Of a stretch of 49,744 nucleotides of DNA, positions 1 through 49,744 are shown piece by piece. A model generated the notes under the pieces. The model saw only the letters and a program-made list of their open reading frames with translations, did not search any database and was not told the DNA's origin. How positions within the stretch are numbered: position 1 is the first letter of the stretch; each line of letters begins with the position of its first letter. Position numbers and translations under genes: made by a program. Source of the stretch: Candidatus Oscillibacter pullicola (lineage in GTDB: Bacteria > Bacillota > Clostridia > Oscillospirales > Oscillospiraceae); NCBI GenBank assembly GCA_019118935.1, contig DWXY01000087.1, positions 1 through 49,744 on the forward strand. Reading direction: 5' to 3'.

Positions 1-42
1 CGCCGTCTCGTCGCAGGAGGACTCAAAGGCCAAAATTTTCAT
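1..42 (-). CDS. tsaD: TsaD, tRNA t6A synthesis protein (N-terminus only)
   Basis: Read on the minus strand from position 42, the first 14 codons give MKILAFESSCDETA. This is the opening of the TsaD/Kae1/Gcp family, whose 'ESSCDET' block is highly conserved. The rest lies beyond the left edge. In the family, TsaD works with TsaB and TsaE to put threonylcarbamoyl on A37 of ANN-decoding tRNAs. A ribosome site AGAGGGA stands 6 bases before the ATG. It is the last visible gene of the polA-led chain, 21 bp after a GNAT gene, and rimI beside tsaD is a common bacterial neighbourhood. Only the start is visible, so completeness cannot be judged. Confidence 0.85.
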   Translation of the reverse strand, partial: MKILAFESSCDETA

Positions 43-63
43 GATCTGTCCCTCTCTTTTCCG

Positions 64-657
64 TCACTGCTGCCAGGACACTCGCTCGCCCGGCGTCCCA
101 TTGGGATCAAAGGGGATGCGGACATATCTGCTGAATTTGTCCGGTGCAAAGGTACTGGCGTACACGAAGCGGTGCTCTTCCATCAGGGTGGGCTCGTCCA
201 CTGCCCCCTCCGCCCAGTACAGGGTCTTGTAGGGCACGCCGAACATCTCCGTGTCATACCCGGCGGTCCGGGCGCCATTGCGGGCGTAGAAGCCCAGCCG
301 CCGCTCCGCCATGGCCGGGTCCGGGGCGTAGCAGGGAATCTCGCTCTCCCCGAAGATCACATTGCCCCGCTCCGCCTCCCGGAGCTTCTCCAGGATCACG
401 GAGCCCAGGCCGCCGTTCCGGCGGTCTGCTGCCACGCACAGATAGTCCAGCAGGGCCCAGCCGAAATGTCCCAGCCACAAAAACGCCTCGCCGGCGATGT
501 CGTCTCCGTCAAAGAGGCACCAGGGGCGGTACCGCCCGGCGGCCCACATCTCCTCCATATTCTTCAGGGGCTTCAGCTCCGCTGCGGGAAACGCTGTCCG
601 CAGGTCCCGGTCATAGACCGTCCGCAGCTGCTCCAGTGTCGGGATCCTCAGTTCCAT
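64..657 (-). CDS. GNAT-family N-acetyltransferase
   Basis: A 197-residue protein with a GNAT core: a strand ending in 'DYLCVAADRRNGGLGS' (about residues 71-86), where the R-x-x-G-x-G type acetyl-CoA loop reads RRNGGLG, then a helix and a C-terminal 'LGFYARNGAR' segment typical of the fold. The substrate cannot be told. Its start lies 47 bp inside the 3' end of rimI in another frame, so translation is probably coupled. The next in-frame ATG would delete the conserved N-terminal segment, so I keep the long start. It is followed after 21 bp by tsaD. Confidence 0.8.
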   Translation of the reverse strand: MELRIPTLEQLRTVYDRDLRTAFPAAELKPLKNMEEMWAAGRYRPWCLFDGDDIAGEAFLWLGHFGWALLDYLCVAADRRNGGLGSVILEKLREAERGNVIFGESEIPCYAPDPAMAERRLGFYARNGARTAGYDTEMFGVPYKTLYWAEGAVDEPTLMEEHRFVYASTFAPDKFSRYVRIPFDPNGTPGERVSWQQ

Positions 658-1114
658 CTGTAAACTCCTTTGTCATGATGATGGCATCCTCCTTCGGATG
701 CTCGTAATAGTTTTTCCTCCGGCCCACGCTGCGGAAGCCCCGGCTGCCGTACAGGGCGATGGCCCCGTAGTTGGAGGCCCGGACCTCCAGCGTCAGAAAC
801 GCCAGCTTGTGGGCCTGGGCAAAGTCCAGGAACACCTGCAGCAGCTTCTGGGCGATGCCGTTGCGGCGGCACTCCGGCCGCACGGCCACATTGGTGATGT
901 ACCCCTCGTCCAGAACCACCAGCAGGCCGGCGTAGCCCGCCACGTGGTCCTCGTCATCCAGGGCCACCAGGAAGGCGGCGCAGTCGTTCTGCAGCTCCTC
1001 CACCAGCATGTTCCGGGACCAGGGGGTGGTGAAGCAGATCCGTTCCAGCTCCGCCACCTCGTCCAGATGGTCCCCGGTCATGGGGACGATGCGCACGTGC
1101 ATCTGTTCTCTCAT
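611..1114 (-). CDS. rimI: RimI, ribosomal protein S18-alanine N-acetyltransferase
   Basis: A 167-residue GNAT protein of usual RimI length. The start of the fold (DLHL-type 'DEVAELERICFTTPWSR', residues 18-34) is the RimI signature. The acetyl-CoA loop is 'RPECRRNGIAQKLL' (79-92) and the C-terminal motif 'SNYGAIALYGSRGF' (114-127). RimI acetylates the N-terminal alanine of ribosomal protein S18; family members also act on EF-Tu. The start ATG overlaps the TGA of the EamA gene (ATGA). Its neighbour two genes on is tsaD, the classical partner. The last 18 residues, rich in D and A, extend past the family core. Confidence 0.88.
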   Translation of the reverse strand: MREQMHVRIVPMTGDHLDEVAELERICFTTPWSRNMLVEELQNDCAAFLVALDDEDHVAGYAGLLVVLDEGYITNVAVRPECRRNGIAQKLLQVFLDFAQAHKLAFLTLEVRASNYGAIALYGSRGFRSVGRRKNYYEHPKEDAIIMTKEFTDGTEDPDTGAAADGL

Positions 1115-1995
1115 GGTTCTCTCTCCTCTCGTTTTCCGGCATCCCCGCCGATGGTGCGGGCATACAGCCCCACACCCAGAAGGACCGCCGCGCCTCCGGC
1201 AACCGTCAGCCAGCCCGGCCGCTCGCCAAAGAGCAAAAGCCCCCAGACAGAGGCGAACACCGGTTCCATCAGCTTGACCGTGGCGATGAAGGCCGGCGGC
1301 AGATATTTCAGCCCCCAGCTGAACACATTGTGCCCCAGCAGGGTGCAGCATACCGCCATGCCCAGGGCCGTCAGCCCGTTCACCGGACCGTAGCCGGCCA
1401 GCGGCGTTCCGCTCAGCAGGGCCGCAGCCAGCAGCGTGGCCGCGGCGGACGTATACACCAGAAAGGTGTACACCGACGTGGAGAGCCGCTGCCGGCAGAC
1501 CGTTCCGATCATGGTATAGACCGCCATGGCGGCGGCGCCGGCCAGGGCGATCAAATCTCCCAGCAGCGCATTCGTCCCGGCGGCGCTGTCTGCCAGCGCC
1601 ACCGCCGCGCTGCCTGCAAAGGCAAGCAGGACCGCGGGCCAGGCCCGGCGGGGCAGCCGCTGCCCCAGAAACAACGCCGAGGCCGCGGCCACAAAGAATA
1701 CCTCCGTATCCACCAGCACCACCGCCGAGGCGATGGAGGTGGCCCGCAGGGCCCCAAAATACGCCGCGAAGTGGATCCCCAGAAACAAGCCGCTGGCAAG
1801 GCACAGCAGCACGTCCCGCCGGGTCAGGGATTTCAGCTCCCGCCTTCGTCCCACCAGTACCGGGACCGCCATCAGCGCCGCCGAAAAGGCCATGCGGTAC
1901 AGCGCCAGGATCAGGGACGGCGCCGTGGACCACCGGACAAACACCGCCGACAGAGACACCCCGGCCACGCCCAGCAGGACGATCAGCCGCTTCAT
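1111..1995 (-). CDS. EamA-family (DMT superfamily) transporter
   Basis: A 294-residue, very hydrophobic protein with about ten membrane helices in two repeated halves, as in EamA/RhaT drug-metabolite transporters. The N-terminal helix (residues 3-20) and the second-half repeat around 'FIATVKLMEPVFASVWGLLLFGE' region (about 236-258) carry the typical P-x-x-A/E pattern (ME-P-V). Likely an inner-membrane exporter or importer of small metabolites; the substrate is unknown. It is coupled on both sides by 4-bp ATGA overlaps: upstream to the P-loop protein, downstream to rimI. A cytoplasmic tail rich in E, R and K ends the protein. Confidence 0.85.
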   Translation of the reverse strand: MKRLIVLLGVAGVSLSAVFVRWSTAPSLILALYRMAFSAALMAVPVLVGRRRELKSLTRRDVLLCLASGLFLGIHFAAYFGALRATSIASAVVLVDTEVFFVAAASALFLGQRLPRRAWPAVLLAFAGSAAVALADSAAGTNALLGDLIALAGAAAMAVYTMIGTVCRQRLSTSVYTFLVYTSAAATLLAAALLSGTPLAGYGPVNGLTALGMAVCCTLLGHNVFSWGLKYLPPAFIATVKLMEPVFASVWGLLLFGERPGWLTVAGGAAVLLGVGLYARTIGGDAGKREEREP

Positions 1996-2492
1996 GCGCC
2001 GCCCTCCCTTCGGATGCGCTCCGCCGTCTTCCGGGGCGTCAGATCCGTCACATCCAAGCGCCGGATGTCCAGGGCATCATACAGCGGCAGGTAGGCCAGG
2101 CTCCGATCCAGCACATCCGGCGCCCGCTTTCCGGCGCGGATGTCCTCCTCCAGCCGGGACCGCAGGGCCTCCGGCGTGCAGACCAGGGAGACGGCCCGCA
2201 GAACATGCGGCTCCGTTAGGCGGCGGAGCAGGTCTTCCCAGATTTCCCGCCGGTGCAGGACCCAGCAGAAAATCACATGGTCATAAGCGGAGCAGCGGAG
2301 GAAATTATTCAGGAGAAAGGCGATGTTCTCCAGCACCATCTCCCGGGTCTCCTCCGTCACCTGGAAGGGGTGGGCGTCCCAGCACCAGTCCCCGTCCAGG
2401 AACACGCTGCGGTCCAGCAGCTGCTGCAGTTGGCGGCAGGCGGCGGTCTTGCCCACGCCCATGGGGCCGCCGATCATATACAGGCGCTTCAT
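1992..2492 (-). CDS. P-loop kinase-like / AAA-family nucleotide-binding protein
   Basis: A 166-residue protein that opens with a strand and Walker A loop, 'MIGGPMGVGKTAACRQL' (residues 6-22), followed by a D-x-D segment 'FLDGDWCW' (31-38) like the substrate-binding start of small nucleoside or shikimate-type kinases. A lid-like Arg-rich stretch follows ('RSRLEEDIRAGKRAPD', about 110-125). This architecture suggests a small-molecule or nucleotide kinase; the substrate cannot be named. It sits between a CatA-type acetyltransferase and an EamA transporter with ATGA overlaps on both sides, so the three are made together. Some antibiotic kinases share this fold, which I note only as a possibility. 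Confidence 0.72.
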   Translation of the reverse strand: MKRLYMIGGPMGVGKTAACRQLQQLLDRSVFLDGDWCWDAHPFQVTEETREMVLENIAFLLNNFLRCSAYDHVIFCWVLHRREIWEDLLRRLTEPHVLRAVSLVCTPEALRSRLEEDIRAGKRAPDVLDRSLAYLPLYDALDIRRLDVTDLTPRKTAERIRREGGA

Positions 2493-3145
2493 GTGCCTGC
2501 CTCAGGCGCGCCGTCCGCCCAGGCCTGGAGGCGGTTGAAGAACCGCCCCACGTGAAAGCCGTCCGTGACGCCGTGGTGGACCTGCATGGCCAGGGGCAGC
2601 AGGGTGCGGCCGTTCTCCTCCCGGTAGCGGCCCAGGGTGAAGATGGGCAGCAGGTAGTCGTTGGCCTCCGGCAGCTCCAGGTGCAGACTCCGGAAGGAGG
2701 CCCAGGGCACGGCGGAGATGTTGAAGAGCCCCTGTCCCGCCTCCGGTGGGCGGGCCTCAAAGGTGTGGATGTCCCCATAGCGGGCCCGGTCCGCCTCCCA
2801 AGCCTGGCAGAAGGCCCGCAGGTCCGGCTGGTAGGCGGTCCAGAGGACGGAGAAGGTCTCGTCGTCCTTGTGGAAAATCGTATAGGCGGGGTCCACCCGG
2901 TCGTAGACGCCGATGGCCCCCGTCTCATCCATGGCCATGCGGAGGGCCGGGTCCGCGTTGACCATCCGGGAGATGCCGTGGATCACCGACGGGTAGAACC
3001 GGAGTCCCGACCCCCGCAGGCGGGGCAGCAGGGCGGTGATGTCCACGTCCACCGTCATGCTGTACCAGCAGGGCACGTCCCGGTGGTAATGCTCAAAATA
3101 CGGGCGGCGGGGCCACGTGGCGTAGTCGATCTTCTGAAATCCCAT
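2489..3145 (-). CDS. CatA-type chloramphenicol acetyltransferase family protein
   Basis: A 218-residue protein of normal CAT length. The catalytic motif HHxxxDG is present as 'HHGVTDGFHVGRF' (190-202), giving His191 as the base and Asp195 as the structural aspartate. 'FNISAVPWASF' (141-151) matches the CAT substrate-pocket block, and the 'RRPYFEHY' N-terminus (13-20) is typical. Family members move acetyl from acetyl-CoA to chloramphenicol, but many chromosomal Firmicute copies have no proven resistance role. The start at 3145 shares one base with the polA stop (TGATG), which excludes the longer upstream reading. The stop overlaps the next start (ATGA). Confidence 0.85.
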   Translation of the reverse strand: MGFQKIDYATWPRRPYFEHYHRDVPCWYSMTVDVDITALLPRLRGSGLRFYPSVIHGISRMVNADPALRMAMDETGAIGVYDRVDPAYTIFHKDDETFSVLWTAYQPDLRAFCQAWEADRARYGDIHTFEARPPEAGQGLFNISAVPWASFRSLHLELPEANDYLLPIFTLGRYREENGRTLLPLAMQVHHGVTDGFHVGRFFNRLQAWADGAPEAGT

Positions 3146-5793
3146 CAGCCCTTGGCCTCCAGCCAGTTTCTTCCCCAGTGGGCGTCCGCCGTCAGGGGGA
3201 CGGAGAGGGACACTACGTTCTCCATCTCCTCCTTCAGCAGCGCCGCGGCGGTCTCCGCCTGGGCCTCCGGGCACTCCACGATCAGCTCGTCGTGGACCTG
3301 CAGCACCAGGCGGGCCTCCGGCAGCTCCTGCCGCAGGCGCTTCCGCATCGCCACCATGGCCAGCTTCATGATGTCCGCCGCGGTGCCCTGGATGGGCATG
3401 TTCAGGGCCACCCGCTCCCCGAAGGAGCGGAGGTTGAAGTTGGAGGACTTCAGCTCCGGCAGGTCCCGCCGCCGGTGGAACAGCGTCTCCACATAGCCCT
3501 GCTCCCTGGCCCGCTCCACGATGGCGTCCATATAGGTCCGGACACCGGGGAAGGTGGCGAAGTACGCCTCCATATACGCCTTGGCCTCCGCCACGCTGAC
3601 GCCGATGTCCTGGCTCAGGGAGAAGGCGGAGATGCCGTAGACGATGCCGAAGTTCACCGCCTTGGCCTGGCGGCGCATCTCATGGGTCACCTGGTCCGGC
3701 GCCACGTGGAACACCTTGGCCGCCGTCTCCGCGTGGAAGTCCCCGCCGGAGCGGAAGGCGGCGATCATGGCCTCGTCCCCGGCCATGTGGGCCAGCAGCC
3801 GCAGCTCGATCTGGGAGTAGTCGGCGTCCACCAGGACGCAGCCCTCCGCCGGGATGAACATCCGCCGGATCTCGCTGCCCAGGTCCGTGCGGGTGGGGAT
3901 GTTCTGGAGGTTGGGCTCCGTGGAGGAGAGGCGGCCCGTGGCCGTCACCGTCATCTGGAAGGAGGTCCGCACCCGGCCGTCCGGGTCCATGGCCTTCAAA
4001 AGGCCGTCGGCATAGGTGGATTTCAGCTTGGCGTACTGGCGGTACTCCAGCACCGCCCCCACGATGGGGGCCTCGTACCGAAGCTTTTCCAGCACGTCGG
4101 CGTTGGTGGACCAGCCGGTCTTGGTCTTCTTGCCGTGGGGCAGGCCCAGCTTGCCGAAGAGGATCTCCCCCAGCTGCTTGGGGGAGTTGATGTTGAATTC
4201 CTCCCCCGCTAGGTCGTAGATCTGCCGCTCCAGCTCGGCGCTCCGGACGGCCAGGGCCTCTCCAAAATCTGCCAGGGTCTTGGCGTCCACCCGGCATCCG
4301 GCGGTCTCCATCTCCGCCAGAACCCGGCACAGGGGCATCTCCGCCCGTTCAAAGAGGTCCGTGAGGTTCTTCTCCCGCAGTCTGGGGGCCAGGGTCTCAT
4401 ACAGCGCATCCACAGCGGAGGTATGGCAGTGGAAGGCCGTCTCCGCCGGGAGCGGGTCCCCCAGGGGGGAGAATGCCTCCGGCTCCAGATGCAGGGGCTT
4501 CATCAGCTCTACATTGTAATAGGAGACAAACAGCCGCTGGAGGTCATAGCTGCCCGCCGTGGCGTCCAGCAGGTAGGCGGCCAGGGCGGTGTCGAAGACG
4601 AAGCCCTCCGCCCGCAGGCCGTTTTCCAGCAGCGTCCGCGTCAGGTCCTTCACGTTGTGGGAGACCTTTTTGATATCCGCCGCGAACAGGGCGTTCAACA
4701 GGGCGTTCCAGTCCCCCTGGTACTTGTCGAAGAACAGCTCCGCCGTGACGCCGGTGTCCGCCCCGGTCCGGCAGACCACGGAGAGGCCCGTCAGGTCCGG
4801 CAGGGCCAGCACCGATACATGGTCCGCCGCCCGCCAGAGGGCCAGCAGCCGCTCCGCCTGGGCAGGCTCTGTGACCTGCTCCACGGTCATGGTGAAGTCC
4901 GGTTTTTCCGCCCCTTTCTCCTCCGCCGGGGACAGGCTGAACTTCTCGATCAGCTTGGTGAACTCCAGCTTCAAAAACAGCGGGTAGGCGTCCGGACCGG
5001 GCTTCTGGCGCAGGTTATCCTCTGGGTGGAAGTCCAGGGGCGCGTCGGTGACGATGGTGGCCAGCCAGCAGGACTCCCGGGCGCTCTTCTCCCCCTCCGC
5101 CAGCTTGCGGATGGCGGAGGGCTTGGCGTCGATGTCCGGCATTTTGGCGTACAGGTTGTCGATGCTCTCGTACTGCTGGATCAGGGCCATGGCGGTCTTC
5201 TCCCCGATGCCGGGGACGCCGGGGATGTTGTCGGAGCTGTCCCCCATCAGGGCCTTCAGGTCGATCATGTGGATGGGGGCGAAGCCGTACTGCTCCCGGA
5301 AGGCCGCCTCCGTCATGTCACGGGTCACGGTCTGCCCCATGCGGGTGGACACCAGCTTCACCATGGTGTGGTCGGTGATGAGCTGCAGGCTGTCCTTGTC
5401 GCCGGTGACCACCACGCAGTCCCAGCCGTCCGCCTCGCACCTGCGGGAGATGGTGCCGATCAGGTCGTCGGCCTCCCAGCCCTCCTGCTCATAGCGGGGA
5501 ATGTTCAGGGCGTCCAGTACCTCTTTCAGCACCGGCACCTGGACCTGGAGCTCCTCCGGCATGGGCTTGCGGGTGGCCTTGTAGGCCTCCGACGCCTGGT
5601 GGCGGAAGGTGGGGGCATGGACGTCGAAGGTGACGCACAAGGCGTCCGGCGCCTCCTCCCCCTCCAGCCGGAGGAGCGTGGTGAGAAAGCCGAAGATGGC
5701 GTGGGTGTAGAGCCCGTCCCGTGTGGTGAGGGGACGGATGCCGTAATAGGCCCGATTCAGGATGCTGTTGCCGTCGATGACCATGAGCTTCAT
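3145..5793 (-). CDS. polA: DNA polymerase I
   Basis: An 882-residue family A polymerase used in Okazaki fragment processing and repair. The N-terminal 5'-nuclease (1-290) keeps its acidic metal ligands: D7, D57, E108/D109/D110 in 'GWEADD', D132/D134 in 'TGDKD', and D185/D188 before the helix-hairpin-helix 'NIPGVPGIG'. The middle 3'-5' exonuclease region (300-470) lacks the D-x-E motif, so proofreading is probably absent, as in several Firmicute enzymes. The polymerase has motif A 'DYSQIELR' (D658), motif B from R708 to Y719, and motif C 'QVHDE' (D835). The ATG at 5793 follows AGGAGGGA by 7 bases; earlier in-frame ATGs lie upstream of the promoter. Confidence 0.97.
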   Translation of the reverse strand: MKLMVIDGNSILNRAYYGIRPLTTRDGLYTHAIFGFLTTLLRLEGEEAPDALCVTFDVHAPTFRHQASEAYKATRKPMPEELQVQVPVLKEVLDALNIPRYEQEGWEADDLIGTISRRCEADGWDCVVVTGDKDSLQLITDHTMVKLVSTRMGQTVTRDMTEAAFREQYGFAPIHMIDLKALMGDSSDNIPGVPGIGEKTAMALIQQYESIDNLYAKMPDIDAKPSAIRKLAEGEKSARESCWLATIVTDAPLDFHPEDNLRQKPGPDAYPLFLKLEFTKLIEKFSLSPAEEKGAEKPDFTMTVEQVTEPAQAERLLALWRAADHVSVLALPDLTGLSVVCRTGADTGVTAELFFDKYQGDWNALLNALFAADIKKVSHNVKDLTRTLLENGLRAEGFVFDTALAAYLLDATAGSYDLQRLFVSYYNVELMKPLHLEPEAFSPLGDPLPAETAFHCHTSAVDALYETLAPRLREKNLTDLFERAEMPLCRVLAEMETAGCRVDAKTLADFGEALAVRSAELERQIYDLAGEEFNINSPKQLGEILFGKLGLPHGKKTKTGWSTNADVLEKLRYEAPIVGAVLEYRQYAKLKSTYADGLLKAMDPDGRVRTSFQMTVTATGRLSSTEPNLQNIPTRTDLGSEIRRMFIPAEGCVLVDADYSQIELRLLAHMAGDEAMIAAFRSGGDFHAETAAKVFHVAPDQVTHEMRRQAKAVNFGIVYGISAFSLSQDIGVSVAEAKAYMEAYFATFPGVRTYMDAIVERAREQGYVETLFHRRRDLPELKSSNFNLRSFGERVALNMPIQGTAADIMKLAMVAMRKRLRQELPEARLVLQVHDELIVECPEAQAETAAALLKEEMENVVSLSVPLTADAHWGRNWLEAKG

Positions 5794-5837
5794 GGGGAGT
5801 CCCTCCTGCCCGCAGGCTGATTTTTCCATAGAGATAT

Positions 5838-5866
5838 AGTATATCCCAAATCCGGCGTTTACGCAA
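5838..5866 (-). promoter_or_regulatory. sigma-A type promoter of the polA chain
   Basis: On the minus strand the -35 TTGCGT (5866-5861) and -10 TATACT (5843-5838) are 17 bp apart, about 45 bp before the polA ATG. No other promoter is evident before tsaD, so it likely serves all seven genes. Confidence 0.7.
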
Positions 5867-5907
5867 GGTGTGCCGGTCAACCCGCCGATTCCGAACGAAA
5901 CCGGAAC

Positions 5908-5936
5908 TTGACGCCGCCCCGCTCTCCGTATAAACT
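5908..5936 (+). promoter_or_regulatory. sigma-A type promoter of the PsiE-like gene
   Basis: TTGACG (5908-5913), 17 bp, TAAACT (5931-5936); TATAAA is also present two bases earlier. It is divergent from the polA promoter. The leader before the gene can fold GGCCGC with GCGGCC. Confidence 0.6.
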
Positions 5937-5982
5937 GGACCTCAGCGGCCGCATGCTTTGAACGCGGCCAGAAGGAGGCACC

Positions 5983-6366
5983 ATGAACCGTCATCCCGCC
6001 CATATCCTGTTGTTGAAGGCCGCCCGGGCTTTGGAGCTGCTCATCGCCGCCGTGATCCTGCTGGTGATCGTCTGCGGGGCGGTATTTCTGTTCCGGGAGA
6101 CCGGCCGGACCCTACTCTTCTCCCCAGAGGACTTCGCCCTGGGGGATTTTCTCTCCGGCACGCTGCTGCTGGTGATGGGCATCGAGTTCGTGAAGATGCT
6201 GGCCCTGCACACCGCCGACGCGGTGGTGGACGTGCTGCTGTTCACCATCGTCCGGCAGATGATCGTCAGCCACACCGACGCGGCGGAGACGCTGCTGGGC
6301 GTGGCAGCGGTGGCGGGCATCTTCGCTGTGAAGAAATATCTCCAGGCCAGGGAGGATGCCCCGTAA
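5983..6366 (+). CDS. PsiE-like small membrane protein
   Basis: A 127-residue protein with about four membrane helices: 17-36, 54-75, 84-93 region and 101-116. The block 'VMGIEFVKMLALHTADAVVD' (about 64-83), with conserved E, K and H in the membrane, resembles the phosphate-starvation-inducible E (PsiE/DUF2678-like) family. No enzymatic role is known to me for this family. AGGAGG lies 6 bases before the ATG. It is monocistronic, closed by the terminator at 6373, and faces a PAP2 phosphatase gene that ends on the other strand. Confidence 0.6.
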   Translation: MNRHPAHILLLKAARALELLIAAVILLVIVCGAVFLFRETGRTLLFSPEDFALGDFLSGTLLLVMGIEFVKMLALHTADAVVDVLLFTIVRQMIVSHTDAAETLLGVAAVAGIFAVKKYLQAREDAP

Positions 6367-6372
6367 ATCCGC

Positions 6373-6405
6373 ACGGACCGGACGGCTTGCCGTCCGGTCC
6401 GTTTC
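6373..6405. terminator. bidirectional intrinsic terminator
   Basis: A perfect 13-bp stem (6373-6385 with 6390-6402) with loop CTTG, followed by TTTCTT. It lies between convergent ends of the PsiE-like and PAP2 genes. Confidence 0.8.
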
Positions 6406-6410
6406 TTCCG

Positions 6411-6959
6411 CTATGCCCCGCGGTCCAGCCGTTCCCGCCTGCGGCGGAAGGCATCCGCCAGCCGCGCGCCTGCCCAGCCCGCTACGGCGCCCACCAGAAT
6501 GCCCCCCAGCACGTCGGTGGGCCAGTGGACGTACAGGTACAGCCGGGAGAAGGCGATCCCAGCCGCCAGCACCAGGGCCGGCTTCCACAGGGGGCTGCCG
6601 GAGGCCCGGAGGGCGAACACCGCCGCGAAGGACGCCGCCGTGTGCCCTGAGGGGAAGGAGGCGTCCGCCGGGGGCGCCGTCAGCAGCTCCACCGCGGTGT
6701 TCACCAGGAAAGGCCGGACCCGGCCGATCAGGGGTTTCAGAACGATATTGCAGCAGATCAGATCCAGAATCAGCGCAAAGGACAGGGACACCCCTGTCCA
6801 GCGGTGCTTCCGCAGGAGCAGCAGCACCGCCGCCAGCAGGATCCAAATCTCCCCGTGGTCGCAGATCCGGCTGATCCACGGCATCACCGTGTCCAGAAAA
6901 TCGCAGCGCAGATGGGCCTGAATCCAGTCCAGCACCGCCAGTTCCGCCGCCTGCATCAT
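6411..6959 (-). CDS. PAP2-family membrane phosphatase
   Basis: A 182-residue protein with five or six membrane helices and the three PAP2 motifs: 'KPLIGRVRP' (KxxxxxxRP), 'PSGH', and 'SRLYLYVHWPTD' (SRxxxxxHxxxD). The family removes phosphate from lipid phosphates such as undecaprenyl diphosphate or phosphatidic acid at the outer face of the membrane. Length fits the undecaprenyl-diphosphatase-like branch, but the substrate is not fixed by sequence. The start ATGATG at 6959 follows an AGAGGAG site; the longer reading frame would run through the promoter at 7006-7035. Confidence 0.9.
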   Translation of the reverse strand: MMQAAELAVLDWIQAHLRCDFLDTVMPWISRICDHGEIWILLAAVLLLLRKHRWTGVSLSFALILDLICCNIVLKPLIGRVRPFLVNTAVELLTAPPADASFPSGHTAASFAAVFALRASGSPLWKPALVLAAGIAFSRLYLYVHWPTDVLGGILVGAVAGWAGARLADAFRRRRERLDRGA

Positions 6960-7005
6960 ACTTCCACACTCCTCTCCCGGCGCTTCCGCCGTGTGTGCAG
7001 GGAGC

Positions 7006-7035
7006 ATCATACCACATTTTCCCCACAGCGCGCAA
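7006..7035 (-). promoter_or_regulatory. promoter of the PAP2 gene
   Basis: Minus strand TTGCGC (7035-7030), 18 bp, TATGAT (7011-7006), about 47 bp before the ATG. Confidence 0.55.
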
Positions 7036-7105
7036 CGGTTTTGGCATTTTCTTCTATGATCTGCACAAATCTGTGAAATTTTTGGCATTTTTCTGGAAAC
7101 GGGCG

Positions 7106-7134
7106 TTGACATCTCCCCGGGAACGTGATAGGAT
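7106..7134 (+). promoter_or_regulatory. promoter of the lysine-riboswitch operon
   Basis: Consensus -35 TTGACA (7106-7111), 17 bp, TAGGAT (7129-7134). Transcription should start near 7141, just before the aptamer. Confidence 0.75.
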
Positions 7135-7150
7135 ACCCTCAAAATTGGAT

Positions 7151-7325
7151 CGCTCAGATAGAGGCGCGGCGTTCATCAGTACCGCTCCGGCAAGGCCAGG
7201 CAGCCGCCGGATGGGAAAGGGTCCGCCGCCGAAGTACCGGGACGATGCCTGTCCTTCCGGTGCTGGGCCGTCAGGGAATACCTGCCGGACTGTCACAAAC
7301 CTTTGTGAAGCGCTATCGATGGCTG
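7151..7325 (+). ncRNA. lysine riboswitch (L box) aptamer
   Basis: The leader carries the conserved lysine-aptamer blocks in order: GATAGAGGCGCG (7157-7168), the loop-E/turn segment ending CAGTA (7177-7181), GGGAAAGGG (7213-7221), GCCGAAG (7228-7234), ACTGTCA (7289-7295) and the closing GCTATC (7312-7317). P1 is GATAG (7157-7161) with CTATC (7313-7317). The segment AAGCG...ATGG in and after P1 (7309-7322) is complementary to CCAT...CGCTT in the left arm of the downstream terminator. Lysine holding P1 closed would therefore free the terminator. This is an OFF switch in front of an importer. Confidence 0.93.
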
Positions 7326-7365
7326 TTCGGGAGCGTCCCTGCCGGGGCTTCTTTCCGTATTTTCC

Positions 7366-7397
7366 ATGGACCGCTTGACAAAGCGGTCCATTTTTTG
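7366..7397 (+). terminator. riboswitch expression-platform terminator
   Basis: A perfect 11-bp stem (7366-7376 with 7381-7391), loop GACA, followed by a run of T to 7396. It lies 75 bp before the first gene, so it ends transcripts early when lysine is bound. Confidence 0.9.
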
Positions 7398-7474
7398 TCC
7401 TCTCCGCCGCAGGCGGCGGGCGCGGAGGGGGCCTGTGACCGCCGCGGAATCTTCTTTGAGAAAGGTGAAGAAAC

Positions 7475-8380
7475 ATGAAGAGATTGTTGACCTTGCTGAT
7501 GGCTCTGGCCATGACAGCGTCCCTGGCCGCCTGCGGCGGCACCGGCAGCTCCGGCGACACCGCCGACTCCGGCAATTCCGGCACCGCCGCTGACGGCGGG
7601 GAGACCGCCGGTTCCTCCGGCGTGGAGGACGGCGTGCTGACCATCGCCATGGAGTGCGCCTACGCCCCTTACAACTGGAGCCAGAGTGACGACTCCAACG
7701 GCGCCGTGCCCATCTCCAACGTGCCCGGCACCTATGCCAACGGCTACGACGTGATGATCGCCAAGCAGATCTGCGAGGCCAACGGCTGGGAGCTGGAAGT
7801 GGTCCAGTCCGACTGGGACTCCCTGGTCCCCGGCGTGCAGACCGGCACCTTTGACGCCGTCATCGCCGGCCAGTCCATGACTGCCGAGCGCAGCGAGCAG
7901 GTGGATTTTGCCGGCCCCTACTACTACGCCTCCATCGTCTGCGTGACCAAGGCGGACAGCCCCTATGCCAACGCCGCCGGCATCAGCGACCTCTCCGGCG
8001 GCACCTGCACCGCGCAGATCGCCACCATCTGGTATGACTCCTGCCTGCCCCAGATCGAGGGCGCCCAGGTCCAGACCGCTGCGGAGACCGCCCCCGCCAT
8101 GCTGATGGCCCTGGAGACCGATGCCGTGGACTTCATCTGCACCGATATGCCCACCGCCATGGGCGCCGTGGCCGCCTATCCCGACATGAAGATCCTGGAC
8201 TTCACGGACTCCGACGACAACTTTGAGGTGGATGAGGGCGAGATCAACATCGGCATCTCCGTCATGAAGGGCAACACCGAGCTGAAGGACGCCATCGACA
8301 GCGTGCTCTCCACCATGACGGTGGACGACTTCAACACCCTGATGAACGAGGCCATCGCCATTCAGCCCCTGAGCGAGTAA
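7475..8380 (+). CDS. lysine ABC transporter, substrate-binding lipoprotein
   Basis: A 301-residue family 3 (polar amino acid) solute-binding protein. It has a lipoprotein signal peptide with lipobox 'SLAAC' (Cys20), a Gly/Ser/Thr-rich linker (21-50), then the two-lobe binding domain from 'LTIAMECAYAPYNW' onward; 'FDAVIAGQSMTAERSEQVDF' is the usual hinge block. It would be tethered outside the membrane and pass its ligand to the permease encoded next. Lysine as ligand is inferred from the riboswitch, not from pocket residues. The ATG follows AAAGGTGAAG. It is the first gene after the leader terminator. Confidence 0.9.
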   Translation: MKRLLTLLMALAMTASLAACGGTGSSGDTADSGNSGTAADGGETAGSSGVEDGVLTIAMECAYAPYNWSQSDDSNGAVPISNVPGTYANGYDVMIAKQICEANGWELEVVQSDWDSLVPGVQTGTFDAVIAGQSMTAERSEQVDFAGPYYYASIVCVTKADSPYANAAGISDLSGGTCTAQIATIWYDSCLPQIEGAQVQTAAETAPAMLMALETDAVDFICTDMPTAMGAVAAYPDMKILDFTDSDDNFEVDEGEINIGISVMKGNTELKDAIDSVLSTMTVDDFNTLMNEAIAIQPLSE

Positions 8381-8401
8381 GCGCTCTCCAGGATAACCCG
8401 C

Positions 8402-8428
8402 GGCGGGAGGACAGTCTGTCCTCCCGCC
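8402..8428 (+). other. intercistronic hairpin after the binding-protein gene
   Basis: A perfect 12-bp GC-rich stem (8402-8413 with 8417-8428) without a T run. At this place in ABC operons such hairpins commonly protect the upstream binding-protein message and lower downstream expression; that role is inferred here. Confidence 0.6.
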
Positions 8429-8471
8429 TGCTTCCCGCATATCAACTCTTTACCGAAGGGAGTCTGCCTCC

Positions 8472-9356
8472 ATGGAGAAACTGTTCCAGCTGGCATCCGA
8501 CATTGCCAAGCTCTGGTCGAACTACGGCATGTCCCACTATCTGCCCGGCATCCGCAACACCCTGGTCCTGGCCCTGGTGGCCACCGCCATCGGCTGCCTG
8601 ATCGGGTTCGTCTGCGGCATTCTGAACACCATTCCCCACAGCAAGAACGACCCGCCCGTCAAGCGGTTCTTTCTGGGGCTGATCCGGGCGGTGGTCCGGA
8701 TCTATGTGGAGATCTTCCGGGGCACCCCCATGGTGCTGCAGGCGGTGTTCCTCTATTATGGCCTGCCCTATTTCACGGACAACGCCGTGCGGTTCAACAG
8801 CATCTGGATGGCCGCCATCCTGGTGGTGTCCATCAACACCGGCGCCTACATGGCCGAGTCCGTCCGGGGCGGCATCATCTCCATCGACCCCGGCCAGACC
8901 GAGGGCGCCAAGGCCATCGGCATGACCCATGTGCAGACCATGCTGCACGTGATCCTGCCCCAGGCTGTGCGGAATATCCTGCCCCAGATCGGCAACAACT
9001 TCATCATCAATGTGAAGGATACGTCCGTCATGTTCATCATCGGCTTCCCCGACTTCTTCTCCGCCCACCGGGCGGCGGTGGGCGCCAGCTACCTGTACTT
9101 CCCCTCCGCCGTGGTGGAGATGGCCGGGTATCTCACCATGACGCTGATCGCCTCCTTCCTGCTGCGGTGGCTGGAAAAGCGGCTGGACGGCAGCAGCGAT
9201 TACGAGCTGGTCAAGGCGGATCCGCTGACCATGACCGCCGGCACCTACAGCCATCCGGACCGGGGCACGCCCTTTGACGAGCGGAGCCCGGAGGAGCGGG
9301 AACGGATCCGCCAGAGCCTGAAAAACCGGAACGGCAGCACGAGAGGAGAGCGCTGA
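8472..9356 (+). CDS. lysine ABC transporter, permease
   Basis: A 294-residue HisM/GlnP-type permease with about five membrane helices. The family block '[20 protein letters not shown]' lies near residues 78-97, and the EAA loop that docks the ATPase reads '[20 protein letters not shown]' (about 145-164). The C-terminal ~45 residues are hydrophilic and longer than in many relatives. It would form a homodimeric channel, as there is a single permease gene. It lies 91 bp after the binding-protein gene and 1 bp before the ATPase gene. GAAGGGAG stands about 8 bases before the ATG. Confidence 0.9.
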
Positions 9357-9357
9357 T

Positions 9358-10098
9358 ATGGGCGATATGATTTTAGAGATCCGGCACCTGAGCAAGTCCT
9401 TCGGCTCCCATGAGGTCCTGCGGGACATCGACTTCACGGTGGAGAAGGGCGACGTCACCAGCATCATCGGCGCCTCCGGCTCCGGCAAGAGCACCCTGCT
9501 GCGGTGCATCAACCTGCTGGAGACCCCCACCAGCGGCGAGATCCTCTACCACGGCCAGAACGTCACCGGCCCCAAGGTCAATGCCCCCCGGTACCGCTCC
9601 CACGTGGGCATGGTGTTCCAGTCCTTCAACCTGTTCAACAACATGACCGTGCTGGAAAACTGCATGGTGGGGCAGATCAAGGTGCTGAAAAAGGACAGGG
9701 AGACCGCCCGGAAGCGGGCCATGGAGTATCTGGAAAAGGTGGGCATGGCGCCTTACATCCAGGCCAAGCCCCGGCAGATCTCCGGCGGCCAGAAGCAGCG
9801 GGTGGCCATTGCCCGGGCCCTGGCCATGGAGCCGGAGGTGCTGCTGTTTGACGAGCCCACCTCCGCCCTGGACCCGGAGATGGTGGGAGAAGTCCTCTCC
9901 GTCATGCAGGGCCTGGCCCAGGAGGGCATGACCATGCTGGTGGTGACCCACGAGATGGCCTTTGCCCGGGACGTCAGCAGCCATGTGGTGTACATGAACC
10001 AGGGCGTCATCTGTGAGGAGGGCACGCCGGAGCAGGTCTTCGGCAATCCCCAGAAGCAGGAGACGCAGGACTTCCTCTCCCGGTTCCGCAAGAATTGA
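9358..10098 (+). CDS. lysine ABC transporter, ATP-binding protein
   Basis: A 246-residue polar-amino-acid-type ATPase: Walker A 'GASGSGKST' (about 38-46), Q-loop 'VFQSFNLF', signature 'ISGGQKQR', Walker B '[12 protein letters not shown]' and the H-switch 'VVTHEM'. Its start is one base after the permease stop; an ATG three codons on is an alternative. A terminator follows at once, so the operon holds three genes. It drives ATP-powered uptake with the preceding permease. Confidence 0.95.
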
Positions 10099-10112
10099 AT
10101 CCCGTCTTTCCC

Positions 10113-10147
10113 GTTCCCGGAGGCCGCGCCCCCGGGAACTTTTTTTG
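10113..10147 (+). terminator. intrinsic terminator of the lysine transporter operon
   Basis: An 8-bp stem (GTTCCCGG with CCGGGAAC, 10113-10120 and 10132-10139) directly followed by seven T. Confidence 0.85.
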
Positions 10148-10166
10148 CCTTTGTTGCGTCCACCAC

Positions 10167-10195
10167 TTGTTCTTGTGGAAAAATCGGTTTAGAAT
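10167..10195 (+). promoter_or_regulatory. promoter of nrdG
   Basis: TTGTTC (10167-10172), 17 bp, TAGAAT (10190-10195), 33 bp before the nrdG ATG. Confidence 0.6.
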
Positions 10196-10228
10196 AACAA
10201 CATCTTGTGCTTATGGAGGGATCCGGCC

Positions 10229-10924
10229 ATGCACATTCACGGACTCCAGAAACTGGCCATGGTGGACTACCCGGGAAAGCTGGCGGCCACGGTGTTCACC
10301 GGCGGCTGCAACCTGCGGTGCCCCTTCTGCCACAACGCTCTGCTGGTGACCCGGCTGGCGGAAACGCCGGAGATCCCGGAGCAGGAGGTGCTGGACTTCC
10401 TGGCCTCCCGCCGGGGGCTTTTGGACGGGGTGGTCCTCACCGGCGGGGAGCCGCTGCTCCAGCCGGATGCGGCGGACTTTCTGCGGAAGGTGCGGGAACT
10501 GGGCTTTGCCGTGAAGCTGGACACCAACGGCTGTGATCCTGCCCGGCTGGCGGAGATCCTGGACCGGGGCCTTGTGGACTATGTGGCCATGGACGTGAAA
10601 AACGCTCCGGCGCGGTATGCCGAGACCGTCGGCGTACCGGACTTCGACCCCGCCCCGGTGGAGGAGAGCATCCGGCTGCTGCGGAAAAGCACCGTGGACT
10701 ACGAGTTCCGCACCACCCTGGTGCGGGAGCTCCACAGGCCGGAGGACCTGGACGCCATCGCCGCCTGGCTGGCGGGGTCGCCCCGGTACTATCTTCAGAA
10801 CTTTGTGGACTCCGGCAATCTGATCGGCCGGGGGTATCACGGCTTTACAGCAGAGGAACTGCGGGGCTTTGCGGAGCGGGTCCGGCCGTTCTTCGGGGCT
10901 GTGGAGCTGCGGGGCGTTGACTAG
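10229..10924 (+). CDS. nrdG: anaerobic ribonucleotide reductase activating protein (radical SAM)
   Basis: A 231-residue radical SAM enzyme of the longer NrdG type. The cluster motif CxxxCxxC is 'CNLRCPFCHN' (about 29-38), and the SAM-binding 'VVLTGGEPLLQ' follows (about 70-80). NrdG makes the glycyl radical on NrdD under anoxia. The ATG at 10229 has GGAGGG 8 bases upstream; the longer frame lacks a ribosome site and would begin within the promoter's leader. Here nrdG precedes nrdD and has its own promoter, and its stop codon lies inside the first NrdR-like box. The opening 'HIHGLQKLAMVDYPGK' is typical of NrdG2-like proteins. Confidence 0.92.
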   Translation: MHIHGLQKLAMVDYPGKLAATVFTGGCNLRCPFCHNALLVTRLAETPEIPEQEVLDFLASRRGLLDGVVLTGGEPLLQPDAADFLRKVRELGFAVKLDTNGCDPARLAEILDRGLVDYVAMDVKNAPARYAETVGVPDFDPAPVEESIRLLRKSTVDYEFRTTLVRELHRPEDLDAIAAWLAGSPRYYLQNFVDSGNLIGRGYHGFTAEELRGFAERVRPFFGAVELRGVD

Positions 10925-10933
10925 ATATAGAAA
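10920..10933 (+). promoter_or_regulatory. NrdR box 1 (candidate)
   Basis: ACTAGATATAGAAA resembles one half-conserved NrdR site (consensus around ACAAGATATAGTGT). It overlaps the nrdG stop and starts exactly 41 bp before box 2, about four helical turns. Confidence 0.65.
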
Positions 10934-10960
10934 ATTTCAGCGTTTTCACAGAAAATATAT

Positions 10961-10974
10961 ACAAGATATAGTGG
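10961..10974 (+). promoter_or_regulatory. NrdR box 2 (candidate)
   Basis: ACAAGATATAGTGG matches the NrdR site consensus at nearly every position. It lies 9 bp before the -35 element of the nrdD promoter. NrdR represses ribonucleotide reductase genes in response to ATP/dATP. Confidence 0.8.
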
Positions 10975-10983
10975 TATTTCTAA

Positions 10984-11011
10984 TTGACAAGCCCCCAGGA
11001 AGTGGTAGAAT
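10984..11011 (+). promoter_or_regulatory. promoter of nrdD
   Basis: Consensus TTGACA (10984-10989), 16 bp, TAGAAT (11006-11011). The leader to the ATG is about 75 bases. Confidence 0.75.
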
Positions 11012-11091
11012 GGTAAATACGGGGCGCGTGGGCGCCCATTGACTTGTCAGGAGCAGGGAATTGAATTTATCATAGAGAAAGCAGGGGTTTC

Positions 11092-13488
11092 ATGTATCAG
11101 GTCGTCAAGCGGGATGGGAAGATCGCCTCTTTCGACATCTCCAAGATCAGCACCGCCATCACCAAGGCCTTTGAGGCCACCCACATGGAGTACAATCCGG
11201 ACATCATTGATCTCCTGGCCCTGAAGGTCACGGCGGATTACCAGGGCAAAATCCATGACGGCAAGATCACCGTGGAGGACATCCAGGACAGCGTAGAGGA
11301 CATCCTCAGCAAGGCGGGCTATGCCGACGTGGCCAAGGCCTACATCCTCTACCGCAAGCAGCGGGAGAAGATCCGCAACCTGAACTCCACCATGCTGGAC
11401 TACAAGGAGCTGGTGGACAACTACCTGCATATCAACGACTGGCGGGTGAAGGAGAACTCCACCGTCACCTACTCCGTGGGCGGTCTGATCCTCTCCAACT
11501 CCGGCGCCATCACCGCCAACTACTGGCTCTCTGAAATCTATGACCAGGAGATCGCCGACGCCCACAAGAGCGGCGCCATCCACCTCCACGACCTGAGCAT
11601 GCTCACCGGCTACTGCGCCGGCTGGAGCTTGAAGCAGCTGATCCAGCAGGGCCTGGGCATCCCGGGCAAGATCAACTCCACCCCGGCCAGCCACCTCTCC
11701 ACTCTCTGCAACCAGATGGTGAACTTCCTGGGCATCATGCAGAACGAGTGGGCCGGCGCGCAGGCGTTCAGCTCCTTTGACACCTACCTGGCTCCCTTTG
11801 TGAAGGTGGACAACCTCTCCCAAAAAGAAGTCAAGCAGTGCATCCAGTCCTTCGTGTTCGGCGTGAACACGCCCTCCCGTTGGGGCACCCAGGCGCCGTT
11901 CTCCAACATCACCCTGGACTGGACCGTGCCCCGTGACCTGGAGAACCTGCCGGCCATCGTGGGCGGCAAGGAGCAGGACTTTACCTACGGCGACTGCAAG
12001 AGGGAAATGGACATGGTGAACAAGGCGTTCATCGAGATCATGACCGAGGGCGACGCCGACGGCCGGGGCTTCCAGTACCCCATCCCCACCTACTCCATCA
12101 CGAAGGATTTCGACTGGTCCGACACGGAGAACAACCGCCTCCTGTTCGAGATGACCGCCAAGTACGGCACCCCCTACTTCTCCAACTACATCAACTCCGA
12201 CATGGAGCCCTCTGACGTGCGCAGCATGTGCTGCCGCCTGCGGCTGGACCTGCGGGAGCTGCGGAAGAAGTCCGGCGGCTACTTCGGCTCCGGCGAGTCC
12301 ACCGGGTCCGTGGGCGTGGTGACCATCAACCTGCCCCGGATCGCCTACCTCTCCCAGACGCCGGAGGAGTTCTATGAGCGGCTGGACCACATGATGGACA
12401 TCGCCGCCCGGAGCCTGAAGGTGAAGCGCACCGTCATCACCAAGCTGATGGACGCGGGACTGTACCCCTACACCAAATACTACCTGGGCACCTTTGACAA
12501 CCACTTCTCCACCATCGGCCTCATCGGCATGAACGAGGTAGGGCTCAACGCCAAGTGGCTACGGAAGGACCTGACCCATCCGGAGACCCAGGCCTTTGCC
12601 AAGGACGTGCTGAACCACATGCGGGAGCGGCTGAAGGACTATCAGGAGCAGTACGGCGACCTCTACAACCTGGAGGCTACCCCCGCCGAGTCCACCACCT
12701 ACCGGCTGGCCAAGCACGACGTGGCGCTGTATCCCGATATCATCACCGCCGCCAAGAACCCCGGCGACACGCCTTATTACACCAATTCCTCCCACCTGCC
12801 GGTGGGCTACACCAACGACATCTTCGAGGCTCTGGCCATCCAGGACGATCTGCAGACCCTGTACACCTCCGGCACCGTGTTCCACGCCTTTTTGGGTGAG
12901 AAGCTGCCGGACTGGAAGGCAGCCGCCAACCTGGTGCGGAAGATCGCGGAGAACTTCAAGCTCCCCTACTACACCATGTCCCCCACCTACTCCATCTGCC
13001 CGGACCACGGCTATCTCTCCGGCGAACACTTCACCTGCCCCAAGTGCGGAAAGACCTGCGAGGTATGGAGCCGCATCACCGGCTACTACCGCCCGGTGCA
13101 GAACTGGAACGACGGCAAGGTCCAGGAGTTCAAGGACCGGCAGGAGTACGAGGTGGAGAACTCCCGGCTGGAGGGCCGCCGCCTCTGCGACCGGGAGGCC
13201 GCGACGGAGCCCGCCTCCGGCACCGCGCCCAGCACACCGGCGGAGCGGGGCGAGGACGGCCTGTTCCTCTTCACCACCAAGACCTGCCCCAACTGCAGCA
13301 TCGCCAAGCGGGAGCTGGAGAAGGCGGGCATCGCCTATCAGGTGATGGACGTGAACGAGCACCGGGATCTGGTGGCCCGGTACGGCATCCAGCAGGCCCC
13401 CACCCTGATCGTCCGCCACGGAGATCAGGTGGAGAAGCTGGTGAACGCCTCCACCATCAAGAAATTCGCCACCACCCAGAGCGTGTGA
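11092..13488 (+). CDS. nrdD: anaerobic (class III) ribonucleoside-triphosphate reductase with fused C-terminal redoxin
   Basis: A 798-residue glycyl-radical enzyme that reduces ribonucleotides for DNA synthesis. It has an ATP-cone (1-95, 'VVKRDGKIASFD') that senses ATP/dATP. The catalytic barrel carries the paired cysteines 380-381. The zinc site is C636, C649, C652 and C656, and the radical glycine is G664 in 'RITGYYRP'. After a short linker (700-720) comes a redoxin-like domain (722-795) with active site CPNC (732-735) and the cis-proline 'QQAPTLIV'. Most NrdD proteins end soon after the glycyl loop. The fusion suggests disulphide-recycling chemistry, not formate, with the reductase encoded next door. 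AGGGG precedes the ATG. Confidence 0.95.
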   Translation: MYQVVKRDGKIASFDISKISTAITKAFEATHMEYNPDIIDLLALKVTADYQGKIHDGKITVEDIQDSVEDILSKAGYADVAKAYILYRKQREKIRNLNSTMLDYKELVDNYLHINDWRVKENSTVTYSVGGLILSNSGAITANYWLSEIYDQEIADAHKSGAIHLHDLSMLTGYCAGWSLKQLIQQGLGIPGKINSTPASHLSTLCNQMVNFLGIMQNEWAGAQAFSSFDTYLAPFVKVDNLSQKEVKQCIQSFVFGVNTPSRWGTQAPFSNITLDWTVPRDLENLPAIVGGKEQDFTYGDCKREMDMVNKAFIEIMTEGDADGRGFQYPIPTYSITKDFDWSDTENNRLLFEMTAKYGTPYFSNYINSDMEPSDVRSMCCRLRLDLRELRKKSGGYFGSGESTGSVGVVTINLPRIAYLSQTPEEFYERLDHMMDIAARSLKVKRTVITKLMDAGLYPYTKYYLGTFDNHFSTIGLIGMNEVGLNAKWLRKDLTHPETQAFAKDVLNHMRERLKDYQEQYGDLYNLEATPAESTTYRLAKHDVALYPDIITAAKNPGDTPYYTNSSHLPVGYTNDIFEALAIQDDLQTLYTSGTVFHAFLGEKLPDWKAAANLVRKIAENFKLPYYTMSPTYSICPDHGYLSGEHFTCPKCGKTCEVWSRITGYYRPVQNWNDGKVQEFKDRQEYEVENSRLEGRRLCDREAATEPASGTAPSTPAERGEDGLFLFTTKTCPNCSIAKRELEKAGIAYQVMDVNEHRDLVARYGIQQAPTLIVRHGDQVEKLVNASTIKKFATTQSV

Positions 13489-13496
13489 ACAACGAG

Positions 13497-13523
13497 AAAG
13501 GAGGGACTCCCGTCCCTCCTTTT
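13497..13523 (+). terminator. intrinsic terminator after nrdD
   Basis: A perfect 11-bp stem (13497-13507 with 13512-13522), loop TCCC, ending in TTTT. A further GC hairpin with loop GCGA lies at about 13587-13608, before trxB. Confidence 0.75.
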
Positions 13524-13641
13524 CCGAACTCCAAAAACGCCGTCTCTGCGGAGCAGCGCCCGCGGTACAGCGGCTTCTATGCGGGGAGGGGGGACTGCGA
13601 AGTCTCCCCCATCTTCTGTCAGTCATCAGAGAGGAATGTCT

Positions 13642-14547
13642 ATGGACCAGTATTTTGACATCATCATCGTGGGCGGCGGCCCGGCCGGACTCACCGCCGC
13701 CGTCTACGCCCGCCGGGCCGGAAAGTCCGTTCTGCTGCTGGAGCGGGAGAGCTTCGGCGGGCAGATCGCCTCCTCCCCCAAGGTGGAAAACTTCCCCGGC
13801 CTGCCCGCCGTGTCCGGCGCTGAGCTGGCGGAGCGGCTGTACAGCCAGGCCGAGGCCCTGGGGACCCGGATCGAGCTGGAGGAGGTGCTGGAGATCCAGA
13901 CCGGCACACCCAGCCGGGTGGTCACCGACTACGGGGCCTACACCGCCGGGGCGGTGATCCTGGCCGCCGGGATGCGCCGCCGGACCCTGGGCCTTGCGGG
14001 CGAGGACCGTCTGGCCGGCGTCTCCTTCTGCGCTGTGTGCGACGGGGCCTTTTACGCCGGGCAGGATGTGGCAGTGGCAGGGGGCGGCAGCACCGCCCTG
14101 CAGGACGCGCTGTATCTGGCGGACATCTGCCGCCATGTGACGGTGATCCACCGGCGGGCGGACTTCCGGGCAGATCCCATTCTGGTGGAGCGGGCGGAGC
14201 GGACCGCCAACCTCACGCTGCTGCGGTCCACCGTGGTGGAGGCCCTGGAGGGATCGGACCGCCTCACCGGTCTGACCCTGCGGAACACCGCCGTGGGAGA
14301 AGTCTCCCACCTGCCGGTCTCCGCTCTGTTCCAGGCGGTGGGCCAGCTGCCGGAGAGCCGTCTGGCCCGGTCCCTGGGGGTACCGGTGGACGAAGCGGGC
14401 TTTATCGCCGCCGGGGAGGACTGCCTGACGCCGGTCCCCGGCATCTTTGCCGCAGGGGATCTCCGCGCCAAGGAGGTCCGCCAGCTGACCACCGCCTGCG
14501 CCGACGGCGCCGTGGCGGCTCTGGCAGCCTGCCGCTTCTGCGTCTGA
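13642..14547 (+). CDS. trxB: thioredoxin reductase (TrxB family)
   Basis: A 301-residue flavoprotein. FAD motif 'VGGGPAGL' (10-17), redox pair CAVC (C130, C133) in the NADPH domain, NADPH motif 'GGGSTA' (147-152) with 'HRR' (170-172) that favours NADPH, and the second FAD motif 'GIFAAGDLR' near the end. It passes electrons to thioredoxin-like proteins. Lying just after nrdD, it is a natural electron donor for the CPNC redoxin fused to NrdD; this pairing is inference. The ATG at 13642 is preferred over 13636 because AGAGGA would sit only one base before the earlier one. Confidence 0.92.
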   Translation: MDQYFDIIIVGGGPAGLTAAVYARRAGKSVLLLERESFGGQIASSPKVENFPGLPAVSGAELAERLYSQAEALGTRIELEEVLEIQTGTPSRVVTDYGAYTAGAVILAAGMRRRTLGLAGEDRLAGVSFCAVCDGAFYAGQDVAVAGGGSTALQDALYLADICRHVTVIHRRADFRADPILVERAERTANLTLLRSTVVEALEGSDRLTGLTLRNTAVGEVSHLPVSALFQAVGQLPESRLARSLGVPVDEAGFIAAGEDCLTPVPGIFAAGDLRAKEVRQLTTACADGAVAALAACRFCV

Positions 14548-14575
14548 CGCCGGGCCACATTCTCAAGAAGCCGTG

Positions 14576-14603
14576 CAGGCCGCCGGGAGTTTCCGGCGGC
14601 CTG
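14576..14603 (+). terminator. hairpin after trxB
   Basis: A perfect 11-bp stem (14576-14586 with 14593-14603) with loop GAGTTT, then a T-rich but broken run. Probable terminator. Confidence 0.6.
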
Positions 14604-14684
14604 TGCTGTTCTCTCCCGCCCTCCAGGAGAGCGGGAGATTTTCCGGTCTGGGCGGGACCGGAAGAAACCGTCCCCTCAACGGAA

Positions 14685-14714
14685 AGGCGGCCGCCGGAAA
14701 ACCGGCGGCCGCCT
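14685..14714 (-). terminator. terminator of the SLH-protein gene
   Basis: A perfect 13-bp stem (14685-14697 with 14702-14714), loop AAAA, five bases past the stop of the minus-strand gene. The T run on the minus strand is short. Confidence 0.6.
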
Positions 14715-14718
14715 GGCG

Positions 14719-15624
14719 TTATTTGATGGCAAAGGTGACGGAGACGGTGGCCTGCTGTTCTCCCAGCAGCCCGCTCTGCGCCACGCAGTAGGTCCCGGCG
14801 GGCAGGACGCCGCCCCAGTCCATCTCCCCCCAGCTGAGGGTGAGCTCCCGGCTCTCTCCCGGGGCCAGCTCATAGGCAATGGCGATGGCGTCCATTTCCT
14901 CGTTCAGCTGATACCAGCCGCCGTTCACCTGCCGGTAGAGACCGTAGTCCGCCCCGTAGGAGAAGGTCTCCTCCGCCGCATTTTGCAGCACCACAACCGC
15001 GCCGGTGGTGGAGCACTGCTGCAGCTCCATCGTCAGCCCCTCCGGCGCGGCGGACAGGGCAGCCGCGGGCATCCCGCCTTGGAACAGCAGCTGGGTCAGA
15101 ACGGCCAACTCCTCCCAGGAGACGCTCTCCGCCGCCCGCAGCTCCGTGGCGCTGCCGGAGAACCACAGGCCGTTCCGCACAGCCCATTGGACAGCCTCCC
15201 GGCTCCAGGCCGGGATGGTATCCGCGTCCCGGTATCCGGCCAGGTCCCGGTCGCTTCCCTTCTCCAGCGGCAGATCCGTGGTCTCGGCATAGCGGTACAG
15301 CATCACCGCCGCCTGCTGCCGGGTCACCGGCGCCGCAGGACGGAAGGCGCCGCCCGCATAGCCCCCCGCGATGCCGCTGGCCTTGGCCCAGCAGAGCGCC
15401 TCGAAATACGGGGACCAGGAGCCCACGTCCCGGAAGGGGGCGGAGCTGCCCTCGCTGACCACGGGGGTGCCGCCGTTGGCCACATGGGCGTCATACAGGG
15501 CGTCCGCAAAGGCCCCGCGGCTCACCGCGTCCGGCGGTGTGCTTCCGGTCCCGCTGGCCGCACCGCACAGCAGCAGGCAGGCGCACAGGCACAATATCCA
15601 ACCTCTCCAGATCCGACGTCTCAT
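14719..15624 (-). CDS. exported S-layer homology (SLH) domain protein with Ig-like C-terminal domain
   Basis: A 301-residue secreted protein. A signal peptide (about 1-24, 'LCLCACLLLCGAASG') is followed by two or three SLH-type units: 'PFRDVGSWSPYFEALCWAKA' (about 63-82), 'GGAFRPAAPVTRQQAAVMLY' (91-110) and 'IPAWSREAVQWAVRNGLW' (136-153). The C-terminal ~100 residues form a beta-rich domain like the bacterial Ig-like domains often found after SLH units in Clostridia. SLH units bind secondary cell-wall polymers, so the protein is probably held on the cell surface. It is monocistronic. The ligand or enzyme function, if any, is not visible. Confidence 0.82.
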   Translation of the reverse strand: MRRRIWRGWILCLCACLLLCGAASGTGSTPPDAVSRGAFADALYDAHVANGGTPVVSEGSSAPFRDVGSWSPYFEALCWAKASGIAGGYAGGAFRPAAPVTRQQAAVMLYRYAETTDLPLEKGSDRDLAGYRDADTIPAWSREAVQWAVRNGLWFSGSATELRAAESVSWEELAVLTQLLFQGGMPAAALSAAPEGLTMELQQCSTTGAVVVLQNAAEETFSYGADYGLYRQVNGGWYQLNEEMDAIAIAYELAPGESRELTLSWGEMDWGGVLPAGTYCVAQSGLLGEQQATVSVTFAIK

Positions 15625-15856
15625 TGGGCGTCACGCTCCCCTTCCTTGTTTTTATCCTGACTCCATGCGCCGTGCGCGCCATGAGAACAGGCAGGCCGAT
15701 TGGCACATGAGGGTTTTCCGTATGCAGGCCCACGGCCCGCACGCTGAACTTTCAAACCGCGCATGGCCCTTCTGCCACGGGTCTTTATAGCAATTAGACG
15801 ATTTTTCCACGGGTTTTGTTTCATCTCCGGCGGAATTTTTTTGCCGCCGGGGACCG

Positions 15857-16846
15857 TCACAGGCCGTTGACGATGTTGTCCGGCCGCTCTCCCGCGGTCA
15901 AGCGCTCCACGTTCCGCCACATGTGGGCGTGGGCCCGGCGGAAGGATGCCTCTGTGATGCCGCCCAGGTGGGGCGCCAGCACCACTTTCCGCTGGACCTC
16001 CGGCGGCAGCGCCGTCAGGGGGTGGCCCGCCGGCACCGGCTCCGGGGACAGCGTGTCCAGCCCCGCTCCGGCGATCCGCCCCTCCAGCAGGGCCTGCCGC
16101 AGGGCCTCGTTGTCCACAAGGTCCCCCCGGGCGGTGTTGATGAGGTACGCCGTGGGCTTCATCCGCCGCAGCAGGGCGGCATCCACCAGATTCCGGGTCT
16201 CCTCCGTGACGGCGCAGTGGAGGCTCAGGATGTCACAGGTCTCCGCCAGCGCCTCCAGGGGCAGGTAGGTGACACCGTACCGCCGCTCCTCCTCCGGTTT
16301 GCGGCGGTGCCTGGTGTAATAATAGAGCGCACAGCCGAAGGGGGCCAGCCGCTCCGCCGCGGCCCGCGCAATGTCCCCAAAGCCCACCAGGCCCACCTTA
16401 CAGGCGGAGAGCTCCGTGATCCCCTCCACCATGCACCGCTCCTTCATCTCCATCTGCCGTCCCGCCCGGACGGCCTCGTCCCCCTCCATGGCATGGCGCA
16501 GGAGCATCAGCATCAGCAGGACCGCCTGTTCCGCCACGGCCCCGGCGTTGCACCCCTTGTTGTTGCAGACGTAAATGCCCCGCTCCCGGGCGGCGGAGAG
16601 GTCAATGCGGTCAAACGCCACCCCCTCCGAGTGAATCAGCCGCAGGCGGGGAAGCCGTGCCATCAGGGCGGCGGACACCGCCGTGATGGCGTCCACAAAC
16701 AGCACCTCCGCATCACCGCCGGCGGCCAGGATCTCCGCCTCCGTGCTGTCCTTGTCCAGAAACACCAGCTCCTGCCGCTGGATGAAGGGCATCGCGGGCT
16801 GATAGGCCCGGTAGCGGGCCTCCGCACCCAGGATCACAATCTTCAC
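15857..16846 (-). CDS. D-isomer-specific 2-hydroxyacid dehydrogenase
   Basis: A 329-residue NAD(P)-dependent dehydrogenase. The nucleotide-binding motif is 'GLVGFGDIARAAAERL' (about 150-165). The catalytic trio is Arg in 'NTARGDLVD', Glu in 'LDTLSPEP' and His in 'APHLGG'. The substrate is open: phosphoglycerate, lactate or other 2-keto acids. The start is GTG at 16846 with GGGAGG 8 bases upstream; the longer frame has no ribosome site and passes through the promoter. It is divergent from the GntR/pur operon by 257 bp, with two separate promoters between. Confidence 0.88.
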   Translation of the reverse strand: MKIVILGAEARYRAYQPAMPFIQRQELVFLDKDSTEAEILAAGGDAEVLFVDAITAVSAALMARLPRLRLIHSEGVAFDRIDLSAARERGIYVCNNKGCNAGAVAEQAVLLMLMLLRHAMEGDEAVRAGRQMEMKERCMVEGITELSACKVGLVGFGDIARAAAERLAPFGCALYYYTRHRRKPEEERRYGVTYLPLEALAETCDILSLHCAVTEETRNLVDAALLRRMKPTAYLINTARGDLVDNEALRQALLEGRIAGAGLDTLSPEPVPAGHPLTALPPEVQRKVVLAPHLGGITEASFRRAHAHMWRNVERLTAGERPDNIVNGL

Positions 16847-16876
16847 GGGCAACGCCTCCCTCTTTCGTTCAGCTCC

Positions 16877-16904
16877 ATTATAACATCCCCCCGGCGGTTG
16901 TCCA
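16877..16904 (-). promoter_or_regulatory. promoter of the 2-hydroxyacid dehydrogenase
   Basis: Minus strand TGGACA (16904-16899), 16 bp, perfect TATAAT (16882-16877), about 30 bp before the GTG start. Confidence 0.65.
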
Positions 16905-17022
16905 CGGTGAAAACCCACGAAATCCGGCCCTCCAAATGGTCCCGGCCCGTGCGTCCTGCCGTCAACGGCAGACTGGATATGCCGGGGCAAAAAAGGGAGG
17001 CGGAATCTGTCAAATCTGCCAG

Positions 17023-17051
17023 TTGCGGCGCCGGGAAAAATCCGGTACAAT
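17023..17051 (+). promoter_or_regulatory. promoter of the gntR-purE operon
   Basis: TTGCGG (17023-17028), 17 bp, TACAAT (17046-17051). Start of transcription expected near 17058. Confidence 0.65.
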
Positions 17052-17077
17052 AGGTATGACTTTTATGGTATTACCTA
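17051..17077 (+). promoter_or_regulatory. putative operator for the GntR/UTRA regulator
   Basis: Two direct copies of GGTATkAC lie 14 bp apart (17053-17060 and 17067-17074), the second inside the odd palindrome GGTATTACC. TAGGTA and TACCTA also mark the ends of the region (17051-17056, 17072-17077). They cover the -10 and the expected start site, as for autorepression. GntR/HutC sites often contain GT...AC half-sites. Confidence 0.4.
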
Positions 17078-17103
17078 TTTTGAAATCAGAAAGAGGTGTG
17101 ACT

Positions 17104-17829
17104 ATGAGCGGTCAGCCGGCCCAAACCAAGACCATCCGCTCCCAGCTGCTTGCCGACATGAAGGACGGCGCCTACGCCAGCTGCGAGCGCCTGCCCCGGG
17201 AGAGCGTCCTGGCAGAGAAGCTGGGCATCAGCCGCACGCAGCTGCGGGACATTCTGGCCTCTCTGGAGCGGGAGGGCTTCATCACCCGCCGCCACGGAGT
17301 TGGCACCATCATCAACCGCCATGTGCTGAACGTCCAGACCCGCATGGACATCGAGGTAGAGTTCCTGGACATGATCCGCCAGAGCGGACATGAGCCGGCG
17401 GTGGCCTTCGTCCGGGTTTCCGACGGCACTGCCGACGCCCAGGTGGCCGCTCAGCTCCGCATTCCGGAGGACACCCCCATCATCCGCATCGCCCGGCTGT
17501 GCACCGCCGACGGCAGGCCCGCCATCTATTGCGAGGACGTGGTGGAAAAGGCTCTGGCCAAGGGGGATTACACCATCCAGGACTTCAAGCTCCCCATCTT
17601 CCACTTCCTCCAGCGGTTCTGCGGCATCTATCCCTATCTGGATCTGACAGACGTGCGGCCCGCCGCGGCGGATGCCGCCCTGGCGGAGATCTTCCAGGTG
17701 CCCATGGGCACGCCGCTGCTGAACATGGAAGAGGTGGACTACGACATCGACGGACGCCCCGTGTTCTGCTCCAGCGAGTATTTTGTGGACGGCATCTTCC
17801 GCCACACCGTCATGCGGAAAAAACTCTGA
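17104..17829 (+). CDS. GntR-family transcriptional regulator (HutC/UTRA type)
   Basis: A 241-residue regulator: an N-terminal winged helix (about 7-75) with the recognition segment 'LAEKLGISRTQLRDILASLE' and wing 'GFITRRHGVGTIIN', then a UTRA effector domain (about 95-238) of the HutC type. UTRA domains bind small molecules such as sugar phosphates, histidine intermediates or nucleotides; the effector here is unknown. It lies 23 bp before purE in the same direction and shares its promoter, so it is either the purine operon's own regulator or a passenger. The ATG has AGAGGTG 5 bases upstream. Confidence 0.85.
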   Translation: MSGQPAQTKTIRSQLLADMKDGAYASCERLPRESVLAEKLGISRTQLRDILASLEREGFITRRHGVGTIINRHVLNVQTRMDIEVEFLDMIRQSGHEPAVAFVRVSDGTADAQVAAQLRIPEDTPIIRIARLCTADGRPAIYCEDVVEKALAKGDYTIQDFKLPIFHFLQRFCGIYPYLDLTDVRPAAADAALAEIFQVPMGTPLLNMEEVDYDIDGRPVFCSSEYFVDGIFRHTVMRKKL

Positions 17830-17851
17830 GCCGCGGAAAGGAGCGCTTGCG

Positions 17852-18346
17852 ATGAAAAAAGTTGCCGTCATCATGGGCAGCGACAGCGACTGGCCCGTGG
17901 TCAAAGGGGCCTGCACCCAGCTGGACGCCCTGAACATCCCCTATGAGGCCCATATCCTCAGTGCCCACCGGACGCCGGTCCAGGCGGCTGAGTTCGCCAA
18001 GTCCGCCCGGGAGCGGGGCTTCGGCGTGGTCATCTGCGCCGCCGGCATGGCCGCCCACCTGGCGGGGGCCTTTGCCGCCAACACCACCCTGCCTGTGATC
18101 GGTATTCCCATGAAGGGGGGCGCCCTGGACGGACTGGACGCCCTGCTGGCCACAGTCCAGATGCCCGGCGGCATTCCGGTGGCCACGGTGGCGCTGAACG
18201 GCGCCAAAAACGCCGCCGTGCTGGCCGCCCAGATCCTGGCGGTGGAGGACGAGGCCCTGGCCCGGCGCCTGGAGGCGGACCGGCGGAAGATGGGGGAGCA
18301 GGTCGCCGAGAAGGACGCCAAGCTCCAGGGGGAGCTCTTGAAATAG
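17852..18346 (+). CDS. purE: PurE, N5-carboxyaminoimidazole ribonucleotide mutase
   Basis: A 164-residue class I-like PurE. The phosphate-binding 'GSDSDW' (9-14), 'SAHRTP' with the catalytic His (about 41-46) and '[16 protein letters not shown]' (68-83) are all in place. It converts N5-CAIR to CAIR, step 6 of purine synthesis. No purK is in this window, so the ATP-dependent step is encoded elsewhere or CO2 is used directly. AAGGAG lies 9 bases before the ATG. Confidence 0.95.
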
Positions 18347-18478
18347 TGAGAAATCGGAAATGAGGAATTTGAAAGTTTGGAGTCCGGCCTGACCGGGCGG
18401 CTCAAAGTCCCGTATCCGCGCCATCTTGCGGCCGGGTTTCTGATTTCTCATTTCTATTTTCCCTTTTCCTTCCATTTT
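18347..18478 (+). repeat. long imperfect inverted repeat, family 1 (copy 1, purE-purC gap)
   Basis: The left arm (18349-18384) is poor in C (TGAGAAATC, GGAAATGAGGAATTTGAAAG); the right arm (18439-18470) returns GATTTCTCATTTC and CCCTTTTCC. Inside is a GC hairpin pairing CCGGCC with GGCCGG. Same design as the copies at 23.1, 39.3 and 48.3 kb. It lies inside the pur operon. Confidence 0.6.
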
Positions 18479-18487
18479 TCTAATGGC

Positions 18488-18517
18488 TTGTCAATTGCCT
18501 ATTCAAATATCTAATCT
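18488..18517 (+). promoter_or_regulatory. possible internal promoter before purC
   Basis: TTGTCA (18488-18493), 18 bp, TAATCT (18512-18517) in the AT-rich stretch after the inverted repeat. Confidence 0.4.
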
Positions 18518-18545
18518 CTCGACAGAAAGAAAGGACGAACGCACC

Positions 18546-19265
18546 ATGCAGAAGCTGGAACAGCTCTATGAGGGAAAGGCCAAGAAGGTCTTCCGCACCG
18601 ACGACCCGGAACTTTACATCGTGGACTACAAGGATGACGCCACCGCCTTCAACGGCCTGAAGAAGGGCACCATCGCGGGCAAGGGCGTCATCAACAACCA
18701 GATGACCAACCATCTGATGCGGCGGATCGAAAAGGCCGGCATCCCCACCCACTTCGTTCAGGAGCTGAGCGAGCGGGAGACCCTGGTGAAGAAGGTCTCC
18801 ATCGTGCCGCTGGAGGTCATCATCCGCAACCTCTCCGCCGGATCCTTCGCCAAGCGGTACGGCGTGGAGGAGGGCATCGTGTTCGACGCCCCCACCATCG
18901 AGTTCTCCTACAAGAACGACGAGTTGGGAGACCCTCTGCTGAACAGCTATCACGCCCTGGCATTGAAGCTGGCCACGGCGGAGGAGATCGAGACCATCAA
19001 GAAGTACGCCTTCGCCGTCAACGACATTCTCAAGGCCTTCTGGGCGGAGTGCGGCGTCACGCTGGTGGACTTCAAGCTGGAGTTCGGCAGACTGACCGAC
19101 GGACGCCTCGTCCTGGCGGACGAGATCAGTCCAGACACCTGCCGCCTCTGGGACAGCAAGACCCATGAGAAGCTGGACAAGGACCGCTTCCGCCGGGACC
19201 TGGGCGGCGTGGAGGGCGCCTATGCCGAGGTCATGCAGAGACTGCTTGCCCATGACGCGGACTGA
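18546..19265 (+). CDS. purC: PurC, SAICAR synthetase
   Basis: A 239-residue enzyme of normal length that joins aspartate to CAIR with ATP. Family blocks: 'YEGKAKKVF' (8-16), 'VIIRNLSAGSFAKRYGVEEG' (near 96-115) and 'LADEISPDTCRLWD' (near 189-202). The ATG has GAAAGGA about 10 bases upstream. Its last 14 bases overlap the start of purF. Confidence 0.96.
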   Translation: MQKLEQLYEGKAKKVFRTDDPELYIVDYKDDATAFNGLKKGTIAGKGVINNQMTNHLMRRIEKAGIPTHFVQELSERETLVKKVSIVPLEVIIRNLSAGSFAKRYGVEEGIVFDAPTIEFSYKNDELGDPLLNSYHALALKLATAEEIETIKKYAFAVNDILKAFWAECGVTLVDFKLEFGRLTDGRLVLADEISPDTCRLWDSKTHEKLDKDRFRRDLGGVEGAYAEVMQRLLAHDAD

Positions 19266-20718
19266 GCTCGCCGCCGTGCTCCCAGCCCGCCACATCCATG
19301 AGGAGTGCGGCGTGTTCGGCGTGTACACGCCGGAGACGGCGGATGTGGCCTCCCTGGCCTACTACGCCCTGTATGCCCTCCAGCACCGGGGGCAGGAGAG
19401 CGCCGGCATCGCGGTGAACGACGACGGGGTGTTCACCGCCTACCGGGACGTGGGGCTGGTGAACGAGGTGTTCCCGGCGGAGCGGCTCCGCTCCCTGGGC
19501 ACGGGCTCCATCGCCGTGGGCCACGTGCGCTACGGCACCACCGGGTCCGATAACAAGCGCAACGTCCAGCCCATCCTGGTGAACCACTACAAGGGCCGCA
19601 TGGCCCTGGCCCACAACGGCAACCTGACCAACTCCCACCAGCTGCGGGCGGAGCTGGAGAGCCGGGGCTCCATCTTCCAGACCACCACGGACTCAGAGGT
19701 CATCGCCTACATCATCGTCCAGGAGCGGCTGAAGGCCCCCTCTATCGAGGACGCTGTCGCCGCCGCCATGGACCGGATCGAGGGGGCCTACTCCCTGGTG
19801 ATCTCCTCCCCCACCAAGCTCATCGCCGTCCGGGACCCCCACGGCTTCCGGCCGCTGTGCATGGGCCGGCTGAAGGACGGCAGCGTGGTGTTCGCCTCCG
19901 AATCCTGCGCCCTGGACGCCATCGGCGCCCGGTTCGAGCGGGACATCCTGCCCGGGGAGATCGTGGTGGCGGACAAGCACGGCGTCAAGTCCGACACCCG
20001 CCGCTGCGGAAAGACAGAAAAGCGCCTGTGCGTGTTCGAGTTCATCTACTTCGCCCGGCCGGACTCCGTCATCGACGGGTCCAGCGTCCACGTAGCCCGG
20101 CAGCGGGCCGGGGCCTTCCTGGCCCTGGAGCACCCGGTCCAGGCGGACATCGTCATCGGCGTGCCGGACTCCGGCCTGGACGCCGCCCTGGGCTACGCCC
20201 GGCAGAGCGGCATCCCCTACGGCATGGGGTTCATCAAGAACAAGTACATCGGCCGCACCTTCATCTCCCCCACCCAGGCCATGCGGGAGAATGAGGTCAA
20301 CATCAAGCTGAACCCCATCCGCTCCGTGGTGGAGGGCAAGCGGGTGGTGCTGATCGACGACTCCATCGTCCGGGGCACCACCTGCCGCCGGACCATCGAC
20401 CTGCTGCGGCGGGCCGGGGCCAAAGAGATCCACATGCGGGTCAGCGCGCCGCCCTTCGTGGCCGCCTGCTACTACGGCACGGACATCGACGACCCCAGCA
20501 AGCTCATCGCCAACAACCACTCGGTGGAGGAGATCGCCAGGATCATCGGCGTGGACTCCCTGGGGTATCTGAGCTTGCAGGACGTGGTGAAGCTGGCGGA
20601 CAATACCCAGTGCGGCTTCTGCACCGCCTGCTTCGGCGGGGGCTATCCCACCGCCGTGCCCCAGGACGGCGGCAAGGACCGATTCGAGTGCAAGATCAGT
20701 GAGAGGGAGAGGACCTGA
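19252..20718 (+). CDS. purF: PurF, amidophosphoribosyltransferase
   Basis: A 488-residue enzyme for the committed step (PRPP + glutamine). It follows the Bacillus type: a short propeptide ends in 'HEE' before the nucleophilic Cys of 'CGVFGVY', and 'LQHRGQESAGI' follows. The PRPP loop is 'VVLIDDSIVRGTT' in the second half. Cys residues in 'KRLCVFEFIYF', 'VAACYYG' and 'CGFCTACFGGGYPT' match the ligands of the structural 4Fe-4S cluster of oxygen-sensitive PurF. The start ATG lies inside purC; the only weak ribosome site suggests coupled translation. Confidence 0.95.
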   Translation: MTRTELAAVLPARHIHEECGVFGVYTPETADVASLAYYALYALQHRGQESAGIAVNDDGVFTAYRDVGLVNEVFPAERLRSLGTGSIAVGHVRYGTTGSDNKRNVQPILVNHYKGRMALAHNGNLTNSHQLRAELESRGSIFQTTTDSEVIAYIIVQERLKAPSIEDAVAAAMDRIEGAYSLVISSPTKLIAVRDPHGFRPLCMGRLKDGSVVFASESCALDAIGARFERDILPGEIVVADKHGVKSDTRRCGKTEKRLCVFEFIYFARPDSVIDGSSVHVARQRAGAFLALEHPVQADIVIGVPDSGLDAALGYARQSGIPYGMGFIKNKYIGRTFISPTQAMRENEVNIKLNPIRSVVEGKRVVLIDDSIVRGTTCRRTIDLLRRAGAKEIHMRVSAPPFVAACYYGTDIDDPSKLIANNHSVEEIARIIGVDSLGYLSLQDVVKLADNTQCGFCTACFGGGYPTAVPQDGGKDRFECKISERERT

Positions 20719-20719
20719 T

Positions 20720-21754
20720 ATGGAGAGTTATTCGGAGAGCTACCGGAAGGCGGGGGTGGACATCACCGCCGGGTACCAGGGCGTCAAGCTCATGGGCCCC
20801 CACGTGGCCCGGACCAGGATCCCCGGCGTGGTGTCCGGCATCGGGGGCTTCGGCGGGCTGTTCGCCCCGGACCTGACCGGCATGTGCGAGCCGGTGCTGG
20901 TGTCCGGCACCGACGGGGTGGGCACCAAGATCCGCATCGCCCAGCTGCTGGACCGGCACGACACCGTGGGCGTGGACTGCGTGGCCATGTGCGTCAACGA
21001 CATCGTCTGCTGCGGGGCCAAGCCCCTGTTCTTCCTGGACTACATCGCCATCGGCAAGAATGTGCCGGAGAAGGTGGCCGCCATCGTCTCCGGCGTGGCG
21101 GAGGGCTGTGTCCAGGCGGGCTGCGCCCTCATCGGCGGCGAGACCGCCGAGCACCCCGGCATCATGGCGCCGGAGGACTACGACCTGGCGGGCTTTTCCG
21201 TGGGCATCGTGGACAAGGGCGATATCATCGCCCCGGACCGGGTCCGCTCCGGAGACGTGATCCTGGCCCTGCCCTCCTCCGGCCTCCACTCCAATGGATT
21301 CTCCCTGGTGCGGAAGGTCTTTCACGTGGAGCACGCCAACCTGACGGTCCACTGTGAAGACCTGGGGGAGAGCCTGGGCGAGGCCCTGCTGACCCCCACC
21401 CGCATCTATGTGAAGCCGGTGCTGGCGGCCATCCGCGCGGCGGACGTCCACGGCATCAGCCACATCACCGGCGGGGGCTTTTATGAGAACATCCCCCGGT
21501 GCCTACCGGAGGGGATGACGGCGAAGATCGAGAAGGACGCCGTCCGGACGCCGCCCATCTTCAAAATGCTCCAGGAGACGGGCCGCATCCCGGAGCGGGA
21601 CATGTTCAACACCTTCAACATGGGGGTTGGCATGGCGGTGATCGTCTCCCGGGACACGGCGGACCAGGCCCTCTCCGCCCTGGTCCAGCACGGCTGTCCC
21701 GGCTATTTGATGGGCGAGATCGTCCCCGGAGAGGAGCGGGTGATCCTATGCTGA
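20720..21754 (+). CDS. purM: PurM, phosphoribosylformylglycinamidine cyclo-ligase (AIR synthetase)
   Basis: A 344-residue ATP-dependent enzyme that closes FGAM to AIR. It shows 'GTDGVGTK' (64-71 region), 'GGETAEHPGIMAPEDYDLAG' and 'HITGGGFYENIPR', all PurM hallmarks. One base separates it from the purF stop; a purine-rich ribosome site (GAGAGGGAGAGGA) lies within purF. The end overlaps the purN start by 7 bp. Confidence 0.96.
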   Translation: MESYSESYRKAGVDITAGYQGVKLMGPHVARTRIPGVVSGIGGFGGLFAPDLTGMCEPVLVSGTDGVGTKIRIAQLLDRHDTVGVDCVAMCVNDIVCCGAKPLFFLDYIAIGKNVPEKVAAIVSGVAEGCVQAGCALIGGETAEHPGIMAPEDYDLAGFSVGIVDKGDIIAPDRVRSGDVILALPSSGLHSNGFSLVRKVFHVEHANLTVHCEDLGESLGEALLTPTRIYVKPVLAAIRAADVHGISHITGGGFYENIPRCLPEGMTAKIEKDAVRTPPIFKMLQETGRIPERDMFNTFNMGVGMAVIVSRDTADQALSALVQHGCPGYLMGEIVPGEERVILC

Positions 21755-22368
21755 ACAAGGCCCGCATCGCCGTGCTGGTCTCCGGCGGCGGCACCAATCT
21801 GGAAGCATTGTTTAACGCCCAGGCGGCGGGGGACCTGCCCCACGGGGAGATCGTGCTGGTCCTCTCCAGCAATCCCGGCGCCTTTGCCCTGGAGCGGGCG
21901 AAACGCCGCGGTGTGCCCGCCTTCGCCGTGTCCCGGAAGCAGCTGGGGCAGGAACCGTTTGAGGCGGCACTGATGGAGGCGCTGACGCAGTACCGGGTGG
22001 ATCTGGTCGTGCTGGCCGGGTTCCTCTCCATTCTGTCCGAGAATTTCGTCCGGCGGTGGCCGGACCGGATCGTCAACGTCCACCCCTCCTTGATCCCCGC
22101 CTTCTGCGGGAAGGGGTATTACGGGCTGAAGGTCCATGAGGCGGCCCTCCGCCGGGGCGTGAAGGTCACCGGCGCCACCGTCCATCTGGTGAACGAGATC
22201 CCCGACGGGGGCCGCATCCTGCTGCAAAAGGCAGTGGAGGTGCAGCCGGGGGACACCCCGGAGACGCTGCAGCGGAGAGTTATGGAGCAGGCGGAGTGGG
22301 TGCTGCTGCCCCAGGCCGTGGAGCAGCTGGCCGCCCACATCGCCGCGGAAAAGGAGGATCATCTGTGA
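21748..22368 (+). CDS. purN: PurN, phosphoribosylglycinamide formyltransferase
   Basis: A 206-residue folate-dependent GAR transformylase. 'VSGGGTNLEAL' begins the GAR-binding loop; the catalytic Asn and His are in 'NVHPSLIPAFCG', and the Asp in 'HLVNEIPDGG' follows, the E. coli N106/H108/D144 trio. GAGAGGAG lies 8 bases before the ATG inside purM. Its stop overlaps the GTG of the next gene (GTGA). Confidence 0.95.
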   Translation: MLNKARIAVLVSGGGTNLEALFNAQAAGDLPHGEIVLVLSSNPGAFALERAKRRGVPAFAVSRKQLGQEPFEAALMEALTQYRVDLVVLAGFLSILSENFVRRWPDRIVNVHPSLIPAFCGKGYYGLKVHEAALRRGVKVTGATVHLVNEIPDGGRILLQKAVEVQPGDTPETLQRRVMEQAEWVLLPQAVEQLAAHIAAEKEDHL

Positions 22369-23072
22369 AACAGGATTTGTGCGCCCTGCTGCGGGGCAAC
22401 CCCTATCCCGGCCGGGGGATCGTGCTGGGACAGACGGCGGACGGCAAGTCGTCCGTGGCCGTCTACTTCATCATGGGCCGCAGCGCCAACAGCCGCAACC
22501 GCGTCTTCGCGGAGGAGCCGGACGGCATCCGCACCCAGGCGGCGGACCCCGCCAAAATGGAGGACCCCAGCCTCATCATCTACCACCCGGTGCGGCAGAT
22601 GGGCCGGGGGCTCATCGTCACCAACGGGGACCAGACAGACACCATCCTGGAGTTTCTGAAGCAGGGCCTTCCTATGGAGCAGGCCCTCCGCACCCGGGAG
22701 TTCGAGCCGGACAGCCCCAACTGGACCCCCCGCATCTCCGGACTGCTGGGTCCAAACGGCAGCTACAAGTTGTCCATCCTGAAGGCCGCCGACGAGACCG
22801 GCAAGCGCTGCCTGCGGCAGACCTTTGAATACCCGGGCCAGCCGGGGATCGGCCACTTCCTCCACACCTACGTCGGGGACGGTAGCCCCCTGCCCTCCTT
22901 CGCCGGGGAGCCGGAGCCGGTGGCCATCGAGGGAGACATCGACGCCCTCACCGCCGCCGTGTGGGACGCTCTGGACCAGGCCAACAAGATCTCCCTCTTC
23001 GTCCGCTTCACGGACCTGGAGACCCACACCTTCCAGCAGCGCATCGTCAACAAGTACCAGCGGACCGACTGA
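22365..23072 (+). CDS. purO: IMP cyclohydrolase, PurO family
   Basis: A 235-residue protein of the IMP_cyclohyd (PurO) family, first known from archaea, which closes FAICAR to IMP. Recognised from 'NPYPGRGIVLG' (about 11-21), 'VYFIMGRSANSRNRVF' (35-50) and 'DPSLIIYHPVRQ' (71-82). It replaces the cyclohydrolase domain that is missing from the PurH-like gene after it. GTG start at 22365, with AAGGAGG 7 bases upstream and overlapping the purN stop. Its presence explains how the operon can finish IMP without full-length PurH. Confidence 0.88.
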   Translation: MKQDLCALLRGNPYPGRGIVLGQTADGKSSVAVYFIMGRSANSRNRVFAEEPDGIRTQAADPAKMEDPSLIIYHPVRQMGRGLIVTNGDQTDTILEFLKQGLPMEQALRTREFEPDSPNWTPRISGLLGPNGSYKLSILKAADETGKRCLRQTFEYPGQPGIGHFLHTYVGDGSPLPSFAGEPEPVAIEGDIDALTAAVWDALDQANKISLFVRFTDLETHTFQQRIVNKYQRTD

Positions 23073-23084
23073 GACGGGGACAGT

Positions 23085-23262
23085 TTGGAGTGAAGAGACC
23101 GGAGCTGAATGAGGAATGAGGAGTTAGGAATTAGGAATTGTGGTGTCCGGCAAAGCCGGACAAATCAAAATCGTTCCGCCTGCGGCGGAACACCTCAGCT
23201 CCACTCTTCACTCTCCACTCTCCAAAAAATTCCTAATTCCTAACTCCTAATTCCTAATTGTA
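23085..23262 (+). repeat. long imperfect inverted repeat, family 1 (copy 2, purO-AICARFT gap)
   Basis: The left arm (23088-23144) almost lacks C and iterates GGAATGAGGA / GTTAGGAATTAGGAATT. The right arm (23200-23260) lacks G and returns CTCTTCACTCTCCACTCTCC then TTCCTAATTCCTAACTCC. Two GC hairpins sit at the tip: GTCCGGC-AAA-GCCGGAC (23149-23165) and GTTCCGCC-TGC-GGCGGAAC (23171 onward). The downstream ribosome site follows the right arm at once. Confidence 0.75.
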
Positions 23263-23275
23263 TCGGGAGGTTTCC

Positions 23276-24454
23276 ATGAACGAATTGGAACTGAAATACG
23301 GCTGCAACCCCAACCAGAAGCCCGCCCGCATCTTCATGCGGGACGGGTCCGACCTGCCCCTCACGGTGCTGAACGGCAAGCCGGGATACATCAACTTTCT
23401 GGACGCCCTGAACTCCTGGCAGCTGGTGCGGGAGCTGAAAGAAGCCACCGGCCTCCCTGCCGCCGCGTCCTTCAAGCACGTCTCCCCCGCTGGCGCTGCC
23501 GTGGGGCTGCCCCTCTCTGACGTGGAGCGGCAGATGTACTTCGTGGAATCTGGCGCAGACCTGTCTCCCATCGCCTGCGCCTATATCCGGGCCCGGGGGG
23601 CGGACCGGCTGTGCTCCTACGGGGACTGGGCGGCCCTCTCCGACGTGTGTGACGGAGCCACCGCCCGGTATCTGAAGCTGGAGGTGTCCGACGGCATCAT
23701 CGCCCCCGGCTACACCGATGAGGCCCTGGATATTCTCAAAACCAAGAAGAAAGGCAATTACAACATCGTGCAGATCGACCCGGACTACGTCCCCGCCCCC
23801 CAGGAGTACAAGGACGTGTTCGGCGTCACCTTCCAGCAGGGCCGGAACAACTTCGCCATCAACGAGGGCCTGCTGAACAACATCGTCACGGAGAACAAGG
23901 ACCTGCCGGAGGCGGCCAGGCGGGACATGATCGTGGCCCTCATCACATTGAAATACACCCAGTCCAACTCCGTCTGCTACGTGAAGGACGGGCAGGCCAT
24001 CGGCGTGGGGGCGGGCCAGCAGAGCCGCATCCACTGCACCCGCCTGGCGGGCACCAAGGCGGACACCTGGTGGCTGCGGCACCACCCCAAGGTACTGGGC
24101 CTGCGATTCGTGGAGAACATCCGCCGCCCGGACCGGGACAACGCCATCGACGTGTACCTCTCCGACGAGTACGAGGACGTGCTGGCGGAGGGCGTCTGGC
24201 AGCAGACCTTCGCCGTGAAGCCGGAACCCCTGACGGCGGAGGAGAAGCGCGCCTGGATCGCGGCCCTCACCGGCGTCACCTGCGGCTCCGACGCCTTCTT
24301 CCCCTTCGGCGACAACGTGGAGCGAGCGAGAAAGTCCGGCGTGCAGTACATCGCCGAGCCCGGCGGCAGCATCCGGGACGACAATGTCATTGAGACGGCC
24401 AATAAGTATGGCATCGTGATGGCGTTTACGGGGATGAGGCTGTTCCACCACTGA
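23276..24454 (+). CDS. purH: AICAR transformylase, stand-alone PurH C-terminal-type domain
   Basis: A 392-residue protein that covers only the AICAR formyltransferase part of PurH (full PurH is ~510-530 residues). 'KYGCNPNQKPA' (7-17), the catalytic Lys67-His68 pair in 'SFKHVSPAG', 'YVKDGQAIGVGAGQQSRI' and 'DAFFPF' identify it. No MGS-like cyclohydrolase domain is present at the N-terminus; the ATG at 23276 has GGGAGG 5 bases upstream and leaves no room for one. It transfers formyl from 10-formyl-THF to AICAR; the product goes to PurO from the gene before. Confidence 0.93.
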   Translation: MNELELKYGCNPNQKPARIFMRDGSDLPLTVLNGKPGYINFLDALNSWQLVRELKEATGLPAAASFKHVSPAGAAVGLPLSDVERQMYFVESGADLSPIACAYIRARGADRLCSYGDWAALSDVCDGATARYLKLEVSDGIIAPGYTDEALDILKTKKKGNYNIVQIDPDYVPAPQEYKDVFGVTFQQGRNNFAINEGLLNNIVTENKDLPEAARRDMIVALITLKYTQSNSVCYVKDGQAIGVGAGQQSRIHCTRLAGTKADTWWLRHHPKVLGLRFVENIRRPDRDNAIDVYLSDEYEDVLAEGVWQQTFAVKPEPLTAEEKRAWIAALTGVTCGSDAFFPFGDNVERARKSGVQYIAEPGGSIRDDNVIETANKYGIVMAFTGMRLFHH

Positions 24455-24465
24455 GGAGATTCGAA

Positions 24466-24637
24466 GGGGAGCAAGCTCCCCCTCGACCTCCCCCACCACC
24501 AGTGACATCGGTCACTGGTGCCGCCGCCCAAGGCGGCTGGGTCAATGAATTTTCGCCACGTACACGCCGCGGCGAAAATGATTTTCATGTTTTGATTTGC
24601 AATGGCAAATCAACTGGGGAATCCCATTGGTTTCCCC
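24466..24637 (+). repeat. directional multi-hairpin element, family 2 (copy A, AICARFT-purD gap)
   Basis: In transcript order: a GGGGAG/CTCCCC hairpin (24466-24481); H1 CACCAGTGAC/GTCACTGGTG (24497-24520); H2 GCCGCC/GGCGGC (24523-24537); H3 ATTTTCGCC/GGCGAAAAT with GTACACGCC in its loop (24549-24579); H4 TTGATTTGC/GCAAATCAA (24592-24613); H5 GGGGAA/TTCCCC (24616-24637). The same order, the identical H1 arms and the loop 9-mer recur on the minus strand at 42378-42580. No coding frame explains it. Confidence 0.8.
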
Positions 24638-24690
24638 TAGCGTCTTTCCTCTCAACAACGCTTTTGGGATACAGCAAGGAGGCTGGTGCA

Positions 24691-25971
24691 ATGACGCTCC
24701 TCGTAGTGGGCGGCGGCGGCCGGGAGCACGCCATCATCAAAAAACTGAAAGATAATCCGGCGGTGGAGACGATTTACGTCCTGCCGGGCAACGGCGGCAT
24801 CGCCGCCGACGCCGTCTGCGTGCCGGAGATTGCGGCCACGGACATCGACGCCATCGTGGCCTTTGCCCAGAGCCACGCCGTGGACTTCGCCGTGGTGGCG
24901 CCGGACGACCCCCTGGCCCTGGGGTGCGTGGACGCCCTCCACGCCGTGGGCATCCCCTGCTTCGGGCCTGACGCCAGGGCCGCCCGGATCGAGTCCAGCA
25001 AGGTCTTTGCCAAGGACCTGATGAAAAAATACAACATCCCCACCGCCCGGTATGAGGTATTCACCTCCCCGGCGGATGCCCTGGCCTTTTTGAAGACCGC
25101 CTCCTTCCCCATCGTCATCAAGGCGGACGGCCTGGCGCTGGGCAAGGGGGTGCTGATCCCCCGGTCCTATGAAGAGGCGGAGGCGGCCGTCAAGACCATC
25201 ATGGAGGACCGGGCCTTCGGGGACTCCGGCAGCCGGGTGGTGATTGAAGAGTTTTTGACCGGGCCGGAGGTCAGCGTCCTGGCCTTTACCGACGGCACCG
25301 CCATCGCCCCCATGGTGTCCTCCATGGACCACAAGCGGGCGGGGGACGGAGACACCGGCCCCAACACCGGCGGCATGGGCACCGTGGCCCCCAACCCCTG
25401 CTACACGGAGGAGGTCGCCAAAGTGTGCATGGACACCATCTTCCTGCCCACCCTGGCCGCCATGCGGGCGGAGGGCTGCCCCTTCAAGGGGTGCCTGTAC
25501 TTCGGTCTCATGCTGACCCCCGACGGGCCCAGGGTCATCGAGTACAATTGCCGCTTCGGGGACCCGGAGACCCAGGTGGTGCTGCCCCTGCTGAAGACGG
25601 ACCTGCTGACCATCATGCAGGCGGTAGAGAATGAGACGCTGGGAGATCTCGCCGTGGAGTGGCGGAACGCCTCCGCCGCCTGCGTCATCCTGGCCTCCGG
25701 CGGGTATCCGGGGCACTACGAGAAGGGCAGGGCCATCTCCCTGCCCGGGTCGCTGCCGGGGAACGTGACCATCTTCCACGCCGGAGACAGGCTGGACGAG
25801 AATGGGCAGCTGGTCACCAGCGGCGGCCGGGTGCTGGGCATCACTGCCACCGGCCCCACCCTGCGGCAGGCGTTGAAGGACGCCTACGCTGCCGCAGAGA
25901 CAGTGGACTTTGACGGCAAGTACCTGCGCCATGACATCGGCCAGCGGGCGCTGGCGGCCCTGGCAGACTGA
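24691..25971 (+). CDS. purD: PurD, phosphoribosylamine-glycine ligase
   Basis: A 426-residue ATP-grasp enzyme (step 2 of the pathway). 'VVGGGGREHAI' (4-14) opens the N domain; 'VIKADGLALGKGV' and 'GDGDTGPNTGGMGT' belong to the ATP-grasp core, and 'EYNCRFGDPETQ' carries the metal-binding Glu and Asn. AAGGAGG lies 8 bases before the ATG. The gene follows the family 2 hairpin element, so its translation may depend on how that RNA folds. Confidence 0.96.
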   Translation: MTLLVVGGGGREHAIIKKLKDNPAVETIYVLPGNGGIAADAVCVPEIAATDIDAIVAFAQSHAVDFAVVAPDDPLALGCVDALHAVGIPCFGPDARAARIESSKVFAKDLMKKYNIPTARYEVFTSPADALAFLKTASFPIVIKADGLALGKGVLIPRSYEEAEAAVKTIMEDRAFGDSGSRVVIEEFLTGPEVSVLAFTDGTAIAPMVSSMDHKRAGDGDTGPNTGGMGTVAPNPCYTEEVAKVCMDTIFLPTLAAMRAEGCPFKGCLYFGLMLTPDGPRVIEYNCRFGDPETQVVLPLLKTDLLTIMQAVENETLGDLAVEWRNASAACVILASGGYPGHYEKGRAISLPGSLPGNVTIFHAGDRLDENGQLVTSGGRVLGITATGPTLRQALKDAYAAAETVDFDGKYLRHDIGQRALAALAD

Positions 25972-26017
25972 AACGCATATTTTGACGAGCGCCCAACCGG
26001 CGCCGGGAGGTCATACG

Positions 26018-29000
26018 ATGGTAAGACGGATCTATGTGGAAAAGAAGCCGGGGCTCCGGCAGGAGGCCCAGAGCCTGCTGCGGGAGCTGCGGAGCGTAGT
26101 GGGCGTCTCCGCCCTGGAGGACCTGCGCCTGCTGAACCGCTATGACGTGGAGGGGCTGGAGGAGGCCGCGTTCCGCCGGGCGGTGGGGACGGTGTTCTCC
26201 GAGCCCCAGGTGGACGACGCCGCCGCGGCCCTGCCCGCCGGGGACTGCGTGGCCTTCGGCGTGGAGCCCCTGCCGGGGCAGTTCGACCAGCGGGCGGACT
26301 CCGCCGCCCAGTGCATCCAGCTGATGACCCAGGGGGAGCGGCCCACGGTCCGCACCGCCAAGGTCTACCTGCTGTTCGGCCCCCTGACGGCGGCGGACGT
26401 GGAGGCGGTGAAGCGGTACGTCATCAACCCGGTGGAGTGCCGGGAGGCGTCTTTGGACCTGCCGGAGCGCCTGACGGCAGAGGCCGCCGCCCCGGCGGAC
26501 GTGGAGACGGTCTCCGGTTTCACCGCCCTGGACCGGGTGGGCCTTGATGCCCTCTTGGCGCGGCTGGGTCTCGCCATGGACCTGGAGGACCTGTCGTTCC
26601 TCCAGACATACTTCCGGGACACGGAGCGCCGGGACCCCACCCTGACGGAGATCCGGGTGGTGGACACCTACTGGTCCGACCACTGCCGCCACACCACCTT
26701 CTCCACCCATCTGGACCGGGTGGAGATCCATGACCCGGCGGTCCGGGCCGCCTATGACCGGTACCTGGCCGCCCGGGAGGAGGTCTACGGCAAAGAGAAG
26801 GCGACCCAGCGGCCCCAGACTTTGATGGACATCGCCACCATCGGCGCCAAGGCCCTGAAAAAGCGGGGGCTGTTGCCGGAGCTGGACGAGAGCGAGGAGA
26901 TCAACGCCTGCTCCATCCGCGTCTCCGCCCAGGTGAACAGCAGGCAGCAGGACTGGCTGTTACTGTTCAAGAACGAGACCCACAACCACCCCACGGAGAT
27001 CGAGCCCTTCGGCGGCGCCGCCACCTGCATCGGCGGGTGTATCCGGGACCCCCTGTCCGGCCGGGCCTATGTGCACCAGGCCATGCGGTTCACCGGCTGC
27101 GGCGACCCCCGGACGCCGGTGGCGGAGACCCTGCCCGGCAAGCTCCCCCAGCGGAAGATCGCCCAGACCGCTGCCGCGGGCTACTCCTCCTACGGCAACC
27201 AGATCGGTTTGGCAACGGGGCTGGTCAGCGAGGTCTACCACCCCGGCTATATCGCCAAGCACTTAGAGTGCGGCGTGGTGGCGGCCGCCGCTCCGGCGGA
27301 GAACGTGGTGCGGGAGCGGCCGGCGCCCGGCGATGTGGTGATCCTGCTGGGGGGCCGCACCGGCCGGGACGGCATCGGCGGTGCCACCGGCTCCTCCAAG
27401 AGCCACAACAAGCAGTCCCTCACCACCATGGCCAGCGAGGTCCAGAAGGGCAACGCCCCGGAGGAGCGGAAGATCCAGCGGCTGTTCCGGGACGGGAACG
27501 TCACCCGCCTCATCAAGCGGTGCAACGACTTCGGCGCCGGCGGCGTCAGCGTGGCCGTGGGGGAGCTGGCGGACGGCCTGGACATCGACCTGGACGCGGT
27601 GCGGAAGAAATATGACGGCCTGGACGGCACAGAGCTGGCCATCTCCGAGTCCCAGGAGCGGATGGCGGTGGTGGTGGCGCCGGAAAACGCGGAGAAATTC
27701 ATCGCCGCGGCCCAGGCGGAGAACCTGGAGGCGTACCCGGTGGCCGTGGTGACAGAGTCCCCCCGGATGGTGATGCGCTGGCGGGGCAGGACCATCGTGG
27801 ACCTGAGCCGGGACTTTCTCAACACCAACGGCGCGGTGAAGCACGCCCGGGTCCAGGTGGACCGGGCCGACTGCGCCCCCCTGGGGGAGGCACAATTCCA
27901 CTCCCTGCGGGAGATGGCCGCCAGCCTGAAATGCGCCTCCCGCCGGGGCCTCGCGGAGCGGTTCGACGCCACCATCGGCTGCGGCAGCGTGCTGATGCCC
28001 TTCGGCGGCAAATACCAGCGGACCCCCACCCAGGTGATGGCCGCCCTGCTGCCGGTCCTGCCGGGGCAGGAGACGGACCAGGCCAGCGTCATGGCCTGGG
28101 GCTTTGACCCGAAGGCCATGGCGGCGGACCCCTACCGGGGGGCCTACGATGCGGTAACGGTGTCTCTTGCCAAGCTGGTGGCCGCCGGGGCGGACTACCG
28201 GAAGGCCTACCTCACCCTCCAGGAGTTCTTTGAAAAACTCCGGGACGACCCCCGCCGCTGGGGCAAGCCCTTTGCCGCGCTCCTGGGGGCGTTGGACGCC
28301 CAGCTGGACTTCGGCGCGGCGGCCATCGGCGGCAAGGACTCCATGTCCGGCACCTTCAACGACCTGGACGTGCCCCCCACCCTCATCTCCTTCGCCATCG
28401 CCCCCATCCGGGCCGGGGAGGTGCTGTCCCCCGAATTCAAGGAGGCGGGGCATCCGGTGTACCTGTTTGCGGGCAATCCCATGGCCATGACGAAGAAAAA
28501 GGCCTGGGAGACCTTCCACAGCCTCTGTCAGGCGGGCAAGGTGCGCTCCGCTTGGGCGGTGGAGCACAGCGCCGCAGAGGCTGTTATGCAGATGTCCTTC
28601 GGCAACCGGATCGGGTTCACCATGGCGGAGGGTGTGGACTTCACCTGGTACGCGCCGTGGCCCCACGCCATCGTGGCGGAATTGTCGGAGGAGATCTCCT
28701 GTGGATGCGCCAAGCGGATCGGCACCACCACGGCGGAGCCGGTGATCACCATCGGCGCGGACTCCGCCCCCATCGACGAGCTGCTCTCCCTCAATGAGTC
28801 TGTACTGGAGGACGTGTACCCCAGCCGGACCCCCGCCGATCCCGCGCCGGTGCCGGTGCTGGAGGCCCCGGCCTTCTCCCGCGCCGCCCCCCGGGTGGGC
28901 GCGGCCAAGCCGAAAGTCCTGATCCCCGTGTTCCCCGGCACCAACTGCGAGTACGACAGCGCTCGTGCCGTGCTCCGGGCAGGCCTGGAGCCGCAGATCC

Positions 29001-29707
29001 TGGTGCTGAACAACCAGACCCCCGTCAAGGTGGCGGAGTCTGCCGTTCGGTTCGCCCAGGTGGCCCGGGAGAGTCAGATCCTCTTCCTGCCCGGCGGCTT
29101 CTCCGGCGGCGACGAGCCGGACGGCTCCGGCAAGTTCATCACCGCCTTCCTCCGGTCCCCCCAGGCCGCCGACGCGGTGATGGACCTGCTGCAAAACCGG
29201 GACGGCCTGGCCTTAGGCATCTGCAACGGCTTCCAGGCCCTGATCAAGCTGGGGCTGGTGCCCTTCGGCGAGATCCGGGATACGGACGATTCCTGTCCCA
29301 CTCTGACGTACAATGTCATCGGCCGCCACCAGTCCCGGATCGTCCGGACGCGGGTGGCCTCCAACCGCTCCCCCTGGCTGGCGAGGGCCCAGGTGGGGGA
29401 CATCGTCAGCGTCCCCATCTCCCACGGGGAGGGGCGGTTCCTCTGCCCGCCGGATCTCTTGGCACAGCTGGCGGAAAACGGCCAGATCGCCACCCAGTAC
29501 GTGGACCTGGACGGCGATCCCACCATGGACATCGACGGCAACCCCAACGGCTCCCTCTGGGCGGTGGAGGGCATCACCTCTCCCGACGGCCGGGTCTTCG
29601 GCAAGATGGGCCACGCCGAGCGGGTGGGCCCCCACCTGTACCGGAACGTCCCCGGGAATTATGACCTGGGGCTGTTCCAGGCGGCAAAGGACTATTTCGC
29701 CCTGTGA
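26018..29707 (+). CDS. purL: PurL, phosphoribosylformylglycinamidine synthase (single-chain, clostridial type)
   Basis: A 1229-residue enzyme with synthetase and glutaminase in one chain, so no separate PurS/PurQ is needed. The N-terminal part holds the FGAR-binding blocks ('SDHCRHTTF', 'NETHNHPTEIEPFGGAATC', 'IGGKDSMSG'). The C-terminal class I glutaminase begins near residue 965 ('KVLIPVFPGTNCEYDS'), with nucleophile Cys1069 in 'GICNGFQ' and His1136/Glu1138 in 'SHGEGRF'. It makes FGAM from FGAR, glutamine and ATP. The ATG has GGGAGG 7 bases upstream. It is the last pur gene of the run. Confidence 0.97.
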   Translation: MVRRIYVEKKPGLRQEAQSLLRELRSVVGVSALEDLRLLNRYDVEGLEEAAFRRAVGTVFSEPQVDDAAAALPAGDCVAFGVEPLPGQFDQRADSAAQCIQLMTQGERPTVRTAKVYLLFGPLTAADVEAVKRYVINPVECREASLDLPERLTAEAAAPADVETVSGFTALDRVGLDALLARLGLAMDLEDLSFLQTYFRDTERRDPTLTEIRVVDTYWSDHCRHTTFSTHLDRVEIHDPAVRAAYDRYLAAREEVYGKEKATQRPQTLMDIATIGAKALKKRGLLPELDESEEINACSIRVSAQVNSRQQDWLLLFKNETHNHPTEIEPFGGAATCIGGCIRDPLSGRAYVHQAMRFTGCGDPRTPVAETLPGKLPQRKIAQTAAAGYSSYGNQIGLATGLVSEVYHPGYIAKHLECGVVAAAAPAENVVRERPAPGDVVILLGGRTGRDGIGGATGSSKSHNKQSLTTMASEVQKGNAPEERKIQRLFRDGNVTRLIKRCNDFGAGGVSVAVGELADGLDIDLDAVRKKYDGLDGTELAISESQERMAVVVAPENAEKFIAAAQAENLEAYPVAVVTESPRMVMRWRGRTIVDLSRDFLNTNGAVKHARVQVDRADCAPLGEAQFHSLREMAASLKCASRRGLAERFDATIGCGSVLMPFGGKYQRTPTQVMAALLPVLPGQETDQASVMAWGFDPKAMAADPYRGAYDAVTVSLAKLVAAGADYRKAYLTLQEFFEKLRDDPRRWGKPFAALLGALDAQLDFGAAAIGGKDSMSGTFNDLDVPPTLISFAIAPIRAGEVLSPEFKEAGHPVYLFAGNPMAMTKKKAWETFHSLCQAGKVRSAWAVEHSAAEAVMQMSFGNRIGFTMAEGVDFTWYAPWPHAIVAELSEEISCGCAKRIGTTTAEPVITIGADSAPIDELLSLNESVLEDVYPSRTPADPAPVPVLEAPAFSRAAPRVGAAKPKVLIPVFPGTNCEYDSARAVLRAGLEPQILVLNNQTPVKVAESAVRFAQVARESQILFLPGGFSGGDEPDGSGKFITAFLRSPQAADAVMDLLQNRDGLALGICNGFQALIKLGLVPFGEIRDTDDSCPTLTYNVIGRHQSRIVRTRVASNRSPWLARAQVGDIVSVPISHGEGRFLCPPDLLAQLAENGQIATQYVDLDGDPTMDIDGNPNGSLWAVEGITSPDGRVFGKMGHAERVGPHLYRNVPGNYDLGLFQAAKDYFAL

Positions 29708-29709
29708 CC

Positions 29710-29738
29710 TTGACAGGCCGGGCAAAAGCGGGTATGCT
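29710..29738 (+). promoter_or_regulatory. promoter of the GNAT-guaB pair
   Basis: Consensus TTGACA (29710-29715), 17 bp, TATGCT (29733-29738), three bases after the purL stop. It lets guaB be read apart from the pur operon. Confidence 0.7.
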
Positions 29739-29767
29739 AACGAAAAATCCGTTGGGAGGTGGCAGAC

Positions 29768-30259
29768 GTGGACACATCCGTGACCATAGAACCGGCATAC
29801 GGCGCCCTGGACGAGATCCGGCGCCTGTTTGCGGCCTACACCGCCATGCTGGTGGCCTGCGATCCCGCCTTCCAGCGCTATCTGGACATTCAGCACTATG
29901 ACGACGAGGTGCGGGACCCCACCGCCAAGTACGGCCCGCCGGACGGCCGCCTGTACCTGGCCCGGGTGGCGGACGGCACCGCCGCCGGCTGCGTCGCCCT
30001 GCGGCGGCTGGACGGGGCGCGGTGCGAGATGAAGCGCCTCTACGTCCGGCCGGAGCATCGGGGCCGGGGCATCGCCCGGCGGCTGATCCGGCAGATCACC
30101 GATGACGCCCGGCAGCTGGGCTATCGCCATCTGCTGCTGGACACCCTGCCCGCCCTGGAGGAGGCCGTCCGCCTCTACCGGCGTCTGGACTTTTCCGAAA
30201 TTCCCTGCTACAACGACAGCCCCGTGGAGTCCACACTGTTTTTCCAGCTGGACTTGTAA
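29768..30259 (+). CDS. GNAT-family N-acetyltransferase
   Basis: A 163-residue GNAT protein. The acetyl-CoA loop is 'LYVRPEHRGRGIARRLI' (about 93-109), followed by 'LLLDTLPALEEAVRLYRRLDF', a form seen in small-molecule or amino-acid acetyltransferases. The substrate is unknown. I choose GTG at 29768 because GGGAGG stands 8 bases upstream; a GTG three codons earlier lies within that site. It probably shares a message with guaB, 41 bp on. Confidence 0.82.
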   Translation: MDTSVTIEPAYGALDEIRRLFAAYTAMLVACDPAFQRYLDIQHYDDEVRDPTAKYGPPDGRLYLARVADGTAAGCVALRRLDGARCEMKRLYVRPEHRGRGIARRLIRQITDDARQLGYRHLLLDTLPALEEAVRLYRRLDFSEIPCYNDSPVESTLFFQLDL

Positions 30260-30300
30260 ATCCAGTTTCCACTTGAAATCTGATGAAATGAGGTGGCCCT

Positions 30301-31815
30301 ATGGCTTATTTTTTCTCCGAGCCTTCCCGTACCTTCAGTGAGTACCTGCTGGTGCCCGGCTACTCCTCCGCGGAGTGCATTCCCGCCAACGTCTCCCTCA
30401 AGACCCCGGTGGTGAAGTACCGCCGGGGGGAGGAGCCCGCCCTCACCATGAACGTGCCCATGGTCTCCGCCGTCATGCAGGCGGTGTCCGGCGAACAGAT
30501 GGGCATTGCCCTGGCAAAGGAGGGCGGCATCGCCTTCATCTACGTCTCCCAGCCCATCCAGCAGCAGGCGGAGATGGTGCGGAAGGTGAAGAACTACAAG
30601 GCGGGCTTCGTCACCAGCGACTCCAACCTCCGCCTGAGGGACACCCTGGCGGACGTGCTGGCCCTGAAGGAGCGGACCGGGCACTCCACCATGGCGGTCA
30701 CGGACGACGGCACCGGCACCGGGAAGCTCTTAGGGCTCGTCACCAGCCGGGACTACCGGGTGAGCCGCATGGACCCGGCCACGCCGGTCCGGGACTTCAT
30801 GACCCCGGCGGAAAAGCTCATCACCGCGCCGGAGGGCACCAGCCTGAAGGCCGCCAACGACATCATCTGGGACCACAAGCTCAACGCCCTGCCCATCGTC
30901 TCCGCCGGCGGGCATCTGGTGAGCTTCGTGTTCCGGAAGGACTACGATTCCCACAAGGGCAACCCCCTGGAGCTGCTGGACAGCCAGAAGCGGTATGTGG
31001 TGGGGGCCGGCATCAACTCCAGGGACTATGAGGACCGGGTGCCCGCCCTGGTGGAGGCCGGGGCCGACGTGCTGGTGATCGACTCCTCCGAGGGCTACTC
31101 CGAGTGGCAGAAACGGACCCTGGCCTGGATCCGCAGTCGGTACGGCGACACCGTGAAGGTGGGCGCCGGCAACGTGGTGGACGGCGAGGGCTTCCGCTTC
31201 CTGGCGGACTGCGGCGCGGACTTCGTGAAGGTGGGCATCGGCGGCGGCTCCATCTGCATCACCCGGGAGACCAAGGGCATCGGCCGGGGCCAGGCCACGG
31301 CGGTCATCGACGTGGCGGCGGAGCGGGACAAGTATTTTGAAGAGACCGGCGTCTACGTGCCCATCTGCGCCGACGGCGGCATCGTCCAGGACTACCACAT
31401 CACCCTGGCCCTGGCCATGGGGGCGGACTTCTGCATGCTGGGCCGGTATTTCTCCCGGTTCGATGAGTCCCCCACCAGCAAGGTGCTGATCGGCGGCAGC
31501 TATATGAAGGAGTACTGGGGCGAGGGCAGCGCCCGGGCCCGGAACTGGCAGCGGTACGATCTGGGCGGAGCGGCCAAGCTCTCCTTTGAGGAAGGCGTGG
31601 ACTCCTACGTGCCCTACGCCGGAAAGCTCTCCGACGGCATGGCCACCACGCTTGCCAAGGTGCGGTCCACCATGTGCAACTGCGGGGCCCTGACCATTCC
31701 GGAGCTGCGGGAGAAGGCCAAGCTGACGCTGGTGTCCTCCGTCTCCATCGTGGAGGGCGGCGCCCATGATGTGCTGCTGAAGGATACCACCAATTCGGGG
31801 AATCAGCGGAGCTGA
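30301..31815 (+). CDS. guaB: IMP dehydrogenase
   Basis: A 504-residue IMPDH that oxidises IMP to XMP with NAD, the first step to GMP. The barrel is interrupted by a CBS pair (about 95-210). Catalytic Cys319 lies in '[12 protein letters not shown]', followed by the flap segment with '[14 protein letters not shown]' (about 402-415). '[19 protein letters not shown]' near the end is a longer variant than E. coli GuaB and resembles a clostridial branch. GAGGTGG lies before the ATG. Downstream of the pur operon it uses that operon's product. Confidence 0.95.
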
Positions 31816-31841
31816 GAGATTTTTCCTGCCAGAAAATACGA

Positions 31842-31873
31842 GGCGGCTGGGCGGAAGCCCGGCCGTCTTTTTC
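31842..31873 (+). terminator. intrinsic terminator after guaB
   Basis: An 11-bp stem with two G-U pairs (31842-31852 with 31857-31867), loop GGAA, followed by TTTTTCTT. Confidence 0.85.
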
Positions 31874-31904
31874 TTGGGACAGGCCGCTGGTGAGACCTCC
31901 GGCA

Positions 31905-32014
31905 GGACCGTAGGGGCGGTTATCAACCGCCCGGGGGATTTTGTTCCCGCAAGGAGCCGTTACCACGTGGGTACGCCCCCCATTCTCTTTTTGGTCTTGC
32001 CCAAAAAGAGAATG
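31905..32014. repeat. intergenic repeat, family 3 (copy 1)
   Basis: Holds GGGCGGTT-ATC-AACCGCCC (about 31916-31934), then GGGTACGCCCCCCATT (31968-31983 region), then a perfect 14-bp hairpin CATTCTCTTTTTGG / CCAAAAAGAGAATG (31981-31994, 32001-32014) with loop TCTTGC. GTACGCCCCCCATT and TTTGGTCTTGCCCA recur at the right edge of the window. The rest of the gap to 32332 shows no gene, tRNA or clear structure; open frames in it have no ribosome site or recognisable protein. Confidence 0.6.
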
Positions 32015-32332
32015 CGTCGCGCCCGGTGGAAGAGAAAAAAACGCTTGGGCGCGCTCCGGTGCAGTGGCCCTCCGCGCTGACGGTGGTCGGCGGGTCGGTG
32101 CAAGCGCCGATTTTGGCTTGCCTTCGGGCACGCTATCATCTTCTGCGGGATCGATGCTGCCGTCCCGTGGCGGATGGTGCGGAGGGCGTCGGGGTGCAAG
32201 AACGCATTCGAGCTGCTTCTCTTTCCACGCGTTCCGCTCTGCTACGCGCTGCCCTGGTGGTCGTAGGGAACGACTTCTTTATTCTTTTTTGTGGAATTGC
32301 GGGACGTTTCCGCATCAACCGTTCCTGCGCCA

Positions 32333-32902
32333 TTACGGAGATAAGGTCTTTAATAGATCTTCTCCTGTGACCCCCAGCTGCGCTTCGTCACTTGCAAACG
32401 GGACCCGCAGCAGTGCTTCTCCGTCTACTTTATAAACATATACGTAAATGCCGGAACCGATGTCCTGGGTATCGCCCAAAAGTGAAAGGACCTCTTCTCG
32501 CGTCATGGTCGGTGTCAATTCCCTGACCTGTTCTGATGTCACCTGTGTCGGCGTTTGTATCGGTTCTCCGCTGTCCGGCAGAAGGTTCAGAATTTCTTCC
32601 GTCAGCGGGCTGCTTTCTCCCGCATCCATCGTTTTCACGGCCTCTTTGATTTCCGTGCGGGAGTAGTCGCTCAGATCTTCAACGGGGATCCCGAGGGAAC
32701 GCAGATAATCCACCGCCGCATGATATTGAATGGTATCCATGGCGAATGCGGTCAGCGGCGCCGCAAGCAGCAGACATAAACAGGCCGCGATCGCTTTCCA
32801 CTGAAACTGCCCCCGCTTCTTGGCTTTGCGATTTGCTCTGGCCTCTTTCACATAGTTCTCGTTGATGTCACCGAGGACTTCGCAAAACTCCTCTCTTTTC
32901 AT
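32333..32902 (-). CDS. membrane protein partner of the ECF sigma factor (putative anti-sigma)
   Basis: A 189-residue protein with a charged cytoplasmic N-terminus (1-34), one membrane helix ('AIAACLCLLLAAPLTAFAM', about 37-55) and an outside domain of about 130 residues. Its start overlaps the sigma-factor stop by 4 bp (ATGA). This topology and linkage are those of anti-sigma factors, but I do not recognise a zinc-binding ZAS motif (HxxxCxxC), so the role is inferred from context. Base composition of this pair is visibly less GC-rich than its neighbours. Confidence 0.6.
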   Translation of the reverse strand: MKREEFCEVLGDINENYVKEARANRKAKKRGQFQWKAIAACLCLLLAAPLTAFAMDTIQYHAAVDYLRSLGIPVEDLSDYSRTEIKEAVKTMDAGESSPLTEEILNLLPDSGEPIQTPTQVTSEQVRELTPTMTREEVLSLLGDTQDIGSGIYVYVYKVDGEALLRVPFASDEAQLGVTGEDLLKTLSP

Positions 32903-33459
32903 AGGTCAAAGCCCCTTTCCTGAAGGTAGTTGTGTAATTTCAGCCGGAGGCGATTCAGTGTTACGGATACATGGTTCTCCGTCATTCCAAACCGGGACGC
33001 GATCTCGGAAACCGGATCGAAATACCAGTACCGGCAGACAAAAATGCGCCTCTTATCCGCTGGAAGCCTCTCCAAAAAAGTGTCGATCGCCCTTACAAGT
33101 TCCCTGCGGTCCACTGCCCGCTCCACGTTGTCTGTGTCGGATACCAGCTCCGCAATTTCATCCAGCACAGCCGGGGCCTCCCCGCCGCCTCGTTTGTCCG
33201 CGGTATGATGTTTGTATCGGTTCAGGGATAAGTTTCTCGTGAGTTTCCCCAGAAATGCGGACAGGACCCTAGGCCTGTGGGGCGGCATGGAGGTCCAGGC
33301 ACACAGATAGGTATCATTGACGCATTCTTCGGCGTCTTCCCGATTGCCCAGGATGTTCCTGGCGATCGAGTTACAGTAGTTTCCGTATTTGCCGGATGTG
33401 GCGGGGATGGCCCGCTCGTCTCGGTCCCAGTATAACTGGACGATCGTTGCGTCATCCAT
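32899..33459 (-). CDS. RNA polymerase sigma factor, ECF subfamily
   Basis: A 186-residue sigma-70-like protein with region 2 ('NREDAEECVNDTYLCAWTSM', about 39-58, the core-binding and -10 helix) and region 4 (about 125-180; 'RIFVCRYWYFDPVSEIASRF' then the HTH 'GMTENHVSVTLNRLRLKLHNYL'). It recruits RNA polymerase to a small regulon in response to an envelope signal, probably through the membrane protein encoded after it. GAGGTG precedes the ATG. Upstream, GGAAC (33531-33527) and CGTT (33507-33504) are spaced like an ECF-type promoter, which would allow self-activation; that is weak evidence. Confidence 0.88.
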   Translation of the reverse strand: MDDATIVQLYWDRDERAIPATSGKYGNYCNSIARNILGNREDAEECVNDTYLCAWTSMPPHRPRVLSAFLGKLTRNLSLNRYKHHTADKRGGGEAPAVLDEIAELVSDTDNVERAVDRRELVRAIDTFLERLPADKRRIFVCRYWYFDPVSEIASRFGMTENHVSVTLNRLRLKLHNYLQERGFDL

Positions 33460-33605
33460 CGGCTTTCACCTCGCTTCTTATTTACCCCTTCACTGATATA
33501 CACAACGTTTGCGATCAAATCTTACAGTTCCTCTCGGTCCTTTTTATCATATCATACGGCCGCCGCCACGGCTGATGGGAAAAGTGGCGCTCTGTCCCCC
33601 CGGCC

Positions 33606-33634
33606 TTGCCATCCTGCTCCCGCTGTGGTATGCT
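33606..33634 (+). promoter_or_regulatory. promoter of yjdF
   Basis: TTGCCA (33606-33611), 17 bp, TATGCT (33629-33634). It gives a leader of about 115 bases before the yjdF ATG. Confidence 0.65.
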
Positions 33635-33640
33635 GATCGT

Positions 33641-33755
33641 GCAAAGATAAAAACACGTCCCGGTCGGTAGTCCGGGAGCGGCCCATGGGCCGTCAGTAAC
33701 CTGCCTCCTTGGTTGTCCGTTCTTTGTAAGCGCTTTTTTCAAAGGAGGACACCCT
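33641..33755 (+). ncRNA. structured leader of yjdF, candidate yjdF riboswitch
   Basis: Two hairpins (TCCCGG/CCGGGA, 33658-33677; CGGCCCATGGGCCG, 33680-33693) precede a segment AGTAACCTGCCTCCTTGG (33695-33712). Its CCTCCTT (33704-33710) is the exact complement of the ribosome site AAGGAGG (33742-33748). The leader can therefore hide or expose the ribosome site. yjdF genes in Firmicutes are known to lie behind the yjdF riboswitch, which senses aza-aromatic compounds. I infer identity from gene context plus this pairing, not from a covariance match. Confidence 0.55.
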
Positions 33756-34169
33756 ATGGGCACCAGCAAGCTCACCATCCTGTTCGACGATCCCTTCTGG
33801 ATCGGCCTGTACGAGCGGGAGGACGACACGGGGTATGCCGTCTGCCGGATCGTCTTCGGCGGAGAACCCCGGGACCAGGAGGTCTACGCCTATCTCCTGG
33901 AACACTGGCGGACGCTGCGATTCAGCCCGCCCCGGCCAGGGACAGAGCATCTGCCCCCTCCCAAAAGCCCCAAGCGGCGCCAGCGGGAGGCCCGGCGGAT
34001 GACCCAGGCCGCAGGGATCGGCACCAAGGCCCAGCAGGCCCTGAAGCTCCAGCAGGAGCAGGGGAAGCAGGCCCGCCTCGCCCGCACCCGCCGGCAGCGG
34101 GAGGCGGAGGAGGCCCGGAAGTTCCAGCTGCGGCAGGCGCGCCGAAAGGAAAAGCACAGAGGTCACTGA
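33756..34169 (+). CDS. yjdF: YjdF family protein (DUF2992)
   Basis: A 137-residue protein. The first 60 residues form the conserved YjdF domain ('SKLTILFDDPFWIGLYER', 'RIVFGGEPRDQEVYAYLLEHW'); the second half is a very basic helical tail rich in R, K, Q and E (about 72-137), usual for the family. The biochemical function is unknown; the linked riboswitch suggests a part in handling toxic aromatic heterocycles. AAGGAGGA lies 6 bases before the ATG and may be masked by the leader. Confidence 0.88.
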   Translation: MGTSKLTILFDDPFWIGLYEREDDTGYAVCRIVFGGEPRDQEVYAYLLEHWRTLRFSPPRPGTEHLPPPKSPKRRQREARRMTQAAGIGTKAQQALKLQQEQGKQARLARTRRQREAEEARKFQLRQARRKEKHRGH

Positions 34170-34184
34170 CCCCTGTGCTTTTTT
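34150..34184 (+). terminator. terminator overlapping the end of yjdF
   Basis: A 10-bp stem AAAAGCACAG / CTGTGCTTTT (34150-34159, 34173-34182) followed by TT. The left arm is within the last codons of yjdF. Confidence 0.8.
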
Positions 34185-34207
34185 CGGCAACCGTTTTCCT
34201 GCGGGGG

Positions 34208-34235
34208 TTGCGAAGGCGGCAGACTCTGTTATAAT
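34208..34235 (+). promoter_or_regulatory. promoter of the amidohydrolase gene
   Basis: TTGCGA (34208-34213), 16 bp, perfect TATAAT (34230-34235). Confidence 0.7.
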
Positions 34236-34300
34236 AGCGGTGTTGAAAAAAATCGCCGCCCCGCTGGATACCGGGGCGAACTGGAAGGAGACCTGCGGGC

Positions 34301-35118
34301 ATGAAGATCATCGACGCCCACCTGCACCTGTTTTCGGAGGACTCCGCCGAGGAGATGGCCCGGCAGGTGGGCCACCACAACAGCGTGGACCATCTGCGGG
34401 AGGTCTACGGAGAACTGCACATCGTCCACGGCGTGGTGATGGGGAATCACAGCCTGGAGCTCCGGCGGCACGACTACCCCACGGACCTGTTCCACTACTG
34501 CGTGGGCCTGGACAGCAGCCTGCTGGAGGACGGGAGCCGGGTGATCCCGGACCTGCCGGACCGGGTGGAGGCGCACCTGCGGCGGGAGTCCTGCTGCGGG
34601 GTGAAGCTGTACCCGGGGTACAACAAGATCGCTCTGTCGGACCCCATGTATCAGCCCATCTACCGCCTGGCGGCCCGGTACGGCAAGCCGGTGGCCGTCC
34701 ACATGGGGCTGACAGCCTTCTCCCGGGCCCATCTGAAATACTGCCACCCCCTGGCCCTGGATGAGGTGGCCGCGGACCATCCGGATACCCAGTTCGTCAT
34801 GTGTCACTTCGGCAACCCCTTTCTGGAGTCCGCGGCGGCGGTCGTAGAAAAAATCCCAACGTGGCCGCCGACCTGTCCGGCCTTCTGGAGGGGCGGGTGG
34901 ACCTGGACGCCTATTTCCGGGAACAGGCGGGCTACGTGTCCCTGCTGCGCACCTGGCTGGCCGCCATCCAGTGCTGGGACAAGGTGATGTTCGGGACCGA
35001 CTGGCCCATCGTCAACCTGGGGGAGTATATCGGCTTTATCCGCCGGCTGGTGCCGGAGGCACACTGGGAGCCGGTGTTCTTTGACAACGCCAACCGCATC
35101 TACGGCCTGGGGCTGTAA
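34301..35118 (+). pseudogene. amidohydrolase-family (TIM-barrel) protein, split by a -1 frameshift
   Basis: The first frame (34301 on) gives 184 good residues: metal motif 'DAHLHLF' (5-11), 'GVKLYPGY', 'VAVHMGL' and 'FVMCHFGNPFLES'. At a run of six A (34848-34853) the sense continues only one base back: 'NPNVAADLSGLLEGRVDL' and then 'MFGTDWPIVN', which holds the conserved metal-site Asp, ending at 35118. Joined, the product would be about 272 residues, a normal COG2159-type enzyme. Unshifted translation ends near 34987 with nonsense sequence and no catalytic Asp. Either a real disabling indel, a sequencing error in the A run, or slippage. GAAGGAG precedes the ATG; promoter and terminator are intact. 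Confidence 0.85.
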
Positions 35119-35127
35119 GACGGCAGC

Positions 35128-35161
35128 AAAAGAGGAGGCGCCCTTCGGCTCCTCCTCTTTT
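35128..35161. terminator. bidirectional terminator between the amidohydrolase and ftsH
   Basis: AAAAGAGGAG / CTCCTCTTTT (35128-35137, 35152-35161) with a partly paired GC-rich centre. A and T runs serve both strands. Confidence 0.8.
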
Positions 35162-35181
35162 CTGATTTACGGGTCGGATGC

Positions 35182-36996
35182 TCACTTGTTCAGGATCTCC
35201 ATGAACTCGTCGCCGGTGATGGTCTCCTTTTCGTAGAGATACCGGGCCAGCTCGTCCAGCTTCTCCCGGTTCTCCGAGAGGATCTGGTTGGCCTTTTCGT
35301 GCTGGCGCTTCACCAGCTCCACCACCTGGCGGTCAATCTCCGCCGCCGTCTCGGCGGAGCAGGAAAGGGACGCGTCCCCGCCCAGGTACTGGTTCTGCAC
35401 CGTCTCCAGGGCCACCATGTCAAAGTCGGGACTCATGCCGTACCGGGTGATCATGGCCCGGGCCAGCTTGGTGGCCTGCTCGATGTCGTTGGAGGCGCCG
35501 GTGGAGGCGGAGTGGAAGACCAGCTCTTCCGCCGCCCGGCCGCCGGTGAGCGTGGCGATCTTGTTCTCCAGCTCTTCCTGGCTCATCAGGTAGTGGTTGC
35601 CCTCCTCCACCTGCATGGTGTAGCCCAGGGCGCCGGAGGTCCGGGGCACAATGGTGATCTTCTGCACGGGGGCGGAATTGGTCTGCTTGGCCGCGACCAA
35701 AGCGTGGCCGATCTCGTGGTAGGCCACCACCTTCTTCTCCTGGTCCGTCAGGATGGCGTTCTTCTTCTGGTAGCCTGCGATGACCACCTCGATGCTCTCC
35801 TCCAGATCTGCCTGGGTGGCGAAGCGGCGGCCGTCCCGGACGGCCCGCAGGGCCGCCTCGTTGACGATGTTGGCCAGCTCCGCGCCGCTGGCGCCGGAGG
35901 CCATCCGGGCCACCTTGCCCCAGTCCACGTCCTCCGCTACCTTGATCTTCTTGGCGTGGACCTTCAGAATGTCCTCCCGGCCCTGCAGATCCGGCAGCTC
36001 CACCGGCACCCGCCGGTCAAACCGGCCAGGCCGGGTCAGGGCGGGATCCAGGGACTCCGGCCGGTTGGTGGCCGCCAGGATGATGACGCCGGTATTGCCC
36101 TCAAAGCCGTCCATCTCGGTCAGCAGCTGGTTCAGGGTCTGCTCCCGCTCGTCGTTGCCTCCGTAGGCGCCGGAGTTCCGCTTCTGGCCGATGGCATCGA
36201 TCTCGTCGATGAACACGATGCAGGGGGCCTTCTCCTTGGCCTGCTTGAACAGGTCCCGGACCTTGCTGGCGCCCATGCCCACGAACATCTCCACAAATTC
36301 CGAGCCGGACATGGAGAAGAAGGGCACGTTTGCCTCGCCGGCCACGGCCTTGGCCAGCATGGTCTTGCCGGTGCCGGGAGGGCCCACCAGCAGGATGCCC
36401 TTGGGCATGGTGGCGCCGATCTCCTGATACTTCTTCGGGTCGTGGAGGTACTCCACGATCTCCTTCAGATTGTCCTTGGCCTCGTCCTCTCCGGCCACGT
36501 CGGAGAATTTGATGCCCTCAGAGGACTTGACATACACCTTGGCGTTGGACTTGCCGAAGGCCATGGCATTGGGGCCGCCCATGTTCTTCATCATGCGCCG
36601 GGAGAGGTACTGCCCCAGGGCAACGAAGATCACGATGGGCAGGATCCAGGTCAGCAGAAAGCTGAGGATGGGATCCGTCTGCTGGATGACCTGTCCGGAG
36701 AACTCCGCGCCGGAGTCCTTCAGCATCTGCTTCAGGTCCGGGTCCGGGATCATGCCGGTGGAGTAGACGGCGGTCTCATCCTTGTTGGTGAAGACGATCT
36801 GGTTCTCCTGCTCCTGGATCTCCACCTGGCCCAGCTCATGGTTTTCCGCCATGTCCATGAAGGTGCCGTAATCCACCTCCTGGATCTGCTGGCGGGCCAT
36901 CCAGGGCATGGCCAGGAAGTTGAACAGCAGCAGGATGAGCATGGCCACGCAGTAGTAAAAGATCAAGGGCCGTTTCGGGGGTCTGACTTCTTTCAT
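35182..36996 (-). CDS. ftsH: FtsH, ATP-dependent membrane zinc protease
   Basis: A 604-residue protein with two membrane helices (about 11-33 and 110-127) and an outside domain between them. An AAA+ module has Walker A 'GPPGTGKT' (205-212), Walker B 'IVFIDEID' (260-267) and the arginine-finger region 'RPGRFDRR' (322-329). The M41 peptidase has 'HEIGH' (427-431). It degrades misfolded membrane proteins and short-lived regulators as a hexamer. Its start overlaps the stop of a small helical protein (ATGA), so the two are made together. It lacks the long C-terminal tail of E. coli FtsH. Confidence 0.97.
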
Positions 36997-37442
36997 ATGG
37001 GATGTTCCTTTCCTTGTTGTTCCTCACAGTTCATCTGTTGGTCCATGGCGGCCAGGGCCGCCAGCAGGGCGCTGCGCACGGCCTGGGCCGCGAAGTCGAT
37101 GGCGTACTCCGCGAAAAGGGCCGCTGCCTCCGCCCGCTCCTCCTGCGGGTCCTCTTCCCCGTGCATCAGGCGGGGCAGCCTATCCCGCAGCAGCTCCTCC
37201 ATCCGTTTGGAGTAGTCCCGCTGGACGCCCGCCAGCTCCGCCACTGCCGGGGAGCGGCAGCCCTCCACGCTCCGCCCCAGCAGCAGGGCGTTTTCCCGGT
37301 AGTCATCCAGCACGTCCGCCAGCAGGTGCCGGATCTTCTCGTGATCCGCCCCCTGGCACAGCTCCAGGCGGCTTCTCAGCAGGCCGTACTGATGCTCCAG
37401 CTCGCAGAGCTTCACGGCAAACATTCCATCTCTCAACTCCAT
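36993..37442 (-). CDS. small helical protein of unknown function, upstream of ftsH
   Basis: A 149-residue soluble protein, almost wholly helical, rich in A, E, L and R, with likely coiled coils ('LRSRLELCQGADHEKIRHLL', about 22-41, and 'SKRMEELLRDRLPRL', about 77-91). No membrane helix, signal peptide or known motif. The ATG at 37442 has AAGGAG 7 bases upstream. Coupled translation with ftsH hints at a role as adaptor, substrate or regulator of the protease, which is inference only. An extended -10 (TGGTATAAC, 37499-37491) lies about 50 bp upstream. Confidence 0.7.
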   Translation of the reverse strand: MELRDGMFAVKLCELEHQYGLLRSRLELCQGADHEKIRHLLADVLDDYRENALLLGRSVEGCRSPAVAELAGVQRDYSKRMEELLRDRLPRLMHGEEDPQEERAEAAALFAEYAIDFAAQAVRSALLAALAAMDQQMNCEEQQGKEHPI

Positions 37443-37545
37443 GTGCGCACTCCTTTCCGGTCCTTGCGCTGTCTCCGCTCTCATGCTGTTGTTATACCAT
37501 GTCCGCCCCGTGCGCGCCACTGGCAGAGGCGGCTGTCTGTCCTGA

Positions 37546-37584
37546 CAAAAACGCCCGCGTGTCAAGCTCTTTGACACGCGGGCG
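37546..37584 (-). terminator. terminator of the tetR gene
   Basis: A perfect 14-bp stem (37552-37565 with 37571-37584) followed on the minus strand by TTTTTG. Lies between tetR and the promoter of the ftsH pair. Confidence 0.88.
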
Positions 37585-37590
37585 CATCTG

Positions 37591-38133
37591 TCAATTTTCC
37601 GGAGGGCGGACCATCTCGCCGGACAGCAGGCGGAACAGCTGATCCGCCAGCTCCTGCCGGTCCAGGTCCCGCTGGCGGCAGTTCTCCAGCAGCAGGCCGG
37701 TCATTCCATAGGCATAGAAGTCCAGGGCAATCTTCCAGTCCCCGGCCCGGAGGGCGGGCGTTCCCCGCCGCTCCCGCAGGCTGTCCGCCAGATATGTACG
37801 GGTGGCATCCACCATGATCCGCTCCATGGCCTCCCGCCGCTGGGAGTTCAGCAGCCGCTGGACCAGGGGCTGGGATTCCACGGCAAAATCCACGAAAACG
37901 CCCAGGGCCTCCCGGGGGGTGGCGGCGTTCAGGCTCTTGCGCACCAGCCGCTGGACCCCCTGCTGGGCCGCCCACTCCACCACATCCACAATGTCCTTGA
38001 AGTGGTAGTAAAACGTCTGGCGGGAGATCCCGCAGACCTCCACCAGGTCCTTCACGGTGATCTTGTCCGCATCCTTTCGGCGAATGAGCTCCAGCAGCGC
38101 ATCCGCCACGGCGGCCTTCACATCCAGCGGCAC
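37591..38133 (-). CDS. TetR/AcrR-family transcriptional regulator
   Basis: A 180-residue regulator: N-terminal HTH (about 5-50; 'KITVKDLVEVCGISRQTFYYHF' is the recognition region) and a helical C-terminal domain of the TetR_C/DhaS-like type ('ALDFYAYGMTGLLLENC'). The GTG start at 38133 has a G-rich ribosome site (AAGGGGGG) 7 bases upstream; the longer ATG frame has none. It is divergent from degV, with an inverted repeat at the degV start site that may be its operator. Confidence 0.85.
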   Translation of the reverse strand: MPLDVKAAVADALLELIRRKDADKITVKDLVEVCGISRQTFYYHFKDIVDVVEWAAQQGVQRLVRKSLNAATPREALGVFVDFAVESQPLVQRLLNSQRREAMERIMVDATRTYLADSLRERRGTPALRAGDWKIALDFYAYGMTGLLLENCRQRDLDRQELADQLFRLLSGEMVRPPEN

Positions 38134-38266
38134 GGTCTTTCCCCCCTTTTTCAGATCCTGTGCTTTATCATACCGGAAATCCGCCGCCTTTGGCAAGTCC
38201 TCTCGCCACAAAATTTCACCAGCAGACAGGAACGGGCTTCCTGTTCCCCCTACGGGGATTTTCCTC

Positions 38267-38295
38267 TTGATTTTTACGGTAGCATTCCATATACT
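38267..38295 (+). promoter_or_regulatory. promoter of degV
   Basis: TTGATT (38267-38272), 17 bp, TATACT (38290-38295). Confidence 0.65.
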
Positions 38296-38308
38296 AGGTT
38301 ATATTGAC

Positions 38309-38334
38309 ATGGTGTGACGGAATGGGCACACCAT
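38309..38334 (+). promoter_or_regulatory. inverted repeat at the degV start site (possible TetR operator)
   Basis: ATGGTGTG (38309-38316) and CACACCAT (38327-38334) are exact inverse copies, 10 bp apart, beginning about 7 bp after the expected transcription start. TetR proteins bind such palindromes; the arms could instead fold as a leader hairpin. Confidence 0.45.
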
Positions 38335-38397
38335 ATCATCCGATCCGGCGGACAGGTCTGCCGGCCCTGCATGAGAGAAAGGTTTGGAGATGTGACC

Positions 38398-39261
38398 ATG
38401 ACACCCCAAAAGATCGCCCTGCTCACGGATTCCTGCGCGGACCTCTCCCCCCAATTGGCGGCGGAAAACCAGGTCTTTGTCGTGCCCCTGCGGATCCTGT
38501 GCAGAGACGGAGAGTACCGGGACGGCGTGGACATCCACGCCGCCGACATCTATGCCCGCCTGCGTTCCGGAGAGCTGCCTCAGACCTCCCTTCCCGCCGC
38601 TCAGGACATTTCGGACGCCTTTGACGCCATCGCCGCGGCAGGGTACGACGGGGTCATCGCCCTGATGCTCTCCGGCGGCCTCTCCGGCACCTACAACATG
38701 GTGCGGCTGCTGGCGGAGGAGCGGAGGGACCTGACCATCCGGGTGTATGACTCCGTCAGCGGGTCTCTGGGCACCGGCATGATGATCCTCCAGCTGGCAG
38801 AGGATCTGCGGCAGGGGATGGACTGGCAGACGCTGACGGAGCGCCGGGTGCCCTGGCTGATCCAGAACACCTTCCCCTTTTTCTCCGTGGACACGCTGGA
38901 GTACCTGCAGAAAGGCGGCCGCATCGGCAAGGTGACGGCCATGGCGGGCACCGTACTCCAGATCAAGCCCCTCATCACCTTCGCCGCCGACGGGCAGCTC
39001 CAGTCCATTGCCAAGGTCCGGGGCCGGAACCTGGTGATCCGCAAGCTCATCGAGCTGGTGACGCAGTCCCACAACGGCGCCGCCCGGTACAATCTGGCGG
39101 TGGCCAACGGCGGTGCCCCGGCGGAGATGGAGATCCTGCGGGACAAGCTCACCGCCGCCCTGCCAAACTATGACCACATCTGGAGCGGCGAGCTGGACGG
39201 GACCCTCAGTGTCTACATCGGCGACGGCGTGCTGGGCGCTGCGGTGCAGAGGCTGGAATAG
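38398..39261 (+). CDS. DegV family fatty-acid-binding protein
   Basis: A 287-residue DegV protein. 'LLTDSCADL' (8-16) begins domain 1, 'MLSGGLSGTYNMVRL' (about 90-104) is the lipid-binding loop, and 'VDTLEYLQKGGRIG' (about 163-176) is the domain-2 signature. In Firmicutes some DegV proteins (FakB) present fatty acids to the kinase FakA; no fakA is in this window. The ATG at 38398 has GGAG about 10 bases upstream. Divergent TetR and the palindrome suggest local control. Confidence 0.92.
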   Translation: MTPQKIALLTDSCADLSPQLAAENQVFVVPLRILCRDGEYRDGVDIHAADIYARLRSGELPQTSLPAAQDISDAFDAIAAAGYDGVIALMLSGGLSGTYNMVRLLAEERRDLTIRVYDSVSGSLGTGMMILQLAEDLRQGMDWQTLTERRVPWLIQNTFPFFSVDTLEYLQKGGRIGKVTAMAGTVLQIKPLITFAADGQLQSIAKVRGRNLVIRKLIELVTQSHNGAARYNLAVANGGAPAEMEILRDKLTAALPNYDHIWSGELDGTLSVYIGDGVLGAAVQRLE

Positions 39262-39418
39262 AGAGTGAAGAGTGGAGATAAAAGTGAAAAGATAAGAGAT
39301 CGAACGCGCAAAGAGGACCCGGCGGCCCAACGGCCCCGGGTCCTCTCAAAATATCTCTTATCTCTTATCTTTTATCTCTGATCTCTTCTATATCTTCACT
39401 CTCCACTCTTCACTCTCG
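39261..39418 (+). repeat. long imperfect inverted repeat, family 1 (copy 3, after degV)
   Basis: The left arm (39261-39300) has no C: GAGAGTGAAGAGTGGAGA then AAAAGATAAGAGAT. The right arm (39350-39418) has a single G and ends with the exact inverse of the first 18 bases (39401-39418). The tip is a GC hairpin AGAGGACCCGG / CCGGGTCCTCT. CTTCACTCTCCACTC is shared with copy 2. Confidence 0.8.
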
Positions 39419-39419
39419 T

Positions 39420-39463
39420 AAAAAAGGCGGCCCTGCGGCTTTTGCCGCAGGGCCGCCTTTTTT
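39420..39463. terminator. strong bidirectional terminator
   Basis: A perfect 20-bp stem (39420-39439 with 39444-39463) with A6 and T6 at its ends and loop TTTT. Serves degV and the convergent feo operon. Confidence 0.92.
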
Positions 39464-39854
39464 ACGGCTTGGCGCTTCCCATTGCCCCGCCGGATCCAGT
39501 TGTGCAGAGCTTCCGGAAGCAGTGCTCCGGCAGGGCGGAGGCCAGGGCCCCCGCCACGGCGGCGGTCTCCTCCCGGTCCAGGTCCAGGCCCAGGGCCAGC
39601 AGCCGCCGCTCCAGGTCCCGGAGGCCCGCCTGCAGCTGATGGGCCAGGGCGGCCCCCGTCTCCGTCAGGGTGATCTTGCCGTACCGCGCCTTGGTCACCA
39701 GGTCCTTTTCCGCCAGGACGGTCAGCATCCGGGTGACGGAGGGCCGGGACACCTGGAGGGCCCGGGCCACCTGGGCGGAGCTGACCGCCGCCTTTCCCTG
39801 GGACAGCTGACCAATGGCCAACAGATACCGCAGGTGCGCTTGGCTCAGTTCCAT
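39462..39854 (-). CDS. short DtxR-like HTH regulator of the feo operon
   Basis: A 130-residue protein: a winged helix like the iron/manganese repressors DtxR/MntR ('HLRYLLAIGQLSQGKAAVSS', 'VARALQVSRPSVTRMLTVLA', 'GKITLTETG') followed by a short helical part. By eye, the C-terminal helix that holds the Cys/Glu/His metal ligands in DtxR reads 'AGALASALPEHCFRKL', where the expected ligands appear to be Gly, Ala and Ser. There is no SH3-like third domain. It is the last gene of the feo run and a natural candidate to bind the three GTTAG-N6-CTAAC sites. AAGGAGG is 11 bases before the ATG. Confidence 0.72.
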   Translation of the reverse strand: MELSQAHLRYLLAIGQLSQGKAAVSSAQVARALQVSRPSVTRMLTVLAEKDLVTKARYGKITLTETGAALAHQLQAGLRDLERRLLALGLDLDREETAAVAGALASALPEHCFRKLCTTGSGGAMGSAKP

Positions 39855-39900
39855 GGAATGGAACGCCTCCTTCCGCCCGGCGGGTCCGGGCTGCCGCTCG

Positions 39901-40068
39901 TCAGGAATGACGGGTGTCGCCGCAGTGGCATCCGCCGCCGCAGGCCCCGCAGTCGCCGCCGCAGGAGCAGCCGCCCTTGCCGTGGCGCCGGTTGTAGATG
40001 CCCTTGCCCACGATGGCCACAAAGGCCACCAGGACGATCAGGGCCGCGATGATGGTGGGTGCGTTCAT
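39901..40068 (-). CDS. FeoB-associated Cys-rich membrane peptide
   Basis: A 55-residue peptide: one membrane helix ('PTIIAALIVLVAFVAIVGKG', 4-23), then a basic turn and a Cys/Gly-rich tail with C-x-C...C-x-x-C...C-x-C spacing (34-50). This is the FeoB-associated Cys-rich protein family, found with feoB in Firmicutes; a role in iron delivery or sensing is suspected in the literature but not proven. It lies 14 bp after feoB. AAAGGAAG precedes the ATG. Confidence 0.85.
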   Translation of the reverse strand: MNAPTIIAALIVLVAFVAIVGKGIYNRRHGKGGCSCGGDCGACGGGCHCGDTRHS

Positions 40069-40082
40069 AGGCGCTTCCTTTC

Positions 40083-42266
40083 TCACTTGAGGACAGCCTT
40101 GCGGCCGGCCGCATCCACGGCGCGGATGGTCAGCCGCTCGCCGTCATACTTGTTTTTGCGGAACAGCAGGTAGGCCGCCAGAACCAGCACCGCCGCCGCG
40201 GCAATGGTGCCGACGCCGAAGGTGACTTCACCGGTGATGAGGCCGCCGATCTGGTAGACCACCAGGGAGGTCAGGTACGCGAAGGCGCACATATAGCCGA
40301 TGGCGATGGCAGTCCACCTGGGGTTGTTCATCTCCCGCTTGATGGCGCCCATGGCCGCGAAGCAGGGGGCACACAGCAGGTTGAAGATCATGAAGGAGTA
40401 GGCGGAGATGGCGGTGTAGTCCTGGGCCACCAGCGCCCAGATCTCGTCGCCGTTCTCACTGATCTCACCGGCGAAGTTGTACAGCACGCCGAAGGTGGCC
40501 ACCACATTCTCCTTGGCGATGAGGCCCGTGACCACAGCCACGGTGGCCCGCCAGTTGCCGAAGCCCAAAGGCGCGAAGAGGAAGGCCACAGCGCTGCCGA
40601 TGGCGGCCAGGACAGAGTTGTTCATGTCCTCCACCAGGCCGAAGGCGCCGTTCTCCCAGCCGAAGCCCTGGAGGAACCACAGAATGATGGAGGAGGCCAG
40701 GATCACCGTGCCGGCCCGCTTGATGAAGGACCAGCCACGCTCCCAGGTGGCCCGCAGCACGTTGCCCGCGGAGGGGGTGTGGTAGGCGGGCAGCTCCATG
40801 ACGAAGGGTGCGGGATCGCCGGCGAACATCTTGGTCTTCTTCAGGATGATGCCGGAGATGATGATGGCCGCCACGCCGATGAAGTAGGCAGACACGGCCA
40901 CCCAGCCGGAGCCGCCGAACAGGGCGCCGGCGATCAGGCCGATGATGGGCATTTTGGCGCCGCAGGGGATGAAGCAGGTGGTCATGACCGTCATGCGGCG
41001 GTCCCGCTCGTTTTCAATGGTCCGGGAGGCCATGACGCCGGGGACGCCGCAGCCGGTGCCCACCAGCATGGGAATGAAGCTCTTGCCGGAGAGGCCGAAC
41101 TTCCGGAAGATTCGGTCCATGATGAAGGCGATGCGGGCCATGTAGCCGATGTCCTCCAGGATGGCCAGCATCAGGAACAGCACCAGCATCTGGGGCACGA
41201 AGCCCAGCACCGCGCCCACACCGGCCAGGGCGCCGTCACAGATCAGGCCCACGACCACTTCATTGACGCCCCAGCCCTCCAGGGCGGCACGGGGGATCTC
41301 CACCAGCCAGGCAGTGCCCAGCACGTCATTGGTCCAGTCCGTCAGGAAGGTGCCGAAGGGGCCCATGGCGATCCAGTACACCGCGAACATCACCACGGCG
41401 AAGATGGGCAGGGCCAGGATCCGGTTGGTGACGATCTGGTCGATCTTGTCGGAGGTGGAGAGGCGGTGCTTCTCGCCCTTCTTCTTGACGGCCTTCGTCA
41501 CCAGATCGTTGATGTACGCATACCGCTGGTTGGTGATGATGCTCTCCGCATCGTCGTCCAGCTCCTTCTCACAGTCCACGATGTGGTCCTCCAGATGGGC
41601 CCGGAGGTCCGTGCTCAGGTTCAGGTCCGCCAGGACCTTCTCGTCCCGCTCAAAGACCTTCACCGCGTACCAGCGGAGATACCGGTCGTCCACCATGCCC
41701 TGGATGGACTCCTCGATGTGGGCAATGGCGTGCTCCACGCTGCCCGTGAACACGTGGGGCAGCTCAGCGGCACGCTTCTGCTGGGCCAGCTTGGCGGCCA
41801 GCTCCGCGGCCTCCACGCCGCCCTCGCCCTTCAGGGCGCTGATCTCCACCACCTGGCAGCCCAGAGCGTCGCTCAGCTTCCTGGCGTCGATCTGGTCGCC
41901 GTTTCTGCGGACCAGGTCCATCATGTTCACCGCCACCACCACGGGCAGGCCCAGCTCGATCAGCTGGGTGGTCAGGTACAGGTTCCGCTCGATATTGGTG
42001 CCGTCCACGATGTTCAAAATGGCGTCGGGCTTCTCCTTCACCAGATAGTTCCGGGCCACCACTTCCTCCAGTGTGTAGGGGGACAGGGAGTAAATGCCGG
42101 GCAGGTCCTGGATGACGATATCCTTGCGGCCCTTCAGCCGGCCCTCCTTCTTTTCCACCGTGACGCCGGGCCAGTTGCCCACGTACTGGTTGGAGCCGGT
42201 CAAGTCGTTGAACAGCGTAGTCTTGCCGCAGTTCGGATTGCCGGCCAGTGCGATCTTCATGTCCAT
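40083..42266 (-). CDS. feoB: FeoB, ferrous iron transport protein B
   Basis: A 727-residue membrane GTPase for Fe(II) uptake. The N-terminal G domain has G1 'GNPNCGKTT' (9-17), G3 'DLPG' (54-57) and G4 'NMMD' (114-117), followed by the guanine-dissociation-inhibitor helices. The membrane part (about 285-710) has two Gate motifs, with conserved Cys in 'VGTGCGVPG' and 'CFIPCGAKMP'. AAGGAG lies 6 bases before the first ATG; a second ATG is two codons on. A repressor-like box sits 20 bp before the start, and the family 2 hairpin element fills the gap to feoA. Confidence 0.97.
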   Translation of the reverse strand: MDMKIALAGNPNCGKTTLFNDLTGSNQYVGNWPGVTVEKKEGRLKGRKDIVIQDLPGIYSLSPYTLEEVVARNYLVKEKPDAILNIVDGTNIERNLYLTTQLIELGLPVVVAVNMMDLVRRNGDQIDARKLSDALGCQVVEISALKGEGGVEAAELAAKLAQQKRAAELPHVFTGSVEHAIAHIEESIQGMVDDRYLRWYAVKVFERDEKVLADLNLSTDLRAHLEDHIVDCEKELDDDAESIITNQRYAYINDLVTKAVKKKGEKHRLSTSDKIDQIVTNRILALPIFAVVMFAVYWIAMGPFGTFLTDWTNDVLGTAWLVEIPRAALEGWGVNEVVVGLICDGALAGVGAVLGFVPQMLVLFLMLAILEDIGYMARIAFIMDRIFRKFGLSGKSFIPMLVGTGCGVPGVMASRTIENERDRRMTVMTTCFIPCGAKMPIIGLIAGALFGGSGWVAVSAYFIGVAAIIISGIILKKTKMFAGDPAPFVMELPAYHTPSAGNVLRATWERGWSFIKRAGTVILASSIILWFLQGFGWENGAFGLVEDMNNSVLAAIGSAVAFLFAPLGFGNWRATVAVVTGLIAKENVVATFGVLYNFAGEISENGDEIWALVAQDYTAISAYSFMIFNLLCAPCFAAMGAIKREMNNPRWTAIAIGYMCAFAYLTSLVVYQIGGLITGEVTFGVGTIAAAAVLVLAAYLLFRKNKYDGERLTIRAVDAAGRKAVLK

Positions 42267-42285
42267 CGTTCTCTCCTTCCAAAGT

Positions 42286-42301
42286 GTTAGTTAAAGCTAA
42301 C
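42286..42301 (-). promoter_or_regulatory. iron-repressor-like box before feoB
   Basis: GTTAGTTAAAGCTAAC: arms GTTAG and CTAAC, same as the sites at 43099 and 44406. It is 20 bp before the feoB ATG, so it could act on an internal promoter or roadblock read-through. Confidence 0.7.
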
Positions 42302-42377
42302 TTTTCTCCTGAAAAACAGCGGCAACAGCCGCCATTGGTATCATGTCCCCTCCCCGCATCCCCGGGAAAAAGGGCCA

Positions 42378-42580
42378 GGAAAAAACCTCCGGTTTTTTCC
42401 GCTTGATCTGCCGAAGGCAGATCAAGCAAATGAGATCATTTTCGGCAGGGCGTGTACCTGCCGAAAATTCCCCGTCCCGTGCGTCCCTGGGGCGCACACA
42501 CCAGTGACCGACGTCACTGGTGAGGGGGAATAGTGGAGGCAGACCGCAGGTCTGCCGGAGCGTAAAGGGGGGACGCAGTC
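42378..42580 (-). repeat. directional multi-hairpin element, family 2 (copy B, feoA-feoB gap)
   Basis: In transcript (minus) order: GGGGACTGCGTCCCC and GGCAGACC/GGTCTGCC hairpins after feoA; H1 CACCAGTGAC/GTCACTGGTG (42522-42499); H2 GTGCG/CGCAC (42497-42479); H3 ATTTTCGGCAG/CTGCCGAAAAT with loop GTACACGCC (42468-42438); H4 TTGATCTGCC/GGCAGATCAA (42425-42403); H5 GGAAAAAACC/GGTTTTTTCC (42400-42378). Matches copy A in order, with paired changes in H3 and H4. Confidence 0.8.
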
Positions 42581-42586
42581 CCCTCT

Positions 42587-42808
42587 TTAAGAGACTTCGA
42601 TCTTCTCCGCATCGGCTTTCCGCACGCTGAGCTCATAGCCCCGCACATTCAGCTCCATCGGATCGCCCAGAGGCGCAACCTTGCGGACGTGGATCTCCAC
42701 GCCCTTGGTAATGCCCATATCCATGATCCGGCGCTTGGTGGCGCCCTCTCCGTGGAGCTTGACCACGGTTGCGGTCTCCCCCACTTTCACATCCTTCAGG
42801 GTTTTCAT
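42587..42808 (-). CDS. feoA: FeoA domain protein (second)
   Basis: A 73-residue SH3-like FeoA protein: 'VGETATVVKLHGEG' (7-20), 'RRIMDMGITKGVEIHVRKVA' (24-43), 'RGYELSVRKADAEKIEV' (56-72). FeoA assists FeoB at the membrane's inner face. The ATG at 42808 has AGGAGG 7 bases upstream. It is 28 bp after the other feoA and followed by the family 2 hairpin element. Confidence 0.92.
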   Translation of the reverse strand: MKTLKDVKVGETATVVKLHGEGATKRRIMDMGITKGVEIHVRKVAPLGDPMELNVRGYELSVRKADAEKIEVS

Positions 42809-42836
42809 ACATCTTCCTCCTAACTCCAGCAAATGT

Positions 42837-43049
42837 TCAAATCATGATCCGATTCGCCATGGTCTTGTCCAAGGCCACCCGGCTGTCCTTCACCTGCAGG
42901 ATCAGATTGCCGCCGATCTCGCTGACCACGGTGACATCACTGTCCACCACGAATCCCAGCTCCGCCAGGTGCTGGCGCACCTCGTCCTTGCCGGTGATCT
43001 TGCGGATCGTTACAGTCTCTCCCGGCCGGGCCATTGTCAGAGGCATCAT
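42837..43049 (-). CDS. feoA: FeoA domain protein (first)
   Basis: A 70-residue FeoA-type protein ('KITGKDEVRQHLAELGF', about 17-33; 'SDVTVVSEIGGNLILQVKDS', 37-56; 'MANRIMI' end). It differs clearly from its neighbour, so this is an old pair, not a recent duplication. GGAGGG lies 7 bases before ATGATG. It is the first gene of the feo operon, 83 bp after the promoter's -10. Confidence 0.92.
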   Translation of the reverse strand: MMPLTMARPGETVTIRKITGKDEVRQHLAELGFVVDSDVTVVSEIGGNLILQVKDSRVALDKTMANRIMI

Positions 43050-43098
43050 AAAACCTCCCTCCTCTGCAAGACGCTTCTTCCACTTGGATCTGTTCTGT

Positions 43099-43116
43099 GG
43101 TTAGCTCTTGCTAACC
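43099..43116 (-). promoter_or_regulatory. iron-repressor-like box of the feo operon
   Basis: A perfect 7-bp inverted repeat GGTTAGC-TCTT-GCTAACC, placed just after the expected transcription start. A weaker copy (GTTTACCATGACTAAC, about 43134-43149) covers the -10 element and spacer. Confidence 0.75.
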
Positions 43117-43131
43117 TTCTTTCGGTTTTGT

Positions 43132-43160
43132 AGTTTACCATGACTAACCATGGCTGTCAA
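43132..43160 (-). promoter_or_regulatory. promoter of the feo operon
   Basis: Minus strand TTGACA (43160-43155), 17 bp, TAAACT (43137-43132). Confidence 0.8.
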
Positions 43161-43291
43161 GCCCTTTTCCGGGAAAATTTGAAAACCGTGAAAAAGGAGT
43201 CGGCCCCCGCGCGGCAGGCACACCGCGCGAGGGCCATGTTGAGGGGAAAAAAGGAGATAAGTATCAAAGAAAGATCTTTGATGAGCAAAAG

Positions 43292-43723
43292 TTACCAGGC
43301 CGCCAGCTTGCGGCCCAACTCCCGGCAGGCCTCCCGGGCCTCTTCATTGGGAGAATCATTGGCGATCAGGCCCGCTTCGTCATACAGGTTGGCGCCCGCC
43401 GCCTCGCAGCGGCTGCACCACTCCCGCATCCATTGGCCGTCGCCCCAGCCGTAGGAGCCGAACAGGGCGATCTTCTTTCCGCCCAGAGAGCCCTCCAATC
43501 CGGCGAACATGGGTTCCACTTCGTCCTCCTCCAGCTGCTCGGCACCCATGGCGGGGCAGCCGAAGGCCACGACACCAAATTCAGAAAACCGGGCGGCAGA
43601 GAACTCCCCCGGGGACAGCATGGCGACCTCCGCACCGGACTCCCTGGCGCCGTCTGCGATACAGTTGGCCATGGTCTCCGTGTTGCCGGTGCCGCTCCAG
43701 TATACGATGGCTAATTTGTTCAT
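43292..43723 (-). CDS. flavodoxin
   Basis: A 143-residue FMN protein. The phosphate loop is 'WSGTGNTETMA' (8-18); the isoalloxazine-binding segments are near 'FGCPAMGAEQ' (about 54-63) and 'FGSYGWGDGQW' (about 87-97). Flavodoxins replace ferredoxin in iron-poor cells. It lies 32 bp after the DUF3793 gene and shares its iron-type promoter box, which fits that use. AAAGGAAG precedes the ATG. Downstream, a GC-rich hairpin (about 43206-43236) with T5 on the minus strand may end the message. Confidence 0.92.
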   Translation of the reverse strand: MNKLAIVYWSGTGNTETMANCIADGARESGAEVAMLSPGEFSAARFSEFGVVAFGCPAMGAEQLEEDEVEPMFAGLEGSLGGKKIALFGSYGWGDGQWMREWCSRCEAAGANLYDEAGLIANDSPNEEAREACRELGRKLAAW

Positions 43724-43755
43724 AGCATTGCTTCCTTTCCAGCTTGTGTTGGATC

Positions 43756-44322
43756 TCACGCCGCGATCAGCTGCGTGATGGCCGCGCCCTGCCGGAACTG
43801 CTCGCAGCAGGCGGCGGTGCAGCGGCGGTATTGATCGAAGCGCTTTCGTGCCGCCTCCGGGTCGCCGTAGGCCTTCCAGTACCCGCAGCAGGTGTAGTTC
43901 CTGCCCCGGTTCCGGATGAAGCCCACCACGTCCTCCAACGGGTAGCCCAGAAAGACGCCGATCTCATGGGGGAATTCCCGCTCCAGGCACAGCCGCCTGG
44001 AAAGCTGCCGCAGCAGCTCCTGGCAGCTCTGATCCGCCCCATACCCCTGCCCCGCCAGAAAGGCGCGGGTGGATGGCTCCGAGAGGATCGACCGGAGCCA
44101 TCCGGCCCGGTACAGGTAGATCAGACAAGCACCCGTCTGCGGACAGTATTTCAGGACCCGGACGGTAATGCCGTAAGGGGCCAGCTCTTTGGCCCAGCGG
44201 GCCGCGGCCTCCCGGGGCTGCCGCTTGTCAGCGCCCTGATACCGGAACAGGCTGGCCGGCTTCACACCCGCCAGCGTGGTGGCGCATTGTTCCACCAGCA
44301 CCGCTTCAAAGCTCCGTTCCAT
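43756..44322 (-). CDS. DUF3793 family protein
   Basis: A 188-residue soluble protein of the DUF3793 family, marked by 'HEIGVFLGYPLEDVVGFIRN' (118-137) and a Cys-rich second half ('YTCCGYWKAYGD', 'RRCTAACCEQF'). The function is unknown; the cysteines could bind a metal or cluster. It usually travels with flavodoxin and Feo genes in Clostridia, as here. GGAGGG lies about 6 bases before the ATG. The promoter carries a near-perfect iron-type box at the transcription start. Confidence 0.85.
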   Translation of the reverse strand: MERSFEAVLVEQCATTLAGVKPASLFRYQGADKRQPREAAARWAKELAPYGITVRVLKYCPQTGACLIYLYRAGWLRSILSEPSTRAFLAGQGYGADQSCQELLRQLSRRLCLEREFPHEIGVFLGYPLEDVVGFIRNRGRNYTCCGYWKAYGDPEAARKRFDQYRRCTAACCEQFRQGAAITQLIAA

Positions 44323-44405
44323 GACAGCCCTCCGTTCCTGTCGCCGAAGTTAGTTGTAGCAAACTCCAGCGGTGAAAGTATGGGCCGCTCCCGGCCCGCG
44401 CCATC

Positions 44406-44423
44406 AGTTAGTTTTAACTAACC
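44406..44423 (-). promoter_or_regulatory. iron-repressor-like box of the DUF3793-flavodoxin operon
   Basis: GTTAGT-TTTA-ACTAAC (44407-44422), a perfect 6-bp-arm palindrome at the expected start site. A half-kept copy GTTAGTTGTAGCAAAC lies further down (44349-44364). Confidence 0.78.
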
Positions 44424-44431
44424 ATGGGTAG

Positions 44432-44460
44432 AATATACCATAGCCGCTCTACTCTGTCAA
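44432..44460 (-). promoter_or_regulatory. promoter of the DUF3793-flavodoxin operon
   Basis: Minus strand TTGACA (44460-44455), 17 bp, TATATT (44437-44432). Confidence 0.8.
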
Positions 44461-44578
44461 GCCCCTTTTTCATTTTTTTTCCGCGCTCCGGTTTTCAGCT
44501 TTTTTTGCAGGGCGCTTCGGCCCGTTGAAGCGCGGCTCCAGGTCCGGAACAGCGCGCCGGGAAGGCTCCTCAAAAAAT

Positions 44579-44607
44579 TTGCAAAATCCGCCGCCGTCCT
44601 CTATACT
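44579..44607 (+). promoter_or_regulatory. promoter of the YfcE-like gene
   Basis: TTGCAA (44579-44584), 17 bp, TATACT (44602-44607). The 318-bp gap 44323-44640 otherwise holds the iron-type box and promoter of the opposite operon. Confidence 0.65.
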
Positions 44608-44640
44608 AAACCAAAAGACCTCTCCGGAAAGGAAATGCCT

Positions 44641-45108
44641 ATGAAGATTCTGGTGCTCTCCGATTCCCACGGCGCCGTCAGTCCCATGGAGCAGGCCGTG
44701 GAACAGACCTCCCCGGACCTGATCCTGCATCTGGGCGACTGCTGGCGGGACGGGGAACGGCTCCACGACAGGTTTCCCGCCATCCCCCTGGAACAGGTTC
44801 CGGGCAACTGCGACTTCCGTCCCACGGAGCCGGTGGAACGGCTGCTGGAGCTGCGGGGCAAGCGTATTCTCCTGTGCCACGGCCACACCTACGGCGTGAA
44901 GCAGTCCCTGGTGACTGCGGGGTTTGCCGCGGAGGAACAGCAGCTGGACCTCTTCCTCTTCGGCCACACCCACAGGCCCCTGGTGGATCGGCGGGGCCGG
45001 ACGCTGTTCCTGAATCCCGGCAGCATCGGCGACCCCACCCGTCCCTCCTACGGCGTGGTGACCATCCAGGACGGACAGTTGGACGGCCGCACATGGTGGC
45101 TCACATGA
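44641..45108 (+). CDS. YfcE/MJ0936-type metallophosphoesterase
   Basis: A 155-residue phosphodiesterase with the full metal-binding series: 'LSDSHG' (6-11), 'HLGDCWRD' (about 30-37), 'GNCD', 'CHGHTYG', 'FGHTHRP' and 'NPGSIG'. Members cleave model phosphodiesters; the natural substrate is usually unknown. The ATG at 44641 is used because GGAAAGGA lies 8 bases upstream; the ATG two codons earlier overlaps that site. Confidence 0.9.
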   Translation: MKILVLSDSHGAVSPMEQAVEQTSPDLILHLGDCWRDGERLHDRFPAIPLEQVPGNCDFRPTEPVERLLELRGKRILLCHGHTYGVKQSLVTAGFAAEEQQLDLFLFGHTHRPLVDRRGRTLFLNPGSIGDPTRPSYGVVTIQDGQLDGRTWWLT

Positions 45109-45115
45109 ACACCCC

Positions 45116-45144
45116 TTGTCAAACCGGCGGTTTTCCTGTATAAT
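45116..45144 (+). promoter_or_regulatory. promoter of the small membrane-protein gene
   Basis: TTGTCA (45116-45121), 17 bp, perfect TATAAT (45139-45144). Confidence 0.75.
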
Positions 45145-45180
45145 GATCGTACTCAGTTGGACATGGGAGGAGAACCCTGC

Positions 45181-45585
45181 ATGGATATCGCCTCGATCGC
45201 CCTCCATTTCCTGTGCGCGGCCGTCGCCGGTTTTCTCATCATGAGCGTCTTCGGCGTTCAGGCCCTGGTGGCGCTGTGCTCTTCGGTCTCCCTGGCCAGA
45301 CGCCGGAAGCACCAGGTCCCGGCCTTTGATCTGGCGCTGGCGCTCCGCCGGATCGCCTGGCGCACGGTGATCGGCTTTCTGGGAGTGGCTGTGATCTCTG
45401 CGCTGATGATCTGGCTCACCGCCGCCCCCGGCACATTTGGATATCTCTTCGGCATGATTCTGTCCTTCCTGAAGAATCTGAATCGGATGACGCCCAATGA
45501 CCGGAGGAATCAGCGCCGGTTTGAGAAGATGTTCGCGGACTGCTACCCGTACGAGGACGAGCTGGACGAGGACGATGATTTTTGA
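45181..45585 (+). CDS. small membrane protein of unknown function
   Basis: A 134-residue protein with two or three membrane helices: 5-37 ('LHFLCAAVAGFLIMSVFGVQ' region, perhaps two short spans), 61-82 ('VIGFLGVAVISALMIWLTAA') and 85-98, joined by a basic loop (42-60). The C-terminus is soluble and acidic ('YEDELDEDDDF'). I recognise no family. It stands alone between its own promoter and a strong terminator. GGAGGAG lies 8 bases before the ATG. Confidence 0.75.
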   Translation: MDIASIALHFLCAAVAGFLIMSVFGVQALVALCSSVSLARRRKHQVPAFDLALALRRIAWRTVIGFLGVAVISALMIWLTAAPGTFGYLFGMILSFLKNLNRMTPNDRRNQRRFEKMFADCYPYEDELDEDDDF

Positions 45586-45591
45586 TCGGGA

Positions 45592-45630
45592 GAAACAACG
45601 CCCCGGAGCATTGCTCCGGGGCGTTGTTTC
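45592..45630. terminator. bidirectional terminator
   Basis: A perfect 18-bp stem (45592-45609 with 45613-45630), loop ATT. Its right arm reaches into the nifU stop codon; it serves both converging genes. Confidence 0.85.
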
Positions 45631-46066
45631 AATGTCCGCAGGTATCGCAGTGTCCTTCACAGGCCCGCAGTTCGTCGCCGTAGGGGATGCTGTTCCGGTC
45701 ATAGTAATCCCGGATGGCGGCCCGCACCGCCTCCTCCGCCAGGACGGAGCAGTGGAGCTTATGGGCCGGCAGGCCGTCCAGCGCCTCCACCACCGCCCGG
45801 TTGGTGAGCTGCAGGGCCTCGGAAACGGGCTTGCCCTTGATCATCTCCGTGGCCATGGAGCTGGTGGCGATGGCGCTGCCGCAGCCGAAGGTGTTGAATT
45901 TCACATCGGTGATCACCTGGGTCTCCGGGTCCACCTGGATATACATCCGCATGATATCCCCGCACTTGGCGTTGCCCACCTCGCCCACGCCGTCGGCGTC
46001 GGGCAGCTTCCCCACGTTCCGGGGATGCTGGAAATGGTCCATTACCTTTTCACTGTATAATGCCAT
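45629..46066 (-). CDS. nifU: NifU/IscU-type iron-sulphur cluster scaffold protein
   Basis: A 145-residue IscU-like scaffold with the three cluster cysteines C35 ('NAKCGD'), C62 ('FGCGSA') and C106 ('LHCSVL'), plus Asp37. A C-terminal extension ends in 'CEGHCDTCGH', adding Cys and His that IscU lacks; this tail is typical of the NifU-like proteins of Clostridia. It receives sulphur from NifS, encoded 15 bp upstream. AAGGAG lies 9 bases before the ATG. Confidence 0.94.
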   Translation of the reverse strand: MALYSEKVMDHFQHPRNVGKLPDADGVGEVGNAKCGDIMRMYIQVDPETQVITDVKFNTFGCGSAIATSSMATEMIKGKPVSEALQLTNRAVVEALDGLPAHKLHCSVLAEEAVRAAIRDYYDRNSIPYGDELRACEGHCDTCGH

Positions 46067-46081
46067 GGTCGTTGTCTCCTT

Positions 46082-47269
46082 TCAGATCAGATGCGGCCGC
46101 AGGCCGGTCTCCAGCTCGTCCCACACCGGGGACATGTCCCGCAGATAGGATACGATGCCCGGCAGGACCTCCAGGATATAGTCGATCTCCTCCGGCCGGT
46201 TCTCATGGCTCAGGCTCAGCCGCAGGGAGCCGTGGGCCACCTCGTGGGGCCGCCCCAGGGCCAGCAGCACGTGGCTGGGGTCCAGGGAGCCGGAGGTGCA
46301 GGCGCTGCCGGAGGAGGCGGCGATGCCCTTTTCATCCAGCAGCAACAGCAGGGACTCCCCTTCGATGCCCTCGAAGCACACGTTCACGTTCCCCGGCAGC
46401 CGCCGGACCGGATCGCCGTTCAGCACGGTGTGAGGGATGGCGGTAAGGCCGGCGATCAGCCTGTCCCGCAGAGGCGTGAGGTAGGCGGCGTTCTGCTCCA
46501 TGGTGGCGCAGGCCTCGTCAAAGGCCGCCGCAGCGCCGCAGATGCCGGGGATGTCCTCCGTGCCGCCCCGCTTGCCCCGCTCCTGGGCGCCGCCATGGAT
46601 CAGCGTGGTCAGGGGAACGCTGCGCCGGGCGTACAGCACCCCCACGCCCTTGGGCCCGTGAAACTTGTGGGCAGAGAGGGACAGCAGGTCCACCTGCAGT
46701 TCCTCCACGTCGATGGGCACATGCCCCGCCGCCTGGACCGCGTCCGTGTGGAACAGGACCCCCGCCTGGCGGCAGACGGCGCCGATCTCGGCGATGGGCT
46801 GGACGGTGCCGATCTCGTTGTTGGCGAACATGACGCTCACCAGACAGGTGTCCGGCCGGATGGCGCTTCGCACCTGCTCCGCCGTCACCACGCCGTCCGG
46901 CGGAATGTCCAGCAGGGTCACTTCAAAGCCCTCCCGCTCCAGGGCCTGGAGGGTGTGGAGCACCGCATGGTGCTCGAATTTCGTGGAGATGATGTGGCGC
47001 TTGCCCCGCTTCTCCCCCAGGGCCGCCGCGGTGCGGAGGGCCTGGTTGTCCGCCTCGCTGCCGCCGGAGGTGAAGGTGATCTCCCCGGGATCCGCATGCA
47101 GGTTCCGTGCAAAGATCGCCCGGGCGGCCGCCAGCTTCTCCGCCGCCAGCTGCCCCGGCGTGTGAAGGCTGGAGGGGTTCCCGTAGAACTCCTGGAAGCA
47201 GGGCGTCATGGCCGCCAGCGCTGTGTCGCTCACCCGGGTGGTGGCCGCGTTGTCCGCGTAAATCTTCAT
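46082..47269 (-). CDS. nifS: NifS/IscS-type cysteine desulphurase
   Basis: A 395-residue PLP enzyme that draws sulphur from cysteine for Fe-S clusters. The PLP lysine is K202 in 'SAHKFHGPKG'; 'TSGGSEADN' (67-75) and 'HTDAVQ' (174-179) bind the cofactor; the catalytic loop has Cys324 in 'SSGSACTSG'. The ATG at 47269 has GGAG 8 bases upstream; a GTG three codons earlier is possible. With nifU it forms a minimal assembly operon. iscR is not in the window, though a palindrome lies at the promoter. Confidence 0.95.
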   Translation of the reverse strand: MKIYADNAATTRVSDTALAAMTPCFQEFYGNPSSLHTPGQLAAEKLAAARAIFARNLHADPGEITFTSGGSEADNQALRTAAALGEKRGKRHIISTKFEHHAVLHTLQALEREGFEVTLLDIPPDGVVTAEQVRSAIRPDTCLVSVMFANNEIGTVQPIAEIGAVCRQAGVLFHTDAVQAAGHVPIDVEELQVDLLSLSAHKFHGPKGVGVLYARRSVPLTTLIHGGAQERGKRGGTEDIPGICGAAAAFDEACATMEQNAAYLTPLRDRLIAGLTAIPHTVLNGDPVRRLPGNVNVCFEGIEGESLLLLLDEKGIAASSGSACTSGSLDPSHVLLALGRPHEVAHGSLRLSLSHENRPEEIDYILEVLPGIVSYLRDMSPVWDELETGLRPHLI

Positions 47270-47296
47270 CTGGTTCACTCCATTTCCCAGTTAATT

Positions 47297-47336
47297 ACTA
47301 TGGTATAGTTATCTCACAAAAAATCCTATTTGTCAA
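47297..47336 (-). promoter_or_regulatory. promoter of nifS-nifU with an overlapping palindrome
   Basis: Minus strand TTGACA (47336-47331), 17 bp, GATAAC (47313-47308). The palindrome ACTAT-ACC-ATAGT (47309-47297) overlaps the -10 end and the start site, as an Rrf2/IscR-type operator would; the regulator is not identified. Confidence 0.55.
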
Positions 47337-47353
47337 GTAGGATTTCAAAGAAA

Positions 47354-47391
47354 CATACACGGCGGGGTTCCCCGCCGTGTATGTGGATGCA
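47354..47391 (-). terminator. terminator of the VanY-like gene
   Basis: A 14-bp inverse pair (47354-47367 with 47370-47383), four-base loop after opening the centre, followed on the minus strand by TTTCTTT. Confidence 0.8.
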
Positions 47392-47394
47392 GTT

Positions 47395-48207
47395 TCAGAT
47401 GGCCGCCGTTCCCTGCGGCGCGGTCTCCGTGGCGCCGGACGCCGGGGCCGCCTGCCGGACCGTCTGCGCAGGCGTCAGCTCCGCCGCCGGAACCCTCTGG
47501 CTCAGATACTCCTCCAGGCAGACGCCGGTGCGGTAGATGTCCGCTGCCGCCGCCTTGCCCACGTAACGGTAGTGCCAAGGCTCGTACCCGATGCCGGTGA
47601 TATCGCTCTTCTCCGAAGGATAGCGGAGGATGAAGCCGTACTTCCAGCTGTTCTCCATCAGCCACTTCTGCTCCGCCGTGTCCTCCTGTTTCTCGTCCAG
47701 AATCTGATAGCTGGCGGCCACGATGTCCAGGGCCAAGCCGGTCTGGTGCTCGCTGGTGCCGGGCTTGGCCACCCACCGGGCGGCCTCCGCCTCCGCCCGG
47801 TCCTCCGGCACGCCGGAGGCGCGGACCCGCGCCACCTTGTTCCGGTACAGCCGGGTCTGGGTGGCCTCCGTCCGGTAGGCGGAGCAGACGATGGGGTTCA
47901 AGCCCGTCTCCCGGCAGTCGGAGAGCATGTCGTCCAGATCGTCATAGATCCGCTCGTCCACCTGGAGTCCATTGGATAACGTGGCCAGATTGATCTCATA
48001 TCCCTCCGGCACCGTGTGCCAGGGGTTCACCAGCAGCAGCTGCCAGTCCTCCTGATCGCTCCGGGCTGCCGGAGTGAGCTGGGCCGCCGGAACAGCCCGG
48101 GGGATGTACGGTGTCTCAGCCTCCGCCGCCAGGGCGGTGGGGGCCAGCACCAGAGCCGCCGCCAGCAGGGCGCCGCAGCGGGCCAGGATCTTCTTTCGTA
48201 TGTTCAT
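47395..48207 (-). CDS. VanY-family D-alanyl-D-alanine carboxypeptidase (M15B), exported
   Basis: A 270-residue secreted protein. Signal peptide with cleavage near residue 28 ('LVLAPTALA'). The zinc site of the family is present: 'SEHQTGLALD' (SxHxxGxxxD, first His and Asp) and 'EPWHYRYV' (second His). 'CSAYRTEATQTRLY' carries the substrate-binding Arg. It trims the terminal D-Ala of peptidoglycan stem peptides. A short linker and a Pro/Ala/Thr-rich tail close the chain. The ATG at 48207 has AAAGGAA about 6 bases upstream. No vancomycin-resistance cluster lies nearby, so a housekeeping role is likely. Confidence 0.9.
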   Translation of the reverse strand: MNIRKKILARCGALLAAALVLAPTALAAEAETPYIPRAVPAAQLTPAARSDQEDWQLLLVNPWHTVPEGYEINLATLSNGLQVDERIYDDLDDMLSDCRETGLNPIVCSAYRTEATQTRLYRNKVARVRASGVPEDRAEAEAARWVAKPGTSEHQTGLALDIVAASYQILDEKQEDTAEQKWLMENSWKYGFILRYPSEKSDITGIGYEPWHYRYVGKAAAADIYRTGVCLEEYLSQRVPAAELTPAQTVRQAAPASGATETAPQGTAAI

Positions 48208-48334
48208 ATCGTTCCTTTCCGGCCGCGGGCGGCCGTCCGATCTTCTTTGTTCTGTTTTCATGGTACAGCCTTCCGGCCGCGAAAACAAGGGAGATTTTGT
48301 GAACGATTGGAAACAAAAAGAAACAAGACGGGCG

Positions 48335-48414
48335 GAGATAAAAGTGAATGGATAAAAGATAAGAGAGCCTCACGGCCAAAGCGATCTTTTATCTCTGCTC
48401 TTTTATCTTTTATC
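48335..48414. repeat. long imperfect inverted repeat, family 1 (copy 4)
   Basis: The left arm (48335-48368) lacks C: GAGATAAAAGTGAATGGAT then AAAAGATAAGAGAG. The right arm (48385-48414) has one G and ends CTTTTATCTTTTATCTC. The tip is a small GCC-TCAC-GGC hairpin. GAGATAAAAGTGAA is shared with copy 3. Confidence 0.7.
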
Positions 48415-48432
48415 TCAACACCCTGCTCTCCG

Positions 48433-48470
48433 GCACAAAAAGGGCCGCCCTCACGGGCGGCCTTTTTGTG
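48433..48470 (-). terminator. terminator of the oxidoreductase gene
   Basis: A 16-bp stem with one bulged G (CACAAAAAGG-GCCGCCC with GGGCGGCCTTTTTGTG) and loop TCAC; the T run lies in the stem on either strand. Confidence 0.8.
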
Positions 48471-48484
48471 CTTGATCTTGTCGA

Positions 48485-49522
48485 TTACTTGTACATCTCC
48501 GGCTTTTCCATGGTCTCCACCTTCAGGAACTGAGAGGTGCCGCGAGAGGCGTTCAGGGCGTCGCCAGCCACGCAGGCCACGTAGCCGTCCCAGGAAGAGG
48601 GGCCGGTGAGCTTGCCGGCGTGGACGGACTCCACCCACTTGCAGAACTCGATGTCGTAGGCCTCGATGAAGCGCTCCTTCCAGTCGGTCATGATGGGCAT
48701 GGACTCGGCGGGCTTCACGCTGTCCCAGCCGGCGGGACGGGAGCGGCACACCACGGCGTAGGGATCGGGTAGCTTGACGGTGCCGTTCTCGCAGACCACC
48801 TCGCACTGAATGTCATAGCCGTAGCCATCGGCCACCTGGACCTCCACGTCGATGAAGCAGCCCTTCTTGGTGCGCATCAGCATGACCTGGGGATTGTCAT
48901 AGCCCTTGTCGGAGTTGGAGGACTGGCGGACCTTCACGCACTGCACGTCCTCATACTCGTCGTCCAGCAGCCAGCGGCAGATGTCCAGCTCGTGGATGGC
49001 CACGTTGGTGACGCCGTTCTCTGTCTTGAAGCCCGGGCCCTGGGAGACGTTGCGGTGGCAGGCCTTGATGATGAGGGGCTTGCCCAGCTCGCCGGACTCG
49101 ATGATCCGCTTCATCTCGGCGTAGCCCCGGTCATAGTGGCGCATGAAGCCCACCTGCACCAGCCGCTTGCCGATCTCCTGCTCCCGCTGGATGATCTCCT
49201 CGCAGTCCTTGGCGTTCTGGCTCAGGGGCTTCTCGCAGAAGCACCACTTCTCCTCCGCCAGGGTCTTCATGACGTAGTCGTGGTGGGTGGGGTCGATGGA
49301 GGTGATGACCACAGCCTCCACCTCGGGGTCCTTGATCATGCCGTCGCAGTCGTTGCCGTAGGACTTGATGCCGTACTTGGCGGCAGTCTCGTCCGCGGCG
49401 GCGGCCACATAGTCGCTGACAGCCACGACCGTGGCGCCGGGGACGGTCTCGATGATGCGGCGGCAGTGGTCCTTGCCGATGGCGCCGCAGCCGATGATGC
49501 CGATTTTCAGAACCTGATCCAT
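48485..49522 (-). CDS. Gfo/Idh/MocA-family oxidoreductase
   Basis: A 345-residue NAD(P)-dependent sugar or inositol dehydrogenase. The Rossmann motif is 'IGIIGCGAIGKDH' (7-19); the EKP motif that closes the nucleotide site is in 'CFCEKPLS' (about 94-101); the catalytic D-x-x-x-H type segment is 'AIHELDICRWLL' (about 173-184). It resembles inositol 2-dehydrogenase (IolG-like), but no iol genes are seen, so the substrate is open. The ATG at 49522 has AAGGAAGG 9 bases upstream. It is monocistronic as far as the window shows. Confidence 0.88.
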   Translation of the reverse strand: MDQVLKIGIIGCGAIGKDHCRRIIETVPGATVVAVSDYVAAAADETAAKYGIKSYGNDCDGMIKDPEVEAVVITSIDPTHHDYVMKTLAEEKWCFCEKPLSQNAKDCEEIIQREQEIGKRLVQVGFMRHYDRGYAEMKRIIESGELGKPLIIKACHRNVSQGPGFKTENGVTNVAIHELDICRWLLDDEYEDVQCVKVRQSSNSDKGYDNPQVMLMRTKKGCFIDVEVQVADGYGYDIQCEVVCENGTVKLPDPYAVVCRSRPAGWDSVKPAESMPIMTDWKERFIEAYDIEFCKWVESVHAGKLTGPSSWDGYVACVAGDALNASRGTSQFLKVETMEKPEMYK

Positions 49523-49594
49523 GATTGTGTACCTTCCTTTATTTGAAAAATAATGGGGAAATGCAGGGGGTGAGATGGGGGACCTCCCTCCAGG

Positions 49595-49744
49595 GGCTGT
49601 TCCCACAGGGGTACGCCCCCCATTGTCGTCGTCGCAAAGTCCGCTAAGCTCCGTTTCCGCCTGCGGCGAAAACTGCGCCCGCTCCCTTGCTCCTCCTCTC
49701 CCCACCGCGCGGGGCGCGGCGGGGGCCCCTTTTGGTCTTGCCCA
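49595..49744. repeat. intergenic repeat, family 3 (copy 2, cut by the right edge)
   Basis: GGGGTACGCCCCCCATT (about 49608-49624) and CTTTTGGTCTTGCCCA (49729-49744) repeat the two blocks of the 31.9-kb element, here with about 105 bases between them instead of about 5. The second arm of the last hairpin would lie past the edge. No gene is seen from 49523 to the edge. Confidence 0.55.

Follow-up and report, generated by a model that had tools for sequence, protein, structure and literature searches.

A sense-oriented, multi-hairpin repeat family in the intercistronic gaps of Oscillibacter and related Clostridia

The window analyzed here, a stretch of 49,744 nt from Candidatus Oscillibacter pullicola, carries two copies of a repeat of about 180 nt in which six hairpins make up one unit. 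These copies belong to a real, sense-oriented, multi-hairpin element family that lies 3' of genes and between cistrons and has relatives in several families of one order. The family is characterized by a fixed order, H0-H1-H2-H3-H4(-H5-tail), by covarying stems with a strongly conserved H3, by an orientation that follows transcription and by its absence from divergent gaps. It most likely acts on mRNA, and its work there would be the shielding or processing of RNA ends.

Our preferred explanation, which we believe and doubt in about equal measure, is a chromosome-resident repeat family that operon mRNAs would contain in sense, either at their 3' end or as a spacer between cistrons, and that would mark or shield an RNA end there. 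The folded mRNA segment would do so within the operon, and the cistrons upstream and downstream of the shielded end would then differ in amount or lifetime. H0 to H5 would block 3'-5' exonucleases, the H3 loop could be recognized by a trans-acting factor that has been retained throughout the order, and the tail might fix H5 in a class III (pyrimidine-motif) intrastrand triple helix. If true, common and genetically little-studied gut bacteria would gain a structured mRNA element of wide distribution, found in operons that serve purine, arginine, serine, iron, chaperone and other functions.

The two window copies and the architecture of the unit

The unit reads H0, a C-rich linker, H1, H2, a GGGTC spacer, H3, GATT, H4, H5 and a pyrimidine tail, with TCGAGGGGG at its 5' end and CCCCTTTCC at its 3' end. 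The pur copy (24461-24649, + strand) occupies the purH/purD gap and the feo copy (42365-42590, - strand) the feoA/feoB gap. Their parts and neighbors, with the basis of each assignment, are as follows.

24452-24454, +: purH stop codon, gene 5' of the pur copy (purH by NCBIfam)
24461-24486, +: pur copy, H0 hairpin TCGAAGGGGAGC-AA-GCTCCCCCTCGA (sequence, folding, genome-wide core search)
24487-24497, +: pur copy, C-rich linker CCTCCCCCACC (sequence)
24497-24520, +: pur copy, H1 hairpin CACCAGTGAC-ATCG-GTCACTGGTG (folding, covariation)
24523-24537, +: pur copy, H2 hairpin GCCGCC/GGCGGC (folding, covariation)
24549-24579, +: pur copy, H3 hairpin, the best-conserved part, with loop GTACACGCC at 24560-24568 (folding, covariation, other families)
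24592-24613, +: pur copy, H4 hairpin TTGATTTGC/GCAAATCAA (folding, covariation)
24614-24640, +: pur copy, H5 with purine 5' arm GGGGAA and pyrimidine 3' arm TTTCCCC, then TAG (folding, covariation)
24641-24649, +: pur copy, 3' pyrimidine tail, candidate third strand of an H5 triple helix (sequence, tail statistics)
24691-25971, +: purD, gene 3' of the pur copy, ATG at 24691 (gene annotation)
40083-42266, -: feoB, gene 3' of the feo copy (gene annotation)
42365-42374, -: feo copy, tail CCCTTTTTCC (sequence, site comparison)
42375-42402, -: feo copy, H5 (sequence, folding)
42403-42425, -: feo copy, H4 (sequence, folding)
42438-42468, -: feo copy, H3 with loop GTACACGCC (sequence, folding)
42479-42497, -: feo copy, H2 (sequence, folding)
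42499-42522, -: feo copy, H1 (sequence, folding)
42536-42590, -: feo copy, additional hairpin and H0, adjoining the feoA stop (folding; FeoA by Pfam)

The original prediction, made from the letters of the window, had placed a folded element before purD and feoB. Both copies are present and read in the sense of their host operons, and NCBIfam and Pfam confirm the flanking genes. The identical H1 arms, the kept H3 loop and the paired changes in the H3 and H4 stems are likewise as it described. It had counted five hairpins in fixed order; the order stands, and the count falls short because the first hairpin, H0, was overlooked, as was the 3' tail. All nine exact occurrences of the H0 core GGGGGAGCNNGCTCCCCC in the genome fall at copies found by DNA search (one, on C91, past an insert), and H0 is therefore integral to the element. 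In the feo copy the additional hairpin separates H0 from H1, and in the pur copy the tail is degenerate. The folding energies of the two copies correspond to z values of -7.5 (pur) and -8.8 (feo), with 0 of 200 dinucleotide shuffles as low in either case.

Copies, orientation and sites

A DNA search of the genome gave 47 matches at E <= 10, of which about 20 are clear copies, and a covariance model built from 49 copies gave 22 matches, a few of them perhaps weak echoes from the reverse strand. Across the genus (Oscillibacter/Dysosmobacter by named records) the model matches 48 of 61 genomes, with up to 34 matches per genome; the 13 genomes with no match count against the reading as an mRNA element. 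Further copies, on which the original prediction had been made to depend, are thus numerous in this genome and beyond it. The exact H3 pattern occurs in 81 DNA stretches of the species-level collection, in records of Oscillibacter (including O. valericigenes An411, An860 and An890), Dysosmobacter, Oscillospiraceae and uncultured Clostridia. At E <= 0.001, matches were found in 88 of 200 genomes of the family (58 of 106 genera) and in 25 of 295 genomes of the order (12 of 149 genera), with weaker relatives in other families; copy numbers at these two levels are lower bounds, as at most 15 and 10 candidates, respectively, were scored per genome.

A distant class retains H3 with an identical loop, GATT and H4, has different 5' hairpins and carries AACTCTGCGAGGC in place of H5. 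Two loci (L143 and L145) are hybrids that join an Oscillibacter 5' half to a distant-class 3' end. Three copies lie on one IMG/VR contig of 14,599 bases (L337). This contig is filed as viral and is possibly host DNA.

The prediction had named the element a candidate for an undescribed RNA or repeat, which agrees with our searches of databases and literature. Against Rfam 15 the whole window gave only lysine and azaaromatic riboswitches, both outside the element, and the element region with 11 relatives, searched with E-value thresholds, gave nothing near a gathering score. The near-misses among Rfam families (SAR11_0636, HCV_SL8670 and others) scored far under their gathering scores and were rejected. 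Searches of open-licence PubMed Central articles found no description of the element, and the host names are absent from two surveys of repeats and RNAs (PMC8040213, PMC12306157).

Orientation was called with a gene caller that was trained on 30 purD loci and is weak on the distant class, and the set comprised copies with at least 450 nt before and 400 nt after H3. Among the 151 copies with enough flank, the upstream gene is in sense in 145 and antisense in six. Downstream of the 145 sense copies the next gene is in sense in 126 and convergent in 13, with none called in six. No copy of the 151 lies in a divergent gap, compared with a baseline in 81 named loci of 364 co-directional, 34 convergent and 33 divergent neighbor pairs. 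These counts include sites shared among species, which are not independent, and the single complete genome G037 offers a cleaner count: 27 matches, two of them weak and dropped as reverse echoes, leave 25 copies, all in sense. Of these, 24 lie between co-directional genes; for one of the 25, the nearest called upstream gene is 1.3 kb away. By replication strand, 13 copies are leading and 12 lagging, with dnaA set as the origin and the terminus opposite it; a GC skew of eight samples was too noisy to confirm the assignment. Given these two results, orientation tracks transcription, and the random orientation to transcripts that would have counted against the prediction is not seen. In the distant class, 25 copies were examined, and 17 of the 18 with a called upstream gene are in sense.

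The sites lie between functionally linked genes, and most are common to several species. In the own genome they include purH/purD, feoA/feoB, argG/argH, grpE/dnaK, purA/purB, serC/serA-like, iolE/iolB-like, radC/uvrB, ygeY/ygeW, DUF1385/prmC, TelA/TPM and ACT protein/PRK05313, and further copies lie 3' of metG, mutL, ybaB, iolD and others. Junctions in relatives, named by eye from raw sequence, are presumably groES/groEL (L144, L146, L147) and pheS/pheT (L143, L145). Fifteen of the 18 own sites have a copy in the same orientation, with both flanks matching, at a locus of another species, from which it follows that much of the copy set is old; at one more site (L018) the counterpart copy (L303) has a single matching flank. 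At the corresponding places of G037, 16 of the 18 sites have a model match, one of them degenerate.

Gain, loss and likeness to known repeats

A less probable but still plausible explanation is a non-autonomous mobile DNA repeat of the REPIN, MITE or BOX kind, which would have spread via intercistronic gaps, its antisense copies mostly purged and its copies homogenized by gene conversion. Occupancy of purH-purD is indeed patchy: among 30 loci inspected by eye, the element is present in nine (own copy included), degenerate in one and reduced to an H0-like hairpin in two, whereas nine hold another, ORF-bearing repeat (one of them partial), five a short spacer and four something else or unreadable. 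The element is thus dispensable at some sites (purH-purD intact in 9 of the 30 loci), which we count against the mRNA reading. Whole copies are also missing from the counterpart of the own DUF1385/prmC site (L002) in L080, where only an H0-like hairpin is found, and from the iolE/iolB junction of L103, and purA/purB of L039 has a different repeat in the element's place. At the same purA/purB junction the own copy (L013) is in sense, whereas L062 carries a whole copy inverted (2980-3157). From the element-less junctions and this inverted copy we conclude that gain, loss or inversion has taken place between species, and this recheck of shared sites raised the standing of the mobile explanation. 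Block exchange of whole hairpins at shared sites (L004/L268 H1), other repeats nested within copies and the six antisense copies among 151 point the same way.

Against mobility stand the 15 own sites shared with both flanks and L018 shared with one, which make the set largely old. The ends, compared by reading, contain no terminal inverted repeats. Of 18 genomes, nine scored above the cut-off of the Y1_Tnp profile; the element-rich genomes G045, G059 and G048 had no match to it, and no element was found at any of 20 Y1-transposase loci, so that this search provides no partner enzyme. Plasmid and phage records gave no match to the element. The element-less junctions L241, L249, L252, L262, L263, L080 and L103 have flanks too diverged for showing a target-site duplication. 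The term mobile repeat used in the prediction may apply, in view of the gain, loss or inversion between species; the shared sites, the Y1 search and the plasmid and phage records do not speak for it. A mobile origin and work on mRNA are compatible with each other.

The REP/BIME and REPIN-RAYT systems (PMC3116915) are among the nearest known kinds. REP/BIME repeats could stop exonucleases, and REP palindromes are 20-40 nt long. The element shares palindromic repeats and an intercistronic or 3' position with these systems, but its unit of about 180 nt comprises six hairpins in a set order, and no RAYT partner was seen near its copies (0 of 20 Y1 loci). It differs from MITEs in having no terminal inverted repeats. 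BOX of Streptococcus pneumoniae, as presented in PMC3049150, is likewise small, interspersed and modular, with several stem-loops, variable inner modules and co-transcription in operons. Compared by kind and context rather than by sequence, our element differs from BOX in its transcription-following orientation, covarying stems, conserved H3 loop and a tail that mirrors H5; the word "compensatory" is absent from the text of that BOX paper. According to the same source, ERIC and Correia are operon repeats able to trigger mRNA cleavage, ERIC in an orientation-dependent manner; the element, compared by kind, differs from both in having no terminal inverted repeats. Differential mRNA decay within operons (PMC5927463) is an outcome of the kind proposed here, though a process and not an element. 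Overall, the element resembles BOX and BIME/REP in place and shape, and the decidable features of REP/RAYT and MITEs are absent from it.

Several other repeats occur at or within the same sites. A second repeat, which contains an ORF and has arms of the TAGGAATTAGGAATGAGGAG type or similar, sits at the exact spot of the element in purH-purD loci L239, L240, L243-L245, L247, L248 and L255. We take its ORF to encode a four-helix-bundle (23S intervening sequence/S23) protein. The window has arm pairs resembling this repeat at 23108-23259, 39256-39397 and 48333-48432. Copies at L004, L012, L060, L072, L105, L294 and others contain a further repeat (GAAAGCGGCGAAGCGCCGCC...CGCAATGCCGCAACGGTGC and variants) within an arm or loop of H0 or H5. 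An H0-like hairpin stands alone where other species carry the whole element in L246 and L259 (purH-purD) and in L080 (DUF1385/prmC); a hairpin standing alone in this way might be a target, a leftover or a module in its own right.

Covariation, the H3 loop and the tail

To return to the reading as a folded mRNA segment, the stems were examined in a MAFFT alignment (A4) that was not fitted to structure and was used for the shuffle and slid-control tests. In A4, pairing holds in 96.4% of 2293 cells, and two-sided changes are seen at 21 of 48 pairs. Of the five measures, four were reached by 0 of 500 shuffles and the fifth, further pair types, by 108 of 500; the rows being related, these shuffle counts alone give no probability. 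All five measures exceed the slid controls. Under a tree-based null, in which substitutions were re-placed along a FastTree tree in 60 replicates, 10 of 11,628 column pairs fall below E 0.05. Eight of them are register pairs of H2, H3, H4 and H5; the other two, in H2 and H4, miss the register by one column. The larger alignment thus contains the significant covariation on which the prediction had hinged. One set of 102 rows derives from 99 sources, with L037, L038 and L077 each entered twice.

Comparison of the same sites in the own genome and G037 (15 site pairs) gave 55 two-sided compensated changes, 20 one-sided changes to G.U and 44 broken ones, in a structure-fitted alignment that is biased to pairing and includes L018/L303, paired by one flank only. 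Complete hairpin alleles swap in place at shared sites, for example H1 of L004/L268. With tens of natural variants per genome, these in-place compensated changes form a data set for relating intercistronic structure to cistron ratios.

Among 189 distinct copies, 8206 pair cells comprise 7883 Watson-Crick, 115 G.U, 76 A.C and 132 other pairs, after 16 helices with less than 70% Watson-Crick pairs were dropped. When read on the sense strand, G.U outnumbers A.C (115 vs 76, p 0.006), mainly in H4 and H5 and with the reverse in H1 (9 vs 14), and this excess favors the sense strand. At 1.4% of the cells, G.U is nevertheless scarce for RNA, which counts against the mRNA reading and leaves room for homogenization or effects at the DNA level. 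The idea that selection acts on RNA shape, as originally put forward, agrees with the covariation, the in-place compensation and the sense orientation; its preference for RNA over DNA is the part that we infer, G.U being scarce.

The H3 loop looks like a recognition or tertiary motif, judging from its pattern of change. Three of its positions change jointly: of 187 copies, 137 have TCC (U..C..C), 44 have CTT (C..U..U) and six have other combinations, the two alleles being GUACACGCC and GCACAUGUC. Both forms are seen again in the distant class. In the stem of H3, pairs 70-86 and 73-83 mostly flip jointly as well, with intermediates in a few copies. One site carries an insert in its H3 loop (GTACAGAAGGTGAATTGCCC...) in two species (L010 1367-1569, and L290), from which we gather that H3 can bear a hairpin insert over a long time; a similar insert is found in L251.

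After the pyrimidine 3' arm of H5 come TAG or TGG and then C's and T's. Among the 99 copies of 187 accepted by the parser, which requires an arm with A following G and a tail with T following C, the A run of the arm and the T run of the tail correlate with rho 0.81; the 88 unparsed copies are left out. Within genomes the correlation of arm A with tail T is r 0.77 (74 copies, 12 genomes), with a stratified permutation p of 5e-5, the smallest attainable with 20,000 permutations, and that of arm G with tail C is r 0.52. Arm G+A equals tail C+T in 68 of the 99 copies. A second parse, restricted to 92 of the 187 copies with three purines at the arm start, gave rho 0.75, and its 87 purine arms out of 92 are partly built in by that requirement. 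Six arms have no A; the tail has no T in four of these cases and has T in two. At the feo site, H5 and the tail both differ between the own copy and that of G037 (L016/L270).

Scored position by position, the triplex fit is 0.865 compared with 0.824 for permuted tails (z 5.2). Perfect arm-tail position matches, 25 of 88 copies, are not above shuffles (26.5), and the run-length test is therefore the claim made here. The all-pairs covariation test gave no significance for the column triple 136/156/165 (136-165 and 156-165, E 1.9), tail and arm mismatch in part of the copies, and the pur copy has its degenerate tail, all of which we count against the triple helix. C+.G-C triples also require protonation. 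Triple-helix RNA stabilizers exist in eukaryotes and viruses; the proposed helix would do comparable work without common descent.

By run length, the tail mirrors the H5 purine arm in the way that a triple helix within one strand would demand. The 99 parsed copies have the order purine, pyrimidine and Hoogsteen pyrimidine, and PMC4666352 gives purine, pyrimidine and 3' Hoogsteen strand as the class III intrastrand order and states that pyrimidine-type intrastrand triplexes form as RNA too. In this order the H5 arms and tail resemble the PIT/BoxC/TM triplex motifs of that paper. That motif is a G/C-rich DNA repeat for which the same text reports no correlation with gene orientation, whereas here the triplex-like part forms a single module within an intercistronic element, and arm and tail vary in composition together. 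Among the papers listed by a literature search on triple helices, most concern DNA triplexes, and titles and abstracts gave no bacterial mRNA case. It is a doubtful but specific proposal that the CCCCUUUCC tail might lie as Hoogsteen strand in the major groove of H5, cap an intra-operon mRNA end against 3'-5' exonucleases and co-evolve with H5 from copy to copy. The covariation of tail and arm is a comparative hint of a bacterial mRNA triple helix that goes beyond a match in composition.

Two other partners for these segments were considered. A closing helix between the GGGTC-AAGG segment before H3 and the tail, suggested by RNAalifold, was rejected, its pairs being often broken and the segment, as judged by eye, not tracking the tail T count. 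A hairpin with the tail as 5' arm (at least seven pairs) occurs in 11 of 96 copies compared with about 2.6 in shuffles and is not general.

Selection or mutation at the level of DNA could also produce such a pattern through cruciforms or hairpins, H-DNA-like structures or template-directed correction, for example at topoisomerase or nucleoid sites at gene ends, and we regard this as rather improbable. It would suit the predominance of Watson-Crick cells (7883 of 8206), with G.U and A.C both rare, and the mirror repeat of H5 and tail, which has the symmetry of H-DNA according to PMC4666352; the antisense DNA strand could adopt a purine-motif triplex. A DNA structure would have no need to be oriented to transcription, yet of 151 copies 145 are in sense, and the replication strand is irrelevant (13 leading, 12 lagging). 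The sense-strand excess of G.U over A.C (H1 excepted) and the conservation of the H3 loop across families argue against it as well. A transcription attenuator or partial terminator setting the upstream:downstream cistron ratio is improbable: it would fit the sense position between cistrons, the T run that follows H4 before the Shine-Dalgarno sequence in some short forms (L250, L256, L258) and a conceivable Rho loading on the C-rich linker and tail, but 24400-24750 contains no intrinsic-terminator-like site (GC-rich hairpin plus T run) and aligned full forms have no T run after H4 or H5.

Elsewhere in the window, a lysine riboswitch and an azaaromatic (yjdF) riboswitch lie at 7151-7323 and 33637-33736. 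A 43-nt direct repeat containing GGGTACGCCCCCCATT is present at 31945-31987 and 49585-49627, the two occurrences being 81% identical.
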